64,000 bases of DNA from Zeimonas arvi (GTDB lineage Bacteria; Pseudomonadota; Gammaproteobacteria; Burkholderiales; Burkholderiaceae_E): positions 558,001 through 622,000 of the forward strand of contig NZ_VDUY01000001.1 in NCBI RefSeq assembly GCF_008039575.1, written 5' to 3'. Below the pieces are notes generated by a model. The model searched no databases and was not told the origin of the DNA. It worked only from the letters and a program-made list of their open reading frames with translations. Positions 1 to 64,000 of the stretch are shown one piece after another (positions within the stretch are counted from its first letter, which is position 1; the number at the start of each line of letters is the position of its first letter). The position numbers and the translations under genes were made by a program.

Positions 1-813
1 TTGTTCGTCCCGGTGGTGGCGGCATCCATCACCGCGTTCGGCTGGCGCGCCACCGCGATCGGCTCGGGCGTGCTCGCGATCGCCATCGGCTGGCCGCTTG
101 CGCGGGTCTTCCGGGGCCGTCCCGACGCGCTGGGCATGAGGATCGACGGCGCCTCGGCCCAGACGGCCGCGGCGACCGATGCCCCCGCGCCGACCCACAC
201 CGACGTGACCCCGGGCCTGACCGCGCGCCAGGCCCTGCGCACCGGGGCCTTCTGGCTGCTGTCGGCCGGCCACGGCATCGCGCTGTTCGCGGTCACCAGC
301 GTGAACGTGCACGCGATCACCCACATCAAGGAAGGCCTGGGCTACTCGGTGGCGCAGGCCTCGCTGGTGATCACGCTGATGACCGGCGCGCAGATCGGCG
401 GCGTACTGCTCGGCATGGCGGCAGGCGACCGCTACGACAAGCGCTGGATCTGCGCCGCCTGCATGCTGGGCCACGGCTTTGGCCTGCTGATGCTCACCTA
501 CGCGAACGGCAGCGTGATGCTCGCCGCCTTCGCGTTGCTGCACGGCACGGCCTGGGGGCTGCGCGGCCCGCTGATGCAGGCGATCCGGGCCGACTACTTC
601 GGTCGCCGCTCGATCGGCATGATCATGGGCCTGTCGTCGGTGGTCATCGCGGTCGGCCAGGTCGGCGGCCCGCTGGTGGCTGGCGCATTCGCCGACCTTA
701 CCGGAGACTATCGCCTCGGCTACACGCTGCTGGCGGTGCTGGCGCTGGGCGGCTCCTTCGCCTTCCTGCTCGCCAGGCCGCCCGCGCTGCCCGGCGTGCC
801 GGCCGCACGCTGA
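1..813 (+). CDS. MFS transporter, C-terminal part (5' end outside window)
   Basis: The reading frame is open from the first base and ends at a TGA at 811-813, so at least the N-terminal helices lie upstream of the window. The visible 270 residues show one helix pair, a hydrophilic central loop (about residues 45-70), then six hydrophobic segments. This is the layout of the second half of a 12-helix major facilitator. The sequence RYDKRW after a helix resembles the MFS motif A loop between helices 8 and 9. It is probably an organic acid or drug-type transporter in the inner membrane; the substrate cannot be read. A small lipoprotein gene follows 31 bases downstream on the same strand. Confidence 0.8.
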   Translation: MFVPVVAASITAFGWRATAIGSGVLAIAIGWPLARVFRGRPDALGMRIDGASAQTAAATDAPAPTHTDVTPGLTARQALRTGAFWLLSAGHGIALFAVTSVNVHAITHIKEGLGYSVAQASLVITLMTGAQIGGVLLGMAAGDRYDKRWICAACMLGHGFGLLMLTYANGSVMLAAFALLHGTAWGLRGPLMQAIRADYFGRRSIGMIMGLSSVVIAVGQVGGPLVAGAFADLTGDYRLGYTLLAVLALGGSFAFLLARPPALPGVPAAR

Positions 814-844
814 AGCGGCAGCCGCTCAAAGGAGGAGACCCGCC

Positions 845-970
845 ATGAAGCTTCCGGTCCTCGTTCTCGCGCTCGGCCTGCTCGCCGGCTGTGCGAGCGG
901 CGCGCGGCACGATGCCGCCCCCGGTCCGACGGCCTGCCCGCCGGCCTACAACGGCTGCTTTGCCGACTGA
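845..970 (+). CDS. small lipoprotein, 41 aa
   Basis: A 41-residue product starts with a short signal peptide and a lipobox (LLAGC, Cys16), followed by a mature part of only 26 residues with two further cysteines (Cys31 and Cys38). The ATG has a strong Shine-Dalgarno sequence, AAAGGAGGAG at 829-838, seven bases upstream. It would be lipidated at Cys16 and anchored in the membrane. Gamma-glutamyltransferase begins 21 bases after its stop codon, so the two may be co-transcribed with the preceding MFS gene. Small orphan lipoproteins of this type are often missed by gene finders. Function is unknown. Confidence 0.65.
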   Translation: MKLPVLVLALGLLAGCASGARHDAAPGPTACPPAYNGCFAD

Positions 971-991
971 CCGACTGCACCACGATTCGAC

Positions 992-2692
992 ATGAGCACA
1001 GACTTCGGATTCGCCTGCGAGAAGCGCCCCGCGATCGGCACGCGGGGCATGGTCGTGACCAACCACCCGCTGGCCTCGGCCGCCGGGGCCGAGATGCTGG
1101 CTGCCGGCGGCAATGCGATCGACGCGGCCGTGGCGGCGCTGTTCACGCTGAGCGTCGTCGAACCGATGATGGTGGGCATCTTCGGCGGCGGCATCGCGCA
1201 CCTGCGCCTTGCCGATGGCCGTCACCGCATCATCGACGGCCTCAGCTGCGCGCCCGGCGCCGCGCGCGCCGACAGCTACCGGCCGGTGTCGGACCGCATG
1301 CCCGACTACATGGAGACCGAAGACCGCGAGAACGCGGTCGGCGCGAAGTCGGTGGCGGTGCCGGGCAACCTGCTCGGCTGGTGCGAGGCCGCGCGGCGCC
1401 ACGGCAGCCTGCCGCTCGCCGACCTGCTGGAACCGGCGATCCGGCACGCGCGCCGAGGCTTCCGGATCACCGGCTACCTTTCCGGCTGCATCGCCGAATG
1501 CGCGGCCGACCTGGCGGCCGACGCCGAGATCGCCCGGCACTTCCTGCCCGGCGGCAAGCCGCTGGCGGCCGGAGACCGGCTGGTGTCGGCCGCCTATGCC
1601 GACACCCTCGCCACGATCGCCCGGCAAGGACCCGCCGCGCTGCACGGCGGCGACCTGGGCCGGCATGCCGCCGAGGCGCTCGCGCGCCGCGGTGGCCTGC
1701 TCGCGCTCGACGACCTGGAAGGCTATTCGCTCGTCGACCGAGAGCCGGTGCGCGGCAGCTACCGGGGCCTCGAAGTGATTGGCCCCCCGCCGCCCTCGGC
1801 CGGAGGGGTGCACGTGCTGCAGATGCTGAACATCCTCGAGGCCTTCGACCTGCGCGGCATGGGCTTCGGCTCCCCGCAGGCCATGCACCTGCTGGCCGAA
1901 GCGCTGAAGATCGCCTTCGCCGATCGCGCTGCCGCCACCGCGGACCCGGCCTTCGTGGACGTGCCGGTGGCTCGCCTGGTGTCGAAGGACTACGCGGCCG
2001 AGCGCCGCGCGCTGCTCGACCGCGCCCGCGCCCGGGACTGGCAAGCCGGCGTCGCGGCGCCAGCCGGTTCCGGTCCCCTGCCCCGCGAATCCGCCAACAC
2101 CACCCACGTCAGCGTGGCCGATCGCGACGGCAACATCGTGTCGAGCACGCAGACGATCAACAGCCTGTTCGGCGCGCGCATCATGATCCCGGGCACCGGC
2201 ATCATCCCCAACAACTACATGTACCTGTTCGACCCGCACCCCGGCAAGGCGCTGTCGATCGCGCCCGGCAAGCGCGTCACGACCTCCACCGCGCCGACCA
2301 TCGTGCTGCGCGACGGCCACCCGCGCTACGTGCTGGGACTGCCCGGCGGCCTGCGCATCTTCGGCTCGGTCATGCAGGCGCTGGTGAACCTGATCGACCA
2401 CGGTATGACGATGCAGCAGGCGGTCGAAGCGCCGCGGCTGTGGACGCAAGGCCAGGAGCTCGAGGCCGAGGAAGGCCTGCCGAAGGCCGGCCGTGAAGCC
2501 CTGCGCGCAATGGGGCACCCGCTCATGGTGGTGCCCCACGTGGCCGGCGGCATGAACGGCATCGAGTTCGGCGAAGACGGCTCGATGACCGGCGCCGCCT
2601 GCTGGCGCGCCGACGGCACCGCGATCGGCCTGGGCGGCGGGACGGCGCGGCCCGACACGCGGTTCTGGCCCGAAGCGCCGCGAAAACCCTGA
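992..2692 (+). CDS. ggt: gamma-glutamyltransferase family protein
   Basis: At 566 residues this is the usual length of the Ntn-hydrolase gamma-glutamyltransferases. These cleave and transfer the gamma-glutamyl group of glutathione and related amides after self-processing into two subunits. The signature is present: TTHVSVADRDGNIVSS with the predicted nucleophile Thr370 at the start of the small subunit, then a Gly-rich PGGLRIFG segment. The N-terminus (TRGMVVTNHPLAS...GGNAIDAAVA) matches the large-subunit start. No clear signal peptide is seen, so the protein may be cytoplasmic, unlike E. coli Ggt. A glutathione S-transferase gene follows 37 bases downstream, which fits a role in glutathione-conjugate handling (inference). 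Confidence 0.9.
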   Translation: MSTDFGFACEKRPAIGTRGMVVTNHPLASAAGAEMLAAGGNAIDAAVAALFTLSVVEPMMVGIFGGGIAHLRLADGRHRIIDGLSCAPGAARADSYRPVSDRMPDYMETEDRENAVGAKSVAVPGNLLGWCEAARRHGSLPLADLLEPAIRHARRGFRITGYLSGCIAECAADLAADAEIARHFLPGGKPLAAGDRLVSAAYADTLATIARQGPAALHGGDLGRHAAEALARRGGLLALDDLEGYSLVDREPVRGSYRGLEVIGPPPPSAGGVHVLQMLNILEAFDLRGMGFGSPQAMHLLAEALKIAFADRAAATADPAFVDVPVARLVSKDYAAERRALLDRARARDWQAGVAAPAGSGPLPRESANTTHVSVADRDGNIVSSTQTINSLFGARIMIPGTGIIPNNYMYLFDPHPGKALSIAPGKRVTTSTAPTIVLRDGHPRYVLGLPGGLRIFGSVMQALVNLIDHGMTMQQAVEAPRLWTQGQELEAEEGLPKAGREALRAMGHPLMVVPHVAGGMNGIEFGEDGSMTGAACWRADGTAIGLGGGTARPDTRFWPEAPRKP

Positions 2693-2729
2693 GGCCGGGC
2701 GCGGCCTGGAATCACACGGAACGACGACG

Positions 2730-3350
2730 ATGTTGAAGATCTGGGGACGCCGCAACTCGATCAACGTGATGAAGGTGCTGTGGGTCTGCGAAGAGCTCGC
2801 CCTGCCCTTCGAGCAGATCGACGCCGGCATGCAGTTCGGCGTGGTGAACACGCCCGAGTACGCGGCGATGAACCCGAACCGCAAGGTGCCCACCATCGAC
2901 GACGACGGCTTCACGCTGGCCGAGTCCAACACCATCGTGCGCTACCTGGCGGCCAGGCACGGCCGCGAGGACCTGCTGCCGACGGACGCGCGGGCGCGCG
3001 CGCGGATCGAGAGCTGGATGGACTGGGCCTCGTTCAGCCTGGCGATCGCGATGACGCCGCTCTTCTGGCAGCTGATCCGCACGCCCGGGAACCAGCGCGA
3101 CCCCAAGGTCATCGCAGCGAACGCGACCGAGGCCGAGCGCTGCATGCGCATCCTGGACGACCAGCTCGCCGGCCAGCCGCACCTGGCCGGCGAGGGCTTC
3201 ACGCTGGCCGACGTGCCGGCCGCGGCCTTCGTCCATCGCTGGCTGGCGCTGCCGATCGAGCGGCCGGCGCTGCCGCGGCTGGAGGCGTACTACCGGCGCA
3301 TGCTGGAGCGGCGAGGGTACCGCGCGCACGTGGCGGGGCCGCTGAGCTAG
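2730..3350 (+). CDS. glutathione S-transferase family protein
   Basis: This 206-residue protein has the two-domain cytosolic GST layout. The thioredoxin-like N-terminal domain (residues 1-80) carries the glutathione-binding NPNRKVPTIDDDGFTLAESNTIVRYLA segment (cis-Pro of KVP, then E-S). The helical C-terminal domain follows from about residue 88. Such enzymes conjugate or remove glutathione from electrophiles; the substrate is not predictable here. The gene follows the gamma-glutamyltransferase on the same strand. Its TAG stop overlaps by four bases (CTAG) the stop codon of the convergent MazG-like gene. Confidence 0.9.
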   Translation: MLKIWGRRNSINVMKVLWVCEELALPFEQIDAGMQFGVVNTPEYAAMNPNRKVPTIDDDGFTLAESNTIVRYLAARHGREDLLPTDARARARIESWMDWASFSLAIAMTPLFWQLIRTPGNQRDPKVIAANATEAERCMRILDDQLAGQPHLAGEGFTLADVPAAAFVHRWLALPIERPALPRLEAYYRRMLERRGYRAHVAGPLS

Positions 3351-3685
3351 GCCGGATACCTCCGCGCATTCGCCGCGAGCTTCTCGCGCACCGCGGCGTC
3401 CAGGTCCACGCCCAGCACCGAAGCGAGCCGCACCAGGTAGATCAGCACGTCGGCCAGCTCGTCGCGCACCGCCTGCGCGGTGGCCGGATCGCGGGCCGCC
3501 TCGGCGGACTGGGTCTCGGTCAGCCACTGGAAGATCTCGACCAGTTCGCCGACCTCGCCGGTCAGCGCCATCGCCAGGTTCTTCGGCGAATGGAAGCGGT
3601 TCCAGTCGCGCGCGTCGGCGAACGCCTGCAGCGCGGACTGCAGCGCCGAGACGTCGACGAGCGTGCCGGCGTCCTTCCTTGTCAT
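3347..3685 (-). CDS. MazG-like nucleotide pyrophosphohydrolase, 112 aa
   Basis: This short protein resembles the MazG/dCTPase-like family of all-alpha NTP pyrophosphohydrolases, which hydrolyse (often non-canonical) nucleoside triphosphates to monophosphates. The metal-binding pattern is visible: EVGELVEIFQWL (ExxE) followed by RDELADVLIYLVRLA (ExxD). The start is placed at the ATG at 3685, because homology-like sequence begins there and the upstream open frame is low-quality sequence antisense to the neighbour. It is transcribed after the iron alcohol dehydrogenase (31-base gap) and converges with the GST gene, sharing the four bases of the two stop codons. Confidence 0.85.
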   Translation of the reverse strand: MTRKDAGTLVDVSALQSALQAFADARDWNRFHSPKNLAMALTGEVGELVEIFQWLTETQSAEAARDPATAQAVRDELADVLIYLVRLASVLGVDLDAAVREKLAANARRYPA

Positions 3686-3716
3686 GTCGCGGACCGATCC
3701 CGGTGGCGGCCGCGCA

Positions 3717-4853
3717 TCAGCCTTCGAACGACGCCTCGAGCATGCCGAGGTAGTCGTCCCGCGTGGCCGCGCGCGGATTGGTCGCGTGGCAGTGGTCGAG
3801 CAGCGCCGCGTCGGCGATGCCCGGCAGGTCATCGCGGCGAACGCCCATTGCGGCGAGCCCCGCCGGCAGGCCGAGCCGGGCGTTGAGACCCTCGATGAAC
3901 GCCGCCGGATCGGCGCCCGCGGGCAGGCCCATCGCATCGGTCAGCGTGCGCGCCCTGGCCTCGAGCACCGGGGCATTGAATCGCAGCACCGCGGGCAGCA
4001 GGACCGCGTTCAGCGTGCCGTGGTGCAGCGGCCGTCCCTTCAACGCACCGAGCGGATGCGACAGCGCGTGCACCGCGCCCAGCCCCTTCTGGAAGGCCAT
4101 GGCGCCTTCCATCGCGGCCATCATCATCTCCCAGCGCGCCTGGCGATCGCCACCGTCGCGCGTCGCGCGCTCGATGTGCGCGCAACCGCGCCGCAGGCCG
4201 TCGAGCGCGATCGCCTCGGCCGGCGGATTCACCGACGGCGCGCAGAAGGTCTCGATGCAATGCGCGATCGCATCCATGCCGGTGGCGGCGGTCAGCATGG
4301 CCGGCAGGCCGAGCGTGAGCTCGGGGTCGCACAGCGCGACCTTCGGCAGCAGATGAGGGCTGAGCAGGCCGAGCTTGCGGCCGTTTCGCATCACGATCAC
4401 GCTGCCGCGGCCGACCTCGCTGCCGGTGCCCGCGGTGGTGGGAATCGCCACCAGCGGCGCCACCTTGGCGGTGATCCGCGCCGCGCCCCCCTCGACCGCG
4501 GCGTACTGCAGCAGCGGCTCGGGATGGGTGGCAATCAGCGCCACCGCCTTGGCCAGGTCGATCGACGAGCCCCCGCCCACGGCCACCAGGCCGTCGCAAG
4601 CCTGCTCGCGGTACACCTGCGCGGCGAGCATCACCGCGTCCTCGGTGGGATTGGGCGGCGTGCCGTCCCAGGTCCGCGCGTCGGCCGCACTGCCGATCGC
4701 CTCGGTGACCCGGGCAAGCAGCCCGGCGGCCACCACGCCGCGGTCGGTGACGATCAGCGGCCGGGTCACGCCGAGGCGCTGCAACTCGCCGGGCAACAGG
4801 CGCAGCGCGCCGAAGTCGAACTGGATCGTCGTCAGGTAGGTGATGGTGGCCAT
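3717..4853 (-). CDS. iron-containing alcohol dehydrogenase
   Basis: This 378-residue group III alcohol dehydrogenase would use NAD(P) and a divalent metal to interconvert an alcohol and an aldehyde or ketone. The nucleotide-binding GGGSSIDLAKAVAL segment (about residue 95) is present, as are PTTAGTGSE and the metal ligands spread over DAIAHCIETF and VHALSHPLGAL...HHGTLN. Its size matches 4-hydroxybutyrate or 1,3-propanediol dehydrogenases as well as maleylacetate reductases, which cannot be told apart here. It lies in the minus-strand group with the RraA-like gene (5') and the MazG-like gene (3'). Confidence 0.9.
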   Translation of the reverse strand: MATITYLTTIQFDFGALRLLPGELQRLGVTRPLIVTDRGVVAAGLLARVTEAIGSAADARTWDGTPPNPTEDAVMLAAQVYREQACDGLVAVGGGSSIDLAKAVALIATHPEPLLQYAAVEGGAARITAKVAPLVAIPTTAGTGSEVGRGSVIVMRNGRKLGLLSPHLLPKVALCDPELTLGLPAMLTAATGMDAIAHCIETFCAPSVNPPAEAIALDGLRRGCAHIERATRDGGDRQARWEMMMAAMEGAMAFQKGLGAVHALSHPLGALKGRPLHHGTLNAVLLPAVLRFNAPVLEARARTLTDAMGLPAGADPAAFIEGLNARLGLPAGLAAMGVRRDDLPGIADAALLDHCHATNPRAATRDDYLGMLEASFEG

Positions 4854-4946
4854 GTGGAGTCCGGGGTCGGTGAGCGGGGTACGGCTCGGGATCGAAGGCG
4901 ATCGCGAGACTGCGATGGTATCGGTTCGGCGGGCGAGCGGATCGGA

Positions 4947-5603
4947 TCAGCGCTCGAGAAAGGGCGGCAGGCGCAGGCCCGCCCTGACCTTCGCATCCAG
5001 CGCCGCCTCGGCCGCGCGCACGGCCTCGAGGCGCGCGAGCACCTCGTCGATCCGTTCGAAGGGCACGACCACCACGCCGTCCTGGTCGCCGGCCAGGATG
5101 TCGCCCGTGGCGACCGCCGAACCGGCCAGCACCACCGGGAAACCCACCGTGCCGGGGCCCTCGCGAGCAGGCGAATTCGGCGTCACGCCGAGCGCGAAGC
5201 AGGGGAGACCGACCTCGCGCAGCCCGGGAATGTCGCGCACGCAGCCATCGGTCACGAAGGCGACCGCGCCGCTGTTGCGCGCCATGCCGAGCAACAGGTC
5301 GCCGGCGACCGCGCAGCCCGCATGTCCGCCGGTGGCCGCCGCGAGCACGTCGCCGGGCTGCAGCAGGCGCAGCGCCGCGAACACCGCCAGGTTGTCGGCC
5401 GGGCCGGCATCGCAGGTGAGCGCCACCCCGCAGAAGGCGGCCTGCTCCGACACGACCGGCTTGATCCGGTAGTCGAGCCCGCCGCTGCCGCCGAGCGCAT
5501 CGACGACGAAGCCGGTGGGCACGCCGCGAAGCGCCGCCAGCTGGTCGGGGCGCGGGCGCCGCAGTTCTTTCCCAACGCGAATCTTAGGTGCGTCTTCGAT
5601 CAA
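4947..5603 (-). CDS. RraA/HMG-aldolase-like family protein
   Basis: This 218-residue protein belongs to the RraA-like fold shared by 4-hydroxy-4-methyl-2-oxoglutarate aldolases, oxaloacetate decarboxylases and the RNase E inhibitor RraA. Visible motifs are the GDVLAAATGGHAGCAVAGDLL segment that binds the substrate carboxylate, DGCVRDIPGL with the catalytic Arg-Asp pair, and the C-terminal GDQDGVVVVP. The downstream alcohol dehydrogenase and the metabolic context make an aldolase or decarboxylase role more likely than RNase E control (inference). The start is a TTG at 5601-5603 with AGGGGA about six bases upstream. It is divergent from the DUF1989 gene. Confidence 0.85.
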   Translation of the reverse strand: MIEDAPKIRVGKELRRPRPDQLAALRGVPTGFVVDALGGSGGLDYRIKPVVSEQAAFCGVALTCDAGPADNLAVFAALRLLQPGDVLAAATGGHAGCAVAGDLLLGMARNSGAVAFVTDGCVRDIPGLREVGLPCFALGVTPNSPAREGPGTVGFPVVLAGSAVATGDILAGDQDGVVVVPFERIDEVLARLEAVRAAEAALDAKVRAGLRLPPFLER

Positions 5604-5747
5604 GGCGATCCCCTGGACGTTCGGTGACCCTTCATTCTAGGAGCGCAGGAGCGGCCGCGCTCGACGACGACGCGATCCGGAACGCGATGGCGACGCCGTT
5701 GCCGATCTCCGACGAAGCGATCGACTGGCTGCGCCACCCGTCGGCCG

Positions 5748-5900
5748 ATGCCCCGCGACTGCCCCGCCTGGCGCCAGTCGCCCGATCGTCAGCGCTGGCT
5801 GGGCGAGTCGCGGCTGGACGCCTTCTCTGCGATGATTGTCCGCGCGATGCGCGAGCGCGCGCTGGACCCGAAACCCGAACCCGCACGGAGACGTCCTTGA
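5748..5900 (+). CDS. possible small protein, 50 aa, overlapping the DUF1989 gene
   Basis: A 50-codon frame starts at ATG 5748 and ends at a TGA (5898-5900) that overlaps the TTG start of the next gene as TTGA, the usual form of translational coupling. The product is hydrophilic, with a run that looks helical (LDAFSAMIVRAMRERALD). A second open frame runs through the same bases, so coding is not certain. The sequence could also be a degraded remnant of an older gene. I do not recognise it. Confidence 0.3.
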   Translation: MPRDCPAWRQSPDRQRWLGESRLDAFSAMIVRAMRERALDPKPEPARRRP

Positions 5901-6538
5901 ACAAGGTGATCGAGAGAGTGGTTCCAGGAAAGCACGGCATCGCCGTCGAGATGCAGCCCGGACAGCAGCTGCGCGTCACCGACCTGGAAGGCCGGCAGGT
6001 CGTCGACATGGCGCTGTTCAATCTGCAGAACCTGCGCGAGAAACTGTCGACCTCGTACTCGCGGACCCGCTACCTCCCGAAGCACGTCGGGGACTACATC
6101 CCGCGCGACCGGATCAACGTCGGCGACACCCTGATGTCCACCCTCTGCCGGCCGATGATGACCTTCATCGACGAGACGGCTCCCGAGAAGGGGGTGCACG
6201 ACTGCCACAACCGCATGTGCAACCGCTACCTGTACGAGGTGCAGCTGGGGCTCGGGCCGCAGGACGGCTGCCACGAGATCATCGCGAAAGCCGTCTCGCC
6301 CTACGGCCTGCTGCCAGAGGACATCCCCGACACCTTCGACATCAACATGCGCTACGAGCACGACTGCACCCGGCATCGATGGGTGATCGGCTTGCCAGCC
6401 AGCCGTGCCGGCGATTACGTCGAATTCCGCGCCGAGATGCCTCTGCTGGTTGCGCTGTCGGTCTGCCCGCTCGAGTCGGGCGACTGCAACGGCGGCAAGT
6501 CGACGCCGGTCCGCGTCGAGGTGTTCGAGCCTGCCTAG
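5897..6538 (+). CDS. DUF1989 / urea carboxylase-associated family protein
   Basis: The product (213 aa from the TTG at 5897) matches the DUF1989 family, whose members often accompany urea carboxylase and are sometimes called UAAP. Typical features are VTDLEGRQVVDMALFN near the N-terminus, a Cys/His-rich centre (HDCHNRMCNRYLYE), NINMRYEHDC-like sequence and the C-terminal CPLESGDCNGG. These residues suggest metal binding. No urea carboxylase gene is in the window. The TTG is preferred because homology-like sequence begins there, GGAG lies eight bases upstream, and it overlaps the stop of the small ORF. Its stop codon shares CTAG with the convergent isomerase gene. Confidence 0.85.
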   Translation: MNKVIERVVPGKHGIAVEMQPGQQLRVTDLEGRQVVDMALFNLQNLREKLSTSYSRTRYLPKHVGDYIPRDRINVGDTLMSTLCRPMMTFIDETAPEKGVHDCHNRMCNRYLYEVQLGLGPQDGCHEIIAKAVSPYGLLPEDIPDTFDINMRYEHDCTRHRWVIGLPASRAGDYVEFRAEMPLLVALSVCPLESGDCNGGKSTPVRVEVFEPA

Positions 6539-7176
6539 CGGTCGCGCGGCAGGCCCCAGGGCAGCCGGGTCACCGACGCCCAATCCGGCCCCGCGAACCA
6601 CGGATCGCCCGCCAGGAAAGCCCGCAGCATCGGCAGCGAATCCAGGCCCCAGAACAATCGACCATCGACCTCGAGGGTCGGCACGCCGAACACCTTCCCC
6701 GCGATCGCCTCGGCGGTGTTCGCGCGCAGCAGCGCCCGGACCTCGGGCCCTTCCGGATCCAGTTGCGGCGCGAGCCTGCGCTCGAGCGCGGCCAGGCGGT
6801 CGGGATCCAGCGGCTCCTCGCCGCTCTCCCACACGTGGCGAAACACCGCCTCGCACGCCGCCGCGCCCGGGCACCCGCGCGAATCGGTGGCCAGCGCGAG
6901 GCGAAGCAACGACACCGGGTTGAACGGATGCCGCGCCGGCATCCGCAGCGGGGTGCCCTGGCTTCGGCCCAGCCAAAGCACCTGCCGGTAGGTCCAGTCG
7001 CGCTTGGGCGGGATCTCGGCCGGCCCGAGGCTGCCGAGCTCGCGCAGCAGCGCGCCGAGCAGCACCGGCCGGTGGATGACCTCGACCTCGAGCCCGTCCA
7101 GCGCGCGGGGAAGCGCGTCGAAGGCGAGCCAGGCATAGGGCGACACGAAGTCCAGATGGAAAGTGATCGTCTTCAT
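6535..7176 (-). CDS. 2-hydroxychromene-2-carboxylate isomerase / DsbA-like oxidoreductase
   Basis: This 213-residue protein has the thioredoxin-fold HCCA isomerase/DsbA layout. It opens with ITFHLDFVSPYAWLAF, where the Ser of the F-x-S-P-Y motif replaces the CxxC of disulfide oxidoreductases and activates glutathione. It ends with GKVFGVPTLEVDGRLFWG, the cis-Pro region. The family includes GSH-dependent isomerases of naphthalene degradation and kappa-class GSTs; the true substrate is unknown. It is the last gene of a coupled AraC-MipA-isomerase operon, with an ATGA overlap at its start. Confidence 0.9.
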   Translation of the reverse strand: MKTITFHLDFVSPYAWLAFDALPRALDGLEVEVIHRPVLLGALLRELGSLGPAEIPPKRDWTYRQVLWLGRSQGTPLRMPARHPFNPVSLLRLALATDSRGCPGAAACEAVFRHVWESGEEPLDPDRLAALERRLAPQLDPEGPEVRALLRANTAEAIAGKVFGVPTLEVDGRLFWGLDSLPMLRAFLAGDPWFAGPDWASVTRLPWGLPRDR

Positions 7177-8000
7177 CGCGACCCCGCAAAGATCCAGGCC
7201 ACGCCGAACCCGCCGGCAAGGTAGCTGCGCGAGCGCACCAGCGGGCTGTCCTCCAGCGCCGAAGCGCCGTGCAAGGAGTCCATGCGAAGAAAGCCTCCGA
7301 ACCAGAAGTTTCCGTACCGGCGACCGAAACTCAGCTGCGACTGGATGCCGGCATAGCCGCCCGGCGCCTCGTAGGCCGGACGGGTGGCGGTGGCGAACCG
7401 CGGGGCCACCGAGTAGAAGTAGTCGTGATGACGGCTGTCGCCATAGAGCAGGCCCAGCGAGGCGTTCACGTCCAGCCCCGAGCCCCAGGCATCGGGCAGG
7501 TGCAAGGCCAGGTAGGGGCTCGCCGTCCAGCCCTTGTGCGAGAGCCCGCCGCCCTCCAGCGCGAAGGCGGCGCGCGCCGCCAGGCGGAAGCTCAGCTCGC
7601 TCTCGCGCTTGCGCCGGTCGCCGACCAGGCGCACCACGAGCTCGGGACCGATCTCGCCGAGCGGGTCGAGCTCGGGCATGCCGGCGCGGGCGCGGTTGCC
7701 GCCGCTGCGCAGCGAGATGTTCCCGGTGAAGCTCGCGTCGAGCTCCACCCGCTCGGAGTCGAACAGCCGGGCCACGACGCCGCCTCGATCCACGCGCAGG
7801 CGCTCGCCGCGGTACACGAAGTACGGGAAGGGCAGCAGGTAGCCGTGCGCCTCGTCCGAGCCACGGTAGTCCGGAAGGCGAACGGCCGACAGGCCGACGC
7901 CGGCTTCCCAGAACGGCTGCGCGGAGGCGTTCGCAGCGCCAAGCAGCGCCAGCAGGCACGCAAGGCGCAGGCCACGCAGGGGGCCGCGATCGCGCCTCAT
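7173..8000 (-). CDS. MipA/OmpV family outer-membrane protein
   Basis: The 275-residue product begins with a Sec signal peptide (positively charged N-terminus, LACLLALLGAANASA, cleavage near residue 27). It continues with the alternating, aromatic-rich strands of an outer-membrane beta barrel: WEAGVGLSAVRLPDYRGSDE at the mature N-terminus, then YGYLLPFPYFVYRG-like and GGFLRMDSLHGA segments, typical of MipA/OmpV. MipA scaffolds murein enzymes in E. coli, while OmpV members can be porin-like. ATGA overlaps on both sides show it is translated as the middle gene of an operon with the AraC regulator and the isomerase. Confidence 0.9.
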   Translation of the reverse strand: MRRDRGPLRGLRLACLLALLGAANASAQPFWEAGVGLSAVRLPDYRGSDEAHGYLLPFPYFVYRGERLRVDRGGVVARLFDSERVELDASFTGNISLRSGGNRARAGMPELDPLGEIGPELVVRLVGDRRKRESELSFRLAARAAFALEGGGLSHKGWTASPYLALHLPDAWGSGLDVNASLGLLYGDSRHHDYFYSVAPRFATATRPAYEAPGGYAGIQSQLSFGRRYGNFWFGGFLRMDSLHGASALEDSPLVRSRSYLAGGFGVAWIFAGSR

Positions 8001-9073
8001 GGCCCGGCGCTCGCGGACGCGCGACCGGCATGAGACTGGCCTACCGGGGGCTGGCTCGCGGGGGCATGCCCGGGCTGTTGCCTGCGCCACTCGCCGGGCG
8101 GCAGCCCGAAGCGCCGCTTGAAGGCCCGGCTGAAGGCCGCCTCGGACTCGTAGCCGGCCCGACCGGCGATCGTCTTCGTCGGCAAGTCGCTGGACTTCAA
8201 CTGCTGCGCAGCGAGCTGCAGGCGCCAACCGGCCAGGTAATGCATGGGCGGCTGGTCGAGCAGGCGCCGGAAGCGATCGGCGAGCACGCTGCGCGACACG
8301 CCCACCCGCCGGGCAAGCTCCGTCACGCTCCAGGCCCCGAAGGGCTCGGCATGCAGGTATCCGAGCGCGGCCCGGGCCACCGGATCGCGATAGGCCGCGA
8401 ACCAGCCGGCCTGGTCGTCGGCCAGGCCCTGCATGCGCGCGCGCAGGATCTCGATGAACACCAGTTCGGCCAGCCGCGGCAGCATGTTGCGCGAGCCGGG
8501 CATCAGTTCGGTGGCCTCGGCGGCGGCATGGCGAATCGTCGCCGCCAGCCAGCTGTCACCCGGCCAGGACTCGGGCCCCACGTGCAGCAGCGCTGGCAGG
8601 TGCCGCAGGATCGGATGGAAGAGCAACTCGTCGCACTGCAGGAAACCGCAGACGATCGAGCTCGGGGGCCCCGCGCCGCCCCCGTGCTGCACGACCAGGA
8701 TGTCCGTCCAGGGCGGCAGCGGAAGCAGCTGCCCGACCTGCACCGGCATTGCGGCCTCGCGGCCTCGCAGGCCGTGGCTGTCGCCGTGAGGCAGCAGCAC
8801 GGCGTCGCCCTCGGCCAGCCAGACCGGCTCGTGCCCCGGCAACTCGAGCCAGCAACCGCCGGATGCCACGATATGGAAGGGAATGATGTGCTCGGTGCGA
8901 AACGGCAGCACCCGCGCCAGCTGCCGCGAACCCGGCGTCTGCACGGCCCACGGCTCGCGGAACTCGGCGCGAAAGAGCACGGTGCCCACCAGGTGCATGC
9001 TGCCCAGCAGGTCCGAAAGCAGGTCGCCCGCCGAAGCCGGCGTTTCGGGCAAGACCTTCGGCCTTTCGATCAT
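7997..9073 (-). CDS. AraC family transcriptional regulator
   Basis: At 358 residues this regulator has an N-terminal cupin-like sensing domain (about 5-215; GGCWLELPGHEPVWLAEGDAVLLPHG). A C-terminal double helix-turn-helix AraC domain follows (about 235-330; WSVTELARRVGVSRSVLADRFRR and IAGRAGYESEAAFSRAFKRRFGLPPGEWR). The ATG at 9073 is chosen because GGGGAGA ends three bases before it; an upstream ATG at 9088 has no such site. Its stop overlaps the MipA start (ATGA), so it probably controls its own operon. The divergent DsrE gene begins 57 bases away. Confidence 0.9.
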   Translation of the reverse strand: MIERPKVLPETPASAGDLLSDLLGSMHLVGTVLFRAEFREPWAVQTPGSRQLARVLPFRTEHIIPFHIVASGGCWLELPGHEPVWLAEGDAVLLPHGDSHGLRGREAAMPVQVGQLLPLPPWTDILVVQHGGGAGPPSSIVCGFLQCDELLFHPILRHLPALLHVGPESWPGDSWLAATIRHAAAEATELMPGSRNMLPRLAELVFIEILRARMQGLADDQAGWFAAYRDPVARAALGYLHAEPFGAWSVTELARRVGVSRSVLADRFRRLLDQPPMHYLAGWRLQLAAQQLKSSDLPTKTIAGRAGYESEAAFSRAFKRRFGLPPGEWRRQQPGHAPASQPPVGQSHAGRASASAGP

Positions 9074-9130
9074 GTTCTCCCCGCGCAAAACGGCCTACGC
9101 TGACGAAACATACAACGGAGGAAGCCCGCC

Positions 9131-9511
9131 ATGGCCAACCAGACTGCTCCCGGGGCCCGCGAACTGGTCGTCGTGCTCACGCACGGCATCGACCACGAAC
9201 TCTCGTCGGCTGGCATGATCATCGCCCTGGGCGGCATGACCGCCGGCCTGAAGGTCTCGATCTTCCTGACCAGTTCGGGAGTGGACATCGTTCGGCGGGG
9301 CGCCGCCGACACCACTCACGTCAAGCCGCTGGAACCCCTGGCCGACATGCTGCGCGACTTCCTGGCCCGGGGCGGCACCCTGTGGGCATGCACCCCCTGC
9401 GTGAAGAGCCGCGGGTACACGCAGGAGAGCCTGCTCGATGGCGTGATCATCGCCGGATCGAGCGTCATGCACGAGCGGATCAAGGCCGGCGCGGCCACGC
9501 TCAGCTTCTGA
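9131..9511 (+). CDS. DsrE family protein
   Basis: This 126-residue protein has the small Rossmann-like DsrE/DsrF/TusD fold, whose members relay sulfur or bind thiols in the cytoplasm. Visible features are the N-terminal strand LVVVLTHGIDH, GGMTAGLKVSIFLTSSGV, and a CxxC pair in GGTLWACTPCVKSRG that corresponds to the reactive cysteine region. The start has a good GGAGG site. It is divergent from the AraC regulator and converges with the MFS gene, overlapping it by 11 bases. Confidence 0.88.
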   Translation: MANQTAPGARELVVVLTHGIDHELSSAGMIIALGGMTAGLKVSIFLTSSGVDIVRRGAADTTHVKPLEPLADMLRDFLARGGTLWACTPCVKSRGYTQESLLDGVIIAGSSVMHERIKAGAATLSF

Positions 9512-10685
9512 GCGATCGGCCGCCGGCGGGCAATCCCCCCGCCAGCAGTGCGCCCAGCACATTGCCGCCCGCCGCGACCAGCACCGCGGCGCCATAGCCG
9601 CCGGTGCGGTCGAACAGCCAGCCCGCCAGGATCGGCAGGCTGACCGCTGCGATGCACCAGGCAATGTACAGTTGCCCGGCGATCCGGCCGAACTCGTTGC
9701 GATGCCAGTACTGGGCGATCGCCCCGGCCACCGCGCCCGACATGAAGCCGTAGCCCATGCCGATCATCGCCAGCGCCGGCACCGCGGCCAGGGGCCCGGG
9801 CCAGAAGCTCAGCAGCATCGCGCCGGCGAGCGACCACAGGTGCGCAGCCGCGGCGACCCGCGGCATCGGAAAGCGGTCGACCAGCCAGCCGCCCCCGACG
9901 CGTGCCGCGGCGATCGCCGCGGTGATGAAGGTGGTGGCCCCGAGCGCCAGTGCGGTGCGCCCGCCGTAGGCCTGCACGATTCCGGCGGCCTGGCTCATCA
10001 CGGTGAGCCCCGCCGCCGCCGCGAGAAAGAACACCACGAACAGCCGCGCGAACACCGGCCACTGCCGATCGATCGACCCGGCGGCCGGGAGGTCTGACGT
10101 CCGCATCCGGATGTCGGCCCGGGCCAGCAGCCAGGCGGCGAACACGCAGGCGGCGAGGACGGTCGCGCCGAGCCCCGCCAGCGTGGCCCGCAATCCGAAG
10201 GCCGCGATCGTATAGCCGAACAGAGGCGCCCCGATCATGGCGCCCAACGGGTACAACGCCACCACGTAGCCGTTCACCAGGCCGCCGCTCGAAGCCAGCG
10301 TCTGGTTGACGCCCTGCTGGACCAGGATGAAACCCACCCCGCCACCCAGCCCGAACAACAGACCGTAACCCAGCGCAAGCTGGCCGATGCCACCCGCGCT
10401 CGCCGCCAGCCAGAGCCCGATCGCGCTGCCCGCGCCGGCCAGCAGGAGCACCGGCACGGCCGGCAGGCGGCGATACAGCAAGGGCGAAAGGTTCATGCCC
10501 ACGACCAGGCAGATCGTGGCCAGGCCGAACACGAAGCTCATCTGCGCGCGGCCGATGCCGAGCATCTCCTCCATCGGCTTCAGGAATACGCTGAACGCGT
10601 AGATGGTGCCGAAGGGCAGGTTGACCGCGGTGGCCGCGGCGACGACGGCAAGGGCGCGCTGGCGGTGACTCGTCGGGCTGGGCAT
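9501..10685 (-). CDS. MFS transporter, 394 aa
   Basis: A complete 12-helix major facilitator. The pattern (NLPFGTIYAFSVFLKPMEEMLGIGRAQMSFVFGLATIC, later GLGGGVGFILVQQGVNQ and GGWLVDRFPMPR) resembles oxalate/formate antiporter-like and monocarboxylate-type carriers. The start is the ATG at 10685, the first Met before the first helix; the frame upstream has no helix and is antisense sequence. It is divergent from the flavin reductase gene. Substrate unknown. Confidence 0.88.
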   Translation of the reverse strand: MPSPTSHRQRALAVVAAATAVNLPFGTIYAFSVFLKPMEEMLGIGRAQMSFVFGLATICLVVGMNLSPLLYRRLPAVPVLLLAGAGSAIGLWLAASAGGIGQLALGYGLLFGLGGGVGFILVQQGVNQTLASSGGLVNGYVVALYPLGAMIGAPLFGYTIAAFGLRATLAGLGATVLAACVFAAWLLARADIRMRTSDLPAAGSIDRQWPVFARLFVVFFLAAAAGLTVMSQAAGIVQAYGGRTALALGATTFITAAIAAARVGGGWLVDRFPMPRVAAAAHLWSLAGAMLLSFWPGPLAAVPALAMIGMGYGFMSGAVAGAIAQYWHRNEFGRIAGQLYIAWCIAAVSLPILAGWLFDRTGGYGAAVLVAAGGNVLGALLAGGLPAGGRSLRS

Positions 10686-10785
10686 GCCGCAACTTAGCCT
10701 TTCGACCGGCGAATGGCTATGCTGCGTGCCATCCCGAACGCGGCCGCCATGCCGTTTTTCCCGCACCGAACCTGCACGCCGGACC

Positions 10786-11385
10786 ATGCGAAAGCCCGTT
10801 GCCCTCCCCCATGCCTCCCGCCTGCTCAACCACGGCCCCACCGTCCTGGTGAGCAGCGCCCACCGGGGATGCCGCAACGTCATGGCGGCCGCCTGGTCGA
10901 TGCCGGTCGAGTTCACGCCGCCGCGCATCGCGGTGGTCATCGACAAGAGCACCTACACCCGAGAGCTGGTCGCCGCGAGCGGCGCCTTCGCCCTGAACAT
11001 ACCCTGTCGAGCGCAGGCCGACCTGGCCTTCGCCGTGGGCAGCACCAGCGGGCGAGCGTCGCTGGCGCACGGCACCGACAAGTTCGCCGAATACGGCATC
11101 GACACCTTCGACGGACCCGAGCTCGGCCTGCCGCTGGTCGCCGGCTGCATCGCCTGGATGGAGTGCCGGACGATCGCCGAGCCGCATGCCGAGCAAGCCT
11201 ACGACACCTTCTTCGCCGAGGTGGCTTCGGCGCAGGCGGATCCGCGGGTGTTCGACGGCGGCAAGTGGCACCTTTCGCCGGAAAACGCGGCGCTGCACAC
11301 GCTGCATCACCTGGGCGGCGGCGTGTTCGCGGTGGCGGCGGAGGGAGTGCGGGCGAAGCCGCTGCCCGGCCGGCACGGCAGGTAG
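10786..11385 (+). CDS. flavin reductase family protein
   Basis: This 199-residue protein matches the FMN-binding split-barrel flavin reductases: PTVLVSSAHRGCRNVMAAAWSMPVEFTPPRIAVVID near the N-terminus, then ELVAASGAFALNIPCR. Such proteins reduce FMN or FAD with NAD(P)H for a partner monooxygenase, or act as flavin-dependent reductases themselves. No monooxygenase gene is adjacent. The downstream 140 bases before the permease stop codon contain nothing I can assign. Confidence 0.85.
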   Translation: MRKPVALPHASRLLNHGPTVLVSSAHRGCRNVMAAAWSMPVEFTPPRIAVVIDKSTYTRELVAASGAFALNIPCRAQADLAFAVGSTSGRASLAHGTDKFAEYGIDTFDGPELGLPLVAGCIAWMECRTIAEPHAEQAYDTFFAEVASAQADPRVFDGGKWHLSPENAALHTLHHLGGGVFAVAAEGVRAKPLPGRHGR

Positions 11386-11525
11386 GCGGTCCGGACGATC
11401 TCGCCGATTCCGGATCGCCGCTCCTGCTCGCGCAGGTGCGGCTCTACGGCCACATGGTCTCGCGCCTGCTGCACTTCGCCGCCTGCCTGGGCGCGCGCGC
11501 CCTGTTACGGCTGCCACAGCCTTGC

Positions 11526-14045
11526 TCAGTGCTCGAACTCGAAGCAGATCGATTGCGCGTCCAGGATCCGCGCCCTGCAGTCGTACCGGCGTTCGATCGT
11601 CCGGGCGACCCGCTCCAGCGCGGCCGACTGGTCGAGCGACTGCGCGCCGCTGCGGGCAGAACCGGGCTGCCCGTTCCGCACCACCACCGAAAGCCGGAAT
11701 TCGTCGAACTGAAGCGCCACCTCGAGGCTCGTGGCGCCCGACACGATCGCAAGCTCCTCGCACCACTCCGTGACCGCCGGCGCGGCACGGTGGATCACAT
11801 CGCCGCGAGCCCCCCAACTGGCGCCCTGCCGCTCGAAGAACCGCAAGATCCGGTCTGCGGTCCCGGAGTCGAAGACCAGATCCAGCTTCGCGCGACTGGA
11901 GACCCCCGCATTGAGGCCCAGGTTCAGGACCAGCGCCAGGATCGTGGACACCGACAGCGGACTTCCTGCCAAGGCCAGGGCCCAGGCCGGCGCATCTTCG
12001 GCAATGCCGGGCATCGCCATCAGCCCGACTCCGGCAAGCAAGGGAAGCCCCACCACGTAGTTGCGCCGCGCGTCGAGCATCCGCGCAGTGACGAGCTCGG
12101 CGCCGGAGGACACCAGGTGACAGGCGACGAACAGCAGGCCCGCCCCCATGACCGGCGCAGGCATCATCGAAAGCAGCGTGGTCGCCTTCGGCATGAAGGC
12201 CAGCGCAAGGAACATCCCGGCCACCACCAGCCCCAGCACGCGCGCGGTAGCGCCGGTGGCTGCCGCGAGGCCCACACTCCCCCCCGAGATCCCCAGCCCG
12301 ACGCCGCCCAGGGCTCCGGCGGCCAGGTTGCCCACTCCGCTCGCCATGATTGCGCCGCTCGTCGAGCGCATGTCGGGCCGCTTCCATCCAGCGTCGTTCG
12401 TCTTCTGGCAACTGGTCACCAAGCCGGCCTCCTTCACGCCCGAGGCGAGCGCCGCCGCGAAGAAGGGCATCACCAGCGCCACTTCGAACCGCAGGCCCTC
12501 GGCGGGGAGCGCCAGCATGCCGAACAACGGCAACTCGCCGACCCGCTGGGCCGTCGTCACATCCAGCAAGCCTGCGGCGGCCCCTGCGAGGTAGCCGAGC
12601 CCCATGCCGGCGGCCGTGGCGTAGAGGCGGATCCTGCGGAAGGGCAGCACCGACAGGACCACGATCGCGCCGAGAGTCAGCAGGCCCACCCCGATGCTGG
12701 CGGACCGGGCCACGGCAACACCATCGCCACCCCCGAACACCTGCGGCAGCGCAACCGGCACGATGGACAGCCCGACCATCAGGACGACCACCCCCGAGAC
12801 CTCGGGCGGAAACAGCTTGCGAAAACGCAGCACGAGCTGTGACATCAAGAGCGTGACCGCGCCGGCGAAGATCGTCATCCCGAACACGAGGCCGAGGCCC
12901 CCGAGCCTGGCAGCGAGCAGGCTCGGGCCCAGGTAGATCGCCGACGTGATGTACGGGGCGAGGAATCCGGATCCCACCCATCCGGACCGAGACGTCTGCA
13001 GCAGGGTCGCAACAGCCATCGCGACCAGCGACATGCTCACGACCGATGCGGCAGCCGAGCGCGAGCCGCCCGCCTCGAGGGTCACCAGCACCGGATAGGC
13101 GAGGGACATCACCGCGATCAGCACGTGCTGGAATGCGAGCAGCAAGGCGACCCCGACCGGCGGACGGTCGTCGACCGCGTAGATGAGATCGACCGGCTTG
13201 CCGGATGTCGACTTCAGGGCGCGATCGAGTCGCGCCGCCTCGATCGCCGCAGCAGCATGGGCCGCCATCGAGTTGACCGCCTGAAGCTCGCCGGCGCTGA
13301 ACTCGCGACGCGCCCGCATCCCGGCCACCAGCACTCCGAATACCCGGTCGTGCGACCTCAGGGGGCTGCAGATGATCGACTGCAGCCGGTTCCGCGCCGC
13401 CAGCGATCGCGAGTCGGACGAGACCTCGTTGACGATCTCGCCCACCCCCGATTGCAGGACCGACGCGACGATGTCGTCCGCCACGTCACGGGTCGCCCGG
13501 TCGTGAAAGGGATCGCCGCGCCCCGCCGCCGTTTCCAGCCGGTTCGTCTCGGGATTCAGGAGCAGCGCGGTCGCGCTGTCGCAGCGAAGGAAACGGGCCG
13601 CTTCCTCGCAGAGCACCTGCGCGATCTCGCCCGAATCGGTGGCCCCGATGATCTTCTCCGAGACGGCGTAGAGCATCGTGACTTCCTTGTAGCGGTCGAG
13701 CGACTCGCGGGCGAGCGCGCCTGTCTCTGCCTCCTGCGCGAACAGCACGCGGAGCAGGCGCGCCAGCTCGCCGGCGCGAGGGCCGTACACCCGCGCAACC
13801 GGGCGACCGTCAATCGTCACCACCTGGTGCTCGCCGTCGAGCTCGATCGGATCGCCGGCAACCGCCTTCCCTTGCGGATCCGTCAACGCGTGCCGGGGTC
13901 CCAGTCTGGTCAGTTCGGACGCCAGGTACTCGGCGAGCCCGGGCTTGCGAAGCAACCTTCGCAACGCCCTTCCGGACGCTCCCGAGGCGCCCTCGTCGTT
14001 CGCGCCTGCCCGCTCGCCTGCGTCGAGCAGGCGTCCCCTAGTCAT
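11526..14045 (-). CDS. GAF sensor - NCS2 (xanthine/uracil-type) permease - ATPase-like fusion, 839 aa
   Basis: Domains in order are as follows. An N-terminal module (about 30-110) has a TDPQGKAVAGD...VTIDGRPVARVYG pattern like the input of stress phosphatases and cyclases. A helical linker leads to a GAF domain (about 125-272). A membrane domain (about 285-735) starts PPVGVALLLAFQHVLIA, as in the NCS2 nucleobase/ascorbate permeases, with many Gly-rich helices. A soluble C-terminus (about 745-839) may be a degenerate HATPase/RsbW-like fold. Ordinary NCS2 permeases are about 430-480 residues without these ends. It is the last gene of the TAXI-kinase-regulator operon. Its ATG lies inside the end of the response-regulator gene (8-base overlap). 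Substrate and the fate of the signal are unknown. Confidence 0.8.
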   Translation of the reverse strand: MTRGRLLDAGERAGANDEGASGASGRALRRLLRKPGLAEYLASELTRLGPRHALTDPQGKAVAGDPIELDGEHQVVTIDGRPVARVYGPRAGELARLLRVLFAQEAETGALARESLDRYKEVTMLYAVSEKIIGATDSGEIAQVLCEEAARFLRCDSATALLLNPETNRLETAAGRGDPFHDRATRDVADDIVASVLQSGVGEIVNEVSSDSRSLAARNRLQSIICSPLRSHDRVFGVLVAGMRARREFSAGELQAVNSMAAHAAAAIEAARLDRALKSTSGKPVDLIYAVDDRPPVGVALLLAFQHVLIAVMSLAYPVLVTLEAGGSRSAAASVVSMSLVAMAVATLLQTSRSGWVGSGFLAPYITSAIYLGPSLLAARLGGLGLVFGMTIFAGAVTLLMSQLVLRFRKLFPPEVSGVVVLMVGLSIVPVALPQVFGGGDGVAVARSASIGVGLLTLGAIVVLSVLPFRRIRLYATAAGMGLGYLAGAAAGLLDVTTAQRVGELPLFGMLALPAEGLRFEVALVMPFFAAALASGVKEAGLVTSCQKTNDAGWKRPDMRSTSGAIMASGVGNLAAGALGGVGLGISGGSVGLAAATGATARVLGLVVAGMFLALAFMPKATTLLSMMPAPVMGAGLLFVACHLVSSGAELVTARMLDARRNYVVGLPLLAGVGLMAMPGIAEDAPAWALALAGSPLSVSTILALVLNLGLNAGVSSRAKLDLVFDSGTADRILRFFERQGASWGARGDVIHRAAPAVTEWCEELAIVSGATSLEVALQFDEFRLSVVVRNGQPGSARSGAQSLDQSAALERVARTIERRYDCRARILDAQSICFEFEH

Positions 14046-14421
14046 CGGCGAAGCCAAGCGCCTGCCGAACCGCGGCCAGGAGCGCGTCCGGATCGAAGGG
14101 CTTGATCAGGTAACCGTTCGCGCCGACCTCCCGGGCCCTGGCGCGGTCGTACTCCTGCCCCTTCGCCGTCAGGAAGATGACGTGGGCGCCGCGAGCGCCG
14201 TCGTCGTTGCGCAGGTTCGCGCAGACCTCGAAACCGTTCATCCCGGGCATCATGACGTCGAGCAGCACCACGTCCGGCCGCTCCACGAGGATCATCGAGA
14301 GCGCCGTCGTCCCGTCAGGGGCAACGAGGATCTCCACTCCCTCGTCCTCGAGTTCCTCGATGCTTCGCTCGATCAGGGTACGGATGTGGGCCTGGTCCTC
14401 GGCGATCAAGACCTTCTTCAT
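14038..14421 (-). CDS. receiver-only response regulator, 127 aa
   Basis: A single CheY-like receiver domain with nothing after it. The acidic pair is at Glu8-Asp9, the phospho-acceptor is Asp55 (VVLLDVMMPG), the switch Thr is Thr85 and the conserved Lys is Lys107 (LIKPF). With no DNA-binding or enzymatic output domain, it must act by binding a partner. It sits between the histidine kinase (ATGA overlap) and the GAF-permease (8-base overlap), so the simplest reading is that the kinase phosphorylates it and it acts on the permease fusion (inference). Confidence 0.92.
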   Translation of the reverse strand: MKKVLIAEDQAHIRTLIERSIEELEDEGVEILVAPDGTTALSMILVERPDVVLLDVMMPGMNGFEVCANLRNDDGARGAHVIFLTAKGQEYDRARAREVGANGYLIKPFDPDALLAAVRQALGFADD

Positions 14422-16043
14422 GGCTCGCGGCCCTCCTGGCGCTCGACGCTCCGGCCGCCCCCGTCGCAGCCGGGGAGGACAAAGCGGAAGGTACTGCCCT
14501 TGCCGACCTCGCTTTCGACCCAGATCTCGCCGCCGAAGTCCTTGACGATCTCGCGGCAGATCGGCAGGCCGAGTCCGGTGCCGGTCGGCTTGTCCGTCAG
14601 CGTATCGCCCACCTGCCGGAACTTCTCGAAGATGGCCTCGCGGTCCTCCGGCGCGATGCCGAGGCCCGTGTCGGCGACACTGAACTCCACGAAGCCGTCG
14701 TCGCGCCGACGCGCTGCACAGCGTATCTCTCCCTGCGACGTGAACTTGACCGCGTTCGAAATCAGGTTGACCAGCACCTGGATCAGGCCGTCTCGATCCG
14801 CGAGCACCGAGCCGACATCCGCGGCAGCGTGGACCCTGCAGGCCAGGCCCTTCGCCGCGTAAAGCGAGCTGGTTGCGGCGGCCGCCTGCGAGAGGACCTC
14901 CGGAACATCGACCGGGCCGACGTCCCAACGCATCTCCCCGGCCTCGATCTTCTCGAGATCGAGAAGATTGTTGATCAGGGAAGTGAGGCGCTCGCCTTCG
15001 CCCAGGATGATCCCGATGTGCTCGCTCACCTCGTCGACTGCCGGCCCGAGATTCGCAGGACCGGACTGGATGGCCGGGCGAATCGTCCGCTCGAGCCGGC
15101 GCTGGATCAACCGCGTGAAACCGAGGATCGAGGTCAGTGGCGTGCGCAACTCGTGGCTCACATTCGTGAGGAATGCCGATTTCGCCAGGTTGGCCGCCTC
15201 GGCTGCCCTGCGAGCTTCGTCGAGGGATCGCTCGTGATCGCGGAGCTCCCGGGTCACCGCATCGAACACGCCGACCGCCCGGGCCATCTCGCCGATCTCG
15301 TCGCGCCGGTCTCGGCCCGGCACCTCGTTGACGCGGTCCCCGGCCGCGATGGCCGTGAGAATGTCGATCATCTGGCTGATCGGCCGGGAGATCGCGCGGC
15401 CGACGTAGATCGTGATCCCTATCGAAAGCAGGATCACGAGCGCCGCCCCGATCGCGAGCATCCGTGCCAGCCGGGCGACCTCGCGCTCGGCACGCTCGAC
15501 GGTGGCGAGCGCGGAATCGAGCGAGCGCTCGGCGAGTTCGGAGATGTAGCCCTGCAGCTGCTGGTAGTGCGCCATGATCGTGCTGACCGACATCGTGTCG
15601 ACCGGCGCCCCGCCGAACATGCGCGTGGAGACCGCCCTGTGGATCGTCAGGAAGTCCTCGATATTCGCCACGACGTCGCCGTGACCTGCTCCGACGGGAC
15701 TCGCCTTCACGCTGTCGAGCGCGCGCGCGATGTCCTCGTAGCGGTCGAGGATCGATTCGCGAAGATCGGCGAGCACGGGGTCGTCGGCATCCAGCCGTTG
15801 CCGCAGCTGCGCGTAGCGCAGCACCGCCGCCTGCACCTCAGACACCGAAAGCAGCAGACGCGTCGTGGTCGTCGTGGCGACCGTGAGAGGCCCCTGCACC
15901 ACTTCGCGGTAGCTGGCCTGCTGCTTGCGGAGCGCAAGGTCGAAGACCAGCATCGCACCGAGCATCAGCACAATGATGATCGACGGCGCGACGAACACGG
16001 TCGTCCTGATCGACCAGCGGCTCCATGCGCTCACGCCGGTCAA
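14418..16043 (-). CDS. membrane-bound sensor histidine kinase
   Basis: This 541-residue kinase has a first transmembrane helix (about 13-36), a periplasmic helical domain (about 37-190), a second helix (about 195-214), HAMP (about 214-266), a short coiled coil, HisKA with His297 in NVSHELRTPLTSI, and HATPase_c. The N box (LVNLISNAVKFTS), G1 (DTGLGIAPED), F (FEKFRQ) and G2 (GTGLGLPI) are all intact. The periplasmic part resembles four-helix-bundle sensors that often contact a binding protein. The start is a TTG at 16041-16043 that overlaps the TAXI stop codon (TTGA); a GTG three codons later is an alternative. Confidence 0.92.
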   Translation of the reverse strand: MTGVSAWSRWSIRTTVFVAPSIIIVLMLGAMLVFDLALRKQQASYREVVQGPLTVATTTTTRLLLSVSEVQAAVLRYAQLRQRLDADDPVLADLRESILDRYEDIARALDSVKASPVGAGHGDVVANIEDFLTIHRAVSTRMFGGAPVDTMSVSTIMAHYQQLQGYISELAERSLDSALATVERAEREVARLARMLAIGAALVILLSIGITIYVGRAISRPISQMIDILTAIAAGDRVNEVPGRDRRDEIGEMARAVGVFDAVTRELRDHERSLDEARRAAEAANLAKSAFLTNVSHELRTPLTSILGFTRLIQRRLERTIRPAIQSGPANLGPAVDEVSEHIGIILGEGERLTSLINNLLDLEKIEAGEMRWDVGPVDVPEVLSQAAAATSSLYAAKGLACRVHAAADVGSVLADRDGLIQVLVNLISNAVKFTSQGEIRCAARRRDDGFVEFSVADTGLGIAPEDREAIFEKFRQVGDTLTDKPTGTGLGLPICREIVKDFGGEIWVESEVGKGSTFRFVLPGCDGGGRSVERQEGREP

Positions 16044-16981
16044 TTCGCGAGGCCCTTGGCCCGAAAGAAGTTCAGTGCCCCGGGATGGACCTCGATAGGG
16101 CGAACCGCCAGCGCCTTCTCGGCGCTGATCCCGCGGATCGCCTGGTGCGTTGCGCGGATCTCGTCGAGATTCCCGAAGATCGCCCTCGTGATCTCGAAGA
16201 TCTGCGCCTCCGGAGCGTCGATCGTCGTGACGAAGTAGTTGTTCAGGGCCGCCGTCGCGACGGCCTGGCTCTGCCCGGGATAGGTGCCGGCAGGAATCGA
16301 AGTCGAGAAGAACATCCGCGGATTCCTCTCGACGATCTCGCGCTCGATCGGCACGATCGTCACTTGCGCGCGCGTGCTGGCGTCAGTGACCGCCTTGACC
16401 CCGAGCCCGGCCGAAACGACGATCGCGTCGAGCTCGCCCTTCACCAGCAGCTCGACGCTCTCGCCGTAGTGAAGGTACTCGACATGCAGCAGGTCCGCGT
16501 AGCTGAGCTTGACCGCACCGAGAAGCGCCCGCGCGTTGAGTTCGTTTCCGCTGCGCGCGGCGCCCACCGACACGCGCTTGCCGACAAGGTCGTGGATGGT
16601 GCCGATACGGGCGTCGCGGCGGGCAACCAGGTGTATGTAGTTGGGGTAGGCGGCCCCGACGAGGCGGATCTTGGTGCGCGAGCTCGGAAAGCCCGCCGCC
16701 GGGTTGCCCGCCATCGCCTCCGAGAGAATGTCTCCCTGGGCCAGGGCGAGCACGCCGACCCCCCGCTGCAGGAGATTCAGGTTCTCGACGGTGCCCTGCG
16801 TGGACCGCACGGTCACCGAAGTTCCCTTCAGCTCGCGCTCGAGGATTTCCTTCAGCTTGAGGCCGACCGGGTAGTAGACGCCCGCCTTGCCCCCGGTGAG
16901 GATCTCGAGCGATTGCGATGCCGACGGGCCCGGCAAGCACCCGAGCACAAGCGCGACCCAGAGGACTCCGATCCTGATCAT
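16040..16981 (-). CDS. TAXI family TRAP-type solute-binding protein
   Basis: This 313-residue exported binding protein has a signal peptide (VLWVALVLGCLPGPSAS). It shows the TAXI pattern: LEILTGGKAGVYYPVGLKLKEIL at the mature N-terminus, SVTVRSTQGTVENLNLLQRG, ALAQGDIL and GKRVSVGAARSGNELNARALL. TAXI proteins normally feed a fused DctQM TRAP permease, which is absent here. The gene instead opens an operon with a histidine kinase, a receiver and a fused NCS2 permease, so a sensory-receptor role is plausible (inference). The ATG at 16981 has GGGGGAG just upstream. A candidate promoter lies at 17084-17112. Confidence 0.88.
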   Translation of the reverse strand: MIRIGVLWVALVLGCLPGPSASQSLEILTGGKAGVYYPVGLKLKEILERELKGTSVTVRSTQGTVENLNLLQRGVGVLALAQGDILSEAMAGNPAAGFPSSRTKIRLVGAAYPNYIHLVARRDARIGTIHDLVGKRVSVGAARSGNELNARALLGAVKLSYADLLHVEYLHYGESVELLVKGELDAIVVSAGLGVKAVTDASTRAQVTIVPIEREIVERNPRMFFSTSIPAGTYPGQSQAVATAALNNYFVTTIDAPEAQIFEITRAIFGNLDEIRATHQAIRGISAEKALAVRPIEVHPGALNFFRAKGLAN

Positions 16982-17083
16982 CGCCGCTCCCCCGGGGCCG
17001 GTATTTTCGGGGCGCGCCGCCAGCGCACGGGCGCGCCCATCACCGACCCCGCGCTCGGTCACTCGATGCGCCGGACCTCGGCA

Positions 17084-17112
17084 TTCTTAACCGAGCCGGC
17101 GGACTCTGTCCA
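17084..17112 (-). promoter_or_regulatory. candidate sigma-70 promoter of the TAXI-kinase-permease operon
   Basis: On the minus strand the -35 TGGACA (17112-17107) and the -10 TAAGAA (17089-17084) are separated by 17 bases, about 100 bases upstream of the TAXI start codon. The match is moderate (5 of 6 and 4 of 6 to consensus). Confidence 0.4.
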
Positions 17113-17150
17113 CGGGTTCCGGCTTGCGCCGGGACTGCAGGTCTCGGCCG

Positions 17151-17540
17151 CTACCCGACCACCGCCACCACCTCGACCTCCAGCATCAGGTCCTCGTGCA
17201 CCAGCGCCGGCGTGGCCACCAGCGTGCTCGCCGGCTTGTGCCCGCCCAGGTGGCGCCCCCGGATCTCGCGAAGGCAGCGCACCTTCTCCGACGTGAGGTC
17301 CCGCACGTAGACGTTCATCTTCACGATGTCGGAGAACTGCGCGCCGCCTGCGGCCAAAGCGATCCGCAGGTTGTGGAAGACGCGCTCGGCCTGCTCGGCG
17401 AAGGTGGCGCCGACCACCTTTCCGGACTCGTCGAAGGCGACCTGGCCGGACACGTAAAGGGTGCGGCCACCGCTCACGACCGCGGTATGCGAATAGCTGC
17501 CGGCCGCGAGGCCGGCGGGATTGTGGAACTCGACGCTCAT
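17151..17540 (-). CDS. RidA family protein
   Basis: This 129-residue protein shows the Rid/YER057c/UK114 fold. The start region NPAGLAAGSYSHTAVVSGGRTLYVSGQVAFDESGKVVG is typical, as is the C-terminal STLVATPALVHEDLMLEVEVVAVV. Classical RidA hydrolyses reactive enamine/imine intermediates using an Arg (near RGRHLGGHKPAST here). The exact Rid subgroup cannot be set by eye. The ATG has a near-perfect GGAGGAG site. It is divergent from the small exported protein. Confidence 0.9.
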   Translation of the reverse strand: MSVEFHNPAGLAAGSYSHTAVVSGGRTLYVSGQVAFDESGKVVGATFAEQAERVFHNLRIALAAGGAQFSDIVKMNVYVRDLTSEKVRCLREIRGRHLGGHKPASTLVATPALVHEDLMLEVEVVAVVG

Positions 17541-17694
17541 GGTGTCTCCTCCGTTGGAGGCCGCGCGCGGCGGGCGCGCGGCGCCGCGAAAGGCTATCAC
17601 CCGGGGCGAGACACAGAGACAGAATCGCACCGAAACCATCGACGAATGCCGGCGCACCCGGCGCCCCCGCCCGACGTCACGAGGTTCTCCCCAC

Positions 17695-17889
17695 ATGCCA
17701 GACAACCGGTTCGCCGCCATCGCCCACGGCATCGCTCGGGCCACCGCCCTTGCGGCCTGCGCGACCCTGCTCACCGCGCTGCCCGCCGAAGCGGTGATCG
17801 AAGAGCTGACGCAGGCGGGCTATCGCCTGAAGCAGGAGCACGGCTTCCTGCCGAACCAGTACTTCCTGGTCTTCGAGCCGGTCGTCTGA
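17695..17889 (+). CDS. small exported protein, 64 aa, unknown function
   Basis: A 64-residue frame with a likely Sec signal peptide (residues 1-33, cleaved after LPAEA) leaves a 31-residue mature peptide, VIEELTQAGYRLKQEHGF...VFEPVV, with no cysteines. The codon use and signal peptide look genuine. It is placed between the divergent RidA gene and the Rnk-like leader. I do not recognise it. Confidence 0.5.
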   Translation: MPDNRFAAIAHGIARATALAACATLLTALPAEAVIEELTQAGYRLKQEHGFLPNQYFLVFEPVV

Positions 17890-17945
17890 AACCGGCGCGC
17901 ATCGACGCGGGCGCACCGCGGTCCGGGCTGCGATCGGGACCTCGT

Positions 17946-17974
17946 TTGACTTCTTGCCGGATATTGCCTATGGT
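17946..17974 (+). promoter_or_regulatory. strong sigma-70 promoter candidate ahead of the Rnk-like operon
   Basis: TTGACT (17946-17951) and TATGGT (17969-17974) are 17 bases apart in a locally AT-richer stretch. Transcription would begin near 17981, essentially at the ATG of a 41-codon ORF. Confidence 0.6.
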
Positions 17975-17981
17975 CGGGCCC

Positions 17982-18107
17982 ATGGCTATTCCCCGCATCC
18001 TCGTTCGCCTCGCCGACATCGCCCCGCTTTCGCGGCGCGAGCTGTCGTCGCGCGCGCGCGAGCTCACGCGCACTCCGGGAATCTGCCAGTCCGCCGCAGA
18101 TTCCTGA
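17982..18107 (+). CDS. candidate leader peptide, 41 aa, upstream of the Rnk-like gene
   Basis: An ATG at the predicted transcription start opens a 41-codon, Arg-rich frame (MAIPRILVRLADIAPLSRRE at the start) that ends at a TGA immediately before a large inverted repeat. The geometry (promoter, short ORF, hairpin, main gene) resembles an attenuation leader. It would be translated from a leaderless or nearly leaderless message. Coding is not proven. Confidence 0.3.
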   Translation: MAIPRILVRLADIAPLSRRELSSRARELTRTPGICQSAADS

Positions 18108-18153
18108 GCCCGGCGATACCCCCTCTCATTAGCGCAAACAGCTATCGCCGGGC
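18108..18153 (+). repeat. 11-bp perfect inverted repeat (leader hairpin)
   Basis: GCCCGGCGATA (18108-18118) and TATCGCCGGGC (18143-18153) can pair perfectly around a 24-base loop. The hairpin starts at the base after the candidate leader-peptide stop codon and lies 62 bases before the Rnk-like gene. There is no U-tract, so it is not a simple intrinsic terminator. Confidence 0.6.
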
Positions 18154-18215
18154 CTAAGCCAGGCGCGATGGCGGCCGTTCCTCTCGAACCACGGCCGCGC
18201 TGACGGGAGTCTTCC

Positions 18216-18617
18216 ATGTCCGCAATCCTCAGCGGTGAGCGCGTGCTCACCGAGCTCGACTTCGCTCGCTTGTCCAGGCTCGGCGATGGCCGTCTGCCCG
18301 ACGACCTCGCTGCGGGTCTTGCCGCGGCCGACCTGACCTCGTCACGGGAAGTCCCGACCGACGTGGTGACGATGTACTCGCAGGTGGTGATCCGCCATGG
18401 CGGCACCGGCACGAAGCAGAGGCTCACGCTCTGCTATCCGGAAGACGCCGAACCTTCCGAAGGCTTCGTCTCGGTGCTCTCGCCCGTCGGGGCGAGCCTG
18501 CTCGGCCTGCGCGTGGGCGCCACGGCGCGCTGGCAGACGCCCCACGGCGACGAGCGCTGCGCAACGATCGAGTCGATCCTGTTCCAGCCGGAAGCCAGCG
18601 GCGACTACACGCTCTGA
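18216..18617 (+). CDS. Rnk-like / GreA-GreB family protein
   Basis: This 133-residue protein resembles Rnk, the GreA/GreB-like regulator that binds RNA polymerase. It has a short N-terminal helical part and a C-terminal FKBP-like domain (about 50-130: VVTMYSQVVIRHGGTGTKQRLTLCYPEDAEPSEGFVSVLSPVGASLLGLRVGA). It lacks the long coiled coil of GreA and so is unlikely to promote transcript cleavage. It is followed, after a 97-base gap with a small hairpin, by a tandem universal stress protein. This suggests a stress-response operon (inference). Confidence 0.8.
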   Translation: MSAILSGERVLTELDFARLSRLGDGRLPDDLAAGLAAADLTSSREVPTDVVTMYSQVVIRHGGTGTKQRLTLCYPEDAEPSEGFVSVLSPVGASLLGLRVGATARWQTPHGDERCATIESILFQPEASGDYTL

Positions 18618-18666
18618 ACGAGCGGTAGTCGCCTTCCCCCGCGCGCGCCAGCGCGCCTTGCATGGA

Positions 18667-18688
18667 CTCCAGGCCTCGCTGCCTGGAG
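18667..18688 (+). repeat. 8-bp hairpin between the Rnk-like and USP genes
   Basis: CTCCAGGC (18667-18674) and GCCTGGAG (18681-18688) form a perfect stem with a six-base loop. It is not followed by a T-run, so processing or partial polarity is more likely than full termination. Confidence 0.45.
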
Positions 18689-18714
18689 CGTCTTCGCTCG
18701 ACCGGGAGCTCTGC

Positions 18715-19644
18715 ATGAAAATCGAATCGATCCTCGCCCTGACCGACTTCTCGGCCGGCGCCGACCTCGCGCTCGAGCGCGCGGCGCGGCTTGCCGCGGA
18801 CCACGGCGCACTGCTGCGCGTGGCCTACCTGACCGACCGGCCCGGCCACCGCCTGGCCGATCGCCTGACGCGCCTGTCGCAGCGCGCGCAACAGCTCGCA
18901 CGCGAACACCGCATTCACGCGCGCGGCTCGCAGCGACACGTGGCCTCGCTCGCCGACCTGATCGAACAGGCGCGAAGAGCCGACCTGCTCGTGCTGGATC
19001 CGCTCGCCGATCATCGCTTCGGAGGCCTGTGGCGGCGCGCCGCCCTGCCCCAGGTGATCGCGCAGGTTCCGTGTCCCGTGCTGGTGGTGCGAAACGAGCG
19101 GCCGCAAGCCTATGCGAAGACGCTGCTGGCCTTCGATCCGGTGGTCGACCCGCGCGACCTGGTTCGCTACGCGAGCGACTTCGAGACCGACTCGTCGCTG
19201 GAAGTCCTGCGAATCGAGAAGCGCCGGTCGTCCGCCGAGACGCCGCGCCCGCGGATTCCGCGCAGCCTGGTGGCCCGGGCGGTTCGCAACGGCCGGCGTG
19301 CCGAGGGCAACCGCGCGTTCAGGCTGACCGACCCGCTCGAGAACCGCAAGAGCCGGCTGCTTGCGGCGCTGGGGCAGGTCGATGCGGTGGCGCAGATCCT
19401 GAACGAGCAGGACTACAACGGCGCCGACCTGGTCGTGGCGGCCAGGCAGGCGCCCGCGCTGGTCGACACGATCCTGAACGGCGACTTCGCGCAGCGACTG
19501 GCGCGCGGGCTTCGTTGCGACCTGCTGCTGGTACCGCACGGGCATCTGGACCGCTCGGCCGAACTGGCCGTGGGCCGGATGCGCGGCCTGGGCTGCGAGC
19601 CCGCGGCAGGGCTGCGCGCAGCGGGCGGAGGGCTGGCGGAATGA
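18715..19644 (+). CDS. tandem universal stress protein (UspE-like)
   Basis: At 309 residues this is two UspA-like domains in tandem, as in UspE. The first begins IESILALTDFSAGADLALERAARLAADHGALLRVAYL and ends PVLVVRNERP, the usual last strand. The second starts YAKTLLAFDPVVDPRDLVRYAS and ends RCDLLLVPHGH. A canonical G-2x-G-9x-G(S/T) ATP loop is not clear in either half. Such proteins are cytoplasmic stress-adaptation factors. The stop codon overlaps the start of the following acyltransferase-like gene (ATGA). Confidence 0.85.
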   Translation: MKIESILALTDFSAGADLALERAARLAADHGALLRVAYLTDRPGHRLADRLTRLSQRAQQLAREHRIHARGSQRHVASLADLIEQARRADLLVLDPLADHRFGGLWRRAALPQVIAQVPCPVLVVRNERPQAYAKTLLAFDPVVDPRDLVRYASDFETDSSLEVLRIEKRRSSAETPRPRIPRSLVARAVRNGRRAEGNRAFRLTDPLENRKSRLLAALGQVDAVAQILNEQDYNGADLVVAARQAPALVDTILNGDFAQRLARGLRCDLLLVPHGHLDRSAELAVGRMRGLGCEPAAGLRAAGGGLAE

Positions 19645-20366
19645 TCGCGCACGTGCCGAGCCTCGACCGGGTCGGCCTGCTGGCCGGCCTGCCGCTTGCG
19701 TTCACGCCCCTGATCCGGAACGCGTCGACGGTCCTGCTGCGCCAGTCCACGGTGCGCCGCCGACCGCGTCCGACCGAGCTGCGCATCGACGTGCAGCGCG
19801 ATCCGGCGAACCTGCAGGCCGAGCTCGACGCGATCGAGCGGCGTCTGCACCGCAAGGGCGACGCATTGAACGGGCTGCCGACGCTGGACATCCGCCGGCC
19901 GGGCTTCGTGTTCCGCCATCGCGAGGCCGATGGCGAGCACTACGTGTACGTCGAGGACGCCCCGCGCGGCCGCCTGGCCGGCTACACCGTGTTCAATCGG
20001 CTGGTGGAAGTGGACCGTCGAGCCGACCGGCACCTGCGCGCGCCGCACTCCCGCTACGCGCCCGACTACCAGCGATGCGGCCTGGCCACCGCGGTGTACG
20101 ACTGGTGGCTCGCCGCTGGGCGCAGCCTGATCACCGGCGCGCGGCAGTCGCCCGCGGCGAACGCGCTGTGGCACTCGCTGGCGAAGCGGCACGAGCTGTT
20201 CTACGTGAGGCTCGAAGACAAGCGGCTGCGCTGCCTCGGCGAAGAGGTGGACGAGGTCACACGCGGGGACCTGCACACGCGGATGATCCTGGTGGGGAGC
20301 GGGCTGGATCGGACAGGCCTTGCCGCGCTGATCGGCTGCCAGCAAGAGGTCGCGCGCCTGCAGTGA
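19641..20366 (+). CDS. GNAT-like acyltransferase domain protein
   Basis: This 241-residue protein has an N-terminal region of unclear fold. It carries a segment that looks like a GNAT acetyl-CoA-binding region, APDYQRCGLATAVYDWWLAAGRSLITGARQSPAANALWHSLAKR (about 142-185), with R/Q-x-x-G-x-A after a strand. Proteins with this arrangement occur as uncharacterised N-acyltransferases. The start overlaps the USP stop codon (ATGA), so it is co-translated with the stress protein and may be a modifier in the same response. The acceptor is unknown. Confidence 0.55.
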   Translation: MIAHVPSLDRVGLLAGLPLAFTPLIRNASTVLLRQSTVRRRPRPTELRIDVQRDPANLQAELDAIERRLHRKGDALNGLPTLDIRRPGFVFRHREADGEHYVYVEDAPRGRLAGYTVFNRLVEVDRRADRHLRAPHSRYAPDYQRCGLATAVYDWWLAAGRSLITGARQSPAANALWHSLAKRHELFYVRLEDKRLRCLGEEVDEVTRGDLHTRMILVGSGLDRTGLAALIGCQQEVARLQ

Positions 20367-20778
20367 CGAACGCGGCGAGCCCGGGCGATACGCCGACCCG
20401 ATCCAGTCGGCGGAACTCCACTTCCAGCGCCGGCAGTACCGAATCGTGACGGGTCGAGGGTCTGCTGTGCGGTGAGCATCGATCACCGCCGCGGCGGCGC
20501 CGATTCCGGTCGGACGCCCACCCTATCGCGAGCAGGCCGCTCCGGGTCCAATCGAGCGTCGCGGCGCAGGTTCGTGAAGCATTGCAGGAAAGCGCTGGCC
20601 ATTCGCTCGTCTAGCCAGGCACGAGTCGCTTCCCCGTGCCGGCCCCTTACAACTCGAAGCCACCGCCTGGCGCCCGGAGGACGAGGCTTGCGCGACATGC
20701 CGGCCGGCCCGTAACTTCCGGCAAGGCAATCTTGCAGAAACCTGTGCATCCGACACTGCCACACTGACTGGAGCCCGA
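20367..20778. other. gene-free stretch, nothing assigned
   Basis: This 412-base stretch separates the acyltransferase-like gene from the hydrolase gene. Open frames on the minus strand (for example 20483-20764) have no recognisable start signal or family, and no clear terminator or promoter is seen. Confidence 0.4.
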
Positions 20779-21681
20779 ATGCCCTACGCCAAATCGAAAG
20801 GCGCCCGCCTCTACTTCGAAGAAACCGGAAGCGGCCGCCCGATCGTCTTCGTCCACGAATTCGGCGCAGACCTGCGCGAATGGGAGCAACAGGTGCGCTG
20901 GTTCTCGCGCGAGTACCGCTGCATCCGTTTCAATGCGCGCGGCTATCCGCCCTCGGACGTGCCGGAGTCGGACGATCTCTACGGCTACGAGCACTCGGCC
21001 GGCGACATCCTGGCGGTGATGGACGAACTGGGCATCGAGCGCGCGCACATCGTGGGCCTGAGCATGGGCGCCTACGCCACGTTGCAGTTCGGGCTGCGCC
21101 ACCCGGGCCGCGCGCTTTCATTGGTCGCAGCCGGAGTCGGCTCCGGCGCCCCGCGCGAGGTTCGCGTCGAGTTCAAGGCCCATTCCGAAGCCCTGGCCCA
21201 GCGCTTCCTGAACGAAGGCTCGCCCGCGATCGCGCGGGAGATGGGCCTGGCCGCGACCCGGGTGCAGCTGCTCACCAAGGACCCGCGCGGATGGCAGGCG
21301 TTCGTGGAGCACCTGTCGGAGCACTCGGCCGTCGGCTCGGCCTACACCCTGCGACGCTACCAGGCGCTGCGCCCCTCGCTGTTCGACTTCGAGGCCGAGT
21401 TCGCTGCGTGCGCACTGCCCACGCTGCTGGTGGTGGGCGACGAGGACGATCCCTGTCTCGAGACGAATCTGTTCCTGAAGCGCACGATGCGCACCGCGCA
21501 ACTCTGGGTGGTGCCCGGCACCGGGCATGCGGTGAACCTGGAGGAGCCTGCGGCATTCAATGCCGGCGTTCAGGGCTTTCTCTCGGCGGTGGATCGAGGG
21601 TGCTGGCGCACGCGCGATCCGCGGGCGGTTGGCGGCGGGGCCCTGCCGGTCGCCAGGGCATCCGCAAGCGCGGACAAGTGA
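20779..21681 (+). CDS. alpha/beta fold hydrolase
   Basis: This 300-residue hydrolase has the HGxx-type oxyanion segment (IVFVHEFGADLREWE), the nucleophile elbow GLSMG, the acid in VVGDEDDPC, and the catalytic His in GTGHAVN. The catalytic triad is therefore complete. The family covers esterases, lactonases and C-C hydrolases; 3-oxoadipate enol-lactonase-like proteins share this size. GGAG lies eight bases before the ATG. A low-complexity tail after about residue 275 is probably not structured. It converges with the IclR gene. Confidence 0.88.
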   Translation: MPYAKSKGARLYFEETGSGRPIVFVHEFGADLREWEQQVRWFSREYRCIRFNARGYPPSDVPESDDLYGYEHSAGDILAVMDELGIERAHIVGLSMGAYATLQFGLRHPGRALSLVAAGVGSGAPREVRVEFKAHSEALAQRFLNEGSPAIAREMGLAATRVQLLTKDPRGWQAFVEHLSEHSAVGSAYTLRRYQALRPSLFDFEAEFAACALPTLLVVGDEDDPCLETNLFLKRTMRTAQLWVVPGTGHAVNLEEPAAFNAGVQGFLSAVDRGCWRTRDPRAVGGGALPVARASASADK

Positions 21682-21687
21682 CGCTCG

Positions 21688-22500
21688 TCAACGCGGGTCG
21701 GGCCGGGTGCTCCCGCCGAGCATCCGACTCAGCTTTCGCGAGGCCGCAGCGAGTTCGCGCTCGATCAATCCGCCGTTTGCGGCCACCCTTTCCGACGGAC
21801 CCGCCACCAGCAGTGCTGCAACGGCGCGCTTGTCCGGACCGAAGACCGGCGCCGCGATGCCGCTGGCCCCTGCCACCCGCTCGGCGTTCGTGCGCGCAAG
21901 GCCTGCGCGCCGGATCTGCGCGAGCTCGACCCGGAGTCCCGACGGCGAGGTGATCGTGGTCGGGGTGAAGCGCTTCAGGCTGCGCTTCGCCAGGATGCGC
22001 CTGGCGAAGGCGGGATCGCCGAAGGCCAGCAGCACCTTGCCCGTGGCCGTGCAGTGAGGCTCGCGCCGCTCGCCGACCTTCACCGTGTAGCGCACCGGGT
22101 TGTCGCTCTCGACCCTGTCGAGGTAGACGACCAGATCGGCGTCGTCGGCGATTGCGCCGAGCACCGCGGTTTCGCCAGTGGCCGAGACCAGGTCCCTCAA
22201 TACCGGCTGCGCCAGCTCGGCGAACGCCTGCCCGCCGGCGGCCAGGGCCACGAACTCGTGGATCCGATCGCCCAGGACGTAGCAGCCGTGCGCCTCCCGC
22301 CGGAGGCATCGCTCGCGCACCAGCGCGTTCAGCAGGCCCACCAGGCTGGTCCTGGGGGCTCCCGCGAAGGCAGCAAGCTCGGTGAGCGTGGCGCCCTCGC
22401 GCTGCGTCGCGAGCATCTCCAGGACCGCGATCACGCGACCCACCGACTGCGGCCCGCCGGAGGGTGAATCGGCGCCGGGCTCTCGACCCACGCGGCTCAC
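21688..22500 (-). CDS. IclR family transcriptional regulator
   Basis: This 270-residue regulator has an N-terminal winged helix (RVIAVLEMLATQREGATLTELAAFAGAPRTSLVGLLNALVRERCL) and the IclR effector domain (AELAQPVLRDLVSATGETAVLG ... HCTATGKVLLAF ... ASGIAAPVF). The GTG start at 22500 overlaps the stop of the CoA-transferase gene (GTGA), so it is made from the same message. A palindrome with the GAAA-N3-TTTC core known for IclR-type operators lies between the CoA-transferase and acyl-CoA dehydrogenase genes; this protein is the obvious candidate to bind it. Confidence 0.9.
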   Translation of the reverse strand: MSRVGREPGADSPSGGPQSVGRVIAVLEMLATQREGATLTELAAFAGAPRTSLVGLLNALVRERCLRREAHGCYVLGDRIHEFVALAAGGQAFAELAQPVLRDLVSATGETAVLGAIADDADLVVYLDRVESDNPVRYTVKVGERREPHCTATGKVLLAFGDPAFARRILAKRSLKRFTPTTITSPSGLRVELAQIRRAGLARTNAERVAGASGIAAPVFGPDKRAVAALLVAGPSERVAANGGLIERELAAASRKLSRMLGGSTRPDPR

Positions 22501-23708
22501 CGGGGACCCGCCGGCGCCCGGGTGACGCCGGCCGCCAGGAGAGCGCGGATCTCGTGCTCGGCGTAACCGTGCTCGCGCAGCACCGCCACGCTGTGCTCGC
22601 CGAGCCGCGGGGCAGGCCGGGTCGCGCAGGGCTGAGTCTTCGACCAGGTGCTGGGCACCGCCATCTGCCGAAGGCGACCTTCGCTCGGGTGATCGGCCGT
22701 CGCGAAGAAGCCGACCGCCGCGAGGTGCGGATCGTCGAGCAGCGACTCGAGGCTGTGAAGAGGCATTGCCGGGATGTCGGCGTCCTCCAGCAGTGCCAGC
22801 CACTCGGCCGTGGAGCGTTCGGCGATCACGGCCGCCAGTTCGCCATAGATGGCCTCGATGTTCCGGGTGCGGGTGGTCATGTCCGCGAAGCGCGGATCGC
22901 GCTCGAACTCGTCCTCGCGTCCGAGCAGCCTGAAGAAGGAACGCCACTGCCTGTCCGAATAGACGAGGATGCACAGGTAGCCGTCCCGGGTTCGGTAGGG
23001 GCGCCTGTCGGGCGTGAGCATGCGCGGGTAGCCGGGCGGACCCAGCGGCGGATCGAAGGTCTCCCCCGCCATGTGATCGCCCAGCACGAAGGCGGCCATG
23101 GTCTCGAACATCGGGATGTCGAGACGCTGGCCCTCGCCCGTGCGAACCTGGTGCAGGAGCGCGGCGTTGATCAGACCCACCGCGGACAGCGCCACCCCGC
23201 GGTCCACGATGGCCGTGGGCACGTAGCGAGGCGGCTCGCCGCTGGCGATGTGCGACAGCCAGGGGATCGCCGCCGCCCCCTGGATCAGGTCGTCGTAGGC
23301 TGGCCGGTCCGCGTACGGCCCCGCCTGGCCGTAACCGAACAGGCCGGCGTAGACGATGCGCGGATTGGCCGCGGCCACTTCGTCGTAGGAAAGACCCAGG
23401 CGCTGCATCACACGCGGCCGGAGGTTGTAGACCATCAGGTCGGCATCGGGCAGCAGGCGCATCAGCGCCTCGCGCCCCGCCGGCTGCTTCAGGTCGAGGA
23501 CGATGCTGCGCTTGCTCCGGTTGGCATGCAGGAAGATCGCGCCCATCCCCGGGTTGCGAAACGGCCCGATGCCACGCAGCGGATCGCCCTCGGGCGCCTC
23601 CACCTTGATCACGTCGGCCCCCAGGTCGCCCAGGATCTGCGTGGCATGGGGCGCCATCAGCACGTTGGAGAGGTCCACCACCTTGATGCCCTGCAGGGGC
23701 AGCTTCAT
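22497..23708 (-). CDS. CaiB/BaiF family CoA-transferase (class III)
   Basis: This 403-residue protein has the class III CoA-transferase signature: LQGIKVVDLSNVLMAPHATQILGDLGADVIKVEAPEGDPLR, then HANRSKRSIVLDLKQPAGREAL. The catalytic Asp lies in the NLRPRVMQRLGLSYDEV...YAGLFGYGQAGPYADRPAYDDLIQG region. It moves CoA from a donor acyl-CoA to a carboxylic acid. The divergent acyl-CoA dehydrogenase would act on the product, so the pair probably activates and desaturates one acid (inference). Confidence 0.92.
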   Translation of the reverse strand: MKLPLQGIKVVDLSNVLMAPHATQILGDLGADVIKVEAPEGDPLRGIGPFRNPGMGAIFLHANRSKRSIVLDLKQPAGREALMRLLPDADLMVYNLRPRVMQRLGLSYDEVAAANPRIVYAGLFGYGQAGPYADRPAYDDLIQGAAAIPWLSHIASGEPPRYVPTAIVDRGVALSAVGLINAALLHQVRTGEGQRLDIPMFETMAAFVLGDHMAGETFDPPLGPPGYPRMLTPDRRPYRTRDGYLCILVYSDRQWRSFFRLLGREDEFERDPRFADMTTRTRNIEAIYGELAAVIAERSTAEWLALLEDADIPAMPLHSLESLLDDPHLAAVGFFATADHPSEGRLRQMAVPSTWSKTQPCATRPAPRLGEHSVAVLREHGYAEHEIRALLAAGVTRAPAGPR

Positions 23709-23800
23709 TGCCGTTTCCCTCGCTCCCCCGGGGCCGCGCGGCGGCCCGCGATTCATTGACAGGACCCTGACCTGGCGGCCATGATCGTCTTGAACGATTT

Positions 23801-23817
23801 TACGAAACTCTTTCGTA
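23801..23817. promoter_or_regulatory. IclR-type palindromic operator
   Basis: TACGAAA-CTC-TTTCGTA is a perfect 7-bp inverted repeat with a 3-base centre. It lies in the divergent region between the CoA-transferase gene (start 23708) and the acyl-CoA dehydrogenase gene (GTG at 23841). Its core GAAA-N3-TTTC matches the layout of known IclR operators. TTGAAC at 23790 and TATATT at 23815 nearby may belong to the dehydrogenase promoter. Confidence 0.6.
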
Positions 23818-23840
23818 TATTCGCAACCGAGAGCTGCCAC

Positions 23841-25007
23841 GTGAGCATCGACTTCACCCCCGAGCAACGCCAGATCACTGAAAGTGTCAGGCGTATCTGC
23901 GATCGCTTCGGCGACGAATACTGGCTCGAGCGCGACCGGGACGGGCGCTTCCCCGAGGATTTCTGCCGGGTGCTTGCCGACAGCGGTTACATGGGCATTG
24001 CCATGCCGGTCGAGTACGGCGGCTCGGGGCTGGGCATCACCGAGGCAGCGCTGCTGATGCAGGCGATCTCCGAGTCGGGCGCCGGAAACGGGGGCGTTTC
24101 GTCCGTCAGCATCGGGATCTTCGGGCTGAATCCGGTGGTGAAGTTCGGCAGCGCCGAGCAGAAGGCGCGCATGCTGCCGCCGATCGTCAGGCGCGAGGAC
24201 ATCGCCTGCTTCGGCGTCACCGAGCCCGACGCCGGGCTGGACACGACCCGCCTGCGGACCCGCGCCGTGCGCAAGGGCGACCGCTACGTCGTCCACGGCC
24301 AGAAGACCTGGATCTCCACCGCCCAGGTGGCCAACAAGATCCTGCTGATCGCACGCACGTCGGACATCGCGGACTCCGGCAAGCCGATCGACGGGCTCAG
24401 CCTGTTCTTCACCGACCTCGACCGCTCGAAGGTCGAGATCCGCGAAATCGAGAAGATGGGCCGCAAGTGCGTGGACTCGAACCAGCTGTTCATCGACGGC
24501 CTGGAGATACCCGTGGAGAACCGGATCGGTGAAGAGGGCAAGGGCTTTCGCTACCTGTTGCACGGGATCAACCCGGAAAGGATCCTGATCTCGGCGGGTC
24601 TGGTGGGGCTTGGGCGCGCCGCCCTGCGCCGGGCGTCGGACTATGCGAAGCAGCGGGTGGTGTTCGGTCGCCCGATCGGCATGAACCAGGCGATCCAGCA
24701 CCCGCTCGCCCAGAACTGGGCCGAGCTCGAGGCGGCCAACCTGATGGCCTTCCGCGCGGCGCAGCTCTACGACCGCGGCGAAGACTGCGGCGCCATGGCA
24801 AACGCCGCCAAGTTCCTGGCGGGCGAAGCGGCGTTCAACGCCTGCACCAACGCCGTGATGACGCACGGCGGCATGGGCTACGCCAAGGAGTACCACGTGG
24901 AGCGCTACCTGCGCGAATGCATGATCCACCGCCTTGCGCCGATCACGCCGCACCTGGTTCTGTGCTACATCGCGGAGCGGGCGCTGGGTTTGCCGAAGTC
25001 GTATTGA
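23841..25007 (+). CDS. acyl-CoA dehydrogenase family protein
   Basis: At 388 residues this is a standard FAD-dependent acyl-CoA dehydrogenase. It begins IDFTPEQRQITESVRRI; the flavin-contacting CFGVTEPDAGLDTTRLRTRA and HGQKTWIST are present, and the C-terminus carries THGGMGYAKEYHVERYLREC. In this family the catalytic base is usually a Glu near that last segment. The GTG at 23841 is preferred to the ATG at 23781, because the palindromic operator and promoter-like bases lie between the two. It is divergent from the CaiB-IclR genes. Confidence 0.9.
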   Translation: MSIDFTPEQRQITESVRRICDRFGDEYWLERDRDGRFPEDFCRVLADSGYMGIAMPVEYGGSGLGITEAALLMQAISESGAGNGGVSSVSIGIFGLNPVVKFGSAEQKARMLPPIVRREDIACFGVTEPDAGLDTTRLRTRAVRKGDRYVVHGQKTWISTAQVANKILLIARTSDIADSGKPIDGLSLFFTDLDRSKVEIREIEKMGRKCVDSNQLFIDGLEIPVENRIGEEGKGFRYLLHGINPERILISAGLVGLGRAALRRASDYAKQRVVFGRPIGMNQAIQHPLAQNWAELEAANLMAFRAAQLYDRGEDCGAMANAAKFLAGEAAFNACTNAVMTHGGMGYAKEYHVERYLRECMIHRLAPITPHLVLCYIAERALGLPKSY

Positions 25008-25064
25008 GCGACCCTGCCCGGCCGCGGACAATCCAGCCGACTCGGGAGCGCCGGGCGCGCAGGA

Positions 25065-26015
25065 TCAGCCGATTCCATCCGGCTCCGCCAGCGGCGGCAG
25101 ATCGAATCGCTTGCCCGGGAAATCTGCCGCGAGTCGGCGGCGAGCCAGGTCGATGAAGGCTCCGGCAGCCTGTTCCAGGGCGCACTGCCGGTTCCATATG
25201 ACTGCAGCCCAGGCGCCGAGGCGCTGTCCGCGATGCTCGATCGGGATGATGCGTGCCCGAGGATCGACGACGTCGACCATGGACAAGACGACCGCGACAC
25301 CGTGTCCGGCCGTGGCCAGGCTGATGAGCCCGTTGTAGACGCCGCACTCGAGCCGTATGTTGCGCAAGAGAATGCCGCTGTCGCGGCACGCCTGGTCGAG
25401 AAGGGTCCGGCTGCCCACTTCCCTCGGCAGCAGCAGCAGCGGCTCCTCTTCGAGGTCTTCGACCTCGACCTTTCGCCGCCCCGCGTACCGGTGCGTCTCG
25501 CTGACGACGGCGATCAGGTGCATCGGAAACAGCCGCTTCGCGGCGATGGCGTCATTCGACACGAAGCGCGTGAAGGCGACGTCCAGCTTTCTCGCTTCGA
25601 TCTGCTCCTGCAGCACCGGGGCGCTCGCCGCGGTGAGGCTGACGACGACATCCCGACGACGCCTGCCGTACGCCGACAGCAGGTCCGGCATCGTTCGGTC
25701 GTACAGCAAGGGATTCGCGCCAACCCGCAGCGCGCGCCGATCCCCGTCGGCAAACGCCCTGGCACGGGTCTGCAGATCGGCCGCGTCGCCCACCACCCGT
25801 GATGCCCGCCGGTACAGGTCCTCGCCGGCCGGCGTCAAGGCCAGTGATCGCCCCTGTCGGTCGAACAGCCTCACGCCGAGTTCGCGCTCGAGTTGAGCCA
25901 CCTGCCTGGAAAGCGAGGGTTGCGTCCGGAAGACGCGGCTGGCGGCCGCCGTGAAGCTCGCCGCCTCTGCCACGGCGCAGAAAGTGCGCAGGCTCGAAAG
26001 AGTCAGGTTCTTCAT
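25065..26015 (-). CDS. LysR family transcriptional regulator
   Basis: This 316-residue protein has an N-terminal winged helix (LSSLRTFCAVAEAASFTAAASRVFRTQPSLSRQVAQLERELGVRLFDRQGRSLALTPAG) and a two-lobe effector domain. It starts at the ATG at 26015; an ATG at 26036 is an alternative. It is divergent from the Bug-type binding protein operon, and the 147-base spacer holds GTCAA-N8-TTGAC at 26066-26083, a candidate LysR site. Confidence 0.9.
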   Translation of the reverse strand: MKNLTLSSLRTFCAVAEAASFTAAASRVFRTQPSLSRQVAQLERELGVRLFDRQGRSLALTPAGEDLYRRASRVVGDAADLQTRARAFADGDRRALRVGANPLLYDRTMPDLLSAYGRRRRDVVVSLTAASAPVLQEQIEARKLDVAFTRFVSNDAIAAKRLFPMHLIAVVSETHRYAGRRKVEVEDLEEEPLLLLPREVGSRTLLDQACRDSGILLRNIRLECGVYNGLISLATAGHGVAVVLSMVDVVDPRARIIPIEHRGQRLGAWAAVIWNRQCALEQAAGAFIDLARRRLAADFPGKRFDLPPLAEPDGIG

Positions 26016-26065
26016 CGTTCGCGAATCTGGTGACATGACATGACACGAATGGTATGGGAAGTGCG

Positions 26066-26083
26066 GTCAATTAGTCATTTGAC
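26066..26083. promoter_or_regulatory. candidate LysR operator, GTCAA-N8-TTGAC
   Basis: A 5-bp perfect inverted repeat spaced by eight bases sits in the divergent region between the LysR gene and the tripartite-transporter binding-protein gene. A TGACA triplet tandem repeat lies at 26031-26045. The site is short, so it could arise by chance. Confidence 0.3.
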
Positions 26084-26162
26084 GCGCATGGAGCGAATGA
26101 GCATCCTCGACAGAGATTCGCACCGAGTACCCAGACGTCAGATCGATCACCCGCAGGAGACG

Positions 26163-27158
26163 ATGACCGTGACCAGAAGACTTCTTCGCGCAATGCTCGC
26201 CATGGGGACCCTGGCCGCTGTTTCGCTGGCCTTGTCTCCGGCGCGCGCTGCCGACTATCCGACCCGCCCCATCAAGCTCATCGTTCCCTGGGGCGCTGGG
26301 AGCGGCATCGACGTCCAGACGAGGCAGTTCGCGACGGCTTTCGCGGAGGCAATCGGCGGCCCGGTCGTCGTCGAGAACCGAACCGGCGCGGGCAGTCAGA
26401 TCGGCTACGAGATCGCCGCCCGTGCGGAGCCGGACGGTTACACGCTCTTTGCCGGCACCAACGCGAACTTCATCCACCAGTTCCTGCGCCCGACATCGAA
26501 GATCGATCCGCTCAAGGACATGGCGCCGATCACCCTCGTGAACTGGCTGCCGAGCGTGTTGGTGGTCGCCAAGGATTCGCCCGTGCGCAGCGTCGATGAC
26601 CTGGTGGCGCTTGCCCGATCCAGGCCTGGTGCGCTCGCCTACGGCTCGGGCGGCATGGGGGCCGCCTCGCATCTGCTCGCCTCGGCGATCGTGAGCCGGA
26701 ACGGCCTCGATGTCGCCCATGTCCCCCTGCGGACGCTGACCGCCGATCTCGCGCCGATGCTCGCCCGCGGAGACATCCATTTCGCGTTTCCGGTCACCAG
26801 CGTGGCGGCGAACCAGATTGCCGCCGGCACGGTCCGACCCATCGCGATCACCTCGGCACAGCGCCATCCCCAGTGGCCTGACGTGCCGACGCTTGCCGAA
26901 TCGTTCAAGGACGAGCGCTACGTCGCCGACAGCTGGAACGGCCTGTTTGCCCCCGCCGGCACCCCGGAGCCGATCCTGCGCAAGATCTTCGCCGCCGCGG
27001 TCAAGGCAGTCGACAGCCCGCTTCATCAGGCGTCGGCCAGGACGCTCCTCACCATTCCCGAGAAGAGCGACAGCCCGGCAGCCTTCAGGAAGTTCCTCGA
27101 ACGGGAGGCGCTCAAGTGGCGCGACATGGTGGTCGACTCGGGCATCAAGGCCGAGTGA
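26163..27158 (+). CDS. Bug/TctC family tripartite tricarboxylate transporter substrate-binding protein
   Basis: This 331-residue periplasmic binding protein has a signal peptide (residues 1-30, ending SPARA). It then shows the Bug hallmark ADYPTRPIKLIVPWGAGSGIDVQTRQFA, followed by VVENRTGAGSQIGYEIAARAEPDGYT. No TctA/TctB membrane genes are adjacent, as is common for the many orphan Bug proteins of Burkholderiales. AGGAGA precedes the ATG. It leads a likely operon with the amidohydrolase and the oxidoreductase, which may act on the imported acid. Confidence 0.92.
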   Translation: MTVTRRLLRAMLAMGTLAAVSLALSPARAADYPTRPIKLIVPWGAGSGIDVQTRQFATAFAEAIGGPVVVENRTGAGSQIGYEIAARAEPDGYTLFAGTNANFIHQFLRPTSKIDPLKDMAPITLVNWLPSVLVVAKDSPVRSVDDLVALARSRPGALAYGSGGMGAASHLLASAIVSRNGLDVAHVPLRTLTADLAPMLARGDIHFAFPVTSVAANQIAAGTVRPIAITSAQRHPQWPDVPTLAESFKDERYVADSWNGLFAPAGTPEPILRKIFAAAVKAVDSPLHQASARTLLTIPEKSDSPAAFRKFLEREALKWRDMVVDSGIKAE

Positions 27159-27217
27159 CCACGCAGCGCGCAGGCGACCCCGAATCCATGCATGCCAACG
27201 AATCAAGGCGATCACGA

Positions 27218-28129
27218 ATGAATCCCAGCTTCGAGGCCCTGAAGGGCCGGATCATCGACTTCCGACTCCGTCCTCCCACCGGCCCGTACCGCGACTTCTT
27301 CACCCCGACCGTCGTCGACCGGCTGTGCCGGATGTGGGGCGACGCAGGGGCTCCCGCGTCTTACACCACGAGCACGAGCGGCCGGGACGGGGCCGACGAT
27401 GAGGCGCTTCGCGTGCTGGTGAGGGAGATGGATGAAGCCGGCGTTCGGCTGGGCGTGATGAACGGCCGGCACTCGCCGAATCGCGCGGTCCCCGTGCACA
27501 TCGAGGACGCCTACATGCACCAGATCGTCGGCAAGCTGGACGGCAGGATGGTCGCGGTTGCCGGCGTGAATCTCGACCAGCCGGTCGGCGAGATCCTCGC
27601 CGGCCTCGAGCACGCGATGAAGGCCCTGGACATGCGTGGCGTATGCATCGAGCCAGGATTCGCCCGCAAGCCCCTGTATGCCGACGACGAGTCGCTGATG
27701 CCGATCTACCAGAAGGTATCGGAGCTCGGCGTCCCGCTGCTGTTCATGTCCGGGCCACTGTCGGGTCCGGACAATACCTATACCGACCCGGTGCGATTCG
27801 AGCGCGTCGCGCGCGCCTTTCCGAAGATGCCGGTGGTGCTCGGTCACGCCGCCTGGCCCTATGTCAACGAGGCCATCGCACTGGCCTACAAGAGCGAGGC
27901 GACCGGCGTCATGAACGTGCACCTGTCGCCCGACGTCTACGTGTTCGCGCCCGGGGGCCACGCGTACGTCGAGGCGATCCGGGCGATGCCGGAGCGGATG
28001 ATCTACGCCTCGGCCTACGCCTTCTGCAGCATCGGGACCGCGGTCAGGCGCACGCTGGAACTGGGCCTTCCCGAAGACGTCCTCGAGACCTACATGGTCC
28101 GGAACGCAGAGAAGCTGCTGGGTCTCTGA
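27218..28129 (+). CDS. amidohydrolase family protein
   Basis: This 303-residue protein shows the amidohydrolase-2 (ACMSD-like) TIM-barrel pattern: IIDFRLRPPTGPYRDFFTP at the start, MDEAGVRLGVMNGR, VAGVNLDQPVGE, ALDMRGVCIEPGF, FPKMPVVLGHAAWPYVNEAI, ending VLETYMVRNAEKLLGL. The usual HxH metal motif at the N-terminus is replaced by FRLRP, so metal binding may differ. The start at 27218 has AAGGCG upstream; an ATG at 27188 is possible. It lies between the Bug protein and the oxidoreductase genes. Confidence 0.82.
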   Translation: MNPSFEALKGRIIDFRLRPPTGPYRDFFTPTVVDRLCRMWGDAGAPASYTTSTSGRDGADDEALRVLVREMDEAGVRLGVMNGRHSPNRAVPVHIEDAYMHQIVGKLDGRMVAVAGVNLDQPVGEILAGLEHAMKALDMRGVCIEPGFARKPLYADDESLMPIYQKVSELGVPLLFMSGPLSGPDNTYTDPVRFERVARAFPKMPVVLGHAAWPYVNEAIALAYKSEATGVMNVHLSPDVYVFAPGGHAYVEAIRAMPERMIYASAYAFCSIGTAVRRTLELGLPEDVLETYMVRNAEKLLGL

Positions 28130-28164
28130 CCCGGCCCACCGGAACCGATCGAAGGAAGCCCTCA

Positions 28165-29178
28165 GTGAATCCAGTCAACTTGCAGATCCGCATGGCCCGC
28201 CACCCCGCTGGGGAACTCGACGACGCCGACTTCCAGGTCGTCGAGGCGCCACGGCCGGCGCCGGCGGACGGCCAGGTCCTGATCCGGCACCTGTACCTGT
28301 CGCTGGACCCGTTCATCCGCCCGATGATGGATCCGGTGCGATCCTATGTGCCTCACCTGAACCCCGGCGACCTGATGCCGGGGTTCGGGGTGGGCCAGGT
28401 GGTCCAGAGCCGGAATCCCGCGCTTCCTGAAGGCACCCATGTCAGCGGCCGTTTCGGCTGGCAGGAGTACATCGTGGCCGATCCGGCGGCGCTGCGCGTG
28501 ATCGACCCGTCCCTCGCCCCGATCACCACCGCGGTGGGCATCCTGGGAATGCCAGGGGCGACCGCGCACTATGGCCTGCTCGAGCTGGGCAAGCCGAAGC
28601 CCGGCGAAACCGTGGTGGTCAGCGCGGCGACCGGCGCCGTCGGCAGCGTCGTCGGGCAGATCGCCAAGCTGCGGGGCTGCCGGGTGATCGGCATCGCCGG
28701 CGGTCCCGCGAAATGCGACCACGCCGTACAGGAGCTCGGTTTCGACGCCTGCCTCGACTACCGCGCTGCGGGCATCGAGGAGCGGTTCTCGGCGCTGACC
28801 CCCGGCTATGTGGACGTCCTGTTCGAGAATGTCGGCGGCCCGCTGATGGACATGGTGCTGCGTCGCTTGAATGCCCACGCCAGGGTCGTTCTTTGCGGCG
28901 CGATCAGCCAGTACGACGGCCCGACATCGGGCATCGGCGTTCCCGCATTCGAGTTCGTCCGCCAGCGCGCGACCATGACCGGTTTCATCATCAGCGAACA
29001 CATGGCGCACTGGCCGGGCGCCTTCGAGGAGCTGGCGCGCTGGATCCGCGAGGGGAAGATCCGCTACCGGGAGTCGATCGCGGACGGCCTGCGCAACGCG
29101 CCTGCGGCCTTCAAGGGCCTGCTGACGGGGAAGAACTTCGGCAAGCAGCTGGTCAGGGTGGCCCGCGAGAACGGGTGA
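28165..29178 (+). CDS. NADP-dependent oxidoreductase, MDR/CurA-like
   Basis: This 337-residue enzyme belongs to the zinc-free medium-chain dehydrogenase group of leukotriene B4 dehydrogenase/CurA-type 2-alkenal reductases. Typical are LYLSLDPFIRPMM, GFGVGQVVQS, ILGMPGATAHYGLLELGKPKPGETVVVSAATGAVGSVVGQIAKLRGCRVIGIAG and LFENVGG. It reduces carbon-carbon double bonds conjugated to a carbonyl, with NADPH. The GTG start has AAGGAAG upstream. It is the third gene of the Bug-amidohydrolase operon. Confidence 0.9.
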   Translation: MNPVNLQIRMARHPAGELDDADFQVVEAPRPAPADGQVLIRHLYLSLDPFIRPMMDPVRSYVPHLNPGDLMPGFGVGQVVQSRNPALPEGTHVSGRFGWQEYIVADPAALRVIDPSLAPITTAVGILGMPGATAHYGLLELGKPKPGETVVVSAATGAVGSVVGQIAKLRGCRVIGIAGGPAKCDHAVQELGFDACLDYRAAGIEERFSALTPGYVDVLFENVGGPLMDMVLRRLNAHARVVLCGAISQYDGPTSGIGVPAFEFVRQRATMTGFIISEHMAHWPGAFEELARWIREGKIRYRESIADGLRNAPAAFKGLLTGKNFGKQLVRVARENG

Positions 29179-29321
29179 TGGCCCGGCGAATCCTGCCCGG
29201 GTCAGCTTGGTCGACAGTGGCGCCCGAGGTTCGTAGCGCCATGACTCGGCATCATGCGAGCACCGCTTGACAAGCCCCTCGGAAAGGCTTCCTGGAGCAT
29301 GCGTACAGACCGCGTAACGGG

Positions 29322-29693
29322 TTGCTCCACATCGAACCGCCGGTCTGGCGAACCCTGCAGGTTCCGGACACCCTGAGCCAGGCCAAGCTCGACCGGCTCA
29401 TCCAGGCCGCGATGAGCGGGAACAAGAGCCGCCTGCGCGCGTGGCAGATCCAGGGCGAGCGATGCGGCCGACCGGGCCTCGAATGGGACGCGCCGGGAAC
29501 CCTCTTCGTCGATCGCAAGATCCCCGACGGCGCAGGATTCACCTGCAGATGTGGCGCTGGCATGGAAGCTCCTTCGGTCCGCGCGGCCCGAGCCTCGACG
29601 AGGCGGGCCGCGCGAACGAGCTTCACCGTTCAGACCCGCGGGGGCTCGAAGGCCTTGGCCGGCCAGGCGTCTCTCAGAGCTTCTCCTTGGTGA
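29322..29693 (+). pseudogene. pRiA4b ORF-3-like domain remnant
   Basis: The frame begins LHIEPPVWRTLQVPDTLSQAKLDRLIQAAM, which closely follows the start of the pRiA4b ORF-3-like family (a plasmid/IS1096-associated domain). After about 70 residues it loses the family pattern and ends in low-quality sequence overlapping the ABC binding-protein gene. It opens with a TTG and has no clear ribosome-binding site. It is best read as a truncated remnant of an element-associated gene. Confidence 0.5.
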
Positions 29694-30954
29694 AGTCGAA
29701 CCGGGGCGGCAGTTCCTTGACCAACTCCTCCTTGGTCACCCGCTTCTTCACCTCGAGCTTGCCGTTCTCGACCCGGCTGATGTAGCAGTCGATGATGCCG
29801 CTGTGGTCCTGGGCTCGCAGCAGCTTGTCGCCCTGCGGGTAGCCCAGCGAGTTCTTCATCTGCATGCCCTCGAGCGCCTGGACGACTCCCGGGGTGTCCT
29901 TCCTGGTCTTCCACCCCGAGGCCTCGATCGCCTGCTTCAACGCGAACATGTTCTCCCACGACTGCCAGGCGTGGCTCTTGGCCATGACGCGCTTGCTCGT
30001 GAACTCGCGCGCATGCACGTCGTCGATCTCCATGATCTTGTTGTGCTCCTTGTGGAACTCGTCGTTCTTGTGCGCGAGCATCCTCGGGAAGTTCTCGACG
30101 ATGTAGACGCCCTCGGCTGCGCCCTGTATGTCGTCGGGCGCGATCGCCTCGATGGTCCCCGAAACCGAATACATCCGCATCGTCTTCTCCAGGCCCATCG
30201 CCTTCGCCTGCGTGTAGAACGCCACCGACAGCGAACCGAAGAACACCGAGAACAGGACTTCGGTCTCCTGCGGAATGCGCGACAGGTAGGGCACCAGGTC
30301 TTTCGCATCGAGCGGCACCGCGATCGGGGGGTTCACCTTGCCGCCCAGCTTCTCGATCAGCGCCTTGGCCTCCTGATGGTGGCTGTGTCCCCACGCATAG
30401 TCCGGGAAGATCATCGTCCAGTTCTTGCCGAGGTTCTCGAAGGCCCAGGGCACGCCGGCTGCGGCCAGGCCGTAGGTGTCCGTGCCGGTGCGGAAGCTGT
30501 AGCGGGTGCCCTTCGAACCAGTGGCCTCGGTGGCCTCGCCTTGCGAGAAATAGATGGTCTTCAGCTCGCTTGCGATCGGAATCGACGCGAGCATCACGCC
30601 CGAGTGCACCGAGCCGACGATGAACTCGGCCCCCGAGCGCTGGATCAGCGATCGCAGCTTGCGCGCGCCGCTCGCCGGGTTCGACTCGGTATCTTCGGTG
30701 ATCAGCTCGATCTTGCGGCCCGCGATGCCCCCTGCCTGGTTGATCAAGTCGACCGCCTTTCGGCCGGCCTTGTCATGCCAATACCCCCACGAGGCAAAGC
30801 CGCCTGTCAGCTCCACGTGGTGACCGATCTTGATCGGCCCGCTCGGCTGCGCGAAGGCGTCCTTCATGATGTAGAGGTTGGCGGTGCCCGCCGCTGCACC
30901 TCCCGCGAGGGCTGCGCTCAGGAAACTGCGTCGGGTGACTTTTCGGTCGGACAT
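29674..30954 (-). CDS. ABC transporter substrate-binding protein (branched-chain amino acid type)
   Basis: This 426-residue protein has a twin-arginine-type signal (VTRRSFLSAALAGGAAAG) followed by the type I periplasmic-binding fold: IKIGHHVELTGGFASWGYWHDKAGRKAVDLINQAGGIAGRKIELITEDTESNP. It matches the LivK-like Peripla_BP_6 family used for amino acids, urea, amides and aromatic acids. It is the last gene of the Liv-type operon (46 bases after livF). The Tat signal suggests the protein is folded before export. The ligand cannot be read from sequence. Confidence 0.9.
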   Translation of the reverse strand: MSDRKVTRRSFLSAALAGGAAAGTANLYIMKDAFAQPSGPIKIGHHVELTGGFASWGYWHDKAGRKAVDLINQAGGIAGRKIELITEDTESNPASGARKLRSLIQRSGAEFIVGSVHSGVMLASIPIASELKTIYFSQGEATEATGSKGTRYSFRTGTDTYGLAAAGVPWAFENLGKNWTMIFPDYAWGHSHHQEAKALIEKLGGKVNPPIAVPLDAKDLVPYLSRIPQETEVLFSVFFGSLSVAFYTQAKAMGLEKTMRMYSVSGTIEAIAPDDIQGAAEGVYIVENFPRMLAHKNDEFHKEHNKIMEIDDVHAREFTSKRVMAKSHAWQSWENMFALKQAIEASGWKTRKDTPGVVQALEGMQMKNSLGYPQGDKLLRAQDHSGIIDCYISRVENGKLEVKKRVTKEELVKELPPRFDFTKEKL

Positions 30955-31000
30955 GGCGATTACTCCCGGTTCAGGTTGCGTGACGACAAGGAACGCCCGC

Positions 31001-31699
31001 CTACAAGGCAAGCCCAAGATAGCGGTGGATCAGCTCTGGCTCGGCCCGCAGCTGCGCGGTCGTGCCGTCGTAGACGACGACCCCTTTCTCCATGATGAAG
31101 GCCCGTGTGCAGAGTTTCAGCGCGGTCTTCACGTTCTGCTCCACCAGCAGCACCGACATGCCGGCCTGGTTCGCGCGCTGGATCTCGTGGCGAATCTCGT
31201 TGACCAGCTTCGGCATGATCCCCTCGGTCGGCTCGTCAAGGATCAGCAACCGGGGCTCGAGCACCAGGCAGCGCGCGATCGCCAGCATCTGCTGCTCGCC
31301 GCCGGAAAGCGTGCCGCCGGCCTGGTCGACGCGCTCGCGCAGCCGCGGGAATCGCTCGAACACATACTTCAGCCTGTCTTCGGGCGGCTTGCCCTTGAGG
31401 CCGATGCAGAGGTTCTCGAAGACCGTCAGCATCGGGAAGATTCCCCGGCCCTGCGGCACGTAGCCGATTCCCCTGCCGGCAATCCGGTGCGCCGCAACGG
31501 TGCGAAGGTCCTGGCCGTTGAACTCGATGCGACCGCCCGACGCGGGCAGCAGCCCCATGATCGTTCGCAGCGTCGTGGTCTTGCCGACGCCGTTGCGACC
31601 GAGCAGCGCAACCGATTCACCCGCCTCGACCTTCAGGTTGACCCCGCGCAGCACCCGGACCTTTCCGTAGCTGGCGTGGACGTCCACCAATTCAAGCAT
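31001..31699 (-). CDS. livF: branched-chain amino acid-type ABC transporter ATP-binding protein LivF
   Basis: This 232-residue ATPase has Walker A LLGRNGVGKTTTLRTI, the Q loop, signature LSGGEQQMLAIARCLV, Walker B LLILDEPTEGIMP and a switch His region (VLLVEQNVKTAL). The order and length match LivF. It overlaps livG by eight bases and so is translationally coupled. Cytoplasmic partner of the LivH/LivM permease. Confidence 0.93.
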   Translation of the reverse strand: MLELVDVHASYGKVRVLRGVNLKVEAGESVALLGRNGVGKTTTLRTIMGLLPASGGRIEFNGQDLRTVAAHRIAGRGIGYVPQGRGIFPMLTVFENLCIGLKGKPPEDRLKYVFERFPRLRERVDQAGGTLSGGEQQMLAIARCLVLEPRLLILDEPTEGIMPKLVNEIRHEIQRANQAGMSVLLVEQNVKTALKLCTRAFIMEKGVVVYDGTTAQLRAEPELIHRYLGLAL

Positions 31700-32462
31700 G
31701 CAGGTCCCCCGCGAGTTCGTCCTCGTCGATGCCCAGGTAGGCCTCCTTCACCCGCTCGTCGGTGGCGATCTCCTTCGCGGTGCCGCGGGCCAGCACGCCA
31801 CCCTGGGCCATCACGACGATGTCTTCGGCGATGTCGAAGACGACCTCCATGTCGTGCTCGATCAGGATGACGTCGATCGACTTCGACAGCTCGACGATCT
31901 TCCCGACCGTGTGTGCGGTTTCCTGGGGGCTCATGCCGCAGATGGGCTCGTCGAGCAGCAACAGGCGCGGCTCGGCGGCCAGCGCGATGCCCAGCTCGAG
32001 CAGCGCCATGTCCCCGTAGGAAAGCGTGCCGGCCTGTCGCTCGGCAAGCCGCGTCAGGCCGACCTCCTCGAGCAGCCGATCGACCTTCTCGTCGGTCGCC
32101 TTGAAGCGACTGACGGGCCGGAACGGATGCAGCCAGGGCAGCCGCGCCTGTGCGGCGATCCAGACGTTCTCCCGGACGCTCAGCTGGTTGAACACGCTCT
32201 TGATCTGGAGCGTGCGCGCCATCCCGAGCTTGCTGATCTGGTGAGTCTTCAGGCCGGTGATGTCGTGGCCGTCGAACTCCACCCTCCCCTCATCCGGCCG
32301 AAGGAAGCCGGAGATCAGGTTGAAGAAGGTGGTCTTGCCCGCGCCGTTCGGGCCGATGATGGCGTGCAGGCGCCCGGAGTCGAAGTCGACCTCCACGTCA
32401 TCCACCGCGGTCAGGCCACCGAACCGCTTCGTCAAGCCTCGCACCGACAGGATGTTCGACAT
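31692..32462 (-). CDS. livG: branched-chain amino acid-type ABC transporter ATP-binding protein LivG
   Basis: This 256-residue ATPase shows Walker A IIGPNGAGKTTFFNLI, signature LSYGDMALLELGIAL, Walker B LLLLDEPICGMSP and the LivG-type C-terminus (VKEAYLGIDEDEL). It starts at the ATG at 32462, just 7 bases after the DJ-1/PfpI gene stop, so that gene is embedded in the transporter operon. Confidence 0.93.
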   Translation of the reverse strand: MSNILSVRGLTKRFGGLTAVDDVEVDFDSGRLHAIIGPNGAGKTTFFNLISGFLRPDEGRVEFDGHDITGLKTHQISKLGMARTLQIKSVFNQLSVRENVWIAAQARLPWLHPFRPVSRFKATDEKVDRLLEEVGLTRLAERQAGTLSYGDMALLELGIALAAEPRLLLLDEPICGMSPQETAHTVGKIVELSKSIDVILIEHDMEVVFDIAEDIVVMAQGGVLARGTAKEIATDERVKEAYLGIDEDELAGDLHA

Positions 32463-32469
32463 GCTTGCC

Positions 32470-33108
32470 TCAGCCCTCGATCTCGACGCGCCGGCGGTTG
32501 TCGTGCGGGTACGGATACTCCATGTAGCGCGCCAGGCTCCGGGTGACCGCCTGGCCGCACTCGCGCTCCACCAGCGACAGCGCCAGCTCGATCCCGGCGG
32601 AGATGCCAGCGGAGGTGACCAGATCACCGTCGTCCACGACATGCATGTGCCGCTCGACCCGCACCTTCGGATAGTTCTCGGCCAGCCAGCCCAGCGAGTT
32701 CCAGTGGGTCGTGGCTCGCCGGCCATCGAGGACGCCGGCCGCCGCAAGAAGCCGGGCGCCGGTGCACACGGAGGCGGTCAGCGCGGCTTGCCGGCTGCGT
32801 TCCCGGATCCAGCCGACCAGGGCTGCGTTGCCCGCCTCCCGGCGCGTTCCCCAACCGCCGGGAACAACCAACCAGTCCAGCGGCGGGCAGTCGTCGAGGC
32901 TGTGATCCATCACCACCTTCATGCCGCCATGGCAGCGCACCACGTCGGCCTGCGCGACCAGCCGGACATCGAACGGACTATCCATCTCCCAGCGCGTCTT
33001 CTCGTCGAGCCGGGCCCCCTTCAGCACCTCGTATGGTCCGGCGAAGTCGAGCACCTCGACATCGTCGAACATCACGACGCCCACGGTCTTGCGAGCAGAT
33101 TGGGCCAT
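32470..33108 (-). CDS. DJ-1/PfpI family protein (GlxA/isonitrile hydratase-like)
   Basis: This 212-residue protein has the DJ-1/PfpI fold: VGVVMFDDVEVLDFAGPYEVL at the start and a nucleophile-elbow Cys in LTASVCTGARLLAAAGVL. WLVVPGGWGTRREAG and TSAGISAGIELALSLVER are also present. These features are shared with the amidotransferase part of GlxA regulators and with isonitrile hydratase (InhA). There is no AraC DNA-binding domain. Its start touches the livM stop codon by one base and livG follows 7 bases later. A role on a nitrogen- or carbon-nitrogen-containing substrate carried by this transporter is a reasonable guess. Confidence 0.85.
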   Translation of the reverse strand: MAQSARKTVGVVMFDDVEVLDFAGPYEVLKGARLDEKTRWEMDSPFDVRLVAQADVVRCHGGMKVVMDHSLDDCPPLDWLVVPGGWGTRREAGNAALVGWIRERSRQAALTASVCTGARLLAAAGVLDGRRATTHWNSLGWLAENYPKVRVERHMHVVDDGDLVTSAGISAGIELALSLVERECGQAVTRSLARYMEYPYPHDNRRRVEIEG

Positions 33109-34100
33109 CACTCCTCCTCCACCTTCGTCTTGCCCCGCGACGCCAGGCCGGTGACCCATCCGTTCCAGAGGCCGACCACGCCCTTGGGCGCATAGATGAC
33201 CACGAGGATCGCAACCGCGCCGACGAGCAACAAATAGTGCTCCCAGATCGACGACAGCTCCTCGCGCACGATGATGAGCAGACTGGTGCCGACGATCGGG
33301 CCGAACAGCGTGCCGGCGCCACCGACGATGGCCCACACGACTGCCTCGCCGGACACGTGATAGAACATGTACGAGGCCGACGCATAGCGGCCGAACAGCG
33401 CGAACAAGGCGCCGGCCACGCCAGCGAAGAAGCCGGCCACGATGAAGGCCAGCAGGCGCAGCCGATACACGTTCAGGCCGATCAGCGCCGCGCGCGTGTC
33501 GTTCTCGCGGATCGCCATCAGGCCGCGGCCGAACGGGCTGGCCAGCACCCGGTACTTCAGGTAGAAGCAGAGCGCCACGCAGACGAGAATGAAGAAGTAC
33601 TGGAAGGTCGGATCGGCCAGCCCGTACTCCTCTTCGCCCCAGGTGAAGGTCGGCGGCAGACTGAACACTGTCCCGTCGTCCCCGCCGGTCAGCGGCTTGA
33701 GCGTCATCGCGAGGAAGTAGAAGATCAGCGAGAACACGACCGTGATGATGGCGAAGTAGTGCCAGGTGAGCCGGACCGCGAACACGCCAGTGATCGCGGC
33801 CATGGCCACCGACAGCAGCACGCCGAGCCCGAAGGCCGGCCAGAACGAAAGGCCCAGCTTGGCCACCCCGATCGCCACCCCGTACATGCCCATCCCGAAA
33901 TACAGCGCCTGGCCGAAGGACAACAACCCCACGTAGCCGAACAGGAAGTTCACGCTGGCCGCAAGCAGCGACCAGATCAGGATCTCGGTGATGATGCTGA
34001 CCCAGAAAGCGTCGGCAATCACCGGGATCAGGTAGGGCACGGCGAGCAGGAAGGCGGCGAAGATCGCCAGCAGCACCTTCTCGAGAACGGACCAGCTCAT
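33108..34100 (-). CDS. livM: branched-chain amino acid-type ABC transporter permease LivM
   Basis: This 330-residue inner-membrane protein has about nine hydrophobic segments and the LivM signature stretches NFLFGYVGLLSFGQALYFGMGMY, ASPFGRGLMAIRENDTRAALIGLNVYRLRLLAFIVAGFFAGVAGAL, and VWAIVGGAGTLFGPIVG (the EAA-like loop contacting the ATPase). Its start overlaps the livH stop (ATGA). Confidence 0.93.
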   Translation of the reverse strand: MSWSVLEKVLLAIFAAFLLAVPYLIPVIADAFWVSIITEILIWSLLAASVNFLFGYVGLLSFGQALYFGMGMYGVAIGVAKLGLSFWPAFGLGVLLSVAMAAITGVFAVRLTWHYFAIITVVFSLIFYFLAMTLKPLTGGDDGTVFSLPPTFTWGEEEYGLADPTFQYFFILVCVALCFYLKYRVLASPFGRGLMAIRENDTRAALIGLNVYRLRLLAFIVAGFFAGVAGALFALFGRYASASYMFYHVSGEAVVWAIVGGAGTLFGPIVGTSLLIIVREELSSIWEHYLLLVGAVAILVVIYAPKGVVGLWNGWVTGLASRGKTKVEEE

Positions 34101-34957
34101 CGTGCCGCCCCCTTGAAGATCCCCTGCGGCCGGTACATCAACACGGCGCTCATCAGGACCAGCGAAGTGATTCGCGCGACGGTCGGATCCGCGAAGCTCG
34201 CGATCACCCCTTCCAGGAAGGCCAGCAGGATCGCGGCCGCCACGGTGCCGGGAAGGTTGCCCAATCCGCCGATGATCACTGCCATGAAGCAGACCGGCAG
34301 GATGTCGACCCCGGCGCGAAAGTCGACGGTCGTGATCGGCGCCGCCACCAATCCGCCCAGGGCTGCCAGCGCGGTGCCGATCGCGAAGGTCAGCATGTAC
34401 ACCCGCTGCGCCGGGATGCCCATCGCGATCGCGGTGTCCCGGTCGTGGCGCACCGCCCGCATCCAGGTGCCGGTCTTGGTGCGCTTGAGGAAGACGAAGA
34501 AGCCCGCCAGCACGATCATCGACACCAGCGCCGCGAACAGCCGGTAGACCTCGTACTCGATCCCGAACATCGGGATCGTCCCCTCGATCGGCGGCAGGAT
34601 GCGACGCGGCGTAGCGCCGAAGGTGGCGCGCACGCCCTCTTGCAGGATCAGGGAGAGTCCGAACGTGGCGACGATCGACAGCGCCGCGGCGCTCTTGATC
34701 GGCCGGATCACCAGCCGCTCCATGATCACGCCGAGAACGAAGGCCGCGATCGGAACGAGGAGGAAGCCGAGCCAGTAGTTGCCCGTGAACTGCAGGGTGG
34801 TCCACGCAAGCACCGTTCCGATCATGAAGAAGTCGCCGTGCGCGATGTTGATGATGTCGAGCAAGCCGAAAATGATCGACAAGCCGAGCGCGATCAGCGC
34901 GATGATCATCCCCCAGACCAGACCGTTGATCGCCAGCGGAATCAGGTACTCAGGCAT
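34097..34957 (-). CDS. livH: branched-chain amino acid-type ABC transporter permease LivH
   Basis: This 286-residue permease begins PEYLIPLAINGLVWGMIIALIALGLSIIFGLLDIINIAHGDFFMIG, the standard LivH opening. It contains the cytoplasmic RAVRHDRDTAIAMGIPAQRVYML loop and FMAVIIGGLGNLPGTVAAAILL. It is the first gene of the transporter operon (livH-livM-dj1-livG-livF-binding protein). A motif shared with the LysR/nitrilase intergenic region lies about 115 bases upstream (35072-35087). Confidence 0.93.
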   Translation of the reverse strand: MPEYLIPLAINGLVWGMIIALIALGLSIIFGLLDIINIAHGDFFMIGTVLAWTTLQFTGNYWLGFLLVPIAAFVLGVIMERLVIRPIKSAAALSIVATFGLSLILQEGVRATFGATPRRILPPIEGTIPMFGIEYEVYRLFAALVSMIVLAGFFVFLKRTKTGTWMRAVRHDRDTAIAMGIPAQRVYMLTFAIGTALAALGGLVAAPITTVDFRAGVDILPVCFMAVIIGGLGNLPGTVAAAILLAFLEGVIASFADPTVARITSLVLMSAVLMYRPQGIFKGAAR

Positions 34958-35039
34958 GGCGGGCCGTCCCTGTCATCGGTTTGCAGCAAATCATCCGCAT
35001 CCTCGCAATGCCCCTCCCGGTCGATGCGATTCAATCTAC

Positions 35040-35068
35040 TTGAGGCTTCCGGCGCGAGAAAGCCTCAA
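35040..35068 (-). repeat. 9-bp inverted repeat over the LysR stop codon
   Basis: TTGAGGCTT (35040-35048) and AAGCCTCAA (35060-35068) pair perfectly with an 11-base loop, and the LysR stop codon is inside one arm. It may end the LysR transcript, though no T-run follows on the minus strand, or shape read-through into livH. Confidence 0.5.
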
Positions 35069-36063
35069 ATCTGCACGCTTGCTTGCACGATTCCTGCAGT
35101 TTCGCCGGTACCCGTGCAGCGCACGCCGGGCCTGCCCTGCTCCCCGACCCCGTTCAGGTAGGGCTGATCCTCACGCAGCCGGGCCTCCAGGTATCGCAGC
35201 ACCGCTTTCACCCGGCTCGAGTACTGAAGATCCTGGTGCACACTCAGCCAGAGGCCACGCGTCACCCGGATCTCCCGTTCGAGCACCGGCTGCAAGGCGG
35301 GCTCGTTCTCCACCGAGAAGCGCGGCAACAGCACGAGACCGAGCCCGGCGGCAGCCGCGGTCATCTGGGCGATCATGCTGTTCGAACGGAATCGCATCCT
35401 GGGCTCCGCGATGACCTCTTCCAGCCAGCGCACCGCGTCTACCTGGATCATGTCCTCCAGGTAGCCGGTGAACCAGTGCCGCGCCAGTTCGGCGACCGTC
35501 TCGGGCCGGCCGTGCTCGCGGAAGTAGGCCTGCGAACCATACAGGCTCAGCGCAAAGCTGCCGACACGGTGAAAACTCATGCCGCGCCCGCTGGGCTCGA
35601 AGAAGCTGATGAAGACATCGGCCTCCCGCCGGCTCACGTTGACCTGCTGCGCCGAGGTCACGAGCTCGATCCGCAGATCCGGATGCTGCACCGCAATAGA
35701 CGCAAGACGCCTTGCCATGTAGAGCGAGCCGATGCCTTCCATCATCGCGATGCGCACGGGGCCCGAAGGCTGGTCCGCGCTCCCGCAGATCTTCTCGCGC
35801 AGCTGGACAACTCCCCCTTCCACGGCCTCGACGTGGGGCAGGATGCTCTCGGCAAGCTCCGTCGGCGTCAAACCGGTGCGGCGCCGCTTGAACAATGCGC
35901 CACCCAGGCACAGCTCGAGTCGCGAGATGTGGCGACTCACCGTGGAGTGATCCAGCTTCAGTTGCCGGGCCGCCAGCGAGATGTTCCCGACCCGCAAGAC
36001 AGCCATGAAGATCCGCAGGTCGTCCCAGTTCATGTTCTCGACAGCGATCTTCTTCGTCGTCAT
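35065..36063 (-). CDS. LysR family transcriptional regulator (nitrilase/Liv-linked)
   Basis: This 332-residue regulator has the LysR helix-turn-helix (MNWDDLRIFMAVLRVGNISLAARQLKLDHSTVSRHISRLELCLGGALFKRRRTGLTPTELA) and the effector-binding domain. The ATG at 36063 is chosen for its GGAGG site. It is divergent from the nitrilase gene, separated by 116 bases that hold TGCAC-N6-GTGCA. A near-identical 16-base motif lies in its own 3' end ahead of livH. It is therefore likely to control both the nitrilase-MCD genes and the transporter operon (inference). Confidence 0.9.
   Translation of the reverse strand: MTTKKIAVENMNWDDLRIFMAVLRVGNISLAARQLKLDHSTVSRHISRLELCLGGALFKRRRTGLTPTELAESILPHVEAVEGGVVQLREKICGSADQPSGPVRIAMMEGIGSLYMARRLASIAVQHPDLRIELVTSAQQVNVSRREADVFISFFEPSGRGMSFHRVGSFALSLYGSQAYFREHGRPETVAELARHWFTGYLEDMIQVDAVRWLEEVIAEPRMRFRSNSMIAQMTAAAAGLGLVLLPRFSVENEPALQPVLEREIRVTRGLWLSVHQDLQYSSRVKAVLRYLEARLREDQPYLNGVGEQGRPGVRCTGTGETAGIVQASVQI
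35072..35087. promoter_or_regulatory. second copy of the LysR-linked 16-base motif, ahead of livH
   Basis: TGCACGCTTGCTTGCA matches 14 of 16 bases of the reverse complement of the motif at 36090-36105. It lies inside the last codons of the LysR gene, about 115 bases before the livH start. Confidence 0.4.
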
Positions 36064-36089
36064 CCTGCCTCCACACGCCTCTGCGGTAA

Positions 36090-36105
36090 TGCACACAAGC
36101 GTGCA
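36090..36105. promoter_or_regulatory. candidate LysR operator between LysR and nitrilase
   Basis: TGCAC-ACAAGC-GTGCA is a perfect 5-bp inverted repeat in the divergent region. A partial third copy (TGCCTCGCTTGTAGCA, 36117-36132) is closer to the nitrilase start. Confidence 0.5.
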
Positions 36106-36179
36106 ATTTTCGCCGTTGCCTCGCTTGTAGCAAGACTCGTACCCTTATTCAACTCATTCAGCACGACGGGCACGAGAAC

Positions 36180-37208
36180 ATGAGCCATCTCCCGAAGGTA
36201 AAGGTCGCCGCGGCGCACGCGGCGCCTGTCTTCCTCGACAAGCGCGCCACCGCCGAGAAGGCGGTCAGCCTGATCGCCGAGGCGGCGCGTCAGGGCGCCG
36301 AACTGGTGGTGTTTCCCGAGTCCTACGTACCGGCTTTCCCGGTCTGGGCCGCGCTGTGGGCGCCGCTTCACAACCACGACCTCTTCGCGCGGATGGTGGC
36401 CAACAGCATCGAGGTGCCTGGCCCCGAGATCCGGATGATCGCCGCCGAGGCGCGCCGGCGCGGCGTGTTCGTGTCCCTGGGCATCAGCGAGAAGAGCCCG
36501 GTCAGCGCCGGGTGCATCTGGAACTCGAACCTGCTGATCGACGATCAGGGTCGACTGCTGAACCACCACCGCAAGCTGGTGCCGACCTTCTTCGAGAAAC
36601 TGGTCTGGGCGCCCGGAGACGGCGCCGGGCTGCGGGTGTCCGACACCCGGATCGGGAACATCGGCGCGCTGATCTGCGGCGAGAACACCAATCCGCTGGC
36701 CCGCTACGCGCTGATGGCCCAGGCCGAGCAGATCCACATCTCGACCTGGCCGCCGATCTGGCCGACCAGGGTGCCTCGCGCGGGCGGCAACTACGACAAC
36801 GTTGCGGCGAACCGCACGCGCGCCGCGGCGCACTCGTTCGAGGCGAAGGCCTTCACCATCGTGTGCGCCGGCTTCATGGACCGGGCGATGCGCGATTTCC
36901 TGGTCGACCGCGATGCGAGCGTCGCCGACGTACTCGACGAGACGCCGCGCGCCGCATCGATGCTGGTCGACCCGACCGGCGCACAGGTGGGCGACATGCT
37001 TCAGGCCGAGGAAGGCATCCTGACCGGCGAACTCGACCTGGCCGCCTGCGTGGAGCCCAAGCAGTTCCACGACGTCGTCGGGTACTACAACCGCTTCGAC
37101 GTGTTCGAACTGAAGGTCACGCGCGAGCGCACGCGGGCGGCACAGTTCCTCGACCACGACCTGCCCGGCCCCATCCCGCTGGCGGACGACGATGCCGGGC
37201 AGCCTTAA
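36180..37208 (+). CDS. nitrilase / carbon-nitrogen hydrolase
   Basis: This 342-residue enzyme has the complete nitrilase triad: Glu in VVFPESYVPAFPVW, Lys in NHHRKLVPTFFEKLVW, and Cys in GALICGENTNPLARYALMA. Length and the WPPIWP segment fit the true nitrilase branch (R-CN to R-COOH plus ammonia) better than amidases, where the cysteine context usually differs. Nitrilases form cytoplasmic spirals and often have a C-terminal tail as here. The gene overlaps malonyl-CoA decarboxylase by 17 bases and is divergent from a LysR regulator. Confidence 0.88.
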   Translation: MSHLPKVKVAAAHAAPVFLDKRATAEKAVSLIAEAARQGAELVVFPESYVPAFPVWAALWAPLHNHDLFARMVANSIEVPGPEIRMIAAEARRRGVFVSLGISEKSPVSAGCIWNSNLLIDDQGRLLNHHRKLVPTFFEKLVWAPGDGAGLRVSDTRIGNIGALICGENTNPLARYALMAQAEQIHISTWPPIWPTRVPRAGGNYDNVAANRTRAAAHSFEAKAFTIVCAGFMDRAMRDFLVDRDASVADVLDETPRAASMLVDPTGAQVGDMLQAEEGILTGELDLAACVEPKQFHDVVGYYNRFDVFELKVTRERTRAAQFLDHDLPGPIPLADDDAGQP

Positions 37209-38574
37209 GGCCAACGGCGCCGTCGGCCGGCTGGCCGAAACCGTCGCCTACGGGCCCGAGATCTTCGCGCGCTTCGTGCGCGCGCTGAAGGGCCGCAACA
37301 AGGTCGATGCGCCAGTCCGGCTGGCCGAAATGGCCGCCGGCCTGCTTTCCATCCGCGGCGAAGCCTCGGGCGTGGCGCTCGCCCGGCAACTGCTCGACGA
37401 GTACCTCGAGGCCAGCGACGCCGACAAGCTGGCCTTCCTGCTGGAGCTGGCGCGCGAGTTCGGGCCCGACCAGAAGGCGCTCGAGCGCAGTGTCGCGGCC
37501 TGGATGAAGAAGCCATCAGGCGCGACCGCATTGGCGCTGCACCAGGCAGCCGAGTCGCGCCGCCAGGAGCTGATCCGCCGGATGAACCAGGCGCCGGGCG
37601 GCACCGCCACGCTGGTGAGCATGCGCGAAGACGTGCTGCGCAACCTGAAGGCGGAGCCCGATCTGGCGCCGCTCGACGCCGACTTCGTGCATCTGCTGTC
37701 GTCGTGGTTCAACCGCGGTTTCCTGCGCATGCATCGGATCGACTGGTCGACGCCGGCCGAGATTCTCGAACGGATCATCCGCTACGAAGCAGTGCACGAG
37801 ATCTCCAGCTGGGACGACCTGCGCCGGCGCATCGACCCATCCGATCGCCAGTGCTTCGGCTTCTTCCACCCCGCGCTGGGCAACGACCCTCTCGTGTTCG
37901 TCGAGGTCGCGCTGACCGAGGGCATCCCGAGCGCCATCGCGCCGCTGCTCGCAGAGAAACGCAAGCCGATAGACCCGAGCAAGGCCGATACCGCAGTGTT
38001 CTATTCGATCTCGAATTGCCACATGGGGCTGCGCGGCGTCTCCTTCGGCAACTTCCTGATCAAGCAGGTCGTCGAGGAACTGTCACGCGAGTTCGCGGGG
38101 CTGCAGACCTTCGCGACCCTGTCGCCCGTGCCCGGTTTCACCCGCTGGCTGGCGAAGGAGGCTGCCAGCCGCGACGGCGCCCTGCTGACACCCGGCGATC
38201 GCGACAGGCTGGAGCCCCTCACGCGCAGCGACGTCGAGCTCTCGGACCGCCTGCTGGAAGCCGCCAAACCGGCGCTGAACAACGCGCTGCTCACCTATCT
38301 CTTCGACGCGAAGGACGGCACGGCCAAGTCGCTGGACCCGGTGTCGCGCTTCCACCTGGGCAACGGCGCCCGGCTCGACCGCGTCCATTGGGCGGCCGAC
38401 ACCAGCAGCAAGGGGCTCAAGCAGGCGCTGGGCTTCATGGTCAGCTACGTGTACGAGCTGCAGGCCGTCGAGCGCAACCACGAGGCCTACGTCAGCAAGG
38501 GCGAGATCGCCATGTCGCCGGCGCTCTCCAGGAGCGTTGCGGCGATGAGAAAGCGGCGGGAGCAGAAGGAGTAG
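37192..38574 (+). CDS. malonyl-CoA decarboxylase
   Basis: At 460 residues this is a full-length malonyl-CoA decarboxylase (malonyl-CoA to acetyl-CoA plus CO2). It has the N-terminal four-helix domain (1-180) and a GNAT-like catalytic domain. The latter holds CFGFFHPALGNDPLVFVEVALT, TAVFYSISNCHMGLRGVSFGNFLIKQVVEEL and LSPVPGFTRWL, which carry the family's catalytic Ser and His regions. The 17-base overlap with the nitrilase ties the two in translation. If the nitrilase makes malonate or a malonyl precursor, this enzyme would finish the path, although no malonyl-CoA synthetase is next to it. Confidence 0.92.
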   Translation: MPGSLKANGAVGRLAETVAYGPEIFARFVRALKGRNKVDAPVRLAEMAAGLLSIRGEASGVALARQLLDEYLEASDADKLAFLLELAREFGPDQKALERSVAAWMKKPSGATALALHQAAESRRQELIRRMNQAPGGTATLVSMREDVLRNLKAEPDLAPLDADFVHLLSSWFNRGFLRMHRIDWSTPAEILERIIRYEAVHEISSWDDLRRRIDPSDRQCFGFFHPALGNDPLVFVEVALTEGIPSAIAPLLAEKRKPIDPSKADTAVFYSISNCHMGLRGVSFGNFLIKQVVEELSREFAGLQTFATLSPVPGFTRWLAKEAASRDGALLTPGDRDRLEPLTRSDVELSDRLLEAAKPALNNALLTYLFDAKDGTAKSLDPVSRFHLGNGARLDRVHWAADTSSKGLKQALGFMVSYVYELQAVERNHEAYVSKGEIAMSPALSRSVAAMRKRREQKE

Positions 38575-38651
38575 GCCGCGCCAGTCGAATCCGCCGCTCG
38601 ATACCGAACCGTACAAATCGAGTTCGCGCAGACGCTCCTCGACGATCATGA

Positions 38652-38677
38652 TTCTCTCCGAGGGTTCTCTCCGAGGG
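38652..38677. repeat. tandem duplication of a 13-mer
   Basis: TTCTCTCCGAGGG occurs twice in direct tandem (38652-38664 and 38665-38677), between malonyl-CoA decarboxylase and the tRNA gene. On the minus strand the unit ends in GGAGAGAA just before an ATG (38649). Confidence 0.7.
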
Positions 38678-38739
38678 TCGATCGACGTAGGCGTTTGCCG
38701 AGTGGGGCGCACTTGGCATCCCCACCCCGCCCCGCAATC

Positions 38740-38818
<79 letters not shown>

Positions 38819-38942
38819 GCGCCGCCGATGATAACCGCTCACCGACCGCGGGCCGTATCGATCCGCAATGCGGCAAACCGGGCCTGACCGACCCTTCCGG
38901 TATCGTTACGCCCCTGCCCTCCCTGCGCCGTGCCGCCTCTCG

Positions 38943-40148
38943 ATGTCCCAGCCCGATCGCACCCTTTTCTGGCTCGCCGCCGCCTCGTTCGCGAGCATGG
39001 CGTCGATGCGCATCTGCGATCCGATGCTGCCGGCGCTGGCGGCCGATTTCGGCACCACTGCGACGGGCGCGGCGGGGGTGGTCACGCTCTACACGATCGG
39101 CTACGGCTTCTCGCAGCTCGCGCACGGACCGCTCGGCGACCGCATCGGCAAGGCGCGTTACATCGCGGGGGCGGCGCTGGCCGCAGCGCTGGCTTCACTG
39201 CTGTGCGCGCTGGCGCCGGGGCTGGCCGTGCTGGAGATCGCGCGGCTGCTCACCGGCTCGATCGCGGCGGCGATCATTCCGCTGTCGATGGCCTGGGTGG
39301 GCGACACGGTGCCGTACGAGCGGCGGCAGGCCACGCTCGCCCGATTCCTGAACGGCACCATCCTGGGCCTGATCCTGGGCCAGGCCATGGGCGGGCTGCT
39401 GGCCGACACGCTGGGCTGGCGATCGGCTTTCGTGCTGCTGGCGGCGATCTTCGCGATGGCGGGGTGGAAGCTGCGGGCGGTGGTGCGCGCCGGAGTGCAA
39501 GCCGCGCCCGCCGCGCCCGCTGCGACGGTCGAGCCGCCACCCGCCGGTGCGCTCGCCCGCTATGCGCTCGTGCTGGGCGTGCCCTGGGCGCGAGTGATCC
39601 TCGCCATCGTGGCCATCGAGGGGCTGCTGGCCTTCGGCGCGCTGGCCTTCATTCCCACCTCCCTGCACGAGCAGGCGGGACTGCCCATCTGGCTGGCCGG
39701 CGCCACGGTGGCGGCCTTCGGACTGGGCGGCTTTGCCTACACGCTCACCGCCGCGCGACTGGTGCGCCGCTTCGGCGAAGCGGGCCTGGCGATCGGCGGC
39801 GGCGCGGTCCTGGCCGCGGGCTTCGGGCTGGTCGCCGCGGCGCCGGGCTTCCTGTCGGGCGCGATCGCCTGCATGCTGATCGGGCTGGGCTACCACATGC
39901 TGCACAACACGCTGCAGACGAACGCCACGCAGATGGCGCCCACCGTGCGCGGCACGGCGGTTGCGCTGTTCGCGATGAGCCTGTTCATCGGGCAGTCGGT
40001 CGGCGTCACGCTGGCAGCGGGCGCCCTTCCCTCGACCGGCTTCGCGCCCTTGTTCGCCGCCACGGCCCTGGGGCTGGCAGCGACCGGGGCGGTGTTCGCG
40101 TGGTTGATCGGGCGTCGGCAACAGACGATTCAGGAGAGACTTTCATGA
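38943..40148 (+). CDS. MFS transporter, 401 aa
   Basis: A complete 12-helix major facilitator with the motif A region GPLGDRIGKARYIAGAALAA between helices 2 and 3. It resembles drug/organic-acid exporters of the YfcJ/AraJ type. Start at ATG 38943 before the first helix. Its stop codon overlaps the following crotonase-fold gene (ATGA). Substrate unknown. Confidence 0.87.
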   Translation: MSQPDRTLFWLAAASFASMASMRICDPMLPALAADFGTTATGAAGVVTLYTIGYGFSQLAHGPLGDRIGKARYIAGAALAAALASLLCALAPGLAVLEIARLLTGSIAAAIIPLSMAWVGDTVPYERRQATLARFLNGTILGLILGQAMGGLLADTLGWRSAFVLLAAIFAMAGWKLRAVVRAGVQAAPAAPAATVEPPPAGALARYALVLGVPWARVILAIVAIEGLLAFGALAFIPTSLHEQAGLPIWLAGATVAAFGLGGFAYTLTAARLVRRFGEAGLAIGGGAVLAAGFGLVAAAPGFLSGAIACMLIGLGYHMLHNTLQTNATQMAPTVRGTAVALFAMSLFIGQSVGVTLAAGALPSTGFAPLFAATALGLAATGAVFAWLIGRRQQTIQERLS

Positions 40149-40933
40149 GCAAGCCCCCCGGCACCGCAGACATCGGCGTGGACCTCGCCGATCACGTTGC
40201 GGTCGTCGAGATCCGCCGCGGACCGCACAACTTCTTCGACATCCCGATGATCGCCGGCCTTGCGGGCATCTTCGAGGCGCTCGAGGCCGATCCGGACTGC
40301 CGCGTCATCCTGCTGTGCGCCGAGGGAAAGTCCTTCTGTGCGGGAGCGGACTTCCAGACGCGCGACGCCACGCCCGAGCAGGCCAGCCCGCGCGGCATCA
40401 ATCCCATCTACTTCGAAGCCGTCCGTCTCTTCGCCTGCAGCAAGCCGGTGGTCGGCGCGATTCACGGCCCGGCGATCGGCGGCGGCCTCGGGCTGGCGCT
40501 GGTGCCCGACTTCCGCGTGACCTGCCCCGAGGCGCGCTTCTCGGCCAACTTCAACCGGCTGGGCTTCCACCCGGGCTTCGGCCTGTCGTACACGCTGCCG
40601 CGCCTGGTCGGTCCGCAGCAGGCGGCGATGCTCTTCTATACCGGCAAGCGGATCGGCGGTGACGAGGCGGTGCGCATCGGGCTGGCCGACGTGCTGGTGC
40701 CGCAGGCCGAGGTGCGCAGCGAGGCGATGCGGATGGCGACCGAGATCGCGATCTCCTCGCCGCTGGCGGTGCAGTCCACGCGCGCCACGCTGCGCGCGGG
40801 CATGGTCGAACAGATCCGGCTGGCTGTCGCCCGCGAGAGCGTCGAGCAGAACTGGCAGTTCAAGACCGAGGACTTCAAGGAAGGCGTGAAGGCGATGGCC
40901 GAGCGGCGCAATCCGGATTTCAAGGGGAAGTAG
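40145..40933 (+). CDS. enoyl-CoA hydratase/isomerase family protein
   Basis: This 262-residue crotonase-fold protein has the oxyanion-hole segments GKSFCAGADFQ and GPAIGGGLGLALVPDF and the trimer-forming C-terminus. The two catalytic glutamates of classical hydratases are not visible: the first position follows GGGLGLA and the second falls in NFNRLGFHPGFG. The reaction is therefore probably not simple hydration. The start overlaps the MFS stop (ATGA), and its end overlaps the convergent acyl-CoA ligase gene by 14 bases. Confidence 0.85.
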   Translation: MSKPPGTADIGVDLADHVAVVEIRRGPHNFFDIPMIAGLAGIFEALEADPDCRVILLCAEGKSFCAGADFQTRDATPEQASPRGINPIYFEAVRLFACSKPVVGAIHGPAIGGGLGLALVPDFRVTCPEARFSANFNRLGFHPGFGLSYTLPRLVGPQQAAMLFYTGKRIGGDEAVRIGLADVLVPQAEVRSEAMRMATEIAISSPLAVQSTRATLRAGMVEQIRLAVARESVEQNWQFKTEDFKEGVKAMAERRNPDFKGK

Positions 40934-43073
40934 GCCGTTCCGCCCGCGTCCGCAACCCGATCAGTGCGTCCACGCCCACGATCCGGTCCTTCGAACAGAT
41001 CAGCGGGTTCAGGTCCAGTTCGGTGATCCGGCTGCGGTGGTCCGAGGCGAACTGCGCGACCCGGCACACGATGTCGGCGAGCTTGTCGAGGTCGACCGGT
41101 TCGCTGCCCCGGAAGCCCTGCAACAGGCGCGCGCTCTTCAGGCCACGCAGCATGCGCAGCGCCTCGTCGTGCGCCAGCGGCGCCAGCGAGACCGCGGTAT
41201 CGCGCATCAACTCGACCATGATGCCGCCCAGGCCTACCACCACGGTGGGCCCGAACAGCGGGTCGACGCGGGCACCCACGAACACTTCAACGCCGGCGCC
41301 CACCATGGGCTGGACCAGCACGCCGCGGATCGCGTCTGCGTGGGTCACCCGCAGCGCGTTCGCCACGATCTCCGCATGCGCCGCGCGCACCGCATTCTCG
41401 TCGGCGAGTGCGAGCCGCACGACGCCGGCTTCGGTCTTGTGAGGGATGTCGATCGACTCCACTTTCATAACCACCGGGAAACCGATCTCGCGCGCCGCGG
41501 CGATCGCCTCGTCGGCGGAGGCCGCCAGCCGGTCCTGCACCATCGGGATGCCGTAGGCGGCGAGCACGGCCTTCGCCTGGCCTTCGGTCATCACCTCGGC
41601 CTGGGCCGCGTCGAGACTGCGCCCGACCGACGCGCTCACCTCGGGCGCCACGAGGGCCGCCGATGCCGGATCGCGCGCGGCCGCGCGTTGCGACCACCCG
41701 TGCCACTTCTTCAAGGCCTCGAAGCAGGCGCCCATCGAGCGGAACAAGGCCACCCGGTCGGACTGCTCGGCGATCGTCGACCCCGGGCCTTCGATCCACT
41801 GGGTCAGCCAGACGATGCATGCGATCTTGCCGTGCCTGCGCGCCAGTTCGTCCAGCACACCGATCCTCGGGGTCGCGATGTCGTAGGCGTAGGCAAAGGG
41901 CACGACCAGCGTGCCGTAGGCGGAATCCGCCATCAGGGCCTCGGCGACTCTCCTGAAGGACATCGGGTCGCTGATCACCTGGGCGGTGATGTCGCAGGGG
42001 TTCCGGGCCGAGCCGAACTCGGGAATGGCGTCGGCCAGCACCGCCCGGCATGCCTCGGCCGGTTGCGGCAGTTCGATACCGCGCGACTCCGCTTCGTCGG
42101 CAGCCATGATCGCGGCGCCGCCCGAGGTCGAGGCCACGGCCACGCCGCTCGCCACGGGCCTGGGCGCCTTCGCGAAGAAGGACGCTGTCTCGACCAGCGC
42201 ATTGAAGTCCTCGACCAGAACGATCCCCGCATGCTCGAACGCGGCGCGATAGGTGCGGTTCGAACCGGCCAGCGAGCCGGTGTGCGACAGCGCTGCGGCC
42301 GCGCCCTGCTCGCCGGTGGCGATCTTGTAGACGATCACCGGCTTGCCGTGCCGGCGGGCGATCCCGGCGGCCTCGATCAGCCGCATCGGCTCGGCCATGC
42401 CCTCGAACAGACAGGCGATCGCGGTGCAGGCGTCGTCCTCGGCCAGGTAGGCGATGAAATCGGCCACGTCGACGTCGGCCGAATTGCCGGCGGTCAGCAC
42501 GTGGCTGAACGACACGCCGTGCTCGATCGCCTGCCCGAACGCGAAGCCGAGCGCGCCCGACTGGCTCACCAGCCCGATCGACAGCGGTCGCGGCGCGTCG
42601 ATCACCGCGGTGGCCGCGAACGTGACGATCGCACCCAGCGAGTAGTTGAGCACGCCCAGACAATTCGGACCGACCAGCCGCACGCCGGCGTTGCGGGCGA
42701 TCTCGACGATGCGCGCCTGCTCGGCAGCGCGATCCGGCTTGCCCGTCTCGGCGAAGCCCGACGCGAACACGATCACGCCGCCCACGCCCAGTCGGCCGCA
42801 TTCCTCGATCACCGCCTCGACCTGCTCGCGCGGCGCCGCCACCACGACACAGTCGGGGACTTCCGGCAGCGCGCTCAGCGACGGATGGCAGGGCAAGCCC
42901 TCGATCCGCTCGTAGCGGCTGTTGACCAGGTGCAGGCGCCCCAGGTAGTTGCCGAGATTGCGCAGCAGGCGCAGCCCGAAGGAGCCCTCGCGTGCCGATG
43001 CGCCGACGATGGCGATGCTGGCCGGCGCGACGAGCCGGCGCAGGTCCGAATGACGATACAAACCGCGATTCAT
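40920..43073 (-). CDS. ADP-forming acyl-CoA synthetase (acetate-CoA ligase family)
   Basis: This 717-residue protein is a one-chain NDP-forming acyl-CoA ligase. It has a CoA-binding Rossmann domain (about 1-125; SIAIVGASAREGSFGLRLLRNL), a ligase domain with the phospho-His in AALSHTGSLAGSNRTYRAAFEHAG, and a C-terminal ATP-grasp domain (about 490-710; EGQAKAVLAAYGIPMVQDRLA, GFPVVMKVES). It would link ATP to acid activation through a phosphohistidine. It starts at the ATG at 43073 (a GTG at 43085 is possible). It follows the EamA gene and could activate acids from the neighbouring nitrilase or crotonase pathways (inference). Confidence 0.88.
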   Translation of the reverse strand: MNRGLYRHSDLRRLVAPASIAIVGASAREGSFGLRLLRNLGNYLGRLHLVNSRYERIEGLPCHPSLSALPEVPDCVVVAAPREQVEAVIEECGRLGVGGVIVFASGFAETGKPDRAAEQARIVEIARNAGVRLVGPNCLGVLNYSLGAIVTFAATAVIDAPRPLSIGLVSQSGALGFAFGQAIEHGVSFSHVLTAGNSADVDVADFIAYLAEDDACTAIACLFEGMAEPMRLIEAAGIARRHGKPVIVYKIATGEQGAAAALSHTGSLAGSNRTYRAAFEHAGIVLVEDFNALVETASFFAKAPRPVASGVAVASTSGGAAIMAADEAESRGIELPQPAEACRAVLADAIPEFGSARNPCDITAQVISDPMSFRRVAEALMADSAYGTLVVPFAYAYDIATPRIGVLDELARRHGKIACIVWLTQWIEGPGSTIAEQSDRVALFRSMGACFEALKKWHGWSQRAAARDPASAALVAPEVSASVGRSLDAAQAEVMTEGQAKAVLAAYGIPMVQDRLAASADEAIAAAREIGFPVVMKVESIDIPHKTEAGVVRLALADENAVRAAHAEIVANALRVTHADAIRGVLVQPMVGAGVEVFVGARVDPLFGPTVVVGLGGIMVELMRDTAVSLAPLAHDEALRMLRGLKSARLLQGFRGSEPVDLDKLADIVCRVAQFASDHRSRITELDLNPLICSKDRIVGVDALIGLRTRAERPTSP

Positions 43074-43107
43074 GGTCCCGGACACTAAGGCCGGGCCGGG
43101 ACGCGCG

Positions 43108-44073
43108 TCAAGAAAGCCGGCGCGGCCGACGGCGCAGGTACACGTTGTTCGCCACCAGCGCCCCGACCACGATCGCGGCGCCCGCGATCTCCGAGGGCAC
43201 GAAGCGCGCGCCCTCGGCCGCGCGGAAGGCGAAGGTGACCACCGGCATCAGGTTGAGCAGCAGCATCGCGTTGACCGCGCCGATCTTCTTCGCGCCGTAG
43301 TTCCACAGGAACATCGAGATCACGACGCCGACCACCGACACGTAGGCCAGGCGCCAGCTCGCCGCGGGCAGCACTTCTTCGTTCGCATAGGTGGCGCCGG
43401 CCAGCCAGGCGATACCCCAGGCGGCCAGCACCAGCGCAACGGCCGGGCCGCTGGTGAGCGCCGACACGCGTATCGTGGACCAGCCGTGCAGGCGGGTGGT
43501 GATCAGAACGTACGACACCCAGGCGGTGGCGGCGCCGAAGGTGAGCAGGTTGCCCAGCACCTCGCCGCGCACCGCGGGCGCGGGGTTCAGGATGGCGTCG
43601 CCACCGCGAGTCACGGCGATGGCCACGCCGGCGAACGCCAGCGCGAGGCACGCCAGCGTGAATGCCGGCGGGCGCTTCTTCCAGACGGCCCAGTCGGCGA
43701 TCGCGGTCATCGCCGGCTGCAGCCCGAGGATCAGCACCGCGATCTCGGGCCGGGTGCGCGCCAGGCCGGTGATCATCAGCAGGGCCGAGGCGCCCATCGC
43801 GATGCCGGCCACGACGACCAGCTTCAGGTCGCGCCCCTGGGCGACGAAGGCGCGCAGGCCCTCGAGCCACACGAGCAGCGGGATGAAGCACAGGAAGGCG
43901 ACGCCGTAGCGCACCACGCTGATCGAGAAACCGTCCAGCGCCGGGAAGATGCCCTTGGCGATCGGCAGTTGCCCGCCCCAGACCAGCACGGCGAACAGCG
44001 CGGCGCCCAGGCCGCGGCCCAGGCCGGAGGGTCCGGTCAGGCCCGACGATCCCGACGCGCCGGCCCCGCTCAC
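43108..44073 (-). CDS. DMT superfamily (EamA) transporter
   Basis: This 321-residue inner-membrane protein has ten hydrophobic segments in two EamA repeats (LFAVLVWGGQLPIAKGIFPALDGFSISVVRYGVAFL and the later FGAATAWVSYVLITTRL with VVISMFLWNYGAKKIGAVNAMLLLNLMPVV). This family exports amino acids and metabolites. The GTG start overlaps the DUF2788 stop (GTGA). Confidence 0.9.
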   Translation of the reverse strand: MSGAGASGSSGLTGPSGLGRGLGAALFAVLVWGGQLPIAKGIFPALDGFSISVVRYGVAFLCFIPLLVWLEGLRAFVAQGRDLKLVVVAGIAMGASALLMITGLARTRPEIAVLILGLQPAMTAIADWAVWKKRPPAFTLACLALAFAGVAIAVTRGGDAILNPAPAVRGEVLGNLLTFGAATAWVSYVLITTRLHGWSTIRVSALTSGPAVALVLAAWGIAWLAGATYANEEVLPAASWRLAYVSVVGVVISMFLWNYGAKKIGAVNAMLLLNLMPVVTFAFRAAEGARFVPSEIAGAAIVVGALVANNVYLRRRPRRLS

Positions 44074-44279
44074 GGCGCCAGGATCGCCTGCAGGATCGAC
44101 TTGGCGACGAAGCCGAGGATGCCGAAGGCGAGCACGAAGAACAGGATGAAGGTCCCGAAGCGGCCGGCCTGCGAGTCGCGCGCCAGCCTCCAGATGACGA
44201 ACAGCATGAACAGGATGAACCCGCCCACGCCGAAGGTCATGCCGAACTCGGCGATCTGTTCTTCTGTGTAGCCGAACAT
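44070..44279 (-). CDS. DUF2788 family small membrane protein, 69 aa
   Basis: A 69-residue protein with two transmembrane helices (about 15-32 and 43-66) separated by RLARDSQAGRFGT. It matches the DUF2788 family of betaproteobacterial small membrane proteins. The start at 44279 leaves one base to the BPSS1780-family stop; a longer frame to 44366 is antisense to that gene. Function unknown. Confidence 0.82.
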   Translation of the reverse strand: MFGYTEEQIAEFGMTFGVGGFILFMLFVIWRLARDSQAGRFGTFILFFVLAFGILGFVAKSILQAILAP

Positions 44280-44280
44280 C

Positions 44281-45132
44281 TCAGCGCCCCGCACGCGGCG
44301 CGCGGGCCGGGTTCGCCTGTCCACCCATTGGCTCGACCAGGTCGCGATACGCATGCCAGGTGGCATGGCCCAGCACCGGCAGCACCACGGCCAGGCCGAT
44401 CACGGTGACGAAGCCCAGCAGCGTGAGCGCCATGATCGCCGCGGCCCACACGCCCAGCGAGACCGGGTTCAGGCCCACCGCCGCCACGCTGGTGCGGATC
44501 GCGGTGGCGAGCGGCACAGGCCGGTCGACCAGCAGGGGCACCGAGACGGCCGTGACCGCGAACACGATCGCGGCGCCCAGCCCGCCGGCCAGGAACCAGA
44601 CGAGCAGCCAGGCGTCGCCGGCGGCGAGGAACTGGTGGACGAAGCCTGCGACGCCGCCGGCGTACCCGCTCGCCGCGGAACCGGCGCCGCTTCCGCCAGC
44701 CAGGCGCACCAGCATCGACGAGAAGCCCACCCACAGCGTGCCCGCCACCGCGAGCAGCCCGCCGAGCGCCGCGAGCTGCGCGCCGCGCCGCTTCCAGACC
44801 GCGAGCAGCGCGAGCAGGCCCAGCGGCGGCAGCCGCTCGCCCGCCTCGAGCCGGCGGCTCAGTTCGTGAAAGCCGGTGACCAGCACCGGCGCCACGATCA
44901 CGAAGCCGGTGAAGGCGCCGGCCAGCAGGCCGGAGTCGCGCCAGCCGACGGCCACGATCGCCAGCGCGCCGGCGAGGAACAGCAGGCCGTGCAGCGCGCT
45001 GGCCAGCGGCGCGCGAGCGAAGTCTCGCCAGCCGGCGGCCAGCCAGCCGGCCACGTGGGCAGGCGTGATCTCGCGCAGCGCGGGCAGCGGCGGCGCGCTG
45101 CCCGGCCGGGACGCTCCGGGGGAGGCGGACAT
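44281..45132 (-). CDS. BPSS1780 family membrane protein
   Basis: This 283-residue protein has six or so hydrophobic helices and the family pattern: [41 protein letters not shown] at the start, [13 protein letters not shown] near the end. It belongs to a betaproteobacterial group of uncharacterised integral membrane proteins. It follows rpoD by 19 bases and probably lies in the same transcript. Confidence 0.88.
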
Positions 45133-45151
45133 CCGGCGCTCGCCCGCGGCC

Positions 45152-47803
<2,652 letters not shown>

Positions 47804-48074
47804 TGGATGATTCGCCTTGGACGGGTTGCCTGCGCGCCGGATCGCGCCGCCTTCTCCGGGGGACGTGAATGCTCGAACGACCCGGACTCCTGTTTCGTCG
47901 ACGACACCCCGGCGGCCTTGCGGCGCTGGTCGTGCCCGGCGGGCTTTCGGCGCCGGTGGTCCACTCGCGGCCTTGCGACGCGGCACCTTGCCGCCCGCAG
48001 CCGTGGACCGGCCAGGGGTGCTCGAACACGGGGTCCCTGACGAGCCAGGCGGCTTTTTGGCAGGGTAACTGATC
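47804..48074 (-). other. rpoD 5' leader
   Basis: About 265 bases separate the promoter next to the dnaG stop codon from the rpoD GTG. The rpoD frame stays open through it, but the ATG at 48076 sits at the promoter. No obvious terminator or known RNA fold is visible. Confidence 0.5.
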
Positions 48075-48083
48075 ATTATATCA
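48075..48083 (-). promoter_or_regulatory. extended -10 promoter of rpoD
   Basis: On the minus strand TGATATAAT combines a perfect TATAAT (48080-48075) with the TGn extension (48083-48081), which overlaps the dnaG stop codon. The -35 position (TGGCGA) is poor, as expected for an extended -10 promoter. It gives rpoD transcription independent of rpsU-dnaG. Confidence 0.65.
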
Positions 48084-50048
48084 AGAACGGGCCCGCATCG
48101 CCATAAGTGCCTGATATCTCTCGCGATCCTCGTCGGTGCGGATGCCGGCCTTCGCCAGTTCGTCGATCTGGCGGCGCACGTGGCGGTCGCGCAACTGCGC
48201 GACCGCCGCCGACAGTTCGGCGGCAGCCTCGGCAGCCGTCAGGTCCGCCAGTGCGGCCGCGTCGGAGGCCAGCGCCCGTTCGAAGGCGCGCACCGACTCG
48301 GGATCGGCCTCGCGGAGGCTTTCGACGACGTTGCCGGCGGTGCTGCCCGGCGGCAACACGGCCACCCGGTCCACCCATTCGATGAGCCCGGCCGACAGCC
48401 ACTCGCCGCGCTCGACGGTGGACGCCAGCCCCGGGTGAAGCGCGACCAGCAGCCGCAGCCTCGCCTCCAGATCGGGCCTGGCCACAGGCGGCCGCGGGAC
48501 CGGGCGATCGCGAAAGCCAGGCCTGCCGCGACCGCTCCACGAGCGGCCCTCTCCGCCCCAGGAACGGCCCTCGCCGCTCCACGACCGGCCCTCGCCCGGC
48601 AGGCCCGCTTCGTCTTGCCATGGCCCGGCATTGCCCTGCCACGGCCCCGCGTCGCCGGACCGGCTGCCGCCCTGGCCGTCCGCGCCGCCCACCGGCCCCC
48701 CGTGGCTGCCCGCACCCGGCCTGCCCGCCTGCCCGGCGCGCGCAGCGTGCTGGGCGGCCTGGCTGGCGAAATAGCGCTCGACCTCGTCCACGCCGAGCCG
48801 GGCCAGCTCGGCCACGCGGTGAACCAGCTGCAGCTTGAGCGCCGGCGCCGCCAGCGCCTGCAGCAGCGGCGCAGCCTCGGCCAGCAGCCGGGCACGGCCC
48901 TCGGGCGTCTCGAGGCCGACCCGCTCGGACAGTTCCGTGACCAGCAGCTCCGACAGGGGCATCGCGCCGGCCAGCGCCTCGCGGAAGCCTTCGGCGCCGT
49001 GGGCGCGCACGAAGCTGTCCGGATCGTGCTCGGGCGGCAGGAACAGGAAGTCGATCCGCCTGGCGTCCGCGGCCTGGGGCAGGCTGGCTTCGAGCGCGCG
49101 CCAGGCGGCCTTGCGGCCGGCGGCATCGCCGTCGAAGGCGAAGACCACCCGGTCGGCCAGTCGCAACAGCTTGCGAACATGGTCGGGCGTGGTCGAAGTG
49201 CCCAGCGTGGCCACGGCATTGCCGACCCCGTGACGGGCGAGCATCACCACGTCCATGTAGCCCTCGACGACCAGCACGCAGTTCTCGCGGCGGATGCCGT
49301 CGCGCGCTTCGAACAGCCCGTAGAGCTCGCGCCCCTTCGAGAAGACCGGGGTCTCGGGCGAGTTCAGGTACTTGGGTTCGCCGCGGTCGAGCACCCGGCC
49401 GCCGAAGCCGATCACCTGGCCGCGGGGATTGCGGATCGGAAACATGATCCGGTCGCGGAAGCGGTCGTAGCGGCGCTTGCGGCCGTCGTCGCCCTCGCTC
49501 TCGATGACCAGGCCGGCCTCGACCAGGGCCGGCGCCTCGTAATCGGGCACCGCGGCCTCGAGGCCGCGCCACTGGTCGGGCGCGTAGCCGATGCCGAAGC
49601 GGGCGGCGATCTCGCCGGTGAGCCCCCGCCCCTTCAGGTAGTCGATCGCCCGCGGCGTGTCCTTCAACCGCCGCCGGTAGAACTGGGCGGCGCGGGCCAG
49701 CAGATCCAGCAGGCCCGGCGTGCGCGGGTCGGGGCCGGCCCTGCCGACCGTGCCCGGCTCGCGCGGCACCTCGAGGCCCAGCGAGCGCGCGAGATCGGTG
49801 ACCGCGTCGACGTAGCCGAGACCGGCGTGCTCCATCAGGAAGCCGATCGCCGAACCGTGCGCGCCGCAGCCGAAGCAGTGGTAGAACTGCTTGGTCGGGC
49901 TGACGGTGAACGAGGGCGACTTCTCGGTGTGGAAAGGACAGAGCCCCAGATAGTTCGCCCCCGCCTTCTTCAGCCGCACGTAGCGGCCCACCACGTCGAC
50001 GATGTCGACGCGGGCGAGGAGGTCCTGGATGAAGCTCTGGGGAATCAC
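48081..50048 (-). CDS. dnaG: DNA primase
   Basis: This 655-residue primase shows the N-terminal zinc-binding domain ([30 protein letters not shown]), the catalytic core with [25 protein letters not shown], and TOPRIM ([10 protein letters not shown] and [16 protein letters not shown]). A C-terminal helicase-binding domain follows. Between core and C-terminus lies an unusual Gly/Trp/Arg-rich linker (about 435-520) with tandem GEGRSW units. It makes RNA primers for replication. It follows yqeY by 25 bases. Confidence 0.96.
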
Positions 50049-50073
50049 CCGGCTAGCTTAACCGGCCATCCGC

Positions 50074-50523
50074 TCAGCGCGCGGCGAGCCTCTCGCGCAC
50101 CCGTCCCGAGACGGCCGACAGGTCGGTGCGACCGGCCAGCTTCTGCTTGAGCACGCCCATCACCTTGCCCATGTCCTGCGGGCCGGCGGCGCCCACGGCG
50201 GCGATCGCTGCGTCGATCTCGGCCGCCACTTCGGCCTCGCTGGCCTGCTTCGGGAGGTAGGCGGACAGCACCTCGATCTCCGCACGCTCGCGGTCGGCCA
50301 GATCCTGGCGACCGGCACGCTCGTACTGCTCGATGGAATCCCGGCGCTGCTTGCACAGCTTGTCGACGACCGCCGTGACCTGGGCGTCGTCGAGCTCGAT
50401 GCGCTCGTCGACTTCCTTCTGCTTGATCGCTGCCAGCAACATGCGGATGGCCGACAGGCGGTCGGCCTCGCGCGCGCGCATCGCGGCCTTCATGTCTTCG
50501 CCGATACGGTTCTTCAGGCTCAT
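50074..50523 (-). CDS. GatB/YqeY domain protein
   Basis: This 149-residue protein matches the stand-alone YqeY family: SLKNRIGEDMKAAMRAREADRLSAIRMLLAAIKQKEVD, EIEVLSAYLPKQASEAEVAAEID and GKVMGVLKQKLAGRTDLSAVSGRVRERL. YqeY resembles the tRNA-binding tail of the GatB amidotransferase subunit. Its place between rpsU and dnaG is conserved in many betaproteobacteria. An intrinsic terminator separates it from rpsU, so it depends on read-through or its own promoter. Confidence 0.93.
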   Translation of the reverse strand: MSLKNRIGEDMKAAMRAREADRLSAIRMLLAAIKQKEVDERIELDDAQVTAVVDKLCKQRRDSIEQYERAGRQDLADRERAEIEVLSAYLPKQASEAEVAAEIDAAIAAVGAAGPQDMGKVMGVLKQKLAGRTDLSAVSGRVRERLAAR

Positions 50524-50533
50524 GTTCGATTCC

Positions 50534-50576
50534 GAAAAGACAAAAACCCGCCTCGGACTGCAATCCGGGGCGGGTT
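50534..50576 (-). terminator. intrinsic terminator after rpsU
   Basis: On the minus strand AACCCGCCCCGG (50576-50565) pairs with CCGAGGCGGGTT (50556-50545) around eight bases, followed by TTTTTGTCTTTT. The single mismatch does not break the stem. Confidence 0.85.
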
Positions 50577-50662
50577 CAGGGACCTGCCAGGGCCGGGGGC
50601 CGCGCTGCAGACGCGCAGGTCGTGCAGCAGGCCCGGTCAGCCGGCGGTGCGAGGCAAGAAGC

Positions 50663-50875
50663 TCAGTAGAGCTTCTTCGGCAGCATCTGGCTGCGGATGC
50701 GCTTGTAGTGACGCTTTACAGCGGCAGCTTTCTTGCGCTTGCGCTCGGCGGTCGGCTTCTCGTAGAACTCGCGCGCGCGAAGCTCGGTAATGATCCCGGC
50801 TTTCTCGATCGTGCGCTTGAATCGACGAAGCGCGACGTCGAACGGCTCGTTCTCCTTGACGCGGACTGTCGGCAT
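50663..50875 (-). CDS. rpsU: 30S ribosomal protein S21
   Basis: At 70 residues and basic ([58 protein letters not shown]), this is S21, the small-subunit protein needed for initiation on mRNA. It has a very strong ribosome-binding site (GGGGGTGAG) before the ATG. It leads the macromolecular-synthesis block and is followed by a terminator. Confidence 0.97.
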
Positions 50876-50906
50876 TTAACTCTCACCCCCTTTCATAGAG
50901 CCCGAC

Positions 50907-50935
50907 ACGATAGCACAGACCCTGCCACTGCGCAA
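50907..50935 (-). promoter_or_regulatory. rpsU promoter
   Basis: TTGCGC (50935-50930) and TATCGT (50912-50907) are 17 bases apart on the minus strand, with TGC forming an extended -10. The start would lie near 50900, about 25 bases before the rpsU ATG. Confidence 0.65.
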
Positions 50936-50994
50936 ACCAGCGTGCGGCTGCGTTGCCACGCCGCCGCCGTTCGGCCGCCGGCGCCCTGCGCCTC

Positions 50995-51023
50995 TTGATG
51001 CGCGCCCGGCCTGTGCCTATAAA
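50995..51023 (+). promoter_or_regulatory. sigma-70 promoter of the AAA ATPase gene
   Basis: TTGATG (50995-51000) and TATAAA (51018-51023) are separated by 17 bases, 32 bases before the ATPase ATG. It is back-to-back with the rpsU promoter. Confidence 0.65.
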
Positions 51024-51054
51024 TGAGGCAGTGTCGTTCGATTGGAGTCGCGCC

Positions 51055-52062
51055 ATGACGTCGTCGATCGTTCCCGCCCCCGCGGATCCGCGCGCAAGCG
51101 GCGGCTCGCCGATCTCGATCGCCGGGTTCCGGAGGATCTACTCGACCTCGCAGGTCGAGTCCGCGCTCGGCGAACTGGGGCCGGGCGGCAACGAGGCGCT
51201 GAAGGGCGTCTACGAGAAGATGCTGCGCGCCGGCGGTGAGCGCTTCAGCGTGAAGCCGGGCGCGATGCCCGACTTCGACGGACTGGCCGCCGAGCTGCCC
51301 AACTTCGCCGAAGTCCTCGACGACCTGCGCAAACAGCTCGCGCTGTGCCTGGAGACCGACGATCCGGTGGAGCTGGCCCCCCTGCTGCTGCTGGGCGAGC
51401 CGGGCATCGGCAAGACCCACTTCGCGCGGCGCATCTCGCGACTGCTGGGCACCGGCTACGGATTCGTATCGATGAGCTCGCTGACCGCGGGCTGGATCCT
51501 GTCGGGCGCCTCGGCGCAGTGGCGCAATGCCCGGGCGGGCAAGGTCTTCGACACGCTGGTCAACGGCGACTACGCGAACCCGGTCATCGTGATCGACGAG
51601 ATCGACAAGACGGCCACCGACGGGCAGTACGATCCGCTCGGCGCCCTGTACAGCCTCCTCGAGCCGGGCACCGCCGCCGAGTTCGTCGACGAGTTCGCCG
51701 AGATCCCGCTCGACTGCTCGGAGATCGTCTGGGTGGCCACGGCCAACGACGCGAGCCGGATTCCCGAGCCGATCCTGAACCGGATGAACGTCTACGAGAT
51801 CGAACCGCCGGACCGCGAGGGCGCGCACCGGATCGCCCAGAGCCTGTACCGCGAGATCCGCGATTCGCACAGCTGGGGCGCGCAGTTCCCGGAGATGCTC
51901 GACGAGGCGGTGGCCGACAAGCTCGCCGCGGTGGCGCCGCGCGAGATGCGCCGGCAACTGGTCGGCGCCTTCGGCAACGCCAAGCTGGCGCGCCGCGACC
52001 GGCTGCTTCCCGAGGACCTGAACGCGGAGCGCTCGATGCGGCGGCAACGGATCGGCTTCTGA
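51055..52062 (+). CDS. AAA family ATPase (Lon-ATPase-like, stand-alone)
   Basis: This 335-residue protein has a single AAA+ domain: Walker A LLLGEPGIGKTHFARRISRLLG, Walker B NPVIVIDEIDKTATDGQYDPLGALYSLLEPGTAAEFVDEF, sensor 1 WVATANDASRIPEPILNRMNVYEIEPPD and sensor 2 region PREMRRQL. This is close to the ATPase module of Lon, but the Lon N-terminal and protease domains are missing. It may be an unfoldase or adaptor acting with another protein. It has its own good promoter and GGAG site. It is divergent from rpsU. Confidence 0.88.
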   Translation: MTSSIVPAPADPRASGGSPISIAGFRRIYSTSQVESALGELGPGGNEALKGVYEKMLRAGGERFSVKPGAMPDFDGLAAELPNFAEVLDDLRKQLALCLETDDPVELAPLLLLGEPGIGKTHFARRISRLLGTGYGFVSMSSLTAGWILSGASAQWRNARAGKVFDTLVNGDYANPVIVIDEIDKTATDGQYDPLGALYSLLEPGTAAEFVDEFAEIPLDCSEIVWVATANDASRIPEPILNRMNVYEIEPPDREGAHRIAQSLYREIRDSHSWGAQFPEMLDEAVADKLAAVAPREMRRQLVGAFGNAKLARRDRLLPEDLNAERSMRRQRIGF

Positions 52063-52167
52063 CGCATCGCCTCCTTCGGGATTGCCTCCTGAGGGATCGC
52101 CTTCCGGACGGGGGCCGCCCGGCCGGCGAGGCTACCGCTGCGCGTTCGGCGGCGTCATAATTTGTCG

Positions 52168-53346
52168 ATGGATTTCGCCGTTCCGCTCGACCTGAGGTCG
52201 ATCTTCTTCGTTTCAGGCATCAGCAGCCTGCTGGGCGCCGCCTTCCTGTTCGGCATGCGGCCGCGCGACGGCGCGCTGCGCGAGGCCTTCGGCCTGTTCG
52301 CGGTGGCCGTCTCGATGATGGCGGCCGGATTCGTAGGCCTCGGCGCCGCCGGCATGCCCGAGACGGTCGCCGGGCGCGTGCTTTCCAACGTGCTGGTGAG
52401 CGGCTCCTCGGTCCTCATCTGGGGCGCCTGCAGCCGGCTGGCCGACCGCCCGGCGAAGCCGATGCTGATGCTGGTCTCGCTGGTCGTCCTGGCGGCGGCG
52501 CTGTTGCCGCTCAGCACCCAGGCCGGCATGCAGCCCCTGCGGCACCTGCTGGGCAGCGTCTGGGCGCTGGGTTTCCTGGGGCTCGCGCTGCGCCAGCTGC
52601 TTGCCGCGCCGCCCCGCGGGGACGCCCGCGCGATGCGACTGGCCACCGGCACGCTGGTGGTGTTCTGCCTGTTGCTGGTGATCCGGATCGCGGCGCTCTC
52701 GGTGGCCGGGCCGACCCCGCCAGCCGAACTCGAGCATCCCGGGATCGCCGTGGGCTGGTTCAACCTGGTCTTCGCGATGGTTCCGTTCGCGATCGCGATC
52801 GCCGCGCTGGCCATCTCGAACGCCCGCCTGACGGCGGAGCTGGCGCGGCTGGCCGGCACCGACGACCTCACCGGCCTGGTCTCACGCCGGCTGCTGTTCG
52901 AGCGCGGCGAGGCGATGCTGGCCCGCCTGCCCGCCGACGGCTGCCTGGCGGTGCTGATGATCGACCTGGACGACTTCAAGCGGGTCAACGACGCGCACGG
53001 GCACGCGGTGGGCGACGAGGTCCTGCGCCACGTCGCCCGGCTGCTGCGCGAGTCGCTGCGCGAGGATTCGCTGATCGTTCGCTACGGCGGCGACGAGTTC
53101 TGCGCGCTGGTGCCGGTGGCCAGCGAGGCGGCCGCCTTCGTGGTCGGCGAGCGGCTGCGCATCGCGATGGCCACCTCGCCCTACCTGCAGGTCGACCCGC
53201 CGATCATGATCACCGCCAGCGTGGGCGTGTCGGTGCATCGCCACGGCAGCTCGCTGCGCGAGCGGCTCGTCGAGGCCGACAAGCGCGCGTACAACGCCAA
53301 GGCGGGTGGCCGCAACCTGGTGGTCGGCGACCGGCCGATGCTCTGA
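52168..53346 (+). CDS. membrane-bound diguanylate cyclase (first of two paralogs)
   Basis: This 392-residue protein has six or more N-terminal transmembrane helices (about 1-215) and a cytoplasmic GGDEF domain (TDDLTGLVSRRLLFERGEAML, IDLDDFKRVNDAHGHAVGDEVLRH, RYGGDEFCALV). The active site looks intact, so it should make cyclic di-GMP from GTP. The inhibitory I-site Asp is replaced (R-E-D-S at the RxxD position). The ATG at 52168 has no clear ribosome-binding site. Confidence 0.88.
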   Translation: MDFAVPLDLRSIFFVSGISSLLGAAFLFGMRPRDGALREAFGLFAVAVSMMAAGFVGLGAAGMPETVAGRVLSNVLVSGSSVLIWGACSRLADRPAKPMLMLVSLVVLAAALLPLSTQAGMQPLRHLLGSVWALGFLGLALRQLLAAPPRGDARAMRLATGTLVVFCLLLVIRIAALSVAGPTPPAELEHPGIAVGWFNLVFAMVPFAIAIAALAISNARLTAELARLAGTDDLTGLVSRRLLFERGEAMLARLPADGCLAVLMIDLDDFKRVNDAHGHAVGDEVLRHVARLLRESLREDSLIVRYGGDEFCALVPVASEAAAFVVGERLRIAMATSPYLQVDPPIMITASVGVSVHRHGSSLRERLVEADKRAYNAKAGGRNLVVGDRPML

Positions 53347-53434
53347 TCTCGCGCTCGCGTCGCTCCGACGCCGCACCTTGCCATCCATCGGCCCGTTCTT
53401 GCGCGAAACGGCGGCCGCTCCGAAGAATCTCCGG

Positions 53435-54622
53435 ATGGCGAGCGCCTTCTTCGACATCCCGACCGTCTACCTGCTGACCGGCTTCAGCAGCCTGATGGCC
53501 GCCTGCATCCTGTTCTGGCTGCGCGGCGACCATCGCCATTCCGAGCCGGCGTTGACCGCCGTCGCCGCCTCGATCTTCATGCTGGGCCTGGGCTTCGCCT
53601 GCTTCGCCAACCCCGGAACCTGGCTGGGCGTCATCGGGCCCTCGTTCGGCTACGCGGCATTCGGCGTAGCCGGGGTGCTGCTCTGGCTCGGATCGGCCCA
53701 CCTGTTCGGGGCGCAGCCGCGCCCGGTCGTCGCCGGGGTCGCGCTGGCCAGCTACCTGGCGCTGATCGCGATCCCGCACCAGCCGCTCGCCTCGCACGCG
53801 ATGGCGCGGATCACGCTGAGCAGCGTCTTCATGATCCCCTTCCTGACGCTGGCGGCGCTCCACGCCCACCGCTCGCCCTGGGCGGCAAAGCTGCGCTCGG
53901 TGCGGCTGATGCGAAACATCCTGGCCGCCTACGCGGCGATCGTGACGATCCGGCTGGCGGCCTTCGTGATGCAGGACATCCCCCTGCTGTCCGACGGCAG
54001 CTCGCCGCCGGGCACCATGCGCCTGCTGTTCTCGCTGGCCTTTGGCTCGATCCCTTTCGCGATCACCGTGGTGGTGCTCAGCATCGCGAACTCGCAGCTG
54101 TCGAGCGAGCTGCGCCGGATGGCCGAGACCGATGACCTGACCGGCCTGGTGTCGCGCCGCTGGCTGAACGACTCCGCGCGCCACCTGCTCGACAGCCAGG
54201 ATGACGGCCAGCTGCGGGCGCTGCTGATGATCGACCTGGACGATTTCAAGACGATCAACGACCGGTACGGCCACGCGGTCGGCGACGAGGTGCTGCGCCA
54301 CGTGTCCGAAGTGCTGCGCCGCGAGCTGCGCGCAGGCGCGCTGATCGCCCGCTATGGCGGCGACGAGTTCTGCGCGCTGGTGCCGGTGGCCGGCGAGGCC
54401 GCGGCCTTCGTGATCGCCGAACGGCTGCGCGCGGCGATGGAGGCCAGCCCCTTCCACAAGGGGGCGACGCCGATCCCGATCACGCTGAGCATCGGGGTGA
54501 CGATGCATCGCCAGGGCGCGACGCTCGCGCAACTGCTCGACGAAGCCGATCGCCGTGCCTATCGCGCGAAGGCCCGTGGCCGGAACCGGGTCGTCGGCGA
54601 CGACCGCCTCGCAACGGCGTGA
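53435..54622 (+). CDS. membrane-bound diguanylate cyclase (second paralog)
   Basis: This 395-residue protein has the same layout as its upstream neighbour: about six helices (1-225), then GGDEF (TDDLTGLVSRRWLNDSARHLL, IDLDDFKTINDRYGHAVGDEVLRHV, RYGGDEFCALVPVAGEAAAFVI). Strong identity through the GGDEF domain shows tandem duplication. The RxxD position reads R-A-G-A, so product inhibition is also likely lost. Its last codons and stop lie inside the left arm of a 312-bp palindromic element. Confidence 0.88.
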   Translation: MASAFFDIPTVYLLTGFSSLMAACILFWLRGDHRHSEPALTAVAASIFMLGLGFACFANPGTWLGVIGPSFGYAAFGVAGVLLWLGSAHLFGAQPRPVVAGVALASYLALIAIPHQPLASHAMARITLSSVFMIPFLTLAALHAHRSPWAAKLRSVRLMRNILAAYAAIVTIRLAAFVMQDIPLLSDGSSPPGTMRLLFSLAFGSIPFAITVVVLSIANSQLSSELRRMAETDDLTGLVSRRWLNDSARHLLDSQDDGQLRALLMIDLDDFKTINDRYGHAVGDEVLRHVSEVLRRELRAGALIARYGGDEFCALVPVAGEAAAFVIAERLRAAMEASPFHKGATPIPITLSIGVTMHRQGATLAQLLDEADRRAYRAKARGRNRVVGDDRLATA

Positions 54623-54921
54623 TCGCGCGGCGCCTTGGCGCCGTCGCCCTGCAAGGCACGACATCCAGGGCCGGTGCGAGGCGGCAGCCCGCGTCCGGGC
54701 ATTGTGCAAGCCGAGCGCCACCGAAAGAAATCTCGCGGGACCCGCTCGTAGGGGCGAAGCCCCTTACGAGGCGGGTGCGAGATTTCGAGGTGGGCGAGGG
54801 AAGCCCCGCCGCAGGCGGGGCCGCAGCGCTTGCCCGGACGCGGGCTGCCGCCTCGCACCGGCCCGGGCGCATGCTCCAATAGGACGAAGGCGCCAGGGCG
54901 CCGCGCGATCACGCCGTTGCG
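54610..54921. mobile_element. 312-bp palindromic MITE-like element
   Basis: The outer arms (54610-54634 and 54897-54921) are a perfect 25-bp inverted repeat. A second pair (54668-54701 and 54831-54864) is a perfect 34-bp inverted repeat. An imperfect arm pair with short internal loops spans about 54717-54795, and an 8-bp hairpin (GCCCCGCC/GGCGGGGC) lies at 54803-54821. There is no coding capacity. The whole forms a nearly closed palindrome between two convergent genes and reaches into both stop codons. It is either a transposase-less mobile element or a specialised bidirectional terminator. Confidence 0.75.
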
Positions 54922-56135
54922 GATCGGCGGCCGATGGCCTGCCCGGCCAGGAAGCCCGATGACCAGGCCCACTGGAAGTTGTAGCCGCCGAGCCAGCCGG
55001 TGATGTCGACGACTTCGCCCACGAAATAGAGACCGGGCGCCTTGAACGACTGCATCGACCGCGGGTCGAGCTCGTCGGTGGCCACGCCGCCGGCCATGAC
55101 TTCGGCTTTCCTGAAGCCTTCGGTGCCGGTGGGCACGATCTGCCAGTCGCGCAGCGCGGCGGCCACGGTGGCCAGTTCGCGGTCGGCAATCTCGGCCAGG
55201 CGCTTCGTGCAAAGCGCGGCGAAGCGTTCGTCGGCCAGCCAGCGCGCGGCCAGCCGCCGCGGCAGCAGGCCGGCGAGCGCGCCTGCCAGTTGTTGCCGGG
55301 TGGCGCGTTTGGCCTCGATCAGGCGCGCCGTGAGGTCGTTGCCCGCCGCCAGGTCGATCGCCAGCGGATCGCCGCGCTTCCAGAAGGTGGAGATCTGCAG
55401 CACCGCCGGGCCGGACAGGCCGCGGTGGGTGAACAGCAGGTCCTCGTCGAAGGCCGGCGCGCCGGGCGTGCCGGGTGCGCGGACGGTGACGGGCAGCGCG
55501 ACGCCGGCCAGCTCGGCATAAGGCCGCCAGGCCTGGGCGTCGAAGGTCAGCGGCACCAGCGCCGGTCGCGGTTCGACGATGCGGTGGCCGAAGCGCCGCG
55601 CGATCCGCAGGCCCAGGTCGCTGGCGCCGGCCTTGGGGATCGCGAGCCCGCCGGTGGCGACCACCACGGCGTCGGCGCGCAGCTCGCCCGCCTCGCGGGT
55701 GCGGATCACGAAGCCGGCTTCCGGCTCCACGTCGTCGACCGTCACCGGCCGGAACCAGTGCACGCCGGCCGCGTCGCAGTCCTCGCGCAGCATCGCGATG
55801 ATCCGCTCAGACGACTCGTCGCAGAAAAGCTGACCCTTGTGCTTTTCGTGGAAGGCGATGCCGCGCCGGCGCACCTGCTCGATGAAGCGCCCGGGGGGCA
55901 GCGCGCGCAACGCGTTGCGCGCGAAGGCCGGGTTCTCGCCGGCGAAACGGTCGACGCGGCCGGCGTCGAGATTGGTGAAGTTGCAGCGCCCGCCGCCGGA
56001 GATGCGGATCTTCTCGGCGAGCCGGGGCCAATGATCCAGCAGCGCCACGCGCAGGCCGCGCCGACCGGCCTGCGCGGCACAGTACATGCCCGCAGCGCCG
56101 GCACCGATCACGATCGCATCGAAGCGCTGGGCCAT
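54909..56135 (-). CDS. NAD(P)/FAD-dependent oxidoreductase, YhiN/HI0933 family
   Basis: This 408-residue flavoprotein has the N-terminal dinucleotide-binding VIGAGAAGMYCAAQAGRRGLRVALLD, the family signature KIRISGGGRCNFTN, VVVATGGLAIPKAGASDLGLRIARRFGH and the C-terminal PGLYFVGEVVDITGWLGGYNFQWAWSSGFLAGQAIG. The role of YhiN proteins is not established. Its stop codon and last residues (ATA) lie inside the right arm of the palindromic element, mirroring the end of the diguanylate cyclase gene. Confidence 0.9.
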   Translation of the reverse strand: MAQRFDAIVIGAGAAGMYCAAQAGRRGLRVALLDHWPRLAEKIRISGGGRCNFTNLDAGRVDRFAGENPAFARNALRALPPGRFIEQVRRRGIAFHEKHKGQLFCDESSERIIAMLREDCDAAGVHWFRPVTVDDVEPEAGFVIRTREAGELRADAVVVATGGLAIPKAGASDLGLRIARRFGHRIVEPRPALVPLTFDAQAWRPYAELAGVALPVTVRAPGTPGAPAFDEDLLFTHRGLSGPAVLQISTFWKRGDPLAIDLAAGNDLTARLIEAKRATRQQLAGALAGLLPRRLAARWLADERFAALCTKRLAEIADRELATVAAALRDWQIVPTGTEGFRKAEVMAGGVATDELDPRSMQSFKAPGLYFVGEVVDITGWLGGYNFQWAWSSGFLAGQAIGRRSATA

Positions 56136-56149
56136 GGGCGCGGATTATC

Positions 56150-56172
56150 GCAGGCGTCGCCTGTGTCACAGG
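56150..56172. repeat. overlapping palindromes between yhiN-like gene and tsaD
   Basis: CAGGCG-T-CGCCTG (56150-56162) overlaps GCCTGTG-T-CACAGGC (56158-56172), so the middle arm can pair either way. It lies in the 74-base divergent spacer. Confidence 0.5.
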
Positions 56173-56209
56173 CGCTGACCGACATCCGGCCGCATGAGAA
56201 AATCCCGGC

Positions 56210-57283
56210 ATGATCGTCCTCGGCATCGAAACCTCCTGCGACGAGACCGGCGTCGCGCTCCACTGCAGCGAACGCGGCCTGCTGGCCCAGGCGCTGCACT
56301 CGCAGATCGCGATGCACCAGCGCTACGGCGGCGTGGTGCCGGAGCTCGCCTCGCGCGACCACATCCGCCGCGTGCTGCCGCTCGCCCGCCAGGTGCTCGA
56401 CGAAGCCGGGCTCGGCCTCTCCGACCTGAACGCAGTGGCCTACACCGCCGGCCCCGGACTGGCGGGCGCGCTGCTGGTGGGCGCGGGCGTGGGCGCCTCG
56501 CTGGCCTGGGCGCTGGGCGTGCCGGCCATCGGCGTGCACCACCTCGAGGGCCACCTGCTGTCGCCGCTGCTGGCGGTCGACCCGCCGGCCTTTCCCTTCG
56601 TGGCGCTGCTGGTCTCCGGCGGCCACACGCAGCTGATGGACGTGCAGGGCGTGGGCCGCTACGAGCTGCTGGGCGACACGCTGGACGACGCCGCCGGCGA
56701 GGCCTTCGACAAGAGCGCCAAGCTGCTCGGCCTGGGCTACCCGGGCGGGCCCGCCATCGCGAAGCTTGCCGAATCGGGCCGCCCCGGCCGCTACGAGTTG
56801 CCGCGCCCGATGCTGCGCTCGGGCGACCTGGACTTCAGCTTCAGCGGCCTGAAGACCGCGGTGCTCACGCTGGTGCGCCGCGAGCTCGACGAAGGCGCCG
56901 GCTCGGGCAACCCCGAGACCCGCGACCCGCGGCAGGTGCGCGCCGACATCGCCGCCGAGGTGCAGGCCGCGATCACCGACGTGCTGGTCGCCAAGTCCGT
57001 GAAGGCGCTGCAGCACGCGGGCCGCGAGACGCTGGTGGTGGCCGGCGGCGTCAGCGCCAACCGAAGGCTGCGCGAGCGGCTGGCGGCCGAGCAGGAACGC
57101 AGGCGATTCCGCGTGCACTTCCCCGAACTGGCGCTGTGCTCGGACAACGGCGCGATGATCGCCTTCGCCGGGGCGCTTCGCCTGGCGGCGCTGAAGGAGC
57201 GCGGCGAGCTGGCCGGCTTGAAGCCGCCGGAGGGCTTCCGGGTCCGGCCGCGCTGGCCGCTCGACGAGCTCGACGCCGCCTGA
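56210..57283 (+). CDS. tsaD: tRNA N6-adenosine threonylcarbamoyltransferase
   Basis: This 357-residue protein is TsaD (formerly Gcp/YgjD). It opens [15 protein letters not shown], has [23 protein letters not shown], the metal-binding [44 protein letters not shown] and [13 protein letters not shown]. It transfers the threonylcarbamoyl group onto A37 of ANN-decoding tRNAs with TsaB and TsaE. The convergent plsY downstream of the ROK gene is a frequent neighbour in betaproteobacteria. Confidence 0.96.
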
Positions 57284-57311
57284 TCGCGCCCGTGTCGCGG
57301 CGCGCCCCGGC

Positions 57312-58262
57312 TCAGGCCTGCGACGCGACGAGCCGCGCGGCCCCGCGCACGCCCGACGAGTCGCCGTGCCTGGCCCGCAGGAGGGGCGTGCGTGCCCGAT
57401 CGGCGAACACCAGCCGCGGCAGGCGGCGCGGCACTTCCGCGTAGAGTTCGTCGACCCGGCTCAGGCCGCCGCCCAGCACGATCGCATCCGGGTCCAGCAG
57501 GTTGATCACGCCGGCCAGCGCGCGCGCCAGCCGGCCGAAATAGCGTTCGAGGCTCTCCGCAGCCATCCGGTCGCCGAATCGCATCGCGGCGACGACCGCC
57601 GAGGCATCGCGGTCGGGCGGCGAAGTGACGGCCCCTCGTTCACGATCGGCTGTCCGCTCGTGACCGGCGACCCAGGCATGATCGGCGGCCAGCGCCGGCC
57701 CGCTGAGCCAGGTCTCGATGCAGCCGCGCCGGCCGCACCAGCATCGCGGCCCGGGCAACTCGCCCTCGGCGAAGGGCCCGGGCAGCGGGTTGTGGCCCCA
57801 TTCGCCGGCGATGCCGTTGGCGCCTTCGAGCAGGTGCCCGCGGACCACGATGCCGCCGCCGACCCCGGTGCCCAGGATCACGCCGAACACCACGCCCATG
57901 CCCGCCGCAGCGCCGTCGGTGGCCTCTGACAGCGCGAAGCAGTTGGCGTCGTTGGCGATGGCCACCGGCCGGCCCAGCGCCCGCGCCAGGTCGGCGCCCA
58001 GCGGCCGGCCGTTCAGCCAGGTGGAGTTCGCATTGCGCACCAGCCCGGTGTGCGGCGACAGCGAGCCCGGGATGCCGATCCCGATCGACGAGGCCGGCCC
58101 GCAGCGCGCCTCGGCCCGCCCGACCAGCGAAGCGATCGCCGCGAGCGTTGCGCCGTAGTCGCCGCGCGGAGAAGGAATGCGATGGCGAAAGGCCTCGCCC
58201 CCTGCCTCGTCGAGCGCGACGACCTCGGTCTTCGTGCCGCCCAGGTCGATGCCGATCCGCAT
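57312..58262 (-). CDS. ROK family sugar kinase (fructokinase-like)
   Basis: This 316-residue kinase has the ROK layout: RIGIDLGGTKTEVVALDEAG (phosphate 1), the LGTGVGGGIVV phosphate 2 region, GIAGEWGHNPLP, and the zinc site CWCGRRGCIETWLSG. The E-x-G-H motif and length fit fructokinase (Mak) or N-acetylglucosamine/glucose kinase. It starts at the ATG at 58262 (a GTG one codon earlier is possible). It follows plsY by 7 bases on the minus strand. Confidence 0.9.
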   Translation of the reverse strand: MRIGIDLGGTKTEVVALDEAGGEAFRHRIPSPRGDYGATLAAIASLVGRAEARCGPASSIGIGIPGSLSPHTGLVRNANSTWLNGRPLGADLARALGRPVAIANDANCFALSEATDGAAAGMGVVFGVILGTGVGGGIVVRGHLLEGANGIAGEWGHNPLPGPFAEGELPGPRCWCGRRGCIETWLSGPALAADHAWVAGHERTADRERGAVTSPPDRDASAVVAAMRFGDRMAAESLERYFGRLARALAGVINLLDPDAIVLGGGLSRVDELYAEVPRRLPRLVFADRARTPLLRARHGDSSGVRGAARLVASQA

Positions 58263-58269
58263 CACGCGC

Positions 58270-58953
58270 CTAGCCCCTTCGCCCCGCTCCCTTGCCCCTT
58301 GCCTTCTCTTCTCGCTTCTCCCTTCCCTGCGTGCCCGCCTGACCCTTCTTCTCCCCGATCCGGCTCTCCTTGCCGGCCAGCAGGTTCTGGATGTTGGCGG
58401 AGTGCCGCCAGACCAGCAGCAGGCTCATCAGCACGACCGCCGCCGCGATCGGATCCGGGCGGAACAGGAACATGTACCAGAGGGGCGCGAAGACCGCCGA
58501 GACCAGCGCGGCCAGCGACGAGTAGCGGAAGAACCAGGCGATGAGGATCCAGGTGAGCAGCGTGCCCAGGCCAAGCAGCGGATGCAGGGCGATCAGCACG
58601 CCGGCGGCGGTGGCCACGCCCTTGCCGCCCTTGAATCCATGGAACACCGGGAACAGGTGGCCGACGAAGGCCGCCAGCGCCACCAGCGCGATGGTGCCGT
58701 CGCCGAAGCCCAGGCGATCGGCGAGCGCCTTCGCGATCAGCACCGCCGCGACGCCCTTCAGCGCGTCGCCCAGCAGCGTGAACAGGGCCGCCTTGCGATT
58801 GCCGGTGCGCAGCACGTTGGTGGCGCCCGGATTCTTCGAACCGTAGCTGCGCGGGTCGGCCAGGCCCATCGCCTTGCTGACGACGACCGCGAACGACACC
58901 GAGCCGATCAGATAGGCGGCAACGACCGCCAGCACGCTGTAGAGCGCTTCCAT
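58270..58953 (-). CDS. plsY: acyl-phosphate glycerol-3-phosphate acyltransferase
   Basis: This 227-residue inner-membrane enzyme uses acyl phosphate to acylate glycerol-3-phosphate, the first step of phospholipid synthesis. The conserved loops are present: [67 protein letters not shown] and [16 protein letters not shown] basic, low-complexity C-terminal tail (last 25 residues) is longer than usual for PlsY. Confidence 0.95.
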
Positions 58954-59004
58954 GCTCCCCCCTGGATCCGCGACGGGCGCCGACGCCGCGCCCGTCTTGC
59001 CGAC

Positions 59005-59490
59005 TCAGTCGGCGAGCGCGCAGTTTACCGGCTGCGCGCGCAGCAGATCGACCAGCACCCGCGGCTCGAGCGACACCAGGAATCCGCGCCGCCCGCCGTT
59101 GATCCATATCTTCGGCAACTCGAGCACCGTGGCCTCCACGTAGACCGGCATCGCCTTGCGGGTGGCGAAGGGCGAGGTGCCGCCCACCAGGTAGCCCGAA
59201 TGCCGCTGCGCGACGTCGGGCGCGCAGGGTTCGATGCTCTTGCGACCGGCCTGCCGCGCGAGGTTCTTGGTGGACACCTTGCGATCGCCGTGCATCAGCA
59301 CGATCAGCGGCTTGCCGGCCTCGTCCTGCATGACCAGGGTCTTCACGACCGCGTGCTCGTCCACGCCGAGCTGGCGGGCCGACTCGCCGGTGCCGCCGTG
59401 CTCGACGTAGTCGTAGGGATGCTCGCCAAAGGCCACCCGATGCTTGCGCAGCAGCTGGGTGGCCGGAGTCTCGGAAACGTGCCTGGCCAT
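59005..59490 (-). CDS. YbaK/EbsC-type aminoacyl-tRNA deacylase
   Basis: This 161-residue protein fits the YbaK fold: ATQLLRKHRVAFGEHPYDYVEHGGTGESARQLGVDEHAVVKTLVMQ, the conserved KVSTKNLARQAGRKSIEPCAPDVAQRHSGYLVGGTSPFATRK and VYVEATVLELPKIWINGGRRGFLVSLEP. YbaK hydrolyses Cys-tRNA(Pro) and similar mischarged tRNAs. It follows the PanE-like gene by 7 bases. Confidence 0.93.
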   Translation of the reverse strand: MARHVSETPATQLLRKHRVAFGEHPYDYVEHGGTGESARQLGVDEHAVVKTLVMQDEAGKPLIVLMHGDRKVSTKNLARQAGRKSIEPCAPDVAQRHSGYLVGGTSPFATRKAMPVYVEATVLELPKIWINGGRRGFLVSLEPRVLVDLLRAQPVNCALAD

Positions 59491-59497
59491 CGCTGCC

Positions 59498-60526
59498 TCA
59501 GGCCCCGGACGCCACGGCAGCCGCCACGGGCGCGGGCCACGGGTAGAGGCCGCGCACCCGCGCGTGCAGTCGTGCGATGCCGAGCAAGGCCTCGATGTCG
59601 GGCGTGGGCACCCCGACCGCGCTGCCGATCTCGGCCACGATCGCCACCAGCGCGTCGAGCTCCACCGCCTTGCCGGCGTCGACGTCCTGCAGCATCGAGG
59701 TGCGGAAGGCGCCGAGCTTGCGCGTGACCTCGTGGCGCTGCTCGGGCGTGATCGGAATGGGCAGGCCGATCCGCTCGCCGATCGCGGCCGCCTCGCGCAT
59801 CGCGCGCGAGATGAAGCCCCTGACCAGCGGGTCGTCGAGGATGCGGTCGGCAGTGGCGCCGGTGATCGCGGAGATCGGGTTCATCGTCATGTTGCCCCAC
59901 AGCTTGAACCAGACGTCCTGCTGGATCCGTTGCGAGACCTCGACCTCGAATCCGCCGTCACGCAGCGCCTGCGCGGCGCGCGCGCACCGCTCGCTGACAC
60001 CGCCCTGCGGCTCGCCGAGGATCAGCCGATTGCCCTGCCCGTGCCTGACCACGCCGGGGGCGGGCATCGCGCAGGAGAAGTGCACCACGGCGCCCAGCAC
60101 CCGCCGGGCCGGAATCGCGGCCGCGATGCGGCCGCCCGCGTCGATCGCCTGCCATTCGCGGCCCGCCAGCGCCTCGTCGAGCCCGTGGAAGAACCACCAG
60201 GGCACGCCGTTCATCGCAGAAAGCACCGCTGTGTCGGGGCCGAGCAGCGGGCCGATCCGCTGCGCCACATCGGCGAGGCCGGTGGTCTTGACGCTGAGCA
60301 CGACCAGATCCTGCTCGCCGAGTTCGGCCGCATCGTCGGACACCCGGAGCTGCAGCCGCGTCTCGCGCGGGCGATCTTCGGCACCCTCGAGCAGCGCGAG
60401 GCCGTCCTGCCTGACATGCTCGAGCGTGGCGCCGCGCGCCAGCGCGCTCACCTGGTGTCCTCCGGCGACGAGCCGCGCGGCGAGAAGGCCGCCCACGGCG
60501 CCGAGGCCGACGATGCCGATGCGCAT
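59498..60526 (-). CDS. 2-dehydropantoate 2-reductase (PanE/ApbA family)
   Basis: This 342-residue reductase has the N-terminal NADPH-binding RIGIVGLGAVGGLLAARLVAGGHQVSALARG and VVLSVKTTGLADVAQRIGPLL, followed by the helical C-terminal domain with KLWGNMTMNPISAITGAT (Lys of the ketopantoate site). Many members act on ketopantoate in the coenzyme A pathway, others on related 2-oxo acids. An intrinsic-terminator-like hairpin lies 15 to 56 bases before its ATG, suggesting control by attenuation. Confidence 0.9.
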   Translation of the reverse strand: MRIGIVGLGAVGGLLAARLVAGGHQVSALARGATLEHVRQDGLALLEGAEDRPRETRLQLRVSDDAAELGEQDLVVLSVKTTGLADVAQRIGPLLGPDTAVLSAMNGVPWWFFHGLDEALAGREWQAIDAGGRIAAAIPARRVLGAVVHFSCAMPAPGVVRHGQGNRLILGEPQGGVSERCARAAQALRDGGFEVEVSQRIQQDVWFKLWGNMTMNPISAITGATADRILDDPLVRGFISRAMREAAAIGERIGLPIPITPEQRHEVTRKLGAFRTSMLQDVDAGKAVELDALVAIVAEIGSAVGVPTPDIEALLGIARLHARVRGLYPWPAPVAAAVASGA

Positions 60527-60540
60527 GAATCGATGTCTCC

Positions 60541-60582
60541 GAGAACGAAAAGTCAAAAGCCCGGCCGACGGGACCGCCGGGC
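60541..60582 (-). terminator. terminator-like hairpin in the leader of the PanE-like gene
   Basis: On the minus strand GCCCGGC (60582-60576) and GCCGGGC (60565-60559) form a perfect stem with a ten-base loop, followed by TTTTGACTTTT. A TAGAAT box about 40 bases upstream (near 60620) could be the -10 element feeding it. Transcripts would meet this signal before the coding region. Confidence 0.6.
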
Positions 60583-60856
60583 GACGACCGCCACGCCCTT
60601 CGACGGCGCGACCACGGCACGATTCTATCGGCCGCGCGATGCACCGCCGTTCGTCGGACGGTGCGGCGCATTCGACGACCCGATGCAAGTATCCCGCCCA
60701 CGCGCCCGGGCGCCGACTTACGATGGAACCCGGCCGACCCGTCTGGACGGCCGCGACCCACCACAACGGAGAGGAAAGCTGCCAACGGCCCGGAACTCGC
60801 CAGCCGCCGGCCCTACCGCGCCGAGAGATCGGGCCGGTGACCACGACGCGCGCGTC

Positions 60857-63253
60857 GTGAGGATCCTGCTCTTGCTCGTCACGACGCTGGTGCTCGCCGC
60901 GGCCCTCTTCGGCTACCTGACCGGCGACACGACGCCGGCCCGCCTCGCGATCCGCCTGATGTTCGCGGGCGTGACCGCGGTCGGGCTGGTCGCGCTTCGC
61001 CTGGGCGGCGCCACGCTGGCGGTCGGCGTCTTCCTCTACGGCAGCCTGGCGCTGAGCCTGGCCGATGCCTTGCTGCTCGGGGGCATCCGCGCGCCTTCCC
61101 TGCTGGCGCTTTCGGCGCTGCCCGCGATCGCAGGCTGGTTCATCGGCTGGCGCGCCGGGATGCTCGTCGCCTTCTCGGCCGGCGTCGGCGCCTGCGCCGT
61201 GGCCTGGCTCGAGCACACGCAGCGGATCGCCCTCGACGCGACCGGGCCCGCCGATCACCTGCTCACGCTCGCAGTGATGCTGCCCGTCTCGGCCTTCGTC
61301 GGCCTGCACGCGCACCGCCGCTTCCTGAGGCAGCTGCGGGTGGCGCGCGAGAACGCGCGGCGGATTCGCGAGGAGCTCGACACCCGCCACCGGATCCAGC
61401 GCGACCTGCAGGCGCGCAACAGCGAACTGCAGCTGATCCACCGGCTCTCGGCGCGGATCCAGAGCATTCGCGACGTGGAGGCGATCATGCGGGTGGCGAT
61501 CGACACCATCGTCGAGGTGGCCGGCGCCGAGCAGGTGACCACCTACCTGATGGCCCCGGACGGCCGGGACATGAAGCTGGTGGCGAGCCACGGCTTCGAT
61601 GCCGGGTTCGAGCACACCGCGGCCCGGTTCACGCTGCAGGGCAGCTGGAGCGAGCGAGCCTTCCGGGAAGGACGGCCGCTGATCGCCGCCGACCTGGCCG
61701 CCGAGCACCTGTACACGCCGGCGATCCGCGAGGCGCTCACCGCGCGCGGCCTGGCCGGGGCCGCCCTGCTGCCGCTCACCGAACAGGGCGCGCCGCTGGG
61801 CTGCGTCGCGCTGTTCTATCGCGCCGGCGTGGTCGAGCGCTTCGGGCCGGGCCGCACCGCGAGCCTCGAGGCGGTGGCCCGCACGCTGTCGATGGCGATC
61901 GCGAGCGCGCGCCACCTGCAGCACCTGCTCTATCGCGCGCGCCACGACTCGCTGACCGGGCTGCCCAACCGGATCGTCCTGCACGAGACCTTCGACGGCC
62001 TCGCCGACCGGCTGCGCGCCGGCGCCCAGCCGGCGGTCATGCTGCTCGACCTCGACCGGTTCAAGGAGATCAACGACACCCTGGGGCACGAGGTCGGCGA
62101 CGATCTCCTGAGCGCGATCGCGCGGCGGCTCGAGCGCGTGGCGGGGCACGAGGACGCGCTGACCTGCCGCTTGGGCGGCGACGAGTTCGCGGTCCTGTTG
62201 CGCGACGCGGAATCCCCCGATGCGGCGCTCGAGCGCGCCCACCGGATCCGCGACGCGCTCGAGCGCCCCTTCGACATCGGCGGCATGAGCCTGAAGATCG
62301 GCGCGAGCCTCGGGCTGGCCCTGTACCCCGAGCACGGCGCCAACAGCCACCAGCTGCTGCGCGCCGCCGACGTGGCGATGTACCGGGCCAAGCACCACGG
62401 CCTGGGCGTGAGCCTCTACGACCGGCGCACCGACACCCACTCGGCCGACAAGCTGCTGCTGCTCGCCGAGCTCACCGAGGCGCTCGACGAAGGCCAGCTG
62501 GTGCTGCACTTCCAGCCCGAGAAGGAGCTGCGCACCGGCCGGATCATGGGCGTGGAGGCGCTCGTGCGCTGGCGTCACCCCAAGCGCGGCTTCCTCGCCC
62601 CGGGCGAGTTCGTGCCGCTGGTCGAGGCGAGCGAGCTGATCCACCCCTTCACCCGGGCCGTGCTCGCGATGGCGATGCAGGCCTGCCGGAGGCTCCGGCG
62701 CGAGGGCTTCGCCTGCCCGATGGCCCTGAATCTCTCGGCGCGCAACCTGGTCGACGACCGATGCGTGCAGGACATCGAACGCCAGCTCCGCGCGCACGAG
62801 CTGTCGGGCCCGGACATCGTGGTCGAGCTGACCGAAACGGCGATCATGCACGACACCACGCAGGTCGCGGAGCTGCTCGACCGGCTCGACCGGCAGGGCG
62901 TGGGCCTGGCGCTCGACGACTTCGGCACCGGCTTCTCCTCGCTGGCCAACCTCAAGCGGCTGCCGCTGGACTTCCTGAAGATCGACGGTTCCTTCGTGCG
63001 CGACATGACCACCGACGAGCAGGACGCGATCATCGTGCGCTCGACGATCACCCTCGCGCACAACCTGGGCAAGAAGGTCATCGCCGAGGGCGTGGAGAAT
63101 GCCGCCGCCGAGCGGCTGCTGCGCGAGATGGGCTGCGACATCGTGCAGGGCTACCACCTGGCCCGCCCGATGCCGCTCGACGAGCTCATCGAGTGGATGC
63201 ACCTCCACGAGGCAATGCGCCTGTCGCCGGAGCCCCTGCTGCTGAGCTCCTAG
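60857..63253 (+). CDS. membrane GAF-GGDEF-EAL cyclic di-GMP protein
   Basis: From the GTG at 60857 this is 798 residues: five or six hydrophobic helices (about 1-155), a coiled coil (RENARRIREELDTRHRIQRDLQARNSEL), a GAF domain (about 205-355), GGDEF (about 365-530; RHDSLTGLPNRIVLHETFD, CRLGGDEFAVLL) and EAL (about 545-795; GVEALVRWRHP, DDFGTGFSSLANLKRLPLDFLKIDGSFVRD, VIAEGVE). Both catalytic motifs look intact, so it may make and break c-di-GMP. A strong GGAGAGGAAAG site upstream points to an in-frame CTG at 60779 as an alternative start. Confidence 0.85.
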   Translation: MRILLLLVTTLVLAAALFGYLTGDTTPARLAIRLMFAGVTAVGLVALRLGGATLAVGVFLYGSLALSLADALLLGGIRAPSLLALSALPAIAGWFIGWRAGMLVAFSAGVGACAVAWLEHTQRIALDATGPADHLLTLAVMLPVSAFVGLHAHRRFLRQLRVARENARRIREELDTRHRIQRDLQARNSELQLIHRLSARIQSIRDVEAIMRVAIDTIVEVAGAEQVTTYLMAPDGRDMKLVASHGFDAGFEHTAARFTLQGSWSERAFREGRPLIAADLAAEHLYTPAIREALTARGLAGAALLPLTEQGAPLGCVALFYRAGVVERFGPGRTASLEAVARTLSMAIASARHLQHLLYRARHDSLTGLPNRIVLHETFDGLADRLRAGAQPAVMLLDLDRFKEINDTLGHEVGDDLLSAIARRLERVAGHEDALTCRLGGDEFAVLLRDAESPDAALERAHRIRDALERPFDIGGMSLKIGASLGLALYPEHGANSHQLLRAADVAMYRAKHHGLGVSLYDRRTDTHSADKLLLLAELTEALDEGQLVLHFQPEKELRTGRIMGVEALVRWRHPKRGFLAPGEFVPLVEASELIHPFTRAVLAMAMQACRRLRREGFACPMALNLSARNLVDDRCVQDIERQLRAHELSGPDIVVELTETAIMHDTTQVAELLDRLDRQGVGLALDDFGTGFSSLANLKRLPLDFLKIDGSFVRDMTTDEQDAIIVRSTITLAHNLGKKVIAEGVENAAAERLLREMGCDIVQGYHLARPMPLDELIEWMHLHEAMRLSPEPLLLSS

Positions 63254-63743
63254 GCCCTGTACCCCGGATCCAGCCGGTCCACCTGCCGCTCATCGACAGC
63301 CCGCCTTGCGAGCGGGCCACCGCCATGCCGGCGGTGGTGTGCGTGTGCATCACGCAGTGCGCGCCGGCCACGCCTTCGTGGATCGCCGCGTGCACCGTGA
63401 AGCCAGCCGGGTTCACCGGCCAGTCGGGGCGCGCGAGGGGCGCACAGGACAGCACCTTCTCGCAGTGACGCGGGTGGATCAGCGGTCCGACCTCGGTGGT
63501 CGGGTCGAGCGGATGGCCGACGCGGATCCTCTTCACGCGCTCGAGGCTGGGCCGCGGATCGGACTCGCGCAGCTCGAGCGTGAGGCCCAGCGGCGACTCG
63601 GCGAACAGCGCCTGCGTGTGCGCGACCAGCGCGTCGAACACCGCGCAGGCGGCGAGCGTGGTCTCCTGAAGGCGATCGGCCCGCCGCTGCGGCGCGAACC
63701 GCTCGCGGAGATTCACCGAGTACTCGACGACGATGCGGGGCAT
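63186..63743 (-). pseudogene. mosaic of CHMI, aldehyde dehydrogenase and class II aldolase fragments
   Basis: One 185-codon frame joins three unrelated remnants. Residues 1-70 look like 5-carboxymethyl-2-hydroxymuconate isomerase with its middle deleted (MPRIVVEYSVNLRER, then SPLGLTLELRESDP). Residues 72-100 match an internal aldehyde dehydrogenase segment (RIRVGHPLDPTTEVGPLIHP). Residues 108-151 match a class II aldolase active-site stretch (WPVNPAGFTVHAAIH ... HCVMHTHTTAGM). The end runs antisense into the c-di-GMP gene. No piece is complete, so the locus is best read as deletion remnants. Confidence 0.65.
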
Positions 63744-63847
63744 CGACTCCTCCTGCCTGGCCCGCCGTGCGACCGCAGCCGGAACGAGGCTTCCTGTTCG
63801 ATTGCTTAACATGTCAATTGAAAGCCCGGTCGGCCGCCACGACGGCA

Positions 63848-64000
63848 TCACCGCACCACGCGCAGCGCGCCGGGCAGCACCCGCACCGCAAGCGAGGTCG
63901 TCTCGCCCAGCGGCTCGCCGTCGGCTGCGATCGGGATCGGCGCATCGGCCTCGATCGCAAGCTCCGCGAACTGCGCAGCCAGCACCCGCGGATGCCCGAG
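63848..64000 (-). CDS. diacylglycerol/lipid kinase family protein, C-terminal 50 residues (5' end outside window)
   Basis: The minus strand is open from the window edge to a TGA at 63848-63850. The 50 visible residues end with APIPIAADGEPLGETTSLAVRVLPGALRVVR. This is the characteristic last two strands of YegS/DgkB-type lipid kinases (DGE-P...VLPGALRV). Only the C-terminal domain is in the window, so activity cannot be judged. Confidence 0.7.
   Translation of the reverse strand, partial: LGHPRVLAAQFAELAIEADAPIPIAADGEPLGETTSLAVRVLPGALRVVR

Follow-up and report, generated by a model that had tools for sequence, protein, structure and literature searches.

Four genes on the minus strand of the window (the 64-kb stretch of DNA analysed here) encode a TAXI-family solute-binding protein, a membrane histidine kinase, a receiver-only response regulator and an NCS2 permease that carries a GAF region and a predicted degenerate RsbW-type domain. 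We propose, as a possibility that falls somewhat short of probable, that the kinase senses the TAXI protein and together with the receiver controls the permease post-translationally, so that the operon would encode a signal-gated permease. The genes for the TAXI protein (16040-16981, 313 amino acids) and the kinase (14418-16043) overlap by four bases (16040-16043, TTGA), those for the kinase and the receiver (14038-14421, 127 amino acids) likewise by four (14418-14421, ATGA), and those for the receiver and the permease (11526-14045, 839 amino acids) by eight (14038-14045). Coordinates and overlaps given in an earlier note on this DNA were thus all reproduced, and so were the gene families: TRAP_TAXI (TIGR02122, 279 bits, cut-off 84), HisKA with HATPase_c and HAMP, Response_reg alone, and GAF_3 with Xan_ur_permease. 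About 170 bases upstream of the operon, on the same strand, lies a RidA-family gene (17154-17540, PF01042), which is also found there in a second genome of the same genus, G057; it is probably a neighbour of the operon and possibly the start of its transcript.

The TAXI protein, 91% identical to its copy in G057, has, read by eye, a signal peptide and the sequence LVLGC, a possible lipobox. Its motifs GVYYP and LAQGD are retained and contain the Y and Q of a glutamate-type site, as the alignment to 1us4 and 8u79 showed. In all 16 of its nearest relatives in the family search the TAXI gene adjoins a fused TRAP permease, which makes a TRAP system the probable origin of the window TAXI. Of a TAXI-TRAP transporter only the solute-binding protein is present: Pfam and TIGRFAM found no fused TRAP permease (DctQM) among the four operon genes, and among the matches listed (the best 12 of 19 in the genome) none to TIGR02123 lies near the operon (570-575 kb on contig C1), those on this contig being located at 407, 841 and 870 kb. 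As had been claimed, the TAXI gene is thus uncoupled from TRAP among these matches, and it overlaps a membrane kinase gene whose product is intact. The premise behind this claim, that the partners of TAXI proteins are TRAP permeases, no longer stands, since in TAXI-GltS of Bordetella pertussis a TAXI protein without TRAP is coupled with a secondary transporter of another family, which probably works as an elevator (PMC12344293). The window TAXI resembles it in lacking TRAP and in retaining the ligand-site Y and Q motifs; however, the carrier there is GltS and not an NCS2 protein, no kinase or receiver has been reported with it, its TAXI is elongated and the TAXI gene directly adjoins gltS.

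The kinase consists of a transmembrane segment (16-34), a helical periplasmic part, a second transmembrane segment (196-214), HAMP, HisKA and HATPase_c. All its boxes are intact (SHELRT at 296, N, G1, F and G2), and the receiver has its acidic pair, Asp, Thr and Lys (AED at 7-9, LLDV, LTAK, IKPF) and, in line with the earlier claim, no output domain. The kinase gene starts with a TTG overlapping the TAXI stop; this TTG is conserved, although the start call is not certain. The sensor was modelled as all-helical (pLDDT 74) and gave weak fold matches only (best E 0.055), the Tar and Tsr bundles among them; Pfam did not find the TorS sensor domain in this kinase. TorT-TorS and LuxP-LuxQ also combine a periplasmic binding protein with a kinase that has a periplasmic sensor domain. 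Their binding proteins, however, belong to other families, and their operons are not known to contain a permease. TorS, LuxQ and LytS are reported to be kinases stimulated by binding proteins (PMC6321045). In the citrate system BctC-BctDE-BctBA a solute-binding protein is linked to both a kinase and a transporter, and BctC serves both the kinase BctE and the permease; yet these are TTT proteins with a regulator acting on transcription, whereas the window receiver has no output domain (PMC5812351). Our literature search found no direct TAXI-kinase precedent.

That receivers end in an output domain or act on motors, the second premise of the earlier note, no longer holds either: in Myxococcus, the single-domain receiver EpsW is reported to activate the membrane enzyme EpsZ directly. 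The likeness lies in the receiver-only regulator acting directly on a membrane protein, while EpsZ transfers a sugar phosphate and the signal to EpsW originates in a chemosensory system (PMC12802240).

The permease contains an NCS2 core that is recognised by sequence (PF00860, 130 bits, cut-off 27) and matches UapA and UraA in profile comparison. In contrast to these NCS2 (SLC23) carriers, it has additional GAF and RsbW-type domains and replaced nucleobase-site residues, and its scores fall far short of the cut-offs for NCS2 and PbuX (TIGR00801, 125 bits against 292; TIGR03173, 178 bits against 414). In our reading of the profile alignment two UapA-type substrate-site residues are changed, E to K and Q to G, at positions which we take to be E356 and Q408 of UapA. 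Because these canonical residues are replaced, we set a nucleobase substrate aside, and another substrate is likely. A 13-row permease alignment shows no variation in the QH pair of TM1 or in many glycines. The GAF region was located by Pfam at residues of about 110-280 (13206-13718).

The C-terminus of the permease (11529-11882) had been labelled ATPase-like. This label stood, but the RsbW-type nature of the domain had been missed; Pfam is blind to it and detected neither HATPase_c_2 nor another ATPase-like domain there. Judged from profiles and a fold model, the C-terminus is a degenerate RsbW-type (GHKL) domain: it matched RsbW-type profiles with an hhalign E-value of 8e-6 (probability 84%, 125 columns), whereas a STAS control gave an E-value of 0.35. 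For the AlphaFold model (pLDDT 87.9), the best solved match was RsbW 6m37 with an E-value of 8e-4 and a modest TM score of 0.56, by the tool's count the only fold match at 0.001 or better. Further RsbW and UsfX chains followed lower in the list with TM scores of 0.5-0.6, and the rmsd to RsbW chains was 4.8-6.3 Å. Thus the fold of an RsbW-type kinase is predicted, but its ATP-binding residues are missing. The N-box Asn and the FDP motif, invariant in eight separate RsbW-type proteins of the relatives, are without counterpart in the permease C-termini; the G1 Asp is replaced in three of the same eight proteins (L037, L038, L106).

Searches with query P0001 in 74 family and 399 order (Burkholderiales) genomes found the four-gene set in the window genome and in G057 only (2/74 and 2/399). 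The expected conservation across Burkholderiales therefore fails, and an operon found in just two genomes, both of the same genus, counts against a gated permease. A search with the kinase sensor in the same 74 and 399 genomes did not reveal the full operon beyond this genus. The fused GAF permease was likewise confined to the two genomes when the GAF region was searched in the 74 family genomes; it was seen neither in 18 genome-contig loci, judged by matched range, nor in the single plasmid record match (Azospirillum). G057 retains both four-base overlaps, and its receiver and permease genes are separated by a gap of about eight bases. The dN/dS values between the two genomes were 0.16 for the TAXI protein, 0.15 for the kinase, 0.08 for the receiver and 0.23 for the permease (GAF 0.15, NCS2 core 0.16, the C-terminal part also well under 1). 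Since these values are low, the arrangement is more than chance.

Relatives of the permease are about 28-39% identical and have no GAF domain. Wider searches found them in 4 of 398 genomes of the phylum (E 1e-60, query P0006) and, among 61 genomes from another order, in 6 (query P0007); the single annotated match is labelled only as solute carrier family 23. We compared 36 loci, including the window and G057, leaving out same-contig duplicates and the ordinary NCS2 matches without the C-terminal domain (L008-L010). L014 has two permeases, of which just the second entered the measurement, and a broken permease copy (L105) was counted as a locus. BLAST matches within 3.5 kb of the permease placed RsbW in at least 8, STAS in at least 9 and a SpoIIE phosphatase in at least 7 of the 36 loci; these counts are lower bounds, as contig ends cut several loci, for instance L028, L032, L036, L038, L104 and L132. 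Two of the loci linked to partner switching belong to the genus of the window itself, and in L134 a STAS gene immediately precedes the permease, with no RsbW match in the flanks available. No RsbW, STAS or phosphatase match lay near the permease in 27 of the loci (some ended by contig ends), and on the permease tree the RsbW-STAS label was weakly clustered (2 changes; 31 of 500 shuffles were as low). Linkage to signalling genes is thus present in several loci and is not general in the family. Such relatives beside working partner-switching genes suggest that transport may be controlled directly by signalling proteins. The switch proteins there are encoded by separate genes, however, and their target could be a sigma factor or something else. 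The SulP/SLC26 carrier fold is related to NCS2. These carriers likewise have a C-terminal domain from the partner-switching world, STAS (PMC8256260), whereas the window permease carries the RsbW side, with STAS encoded separately in some of its relatives. Within the window, no RsbW or STAS match better than E 0.005 was found, and the receiver gene itself was the sole significant match to the phosphatase queries. The literature search found nothing on an NCS2 permease with a GAF domain or kinase, nor on partner switching linked to such a permease. New here are the RsbW-type C-terminus, the partner-switching neighbours of the GAF-less relatives, the probable TRAP origin of the TAXI protein and the replaced nucleobase-site residues.

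From this material we infer a contact of TAXI and kinase, phosphotransfer to the receiver, a contact of receiver and permease, gating, and the kind of substrate. Outside the cytoplasmic membrane the TAXI protein would bind a small carboxylate, to judge from the site motifs a glutamate-like one, and would be the receptor for the co-encoded kinase, which would phosphorylate the receiver. Without an output domain, the receiver would work through contact with another protein. The closest candidate would be the co-translated permease, most probably with its cytoplasmic RsbW-type domain as docking site, and the GAF domain would add a second, internal signal. In some permease relatives the control may be exerted by phosphatase-RsbW-STAS proteins instead. 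In favour of this model are the gene order retained in G057 under purifying selection, the intact phosphorelay residues, the RsbW-type C-terminus, the partner-switching neighbours of some relatives and the precedents BctC-BctE, EpsW-EpsZ and TorS, LuxQ and LytS. The loci without switch genes, the weak clustering on the permease tree, the lack of RsbW and STAS matches in the window, the weak fold matches of the sensor and the modest one of the C-terminus weigh against it. The model of a TAXI receptor and a receiver-controlled permease put forward earlier is plausible. The observation named beforehand as speaking against it, a permease without the kinase-receiver pair, was literally made, as the 34 other loci do not have the combination of TAXI, kinase and receiver genes; it does not decide the case, since these relatives are only about 28-39% identical and have no GAF domain.

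It might also be that the real target of the receiver lies elsewhere, in a switch module, an enzyme or a transcription factor, and that the permease is merely co-transcribed, with transport following the same signal. Co-transcription of a sensor and a transporter is ordinary, 29 of the 36 permease loci are without a nearby kinase match, and on contig C4 of the window genome, genes for a kinase, a receiver, RsbW, STAS and a receiver-phosphatase form a cluster of their own. The receiver might serve this switch module instead, which counts against a gated permease. However, reading the ORFs within the operon and immediately next to it revealed no two-component regulator with a DNA-binding domain in either genome, and the cytoplasmic domains of the permease itself are of signalling type; we consider a target elsewhere rather unlikely.

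In the boldest alternative TAXI would pass its ligand on to the permease, an NCS2 transporter dependent on a binding protein and parallel to TAXI-GltS, while kinase and receiver read the loaded TAXI as in BctC-BctE. We regard this as unlikely, although the absence of TRAP beside the window TAXI among the matches listed, compared with its nearest relatives, and the replaced nucleobase-site residues, which make another substrate likely, would fit. The TAXI-GltS precedent, with an elevator mechanism that, as its authors suggest, may allow such pairing (PMC12344293), and the description of SLC23/NCS2 carriers as elevators (PMC11362169) also agree with it. DctP-type binding protein genes were found near the permease in three loci, directly before it in L021 (39 bases) and L022 (10 bases) and 377 bases after it in L015. 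In L024 and L130, close orthologues of L021 and L022, no DctP-type gene lies at that place, and we dismissed the idea that DctP and NCS2 genes are generally paired. Furthermore, TAXI is located beside the permease in only 2 of the 36 loci, the window TAXI gene is coupled first to the kinase, and the 36 loci contain no TAXI-NCS2 fusion and no direct coupling of a binding-protein gene to the carrier across many species, while the TAXI-GltS coupling itself awaits experimental verification according to its authors (PMC12344293). An improbable extension would join this alternative with gating in a new class of signal-gated, binding-protein-linked elevators, in which an NCS2 carrier with a pseudo-RsbW domain is switched by docking partners (STAS in several lineages, and here the phospho-receiver via the TAXI-sensing kinase) and TAXI also presents the substrate. 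Very improbable is a transceptor, a transporter-like receptor whose conformation would signal via the RsbW-type domain and which would have lost transport or retained it as a side activity. The replaced UapA-type residues, the signalling-type domains at both ends and known transporter-fused sensors such as the SLC5/STAC kinases (PMC9100948) would speak for it, whereas the NCS2 core is strongly constrained, its QH pair and glycines are invariant and no output partner is known.

If partner-switching proteins or a phospho-receiver act on the permease, as in the preferred reading of a signal-gated permease, a switch familiar mostly from the control of sigma factors would gate transport, mirroring the arrangement in SulP carriers with their STAS domain. 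Should TAXI in addition supply the carrier with its substrate, this would be a further secondary transporter that depends on a solute-binding protein and would test the elevator proposal of the TAXI-GltS authors (PMC12344293). Either way, the predicted RsbW-type C-terminus and the RsbW-STAS-permease gene order provide this permease family with defined, testable partners.

Reading of the open reading frames confirmed four minus-strand genes at 11526-16981 that overlap by 4, 4 and 8 bases, and Pfam and NCBIfam gave the families that the earlier note had named: a TAXI binding protein, a HAMP-HisKA-HATPase kinase, a lone receiver and a permease with GAF and Xan_ur_permease domains. The catalytic residues of kinase and receiver are intact. 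In G057, a genome of the same genus, the order TAXI-kinase-receiver-permease is the same, both 4-base overlaps and the putative TTG start of the kinase are kept, and about 8 bases separate the receiver gene from the permease gene. Between window and G057, dN/dS was 0.16 for TAXI, 0.15 for the kinase, 0.08 for the receiver and 0.23 for the permease (GAF 0.15, NCS2 core 0.16, C-terminus 0.33, first 109 residues 0.40). Permease relatives were found in 10 of 74 family genomes (E 1e-20 or better) and in 7 of 399 genomes of the order, probably Burkholderiales (E 1e-60 or better). The GAF-fused form was confined in both sets to the window genome and G057, and the four-gene order, for which conservation across the order had been proposed as a check, is therefore not general among the 399. 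The kinase sensor region likewise matched only these two genomes in the order and 6 of 74 in the family, four of them weakly and partially, while the GAF region matched 2 of 74. Thus, given the kept gene order, the low dN/dS and the presence in two genomes only, the operon is real and maintained, yet narrow in distribution. An MFS transporter (9501-10952) and a nitrilase-like gene cluster (36180-38574), both recognised by eye, show no link to it.

In the aligned permease relatives, other than L008-L010 and copies that are cut or broken, the NCS2 core is followed by a C-terminal domain of some 120 amino acids. A profile of 12 permease C-termini matched one built from eight RsbW-type proteins that relatives encode separately (125 columns, E 8e-6, probability 84%), whereas the STAS control gave E 0.35 over one column. 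The AlphaFold2 model of the C-terminus (pLDDT 87.9, pTM 0.81) had Bacillus subtilis RsbW (6m37) as top solved match (E 8e-4, TM 0.56), by the tool's count the sole one to reach E 0.001; below it came UsfX, ATPase domains of kinases and more chains of RsbW, interspersed with designed proteins. In the eight separate proteins the N-box Asn and an FDP motif are invariant and the G1 Asp is present in five (replaced in L037, L038 and L106); the alignment and profile comparison show neither an FDP motif nor an Asn at the N-box place in the permease C-termini. By sequence and model, the C-terminus is thus identified as a degenerate RsbW-type domain. At L037 and L038, from the window's own genus, the RsbW-type proteins adjoining the permease have Tyr at the G1 Asp place, so they too may be poor ATP binders.

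Genes within 3.5 kb of the permease were counted at 36 loci, including window and G057. RsbW occurs at eight (L013-L016, L037, L038, L106, L117), STAS at these and L134, and SpoIIE phosphatase at seven (the RsbW loci except L117). A kinase core was seen at seven (window, the G057 locus L031, L013, L017, L019, L023 and, on the opposite strand, L106), TAXI at two (window, L031) and DctP at three (L015, L021, L022). No switch gene was seen within this distance at 27 of the 36, some of which are cut by contig ends. Pfam confirmed selected neighbours, among them phosphatases that also contain a receiver or a cyclic-nucleotide domain. Seven of the eight RsbW loci have the order RsbW-STAS-permease; L117 reads permease-STAS-RsbW, followed farther off by a receiver, a hybrid kinase and a receiver-phosphatase. 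On the permease tree (35 rows), window and G057 form a pair on a long branch of their own, and a minimum of two changes is needed to explain the RsbW-STAS label, whose clustering is only weak (31 of 500 label shuffles needed no more changes). Two tandem NCS2 permeases follow SpoIIE-RsbW-STAS at L014:1423-4858, two of the same family stand side by side on opposite strands of one genome at L116:6392-10024, some 3 kb from a receiver gene, and L105:1530-3429 holds an apparently broken relative split over several frames.

Directly after the RsbW-STAS-NCS2 set of L106, Pfam shows an ammonium transporter and a SpoIIE-type phosphatase joined in one protein (10334-12502, plus strand), a further transporter linked to this type of switch. 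At L134 a STAS gene (3589-3921, plus strand) lies 126 bases before the permease, and the flanking sequence examined gave no RsbW match. Its product reads MAAAGL in place of the SSAG of other STAS proteins, so that alanines occupy the customary phosphoserine motif and the serine normally phosphorylated is absent. In this single case, direct contact between STAS and permease would thus be likelier than a sigma-factor circuit.

That the target of the operon's receiver is located elsewhere is rather doubtful. The window genome has one strong HATPase_c_2 match (109 bits; next 38) about 3 kb from its single SpoIIE match, in a stand-alone module on contig C4 (176000-192000) with kinase, receiver, RsbW, STAS, patatin-like protein (by eye) and receiver-phosphatase. 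The module's receiver is 75% identical to that of L117, and no NCS2 match was found in it. The operon could in principle communicate with this module.

That TAXI feeds the NCS2 permease directly we consider unlikely. Among the TIGR02123 matches listed (the best 12 of 19), no TRAP permease adjoins the operon TAXI; a fused one above the cut-off adjoins all 16 relatives found in the family at 41-46% identity, of which the window genome and G057 carry one each. DctP-type genes also lie 39 and 10 bases before NCS2 permeases (L021:8829-9929; L022:8660-9934), where inspection of the adjacent ORFs by eye revealed no gene for a TRAP membrane protein. GVYYP and LAQGD, with small changes, are common to the window TAXI and the solved Thermus protein 1us4. 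Jaques et al. (PMC12344293) name Y45 and Q93 of VcGluP as key glutamate residues; their equivalents most likely fall within these motifs, and the ligand would presumably be glutamate-like. The permease core retrieved UapA (E 2e-31) and UraA (E 3e-24) among solved structures. At what we take to be Glu356 and Gln408 of UapA, the alignment shows other residues in the family (for the window protein, K and G), so a usual nucleobase would be an unlikely substrate. That the permease is itself a transceptor is very unlikely.

Hydropathy gives the kinase two membrane helices (16-34, 196-214). Its sensor model, built from two sequences 97% identical, is all-helical (pLDDT 74); Foldseek matches were weak (a designed protein came first, at E 0.055), and the chemoreceptors Tar and Tsr contributed four-helix bundles near the top of the list. 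The modelled fold would be compatible with docking of a binding protein, without demonstrating it.

In a literature search with preprints and most subscription papers outside its scope, we found, among the records listed, no report of a TAXI protein acting with a kinase or of an RsbW-type domain at the C-terminus of an NCS2 permease. BctC-BctE (PMC5812351) is a precedent for one binding protein serving both kinase and permease, and a further precedent is EpsW-EpsZ (PMC12802240), in which a membrane protein is reported to be the target of a stand-alone receiver. The best single reading, still a tentative one, is that the receiver controls the permease, as the earlier note proposed, and the RsbW-type C-terminal domain can now be put forward as the candidate site at which it docks. 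The nearest published step toward this operon is TAXI-GltS, and the Discussion of that work (PMC12344293) regards further secondary transporters that depend on binding proteins as a test of the elevator idea.
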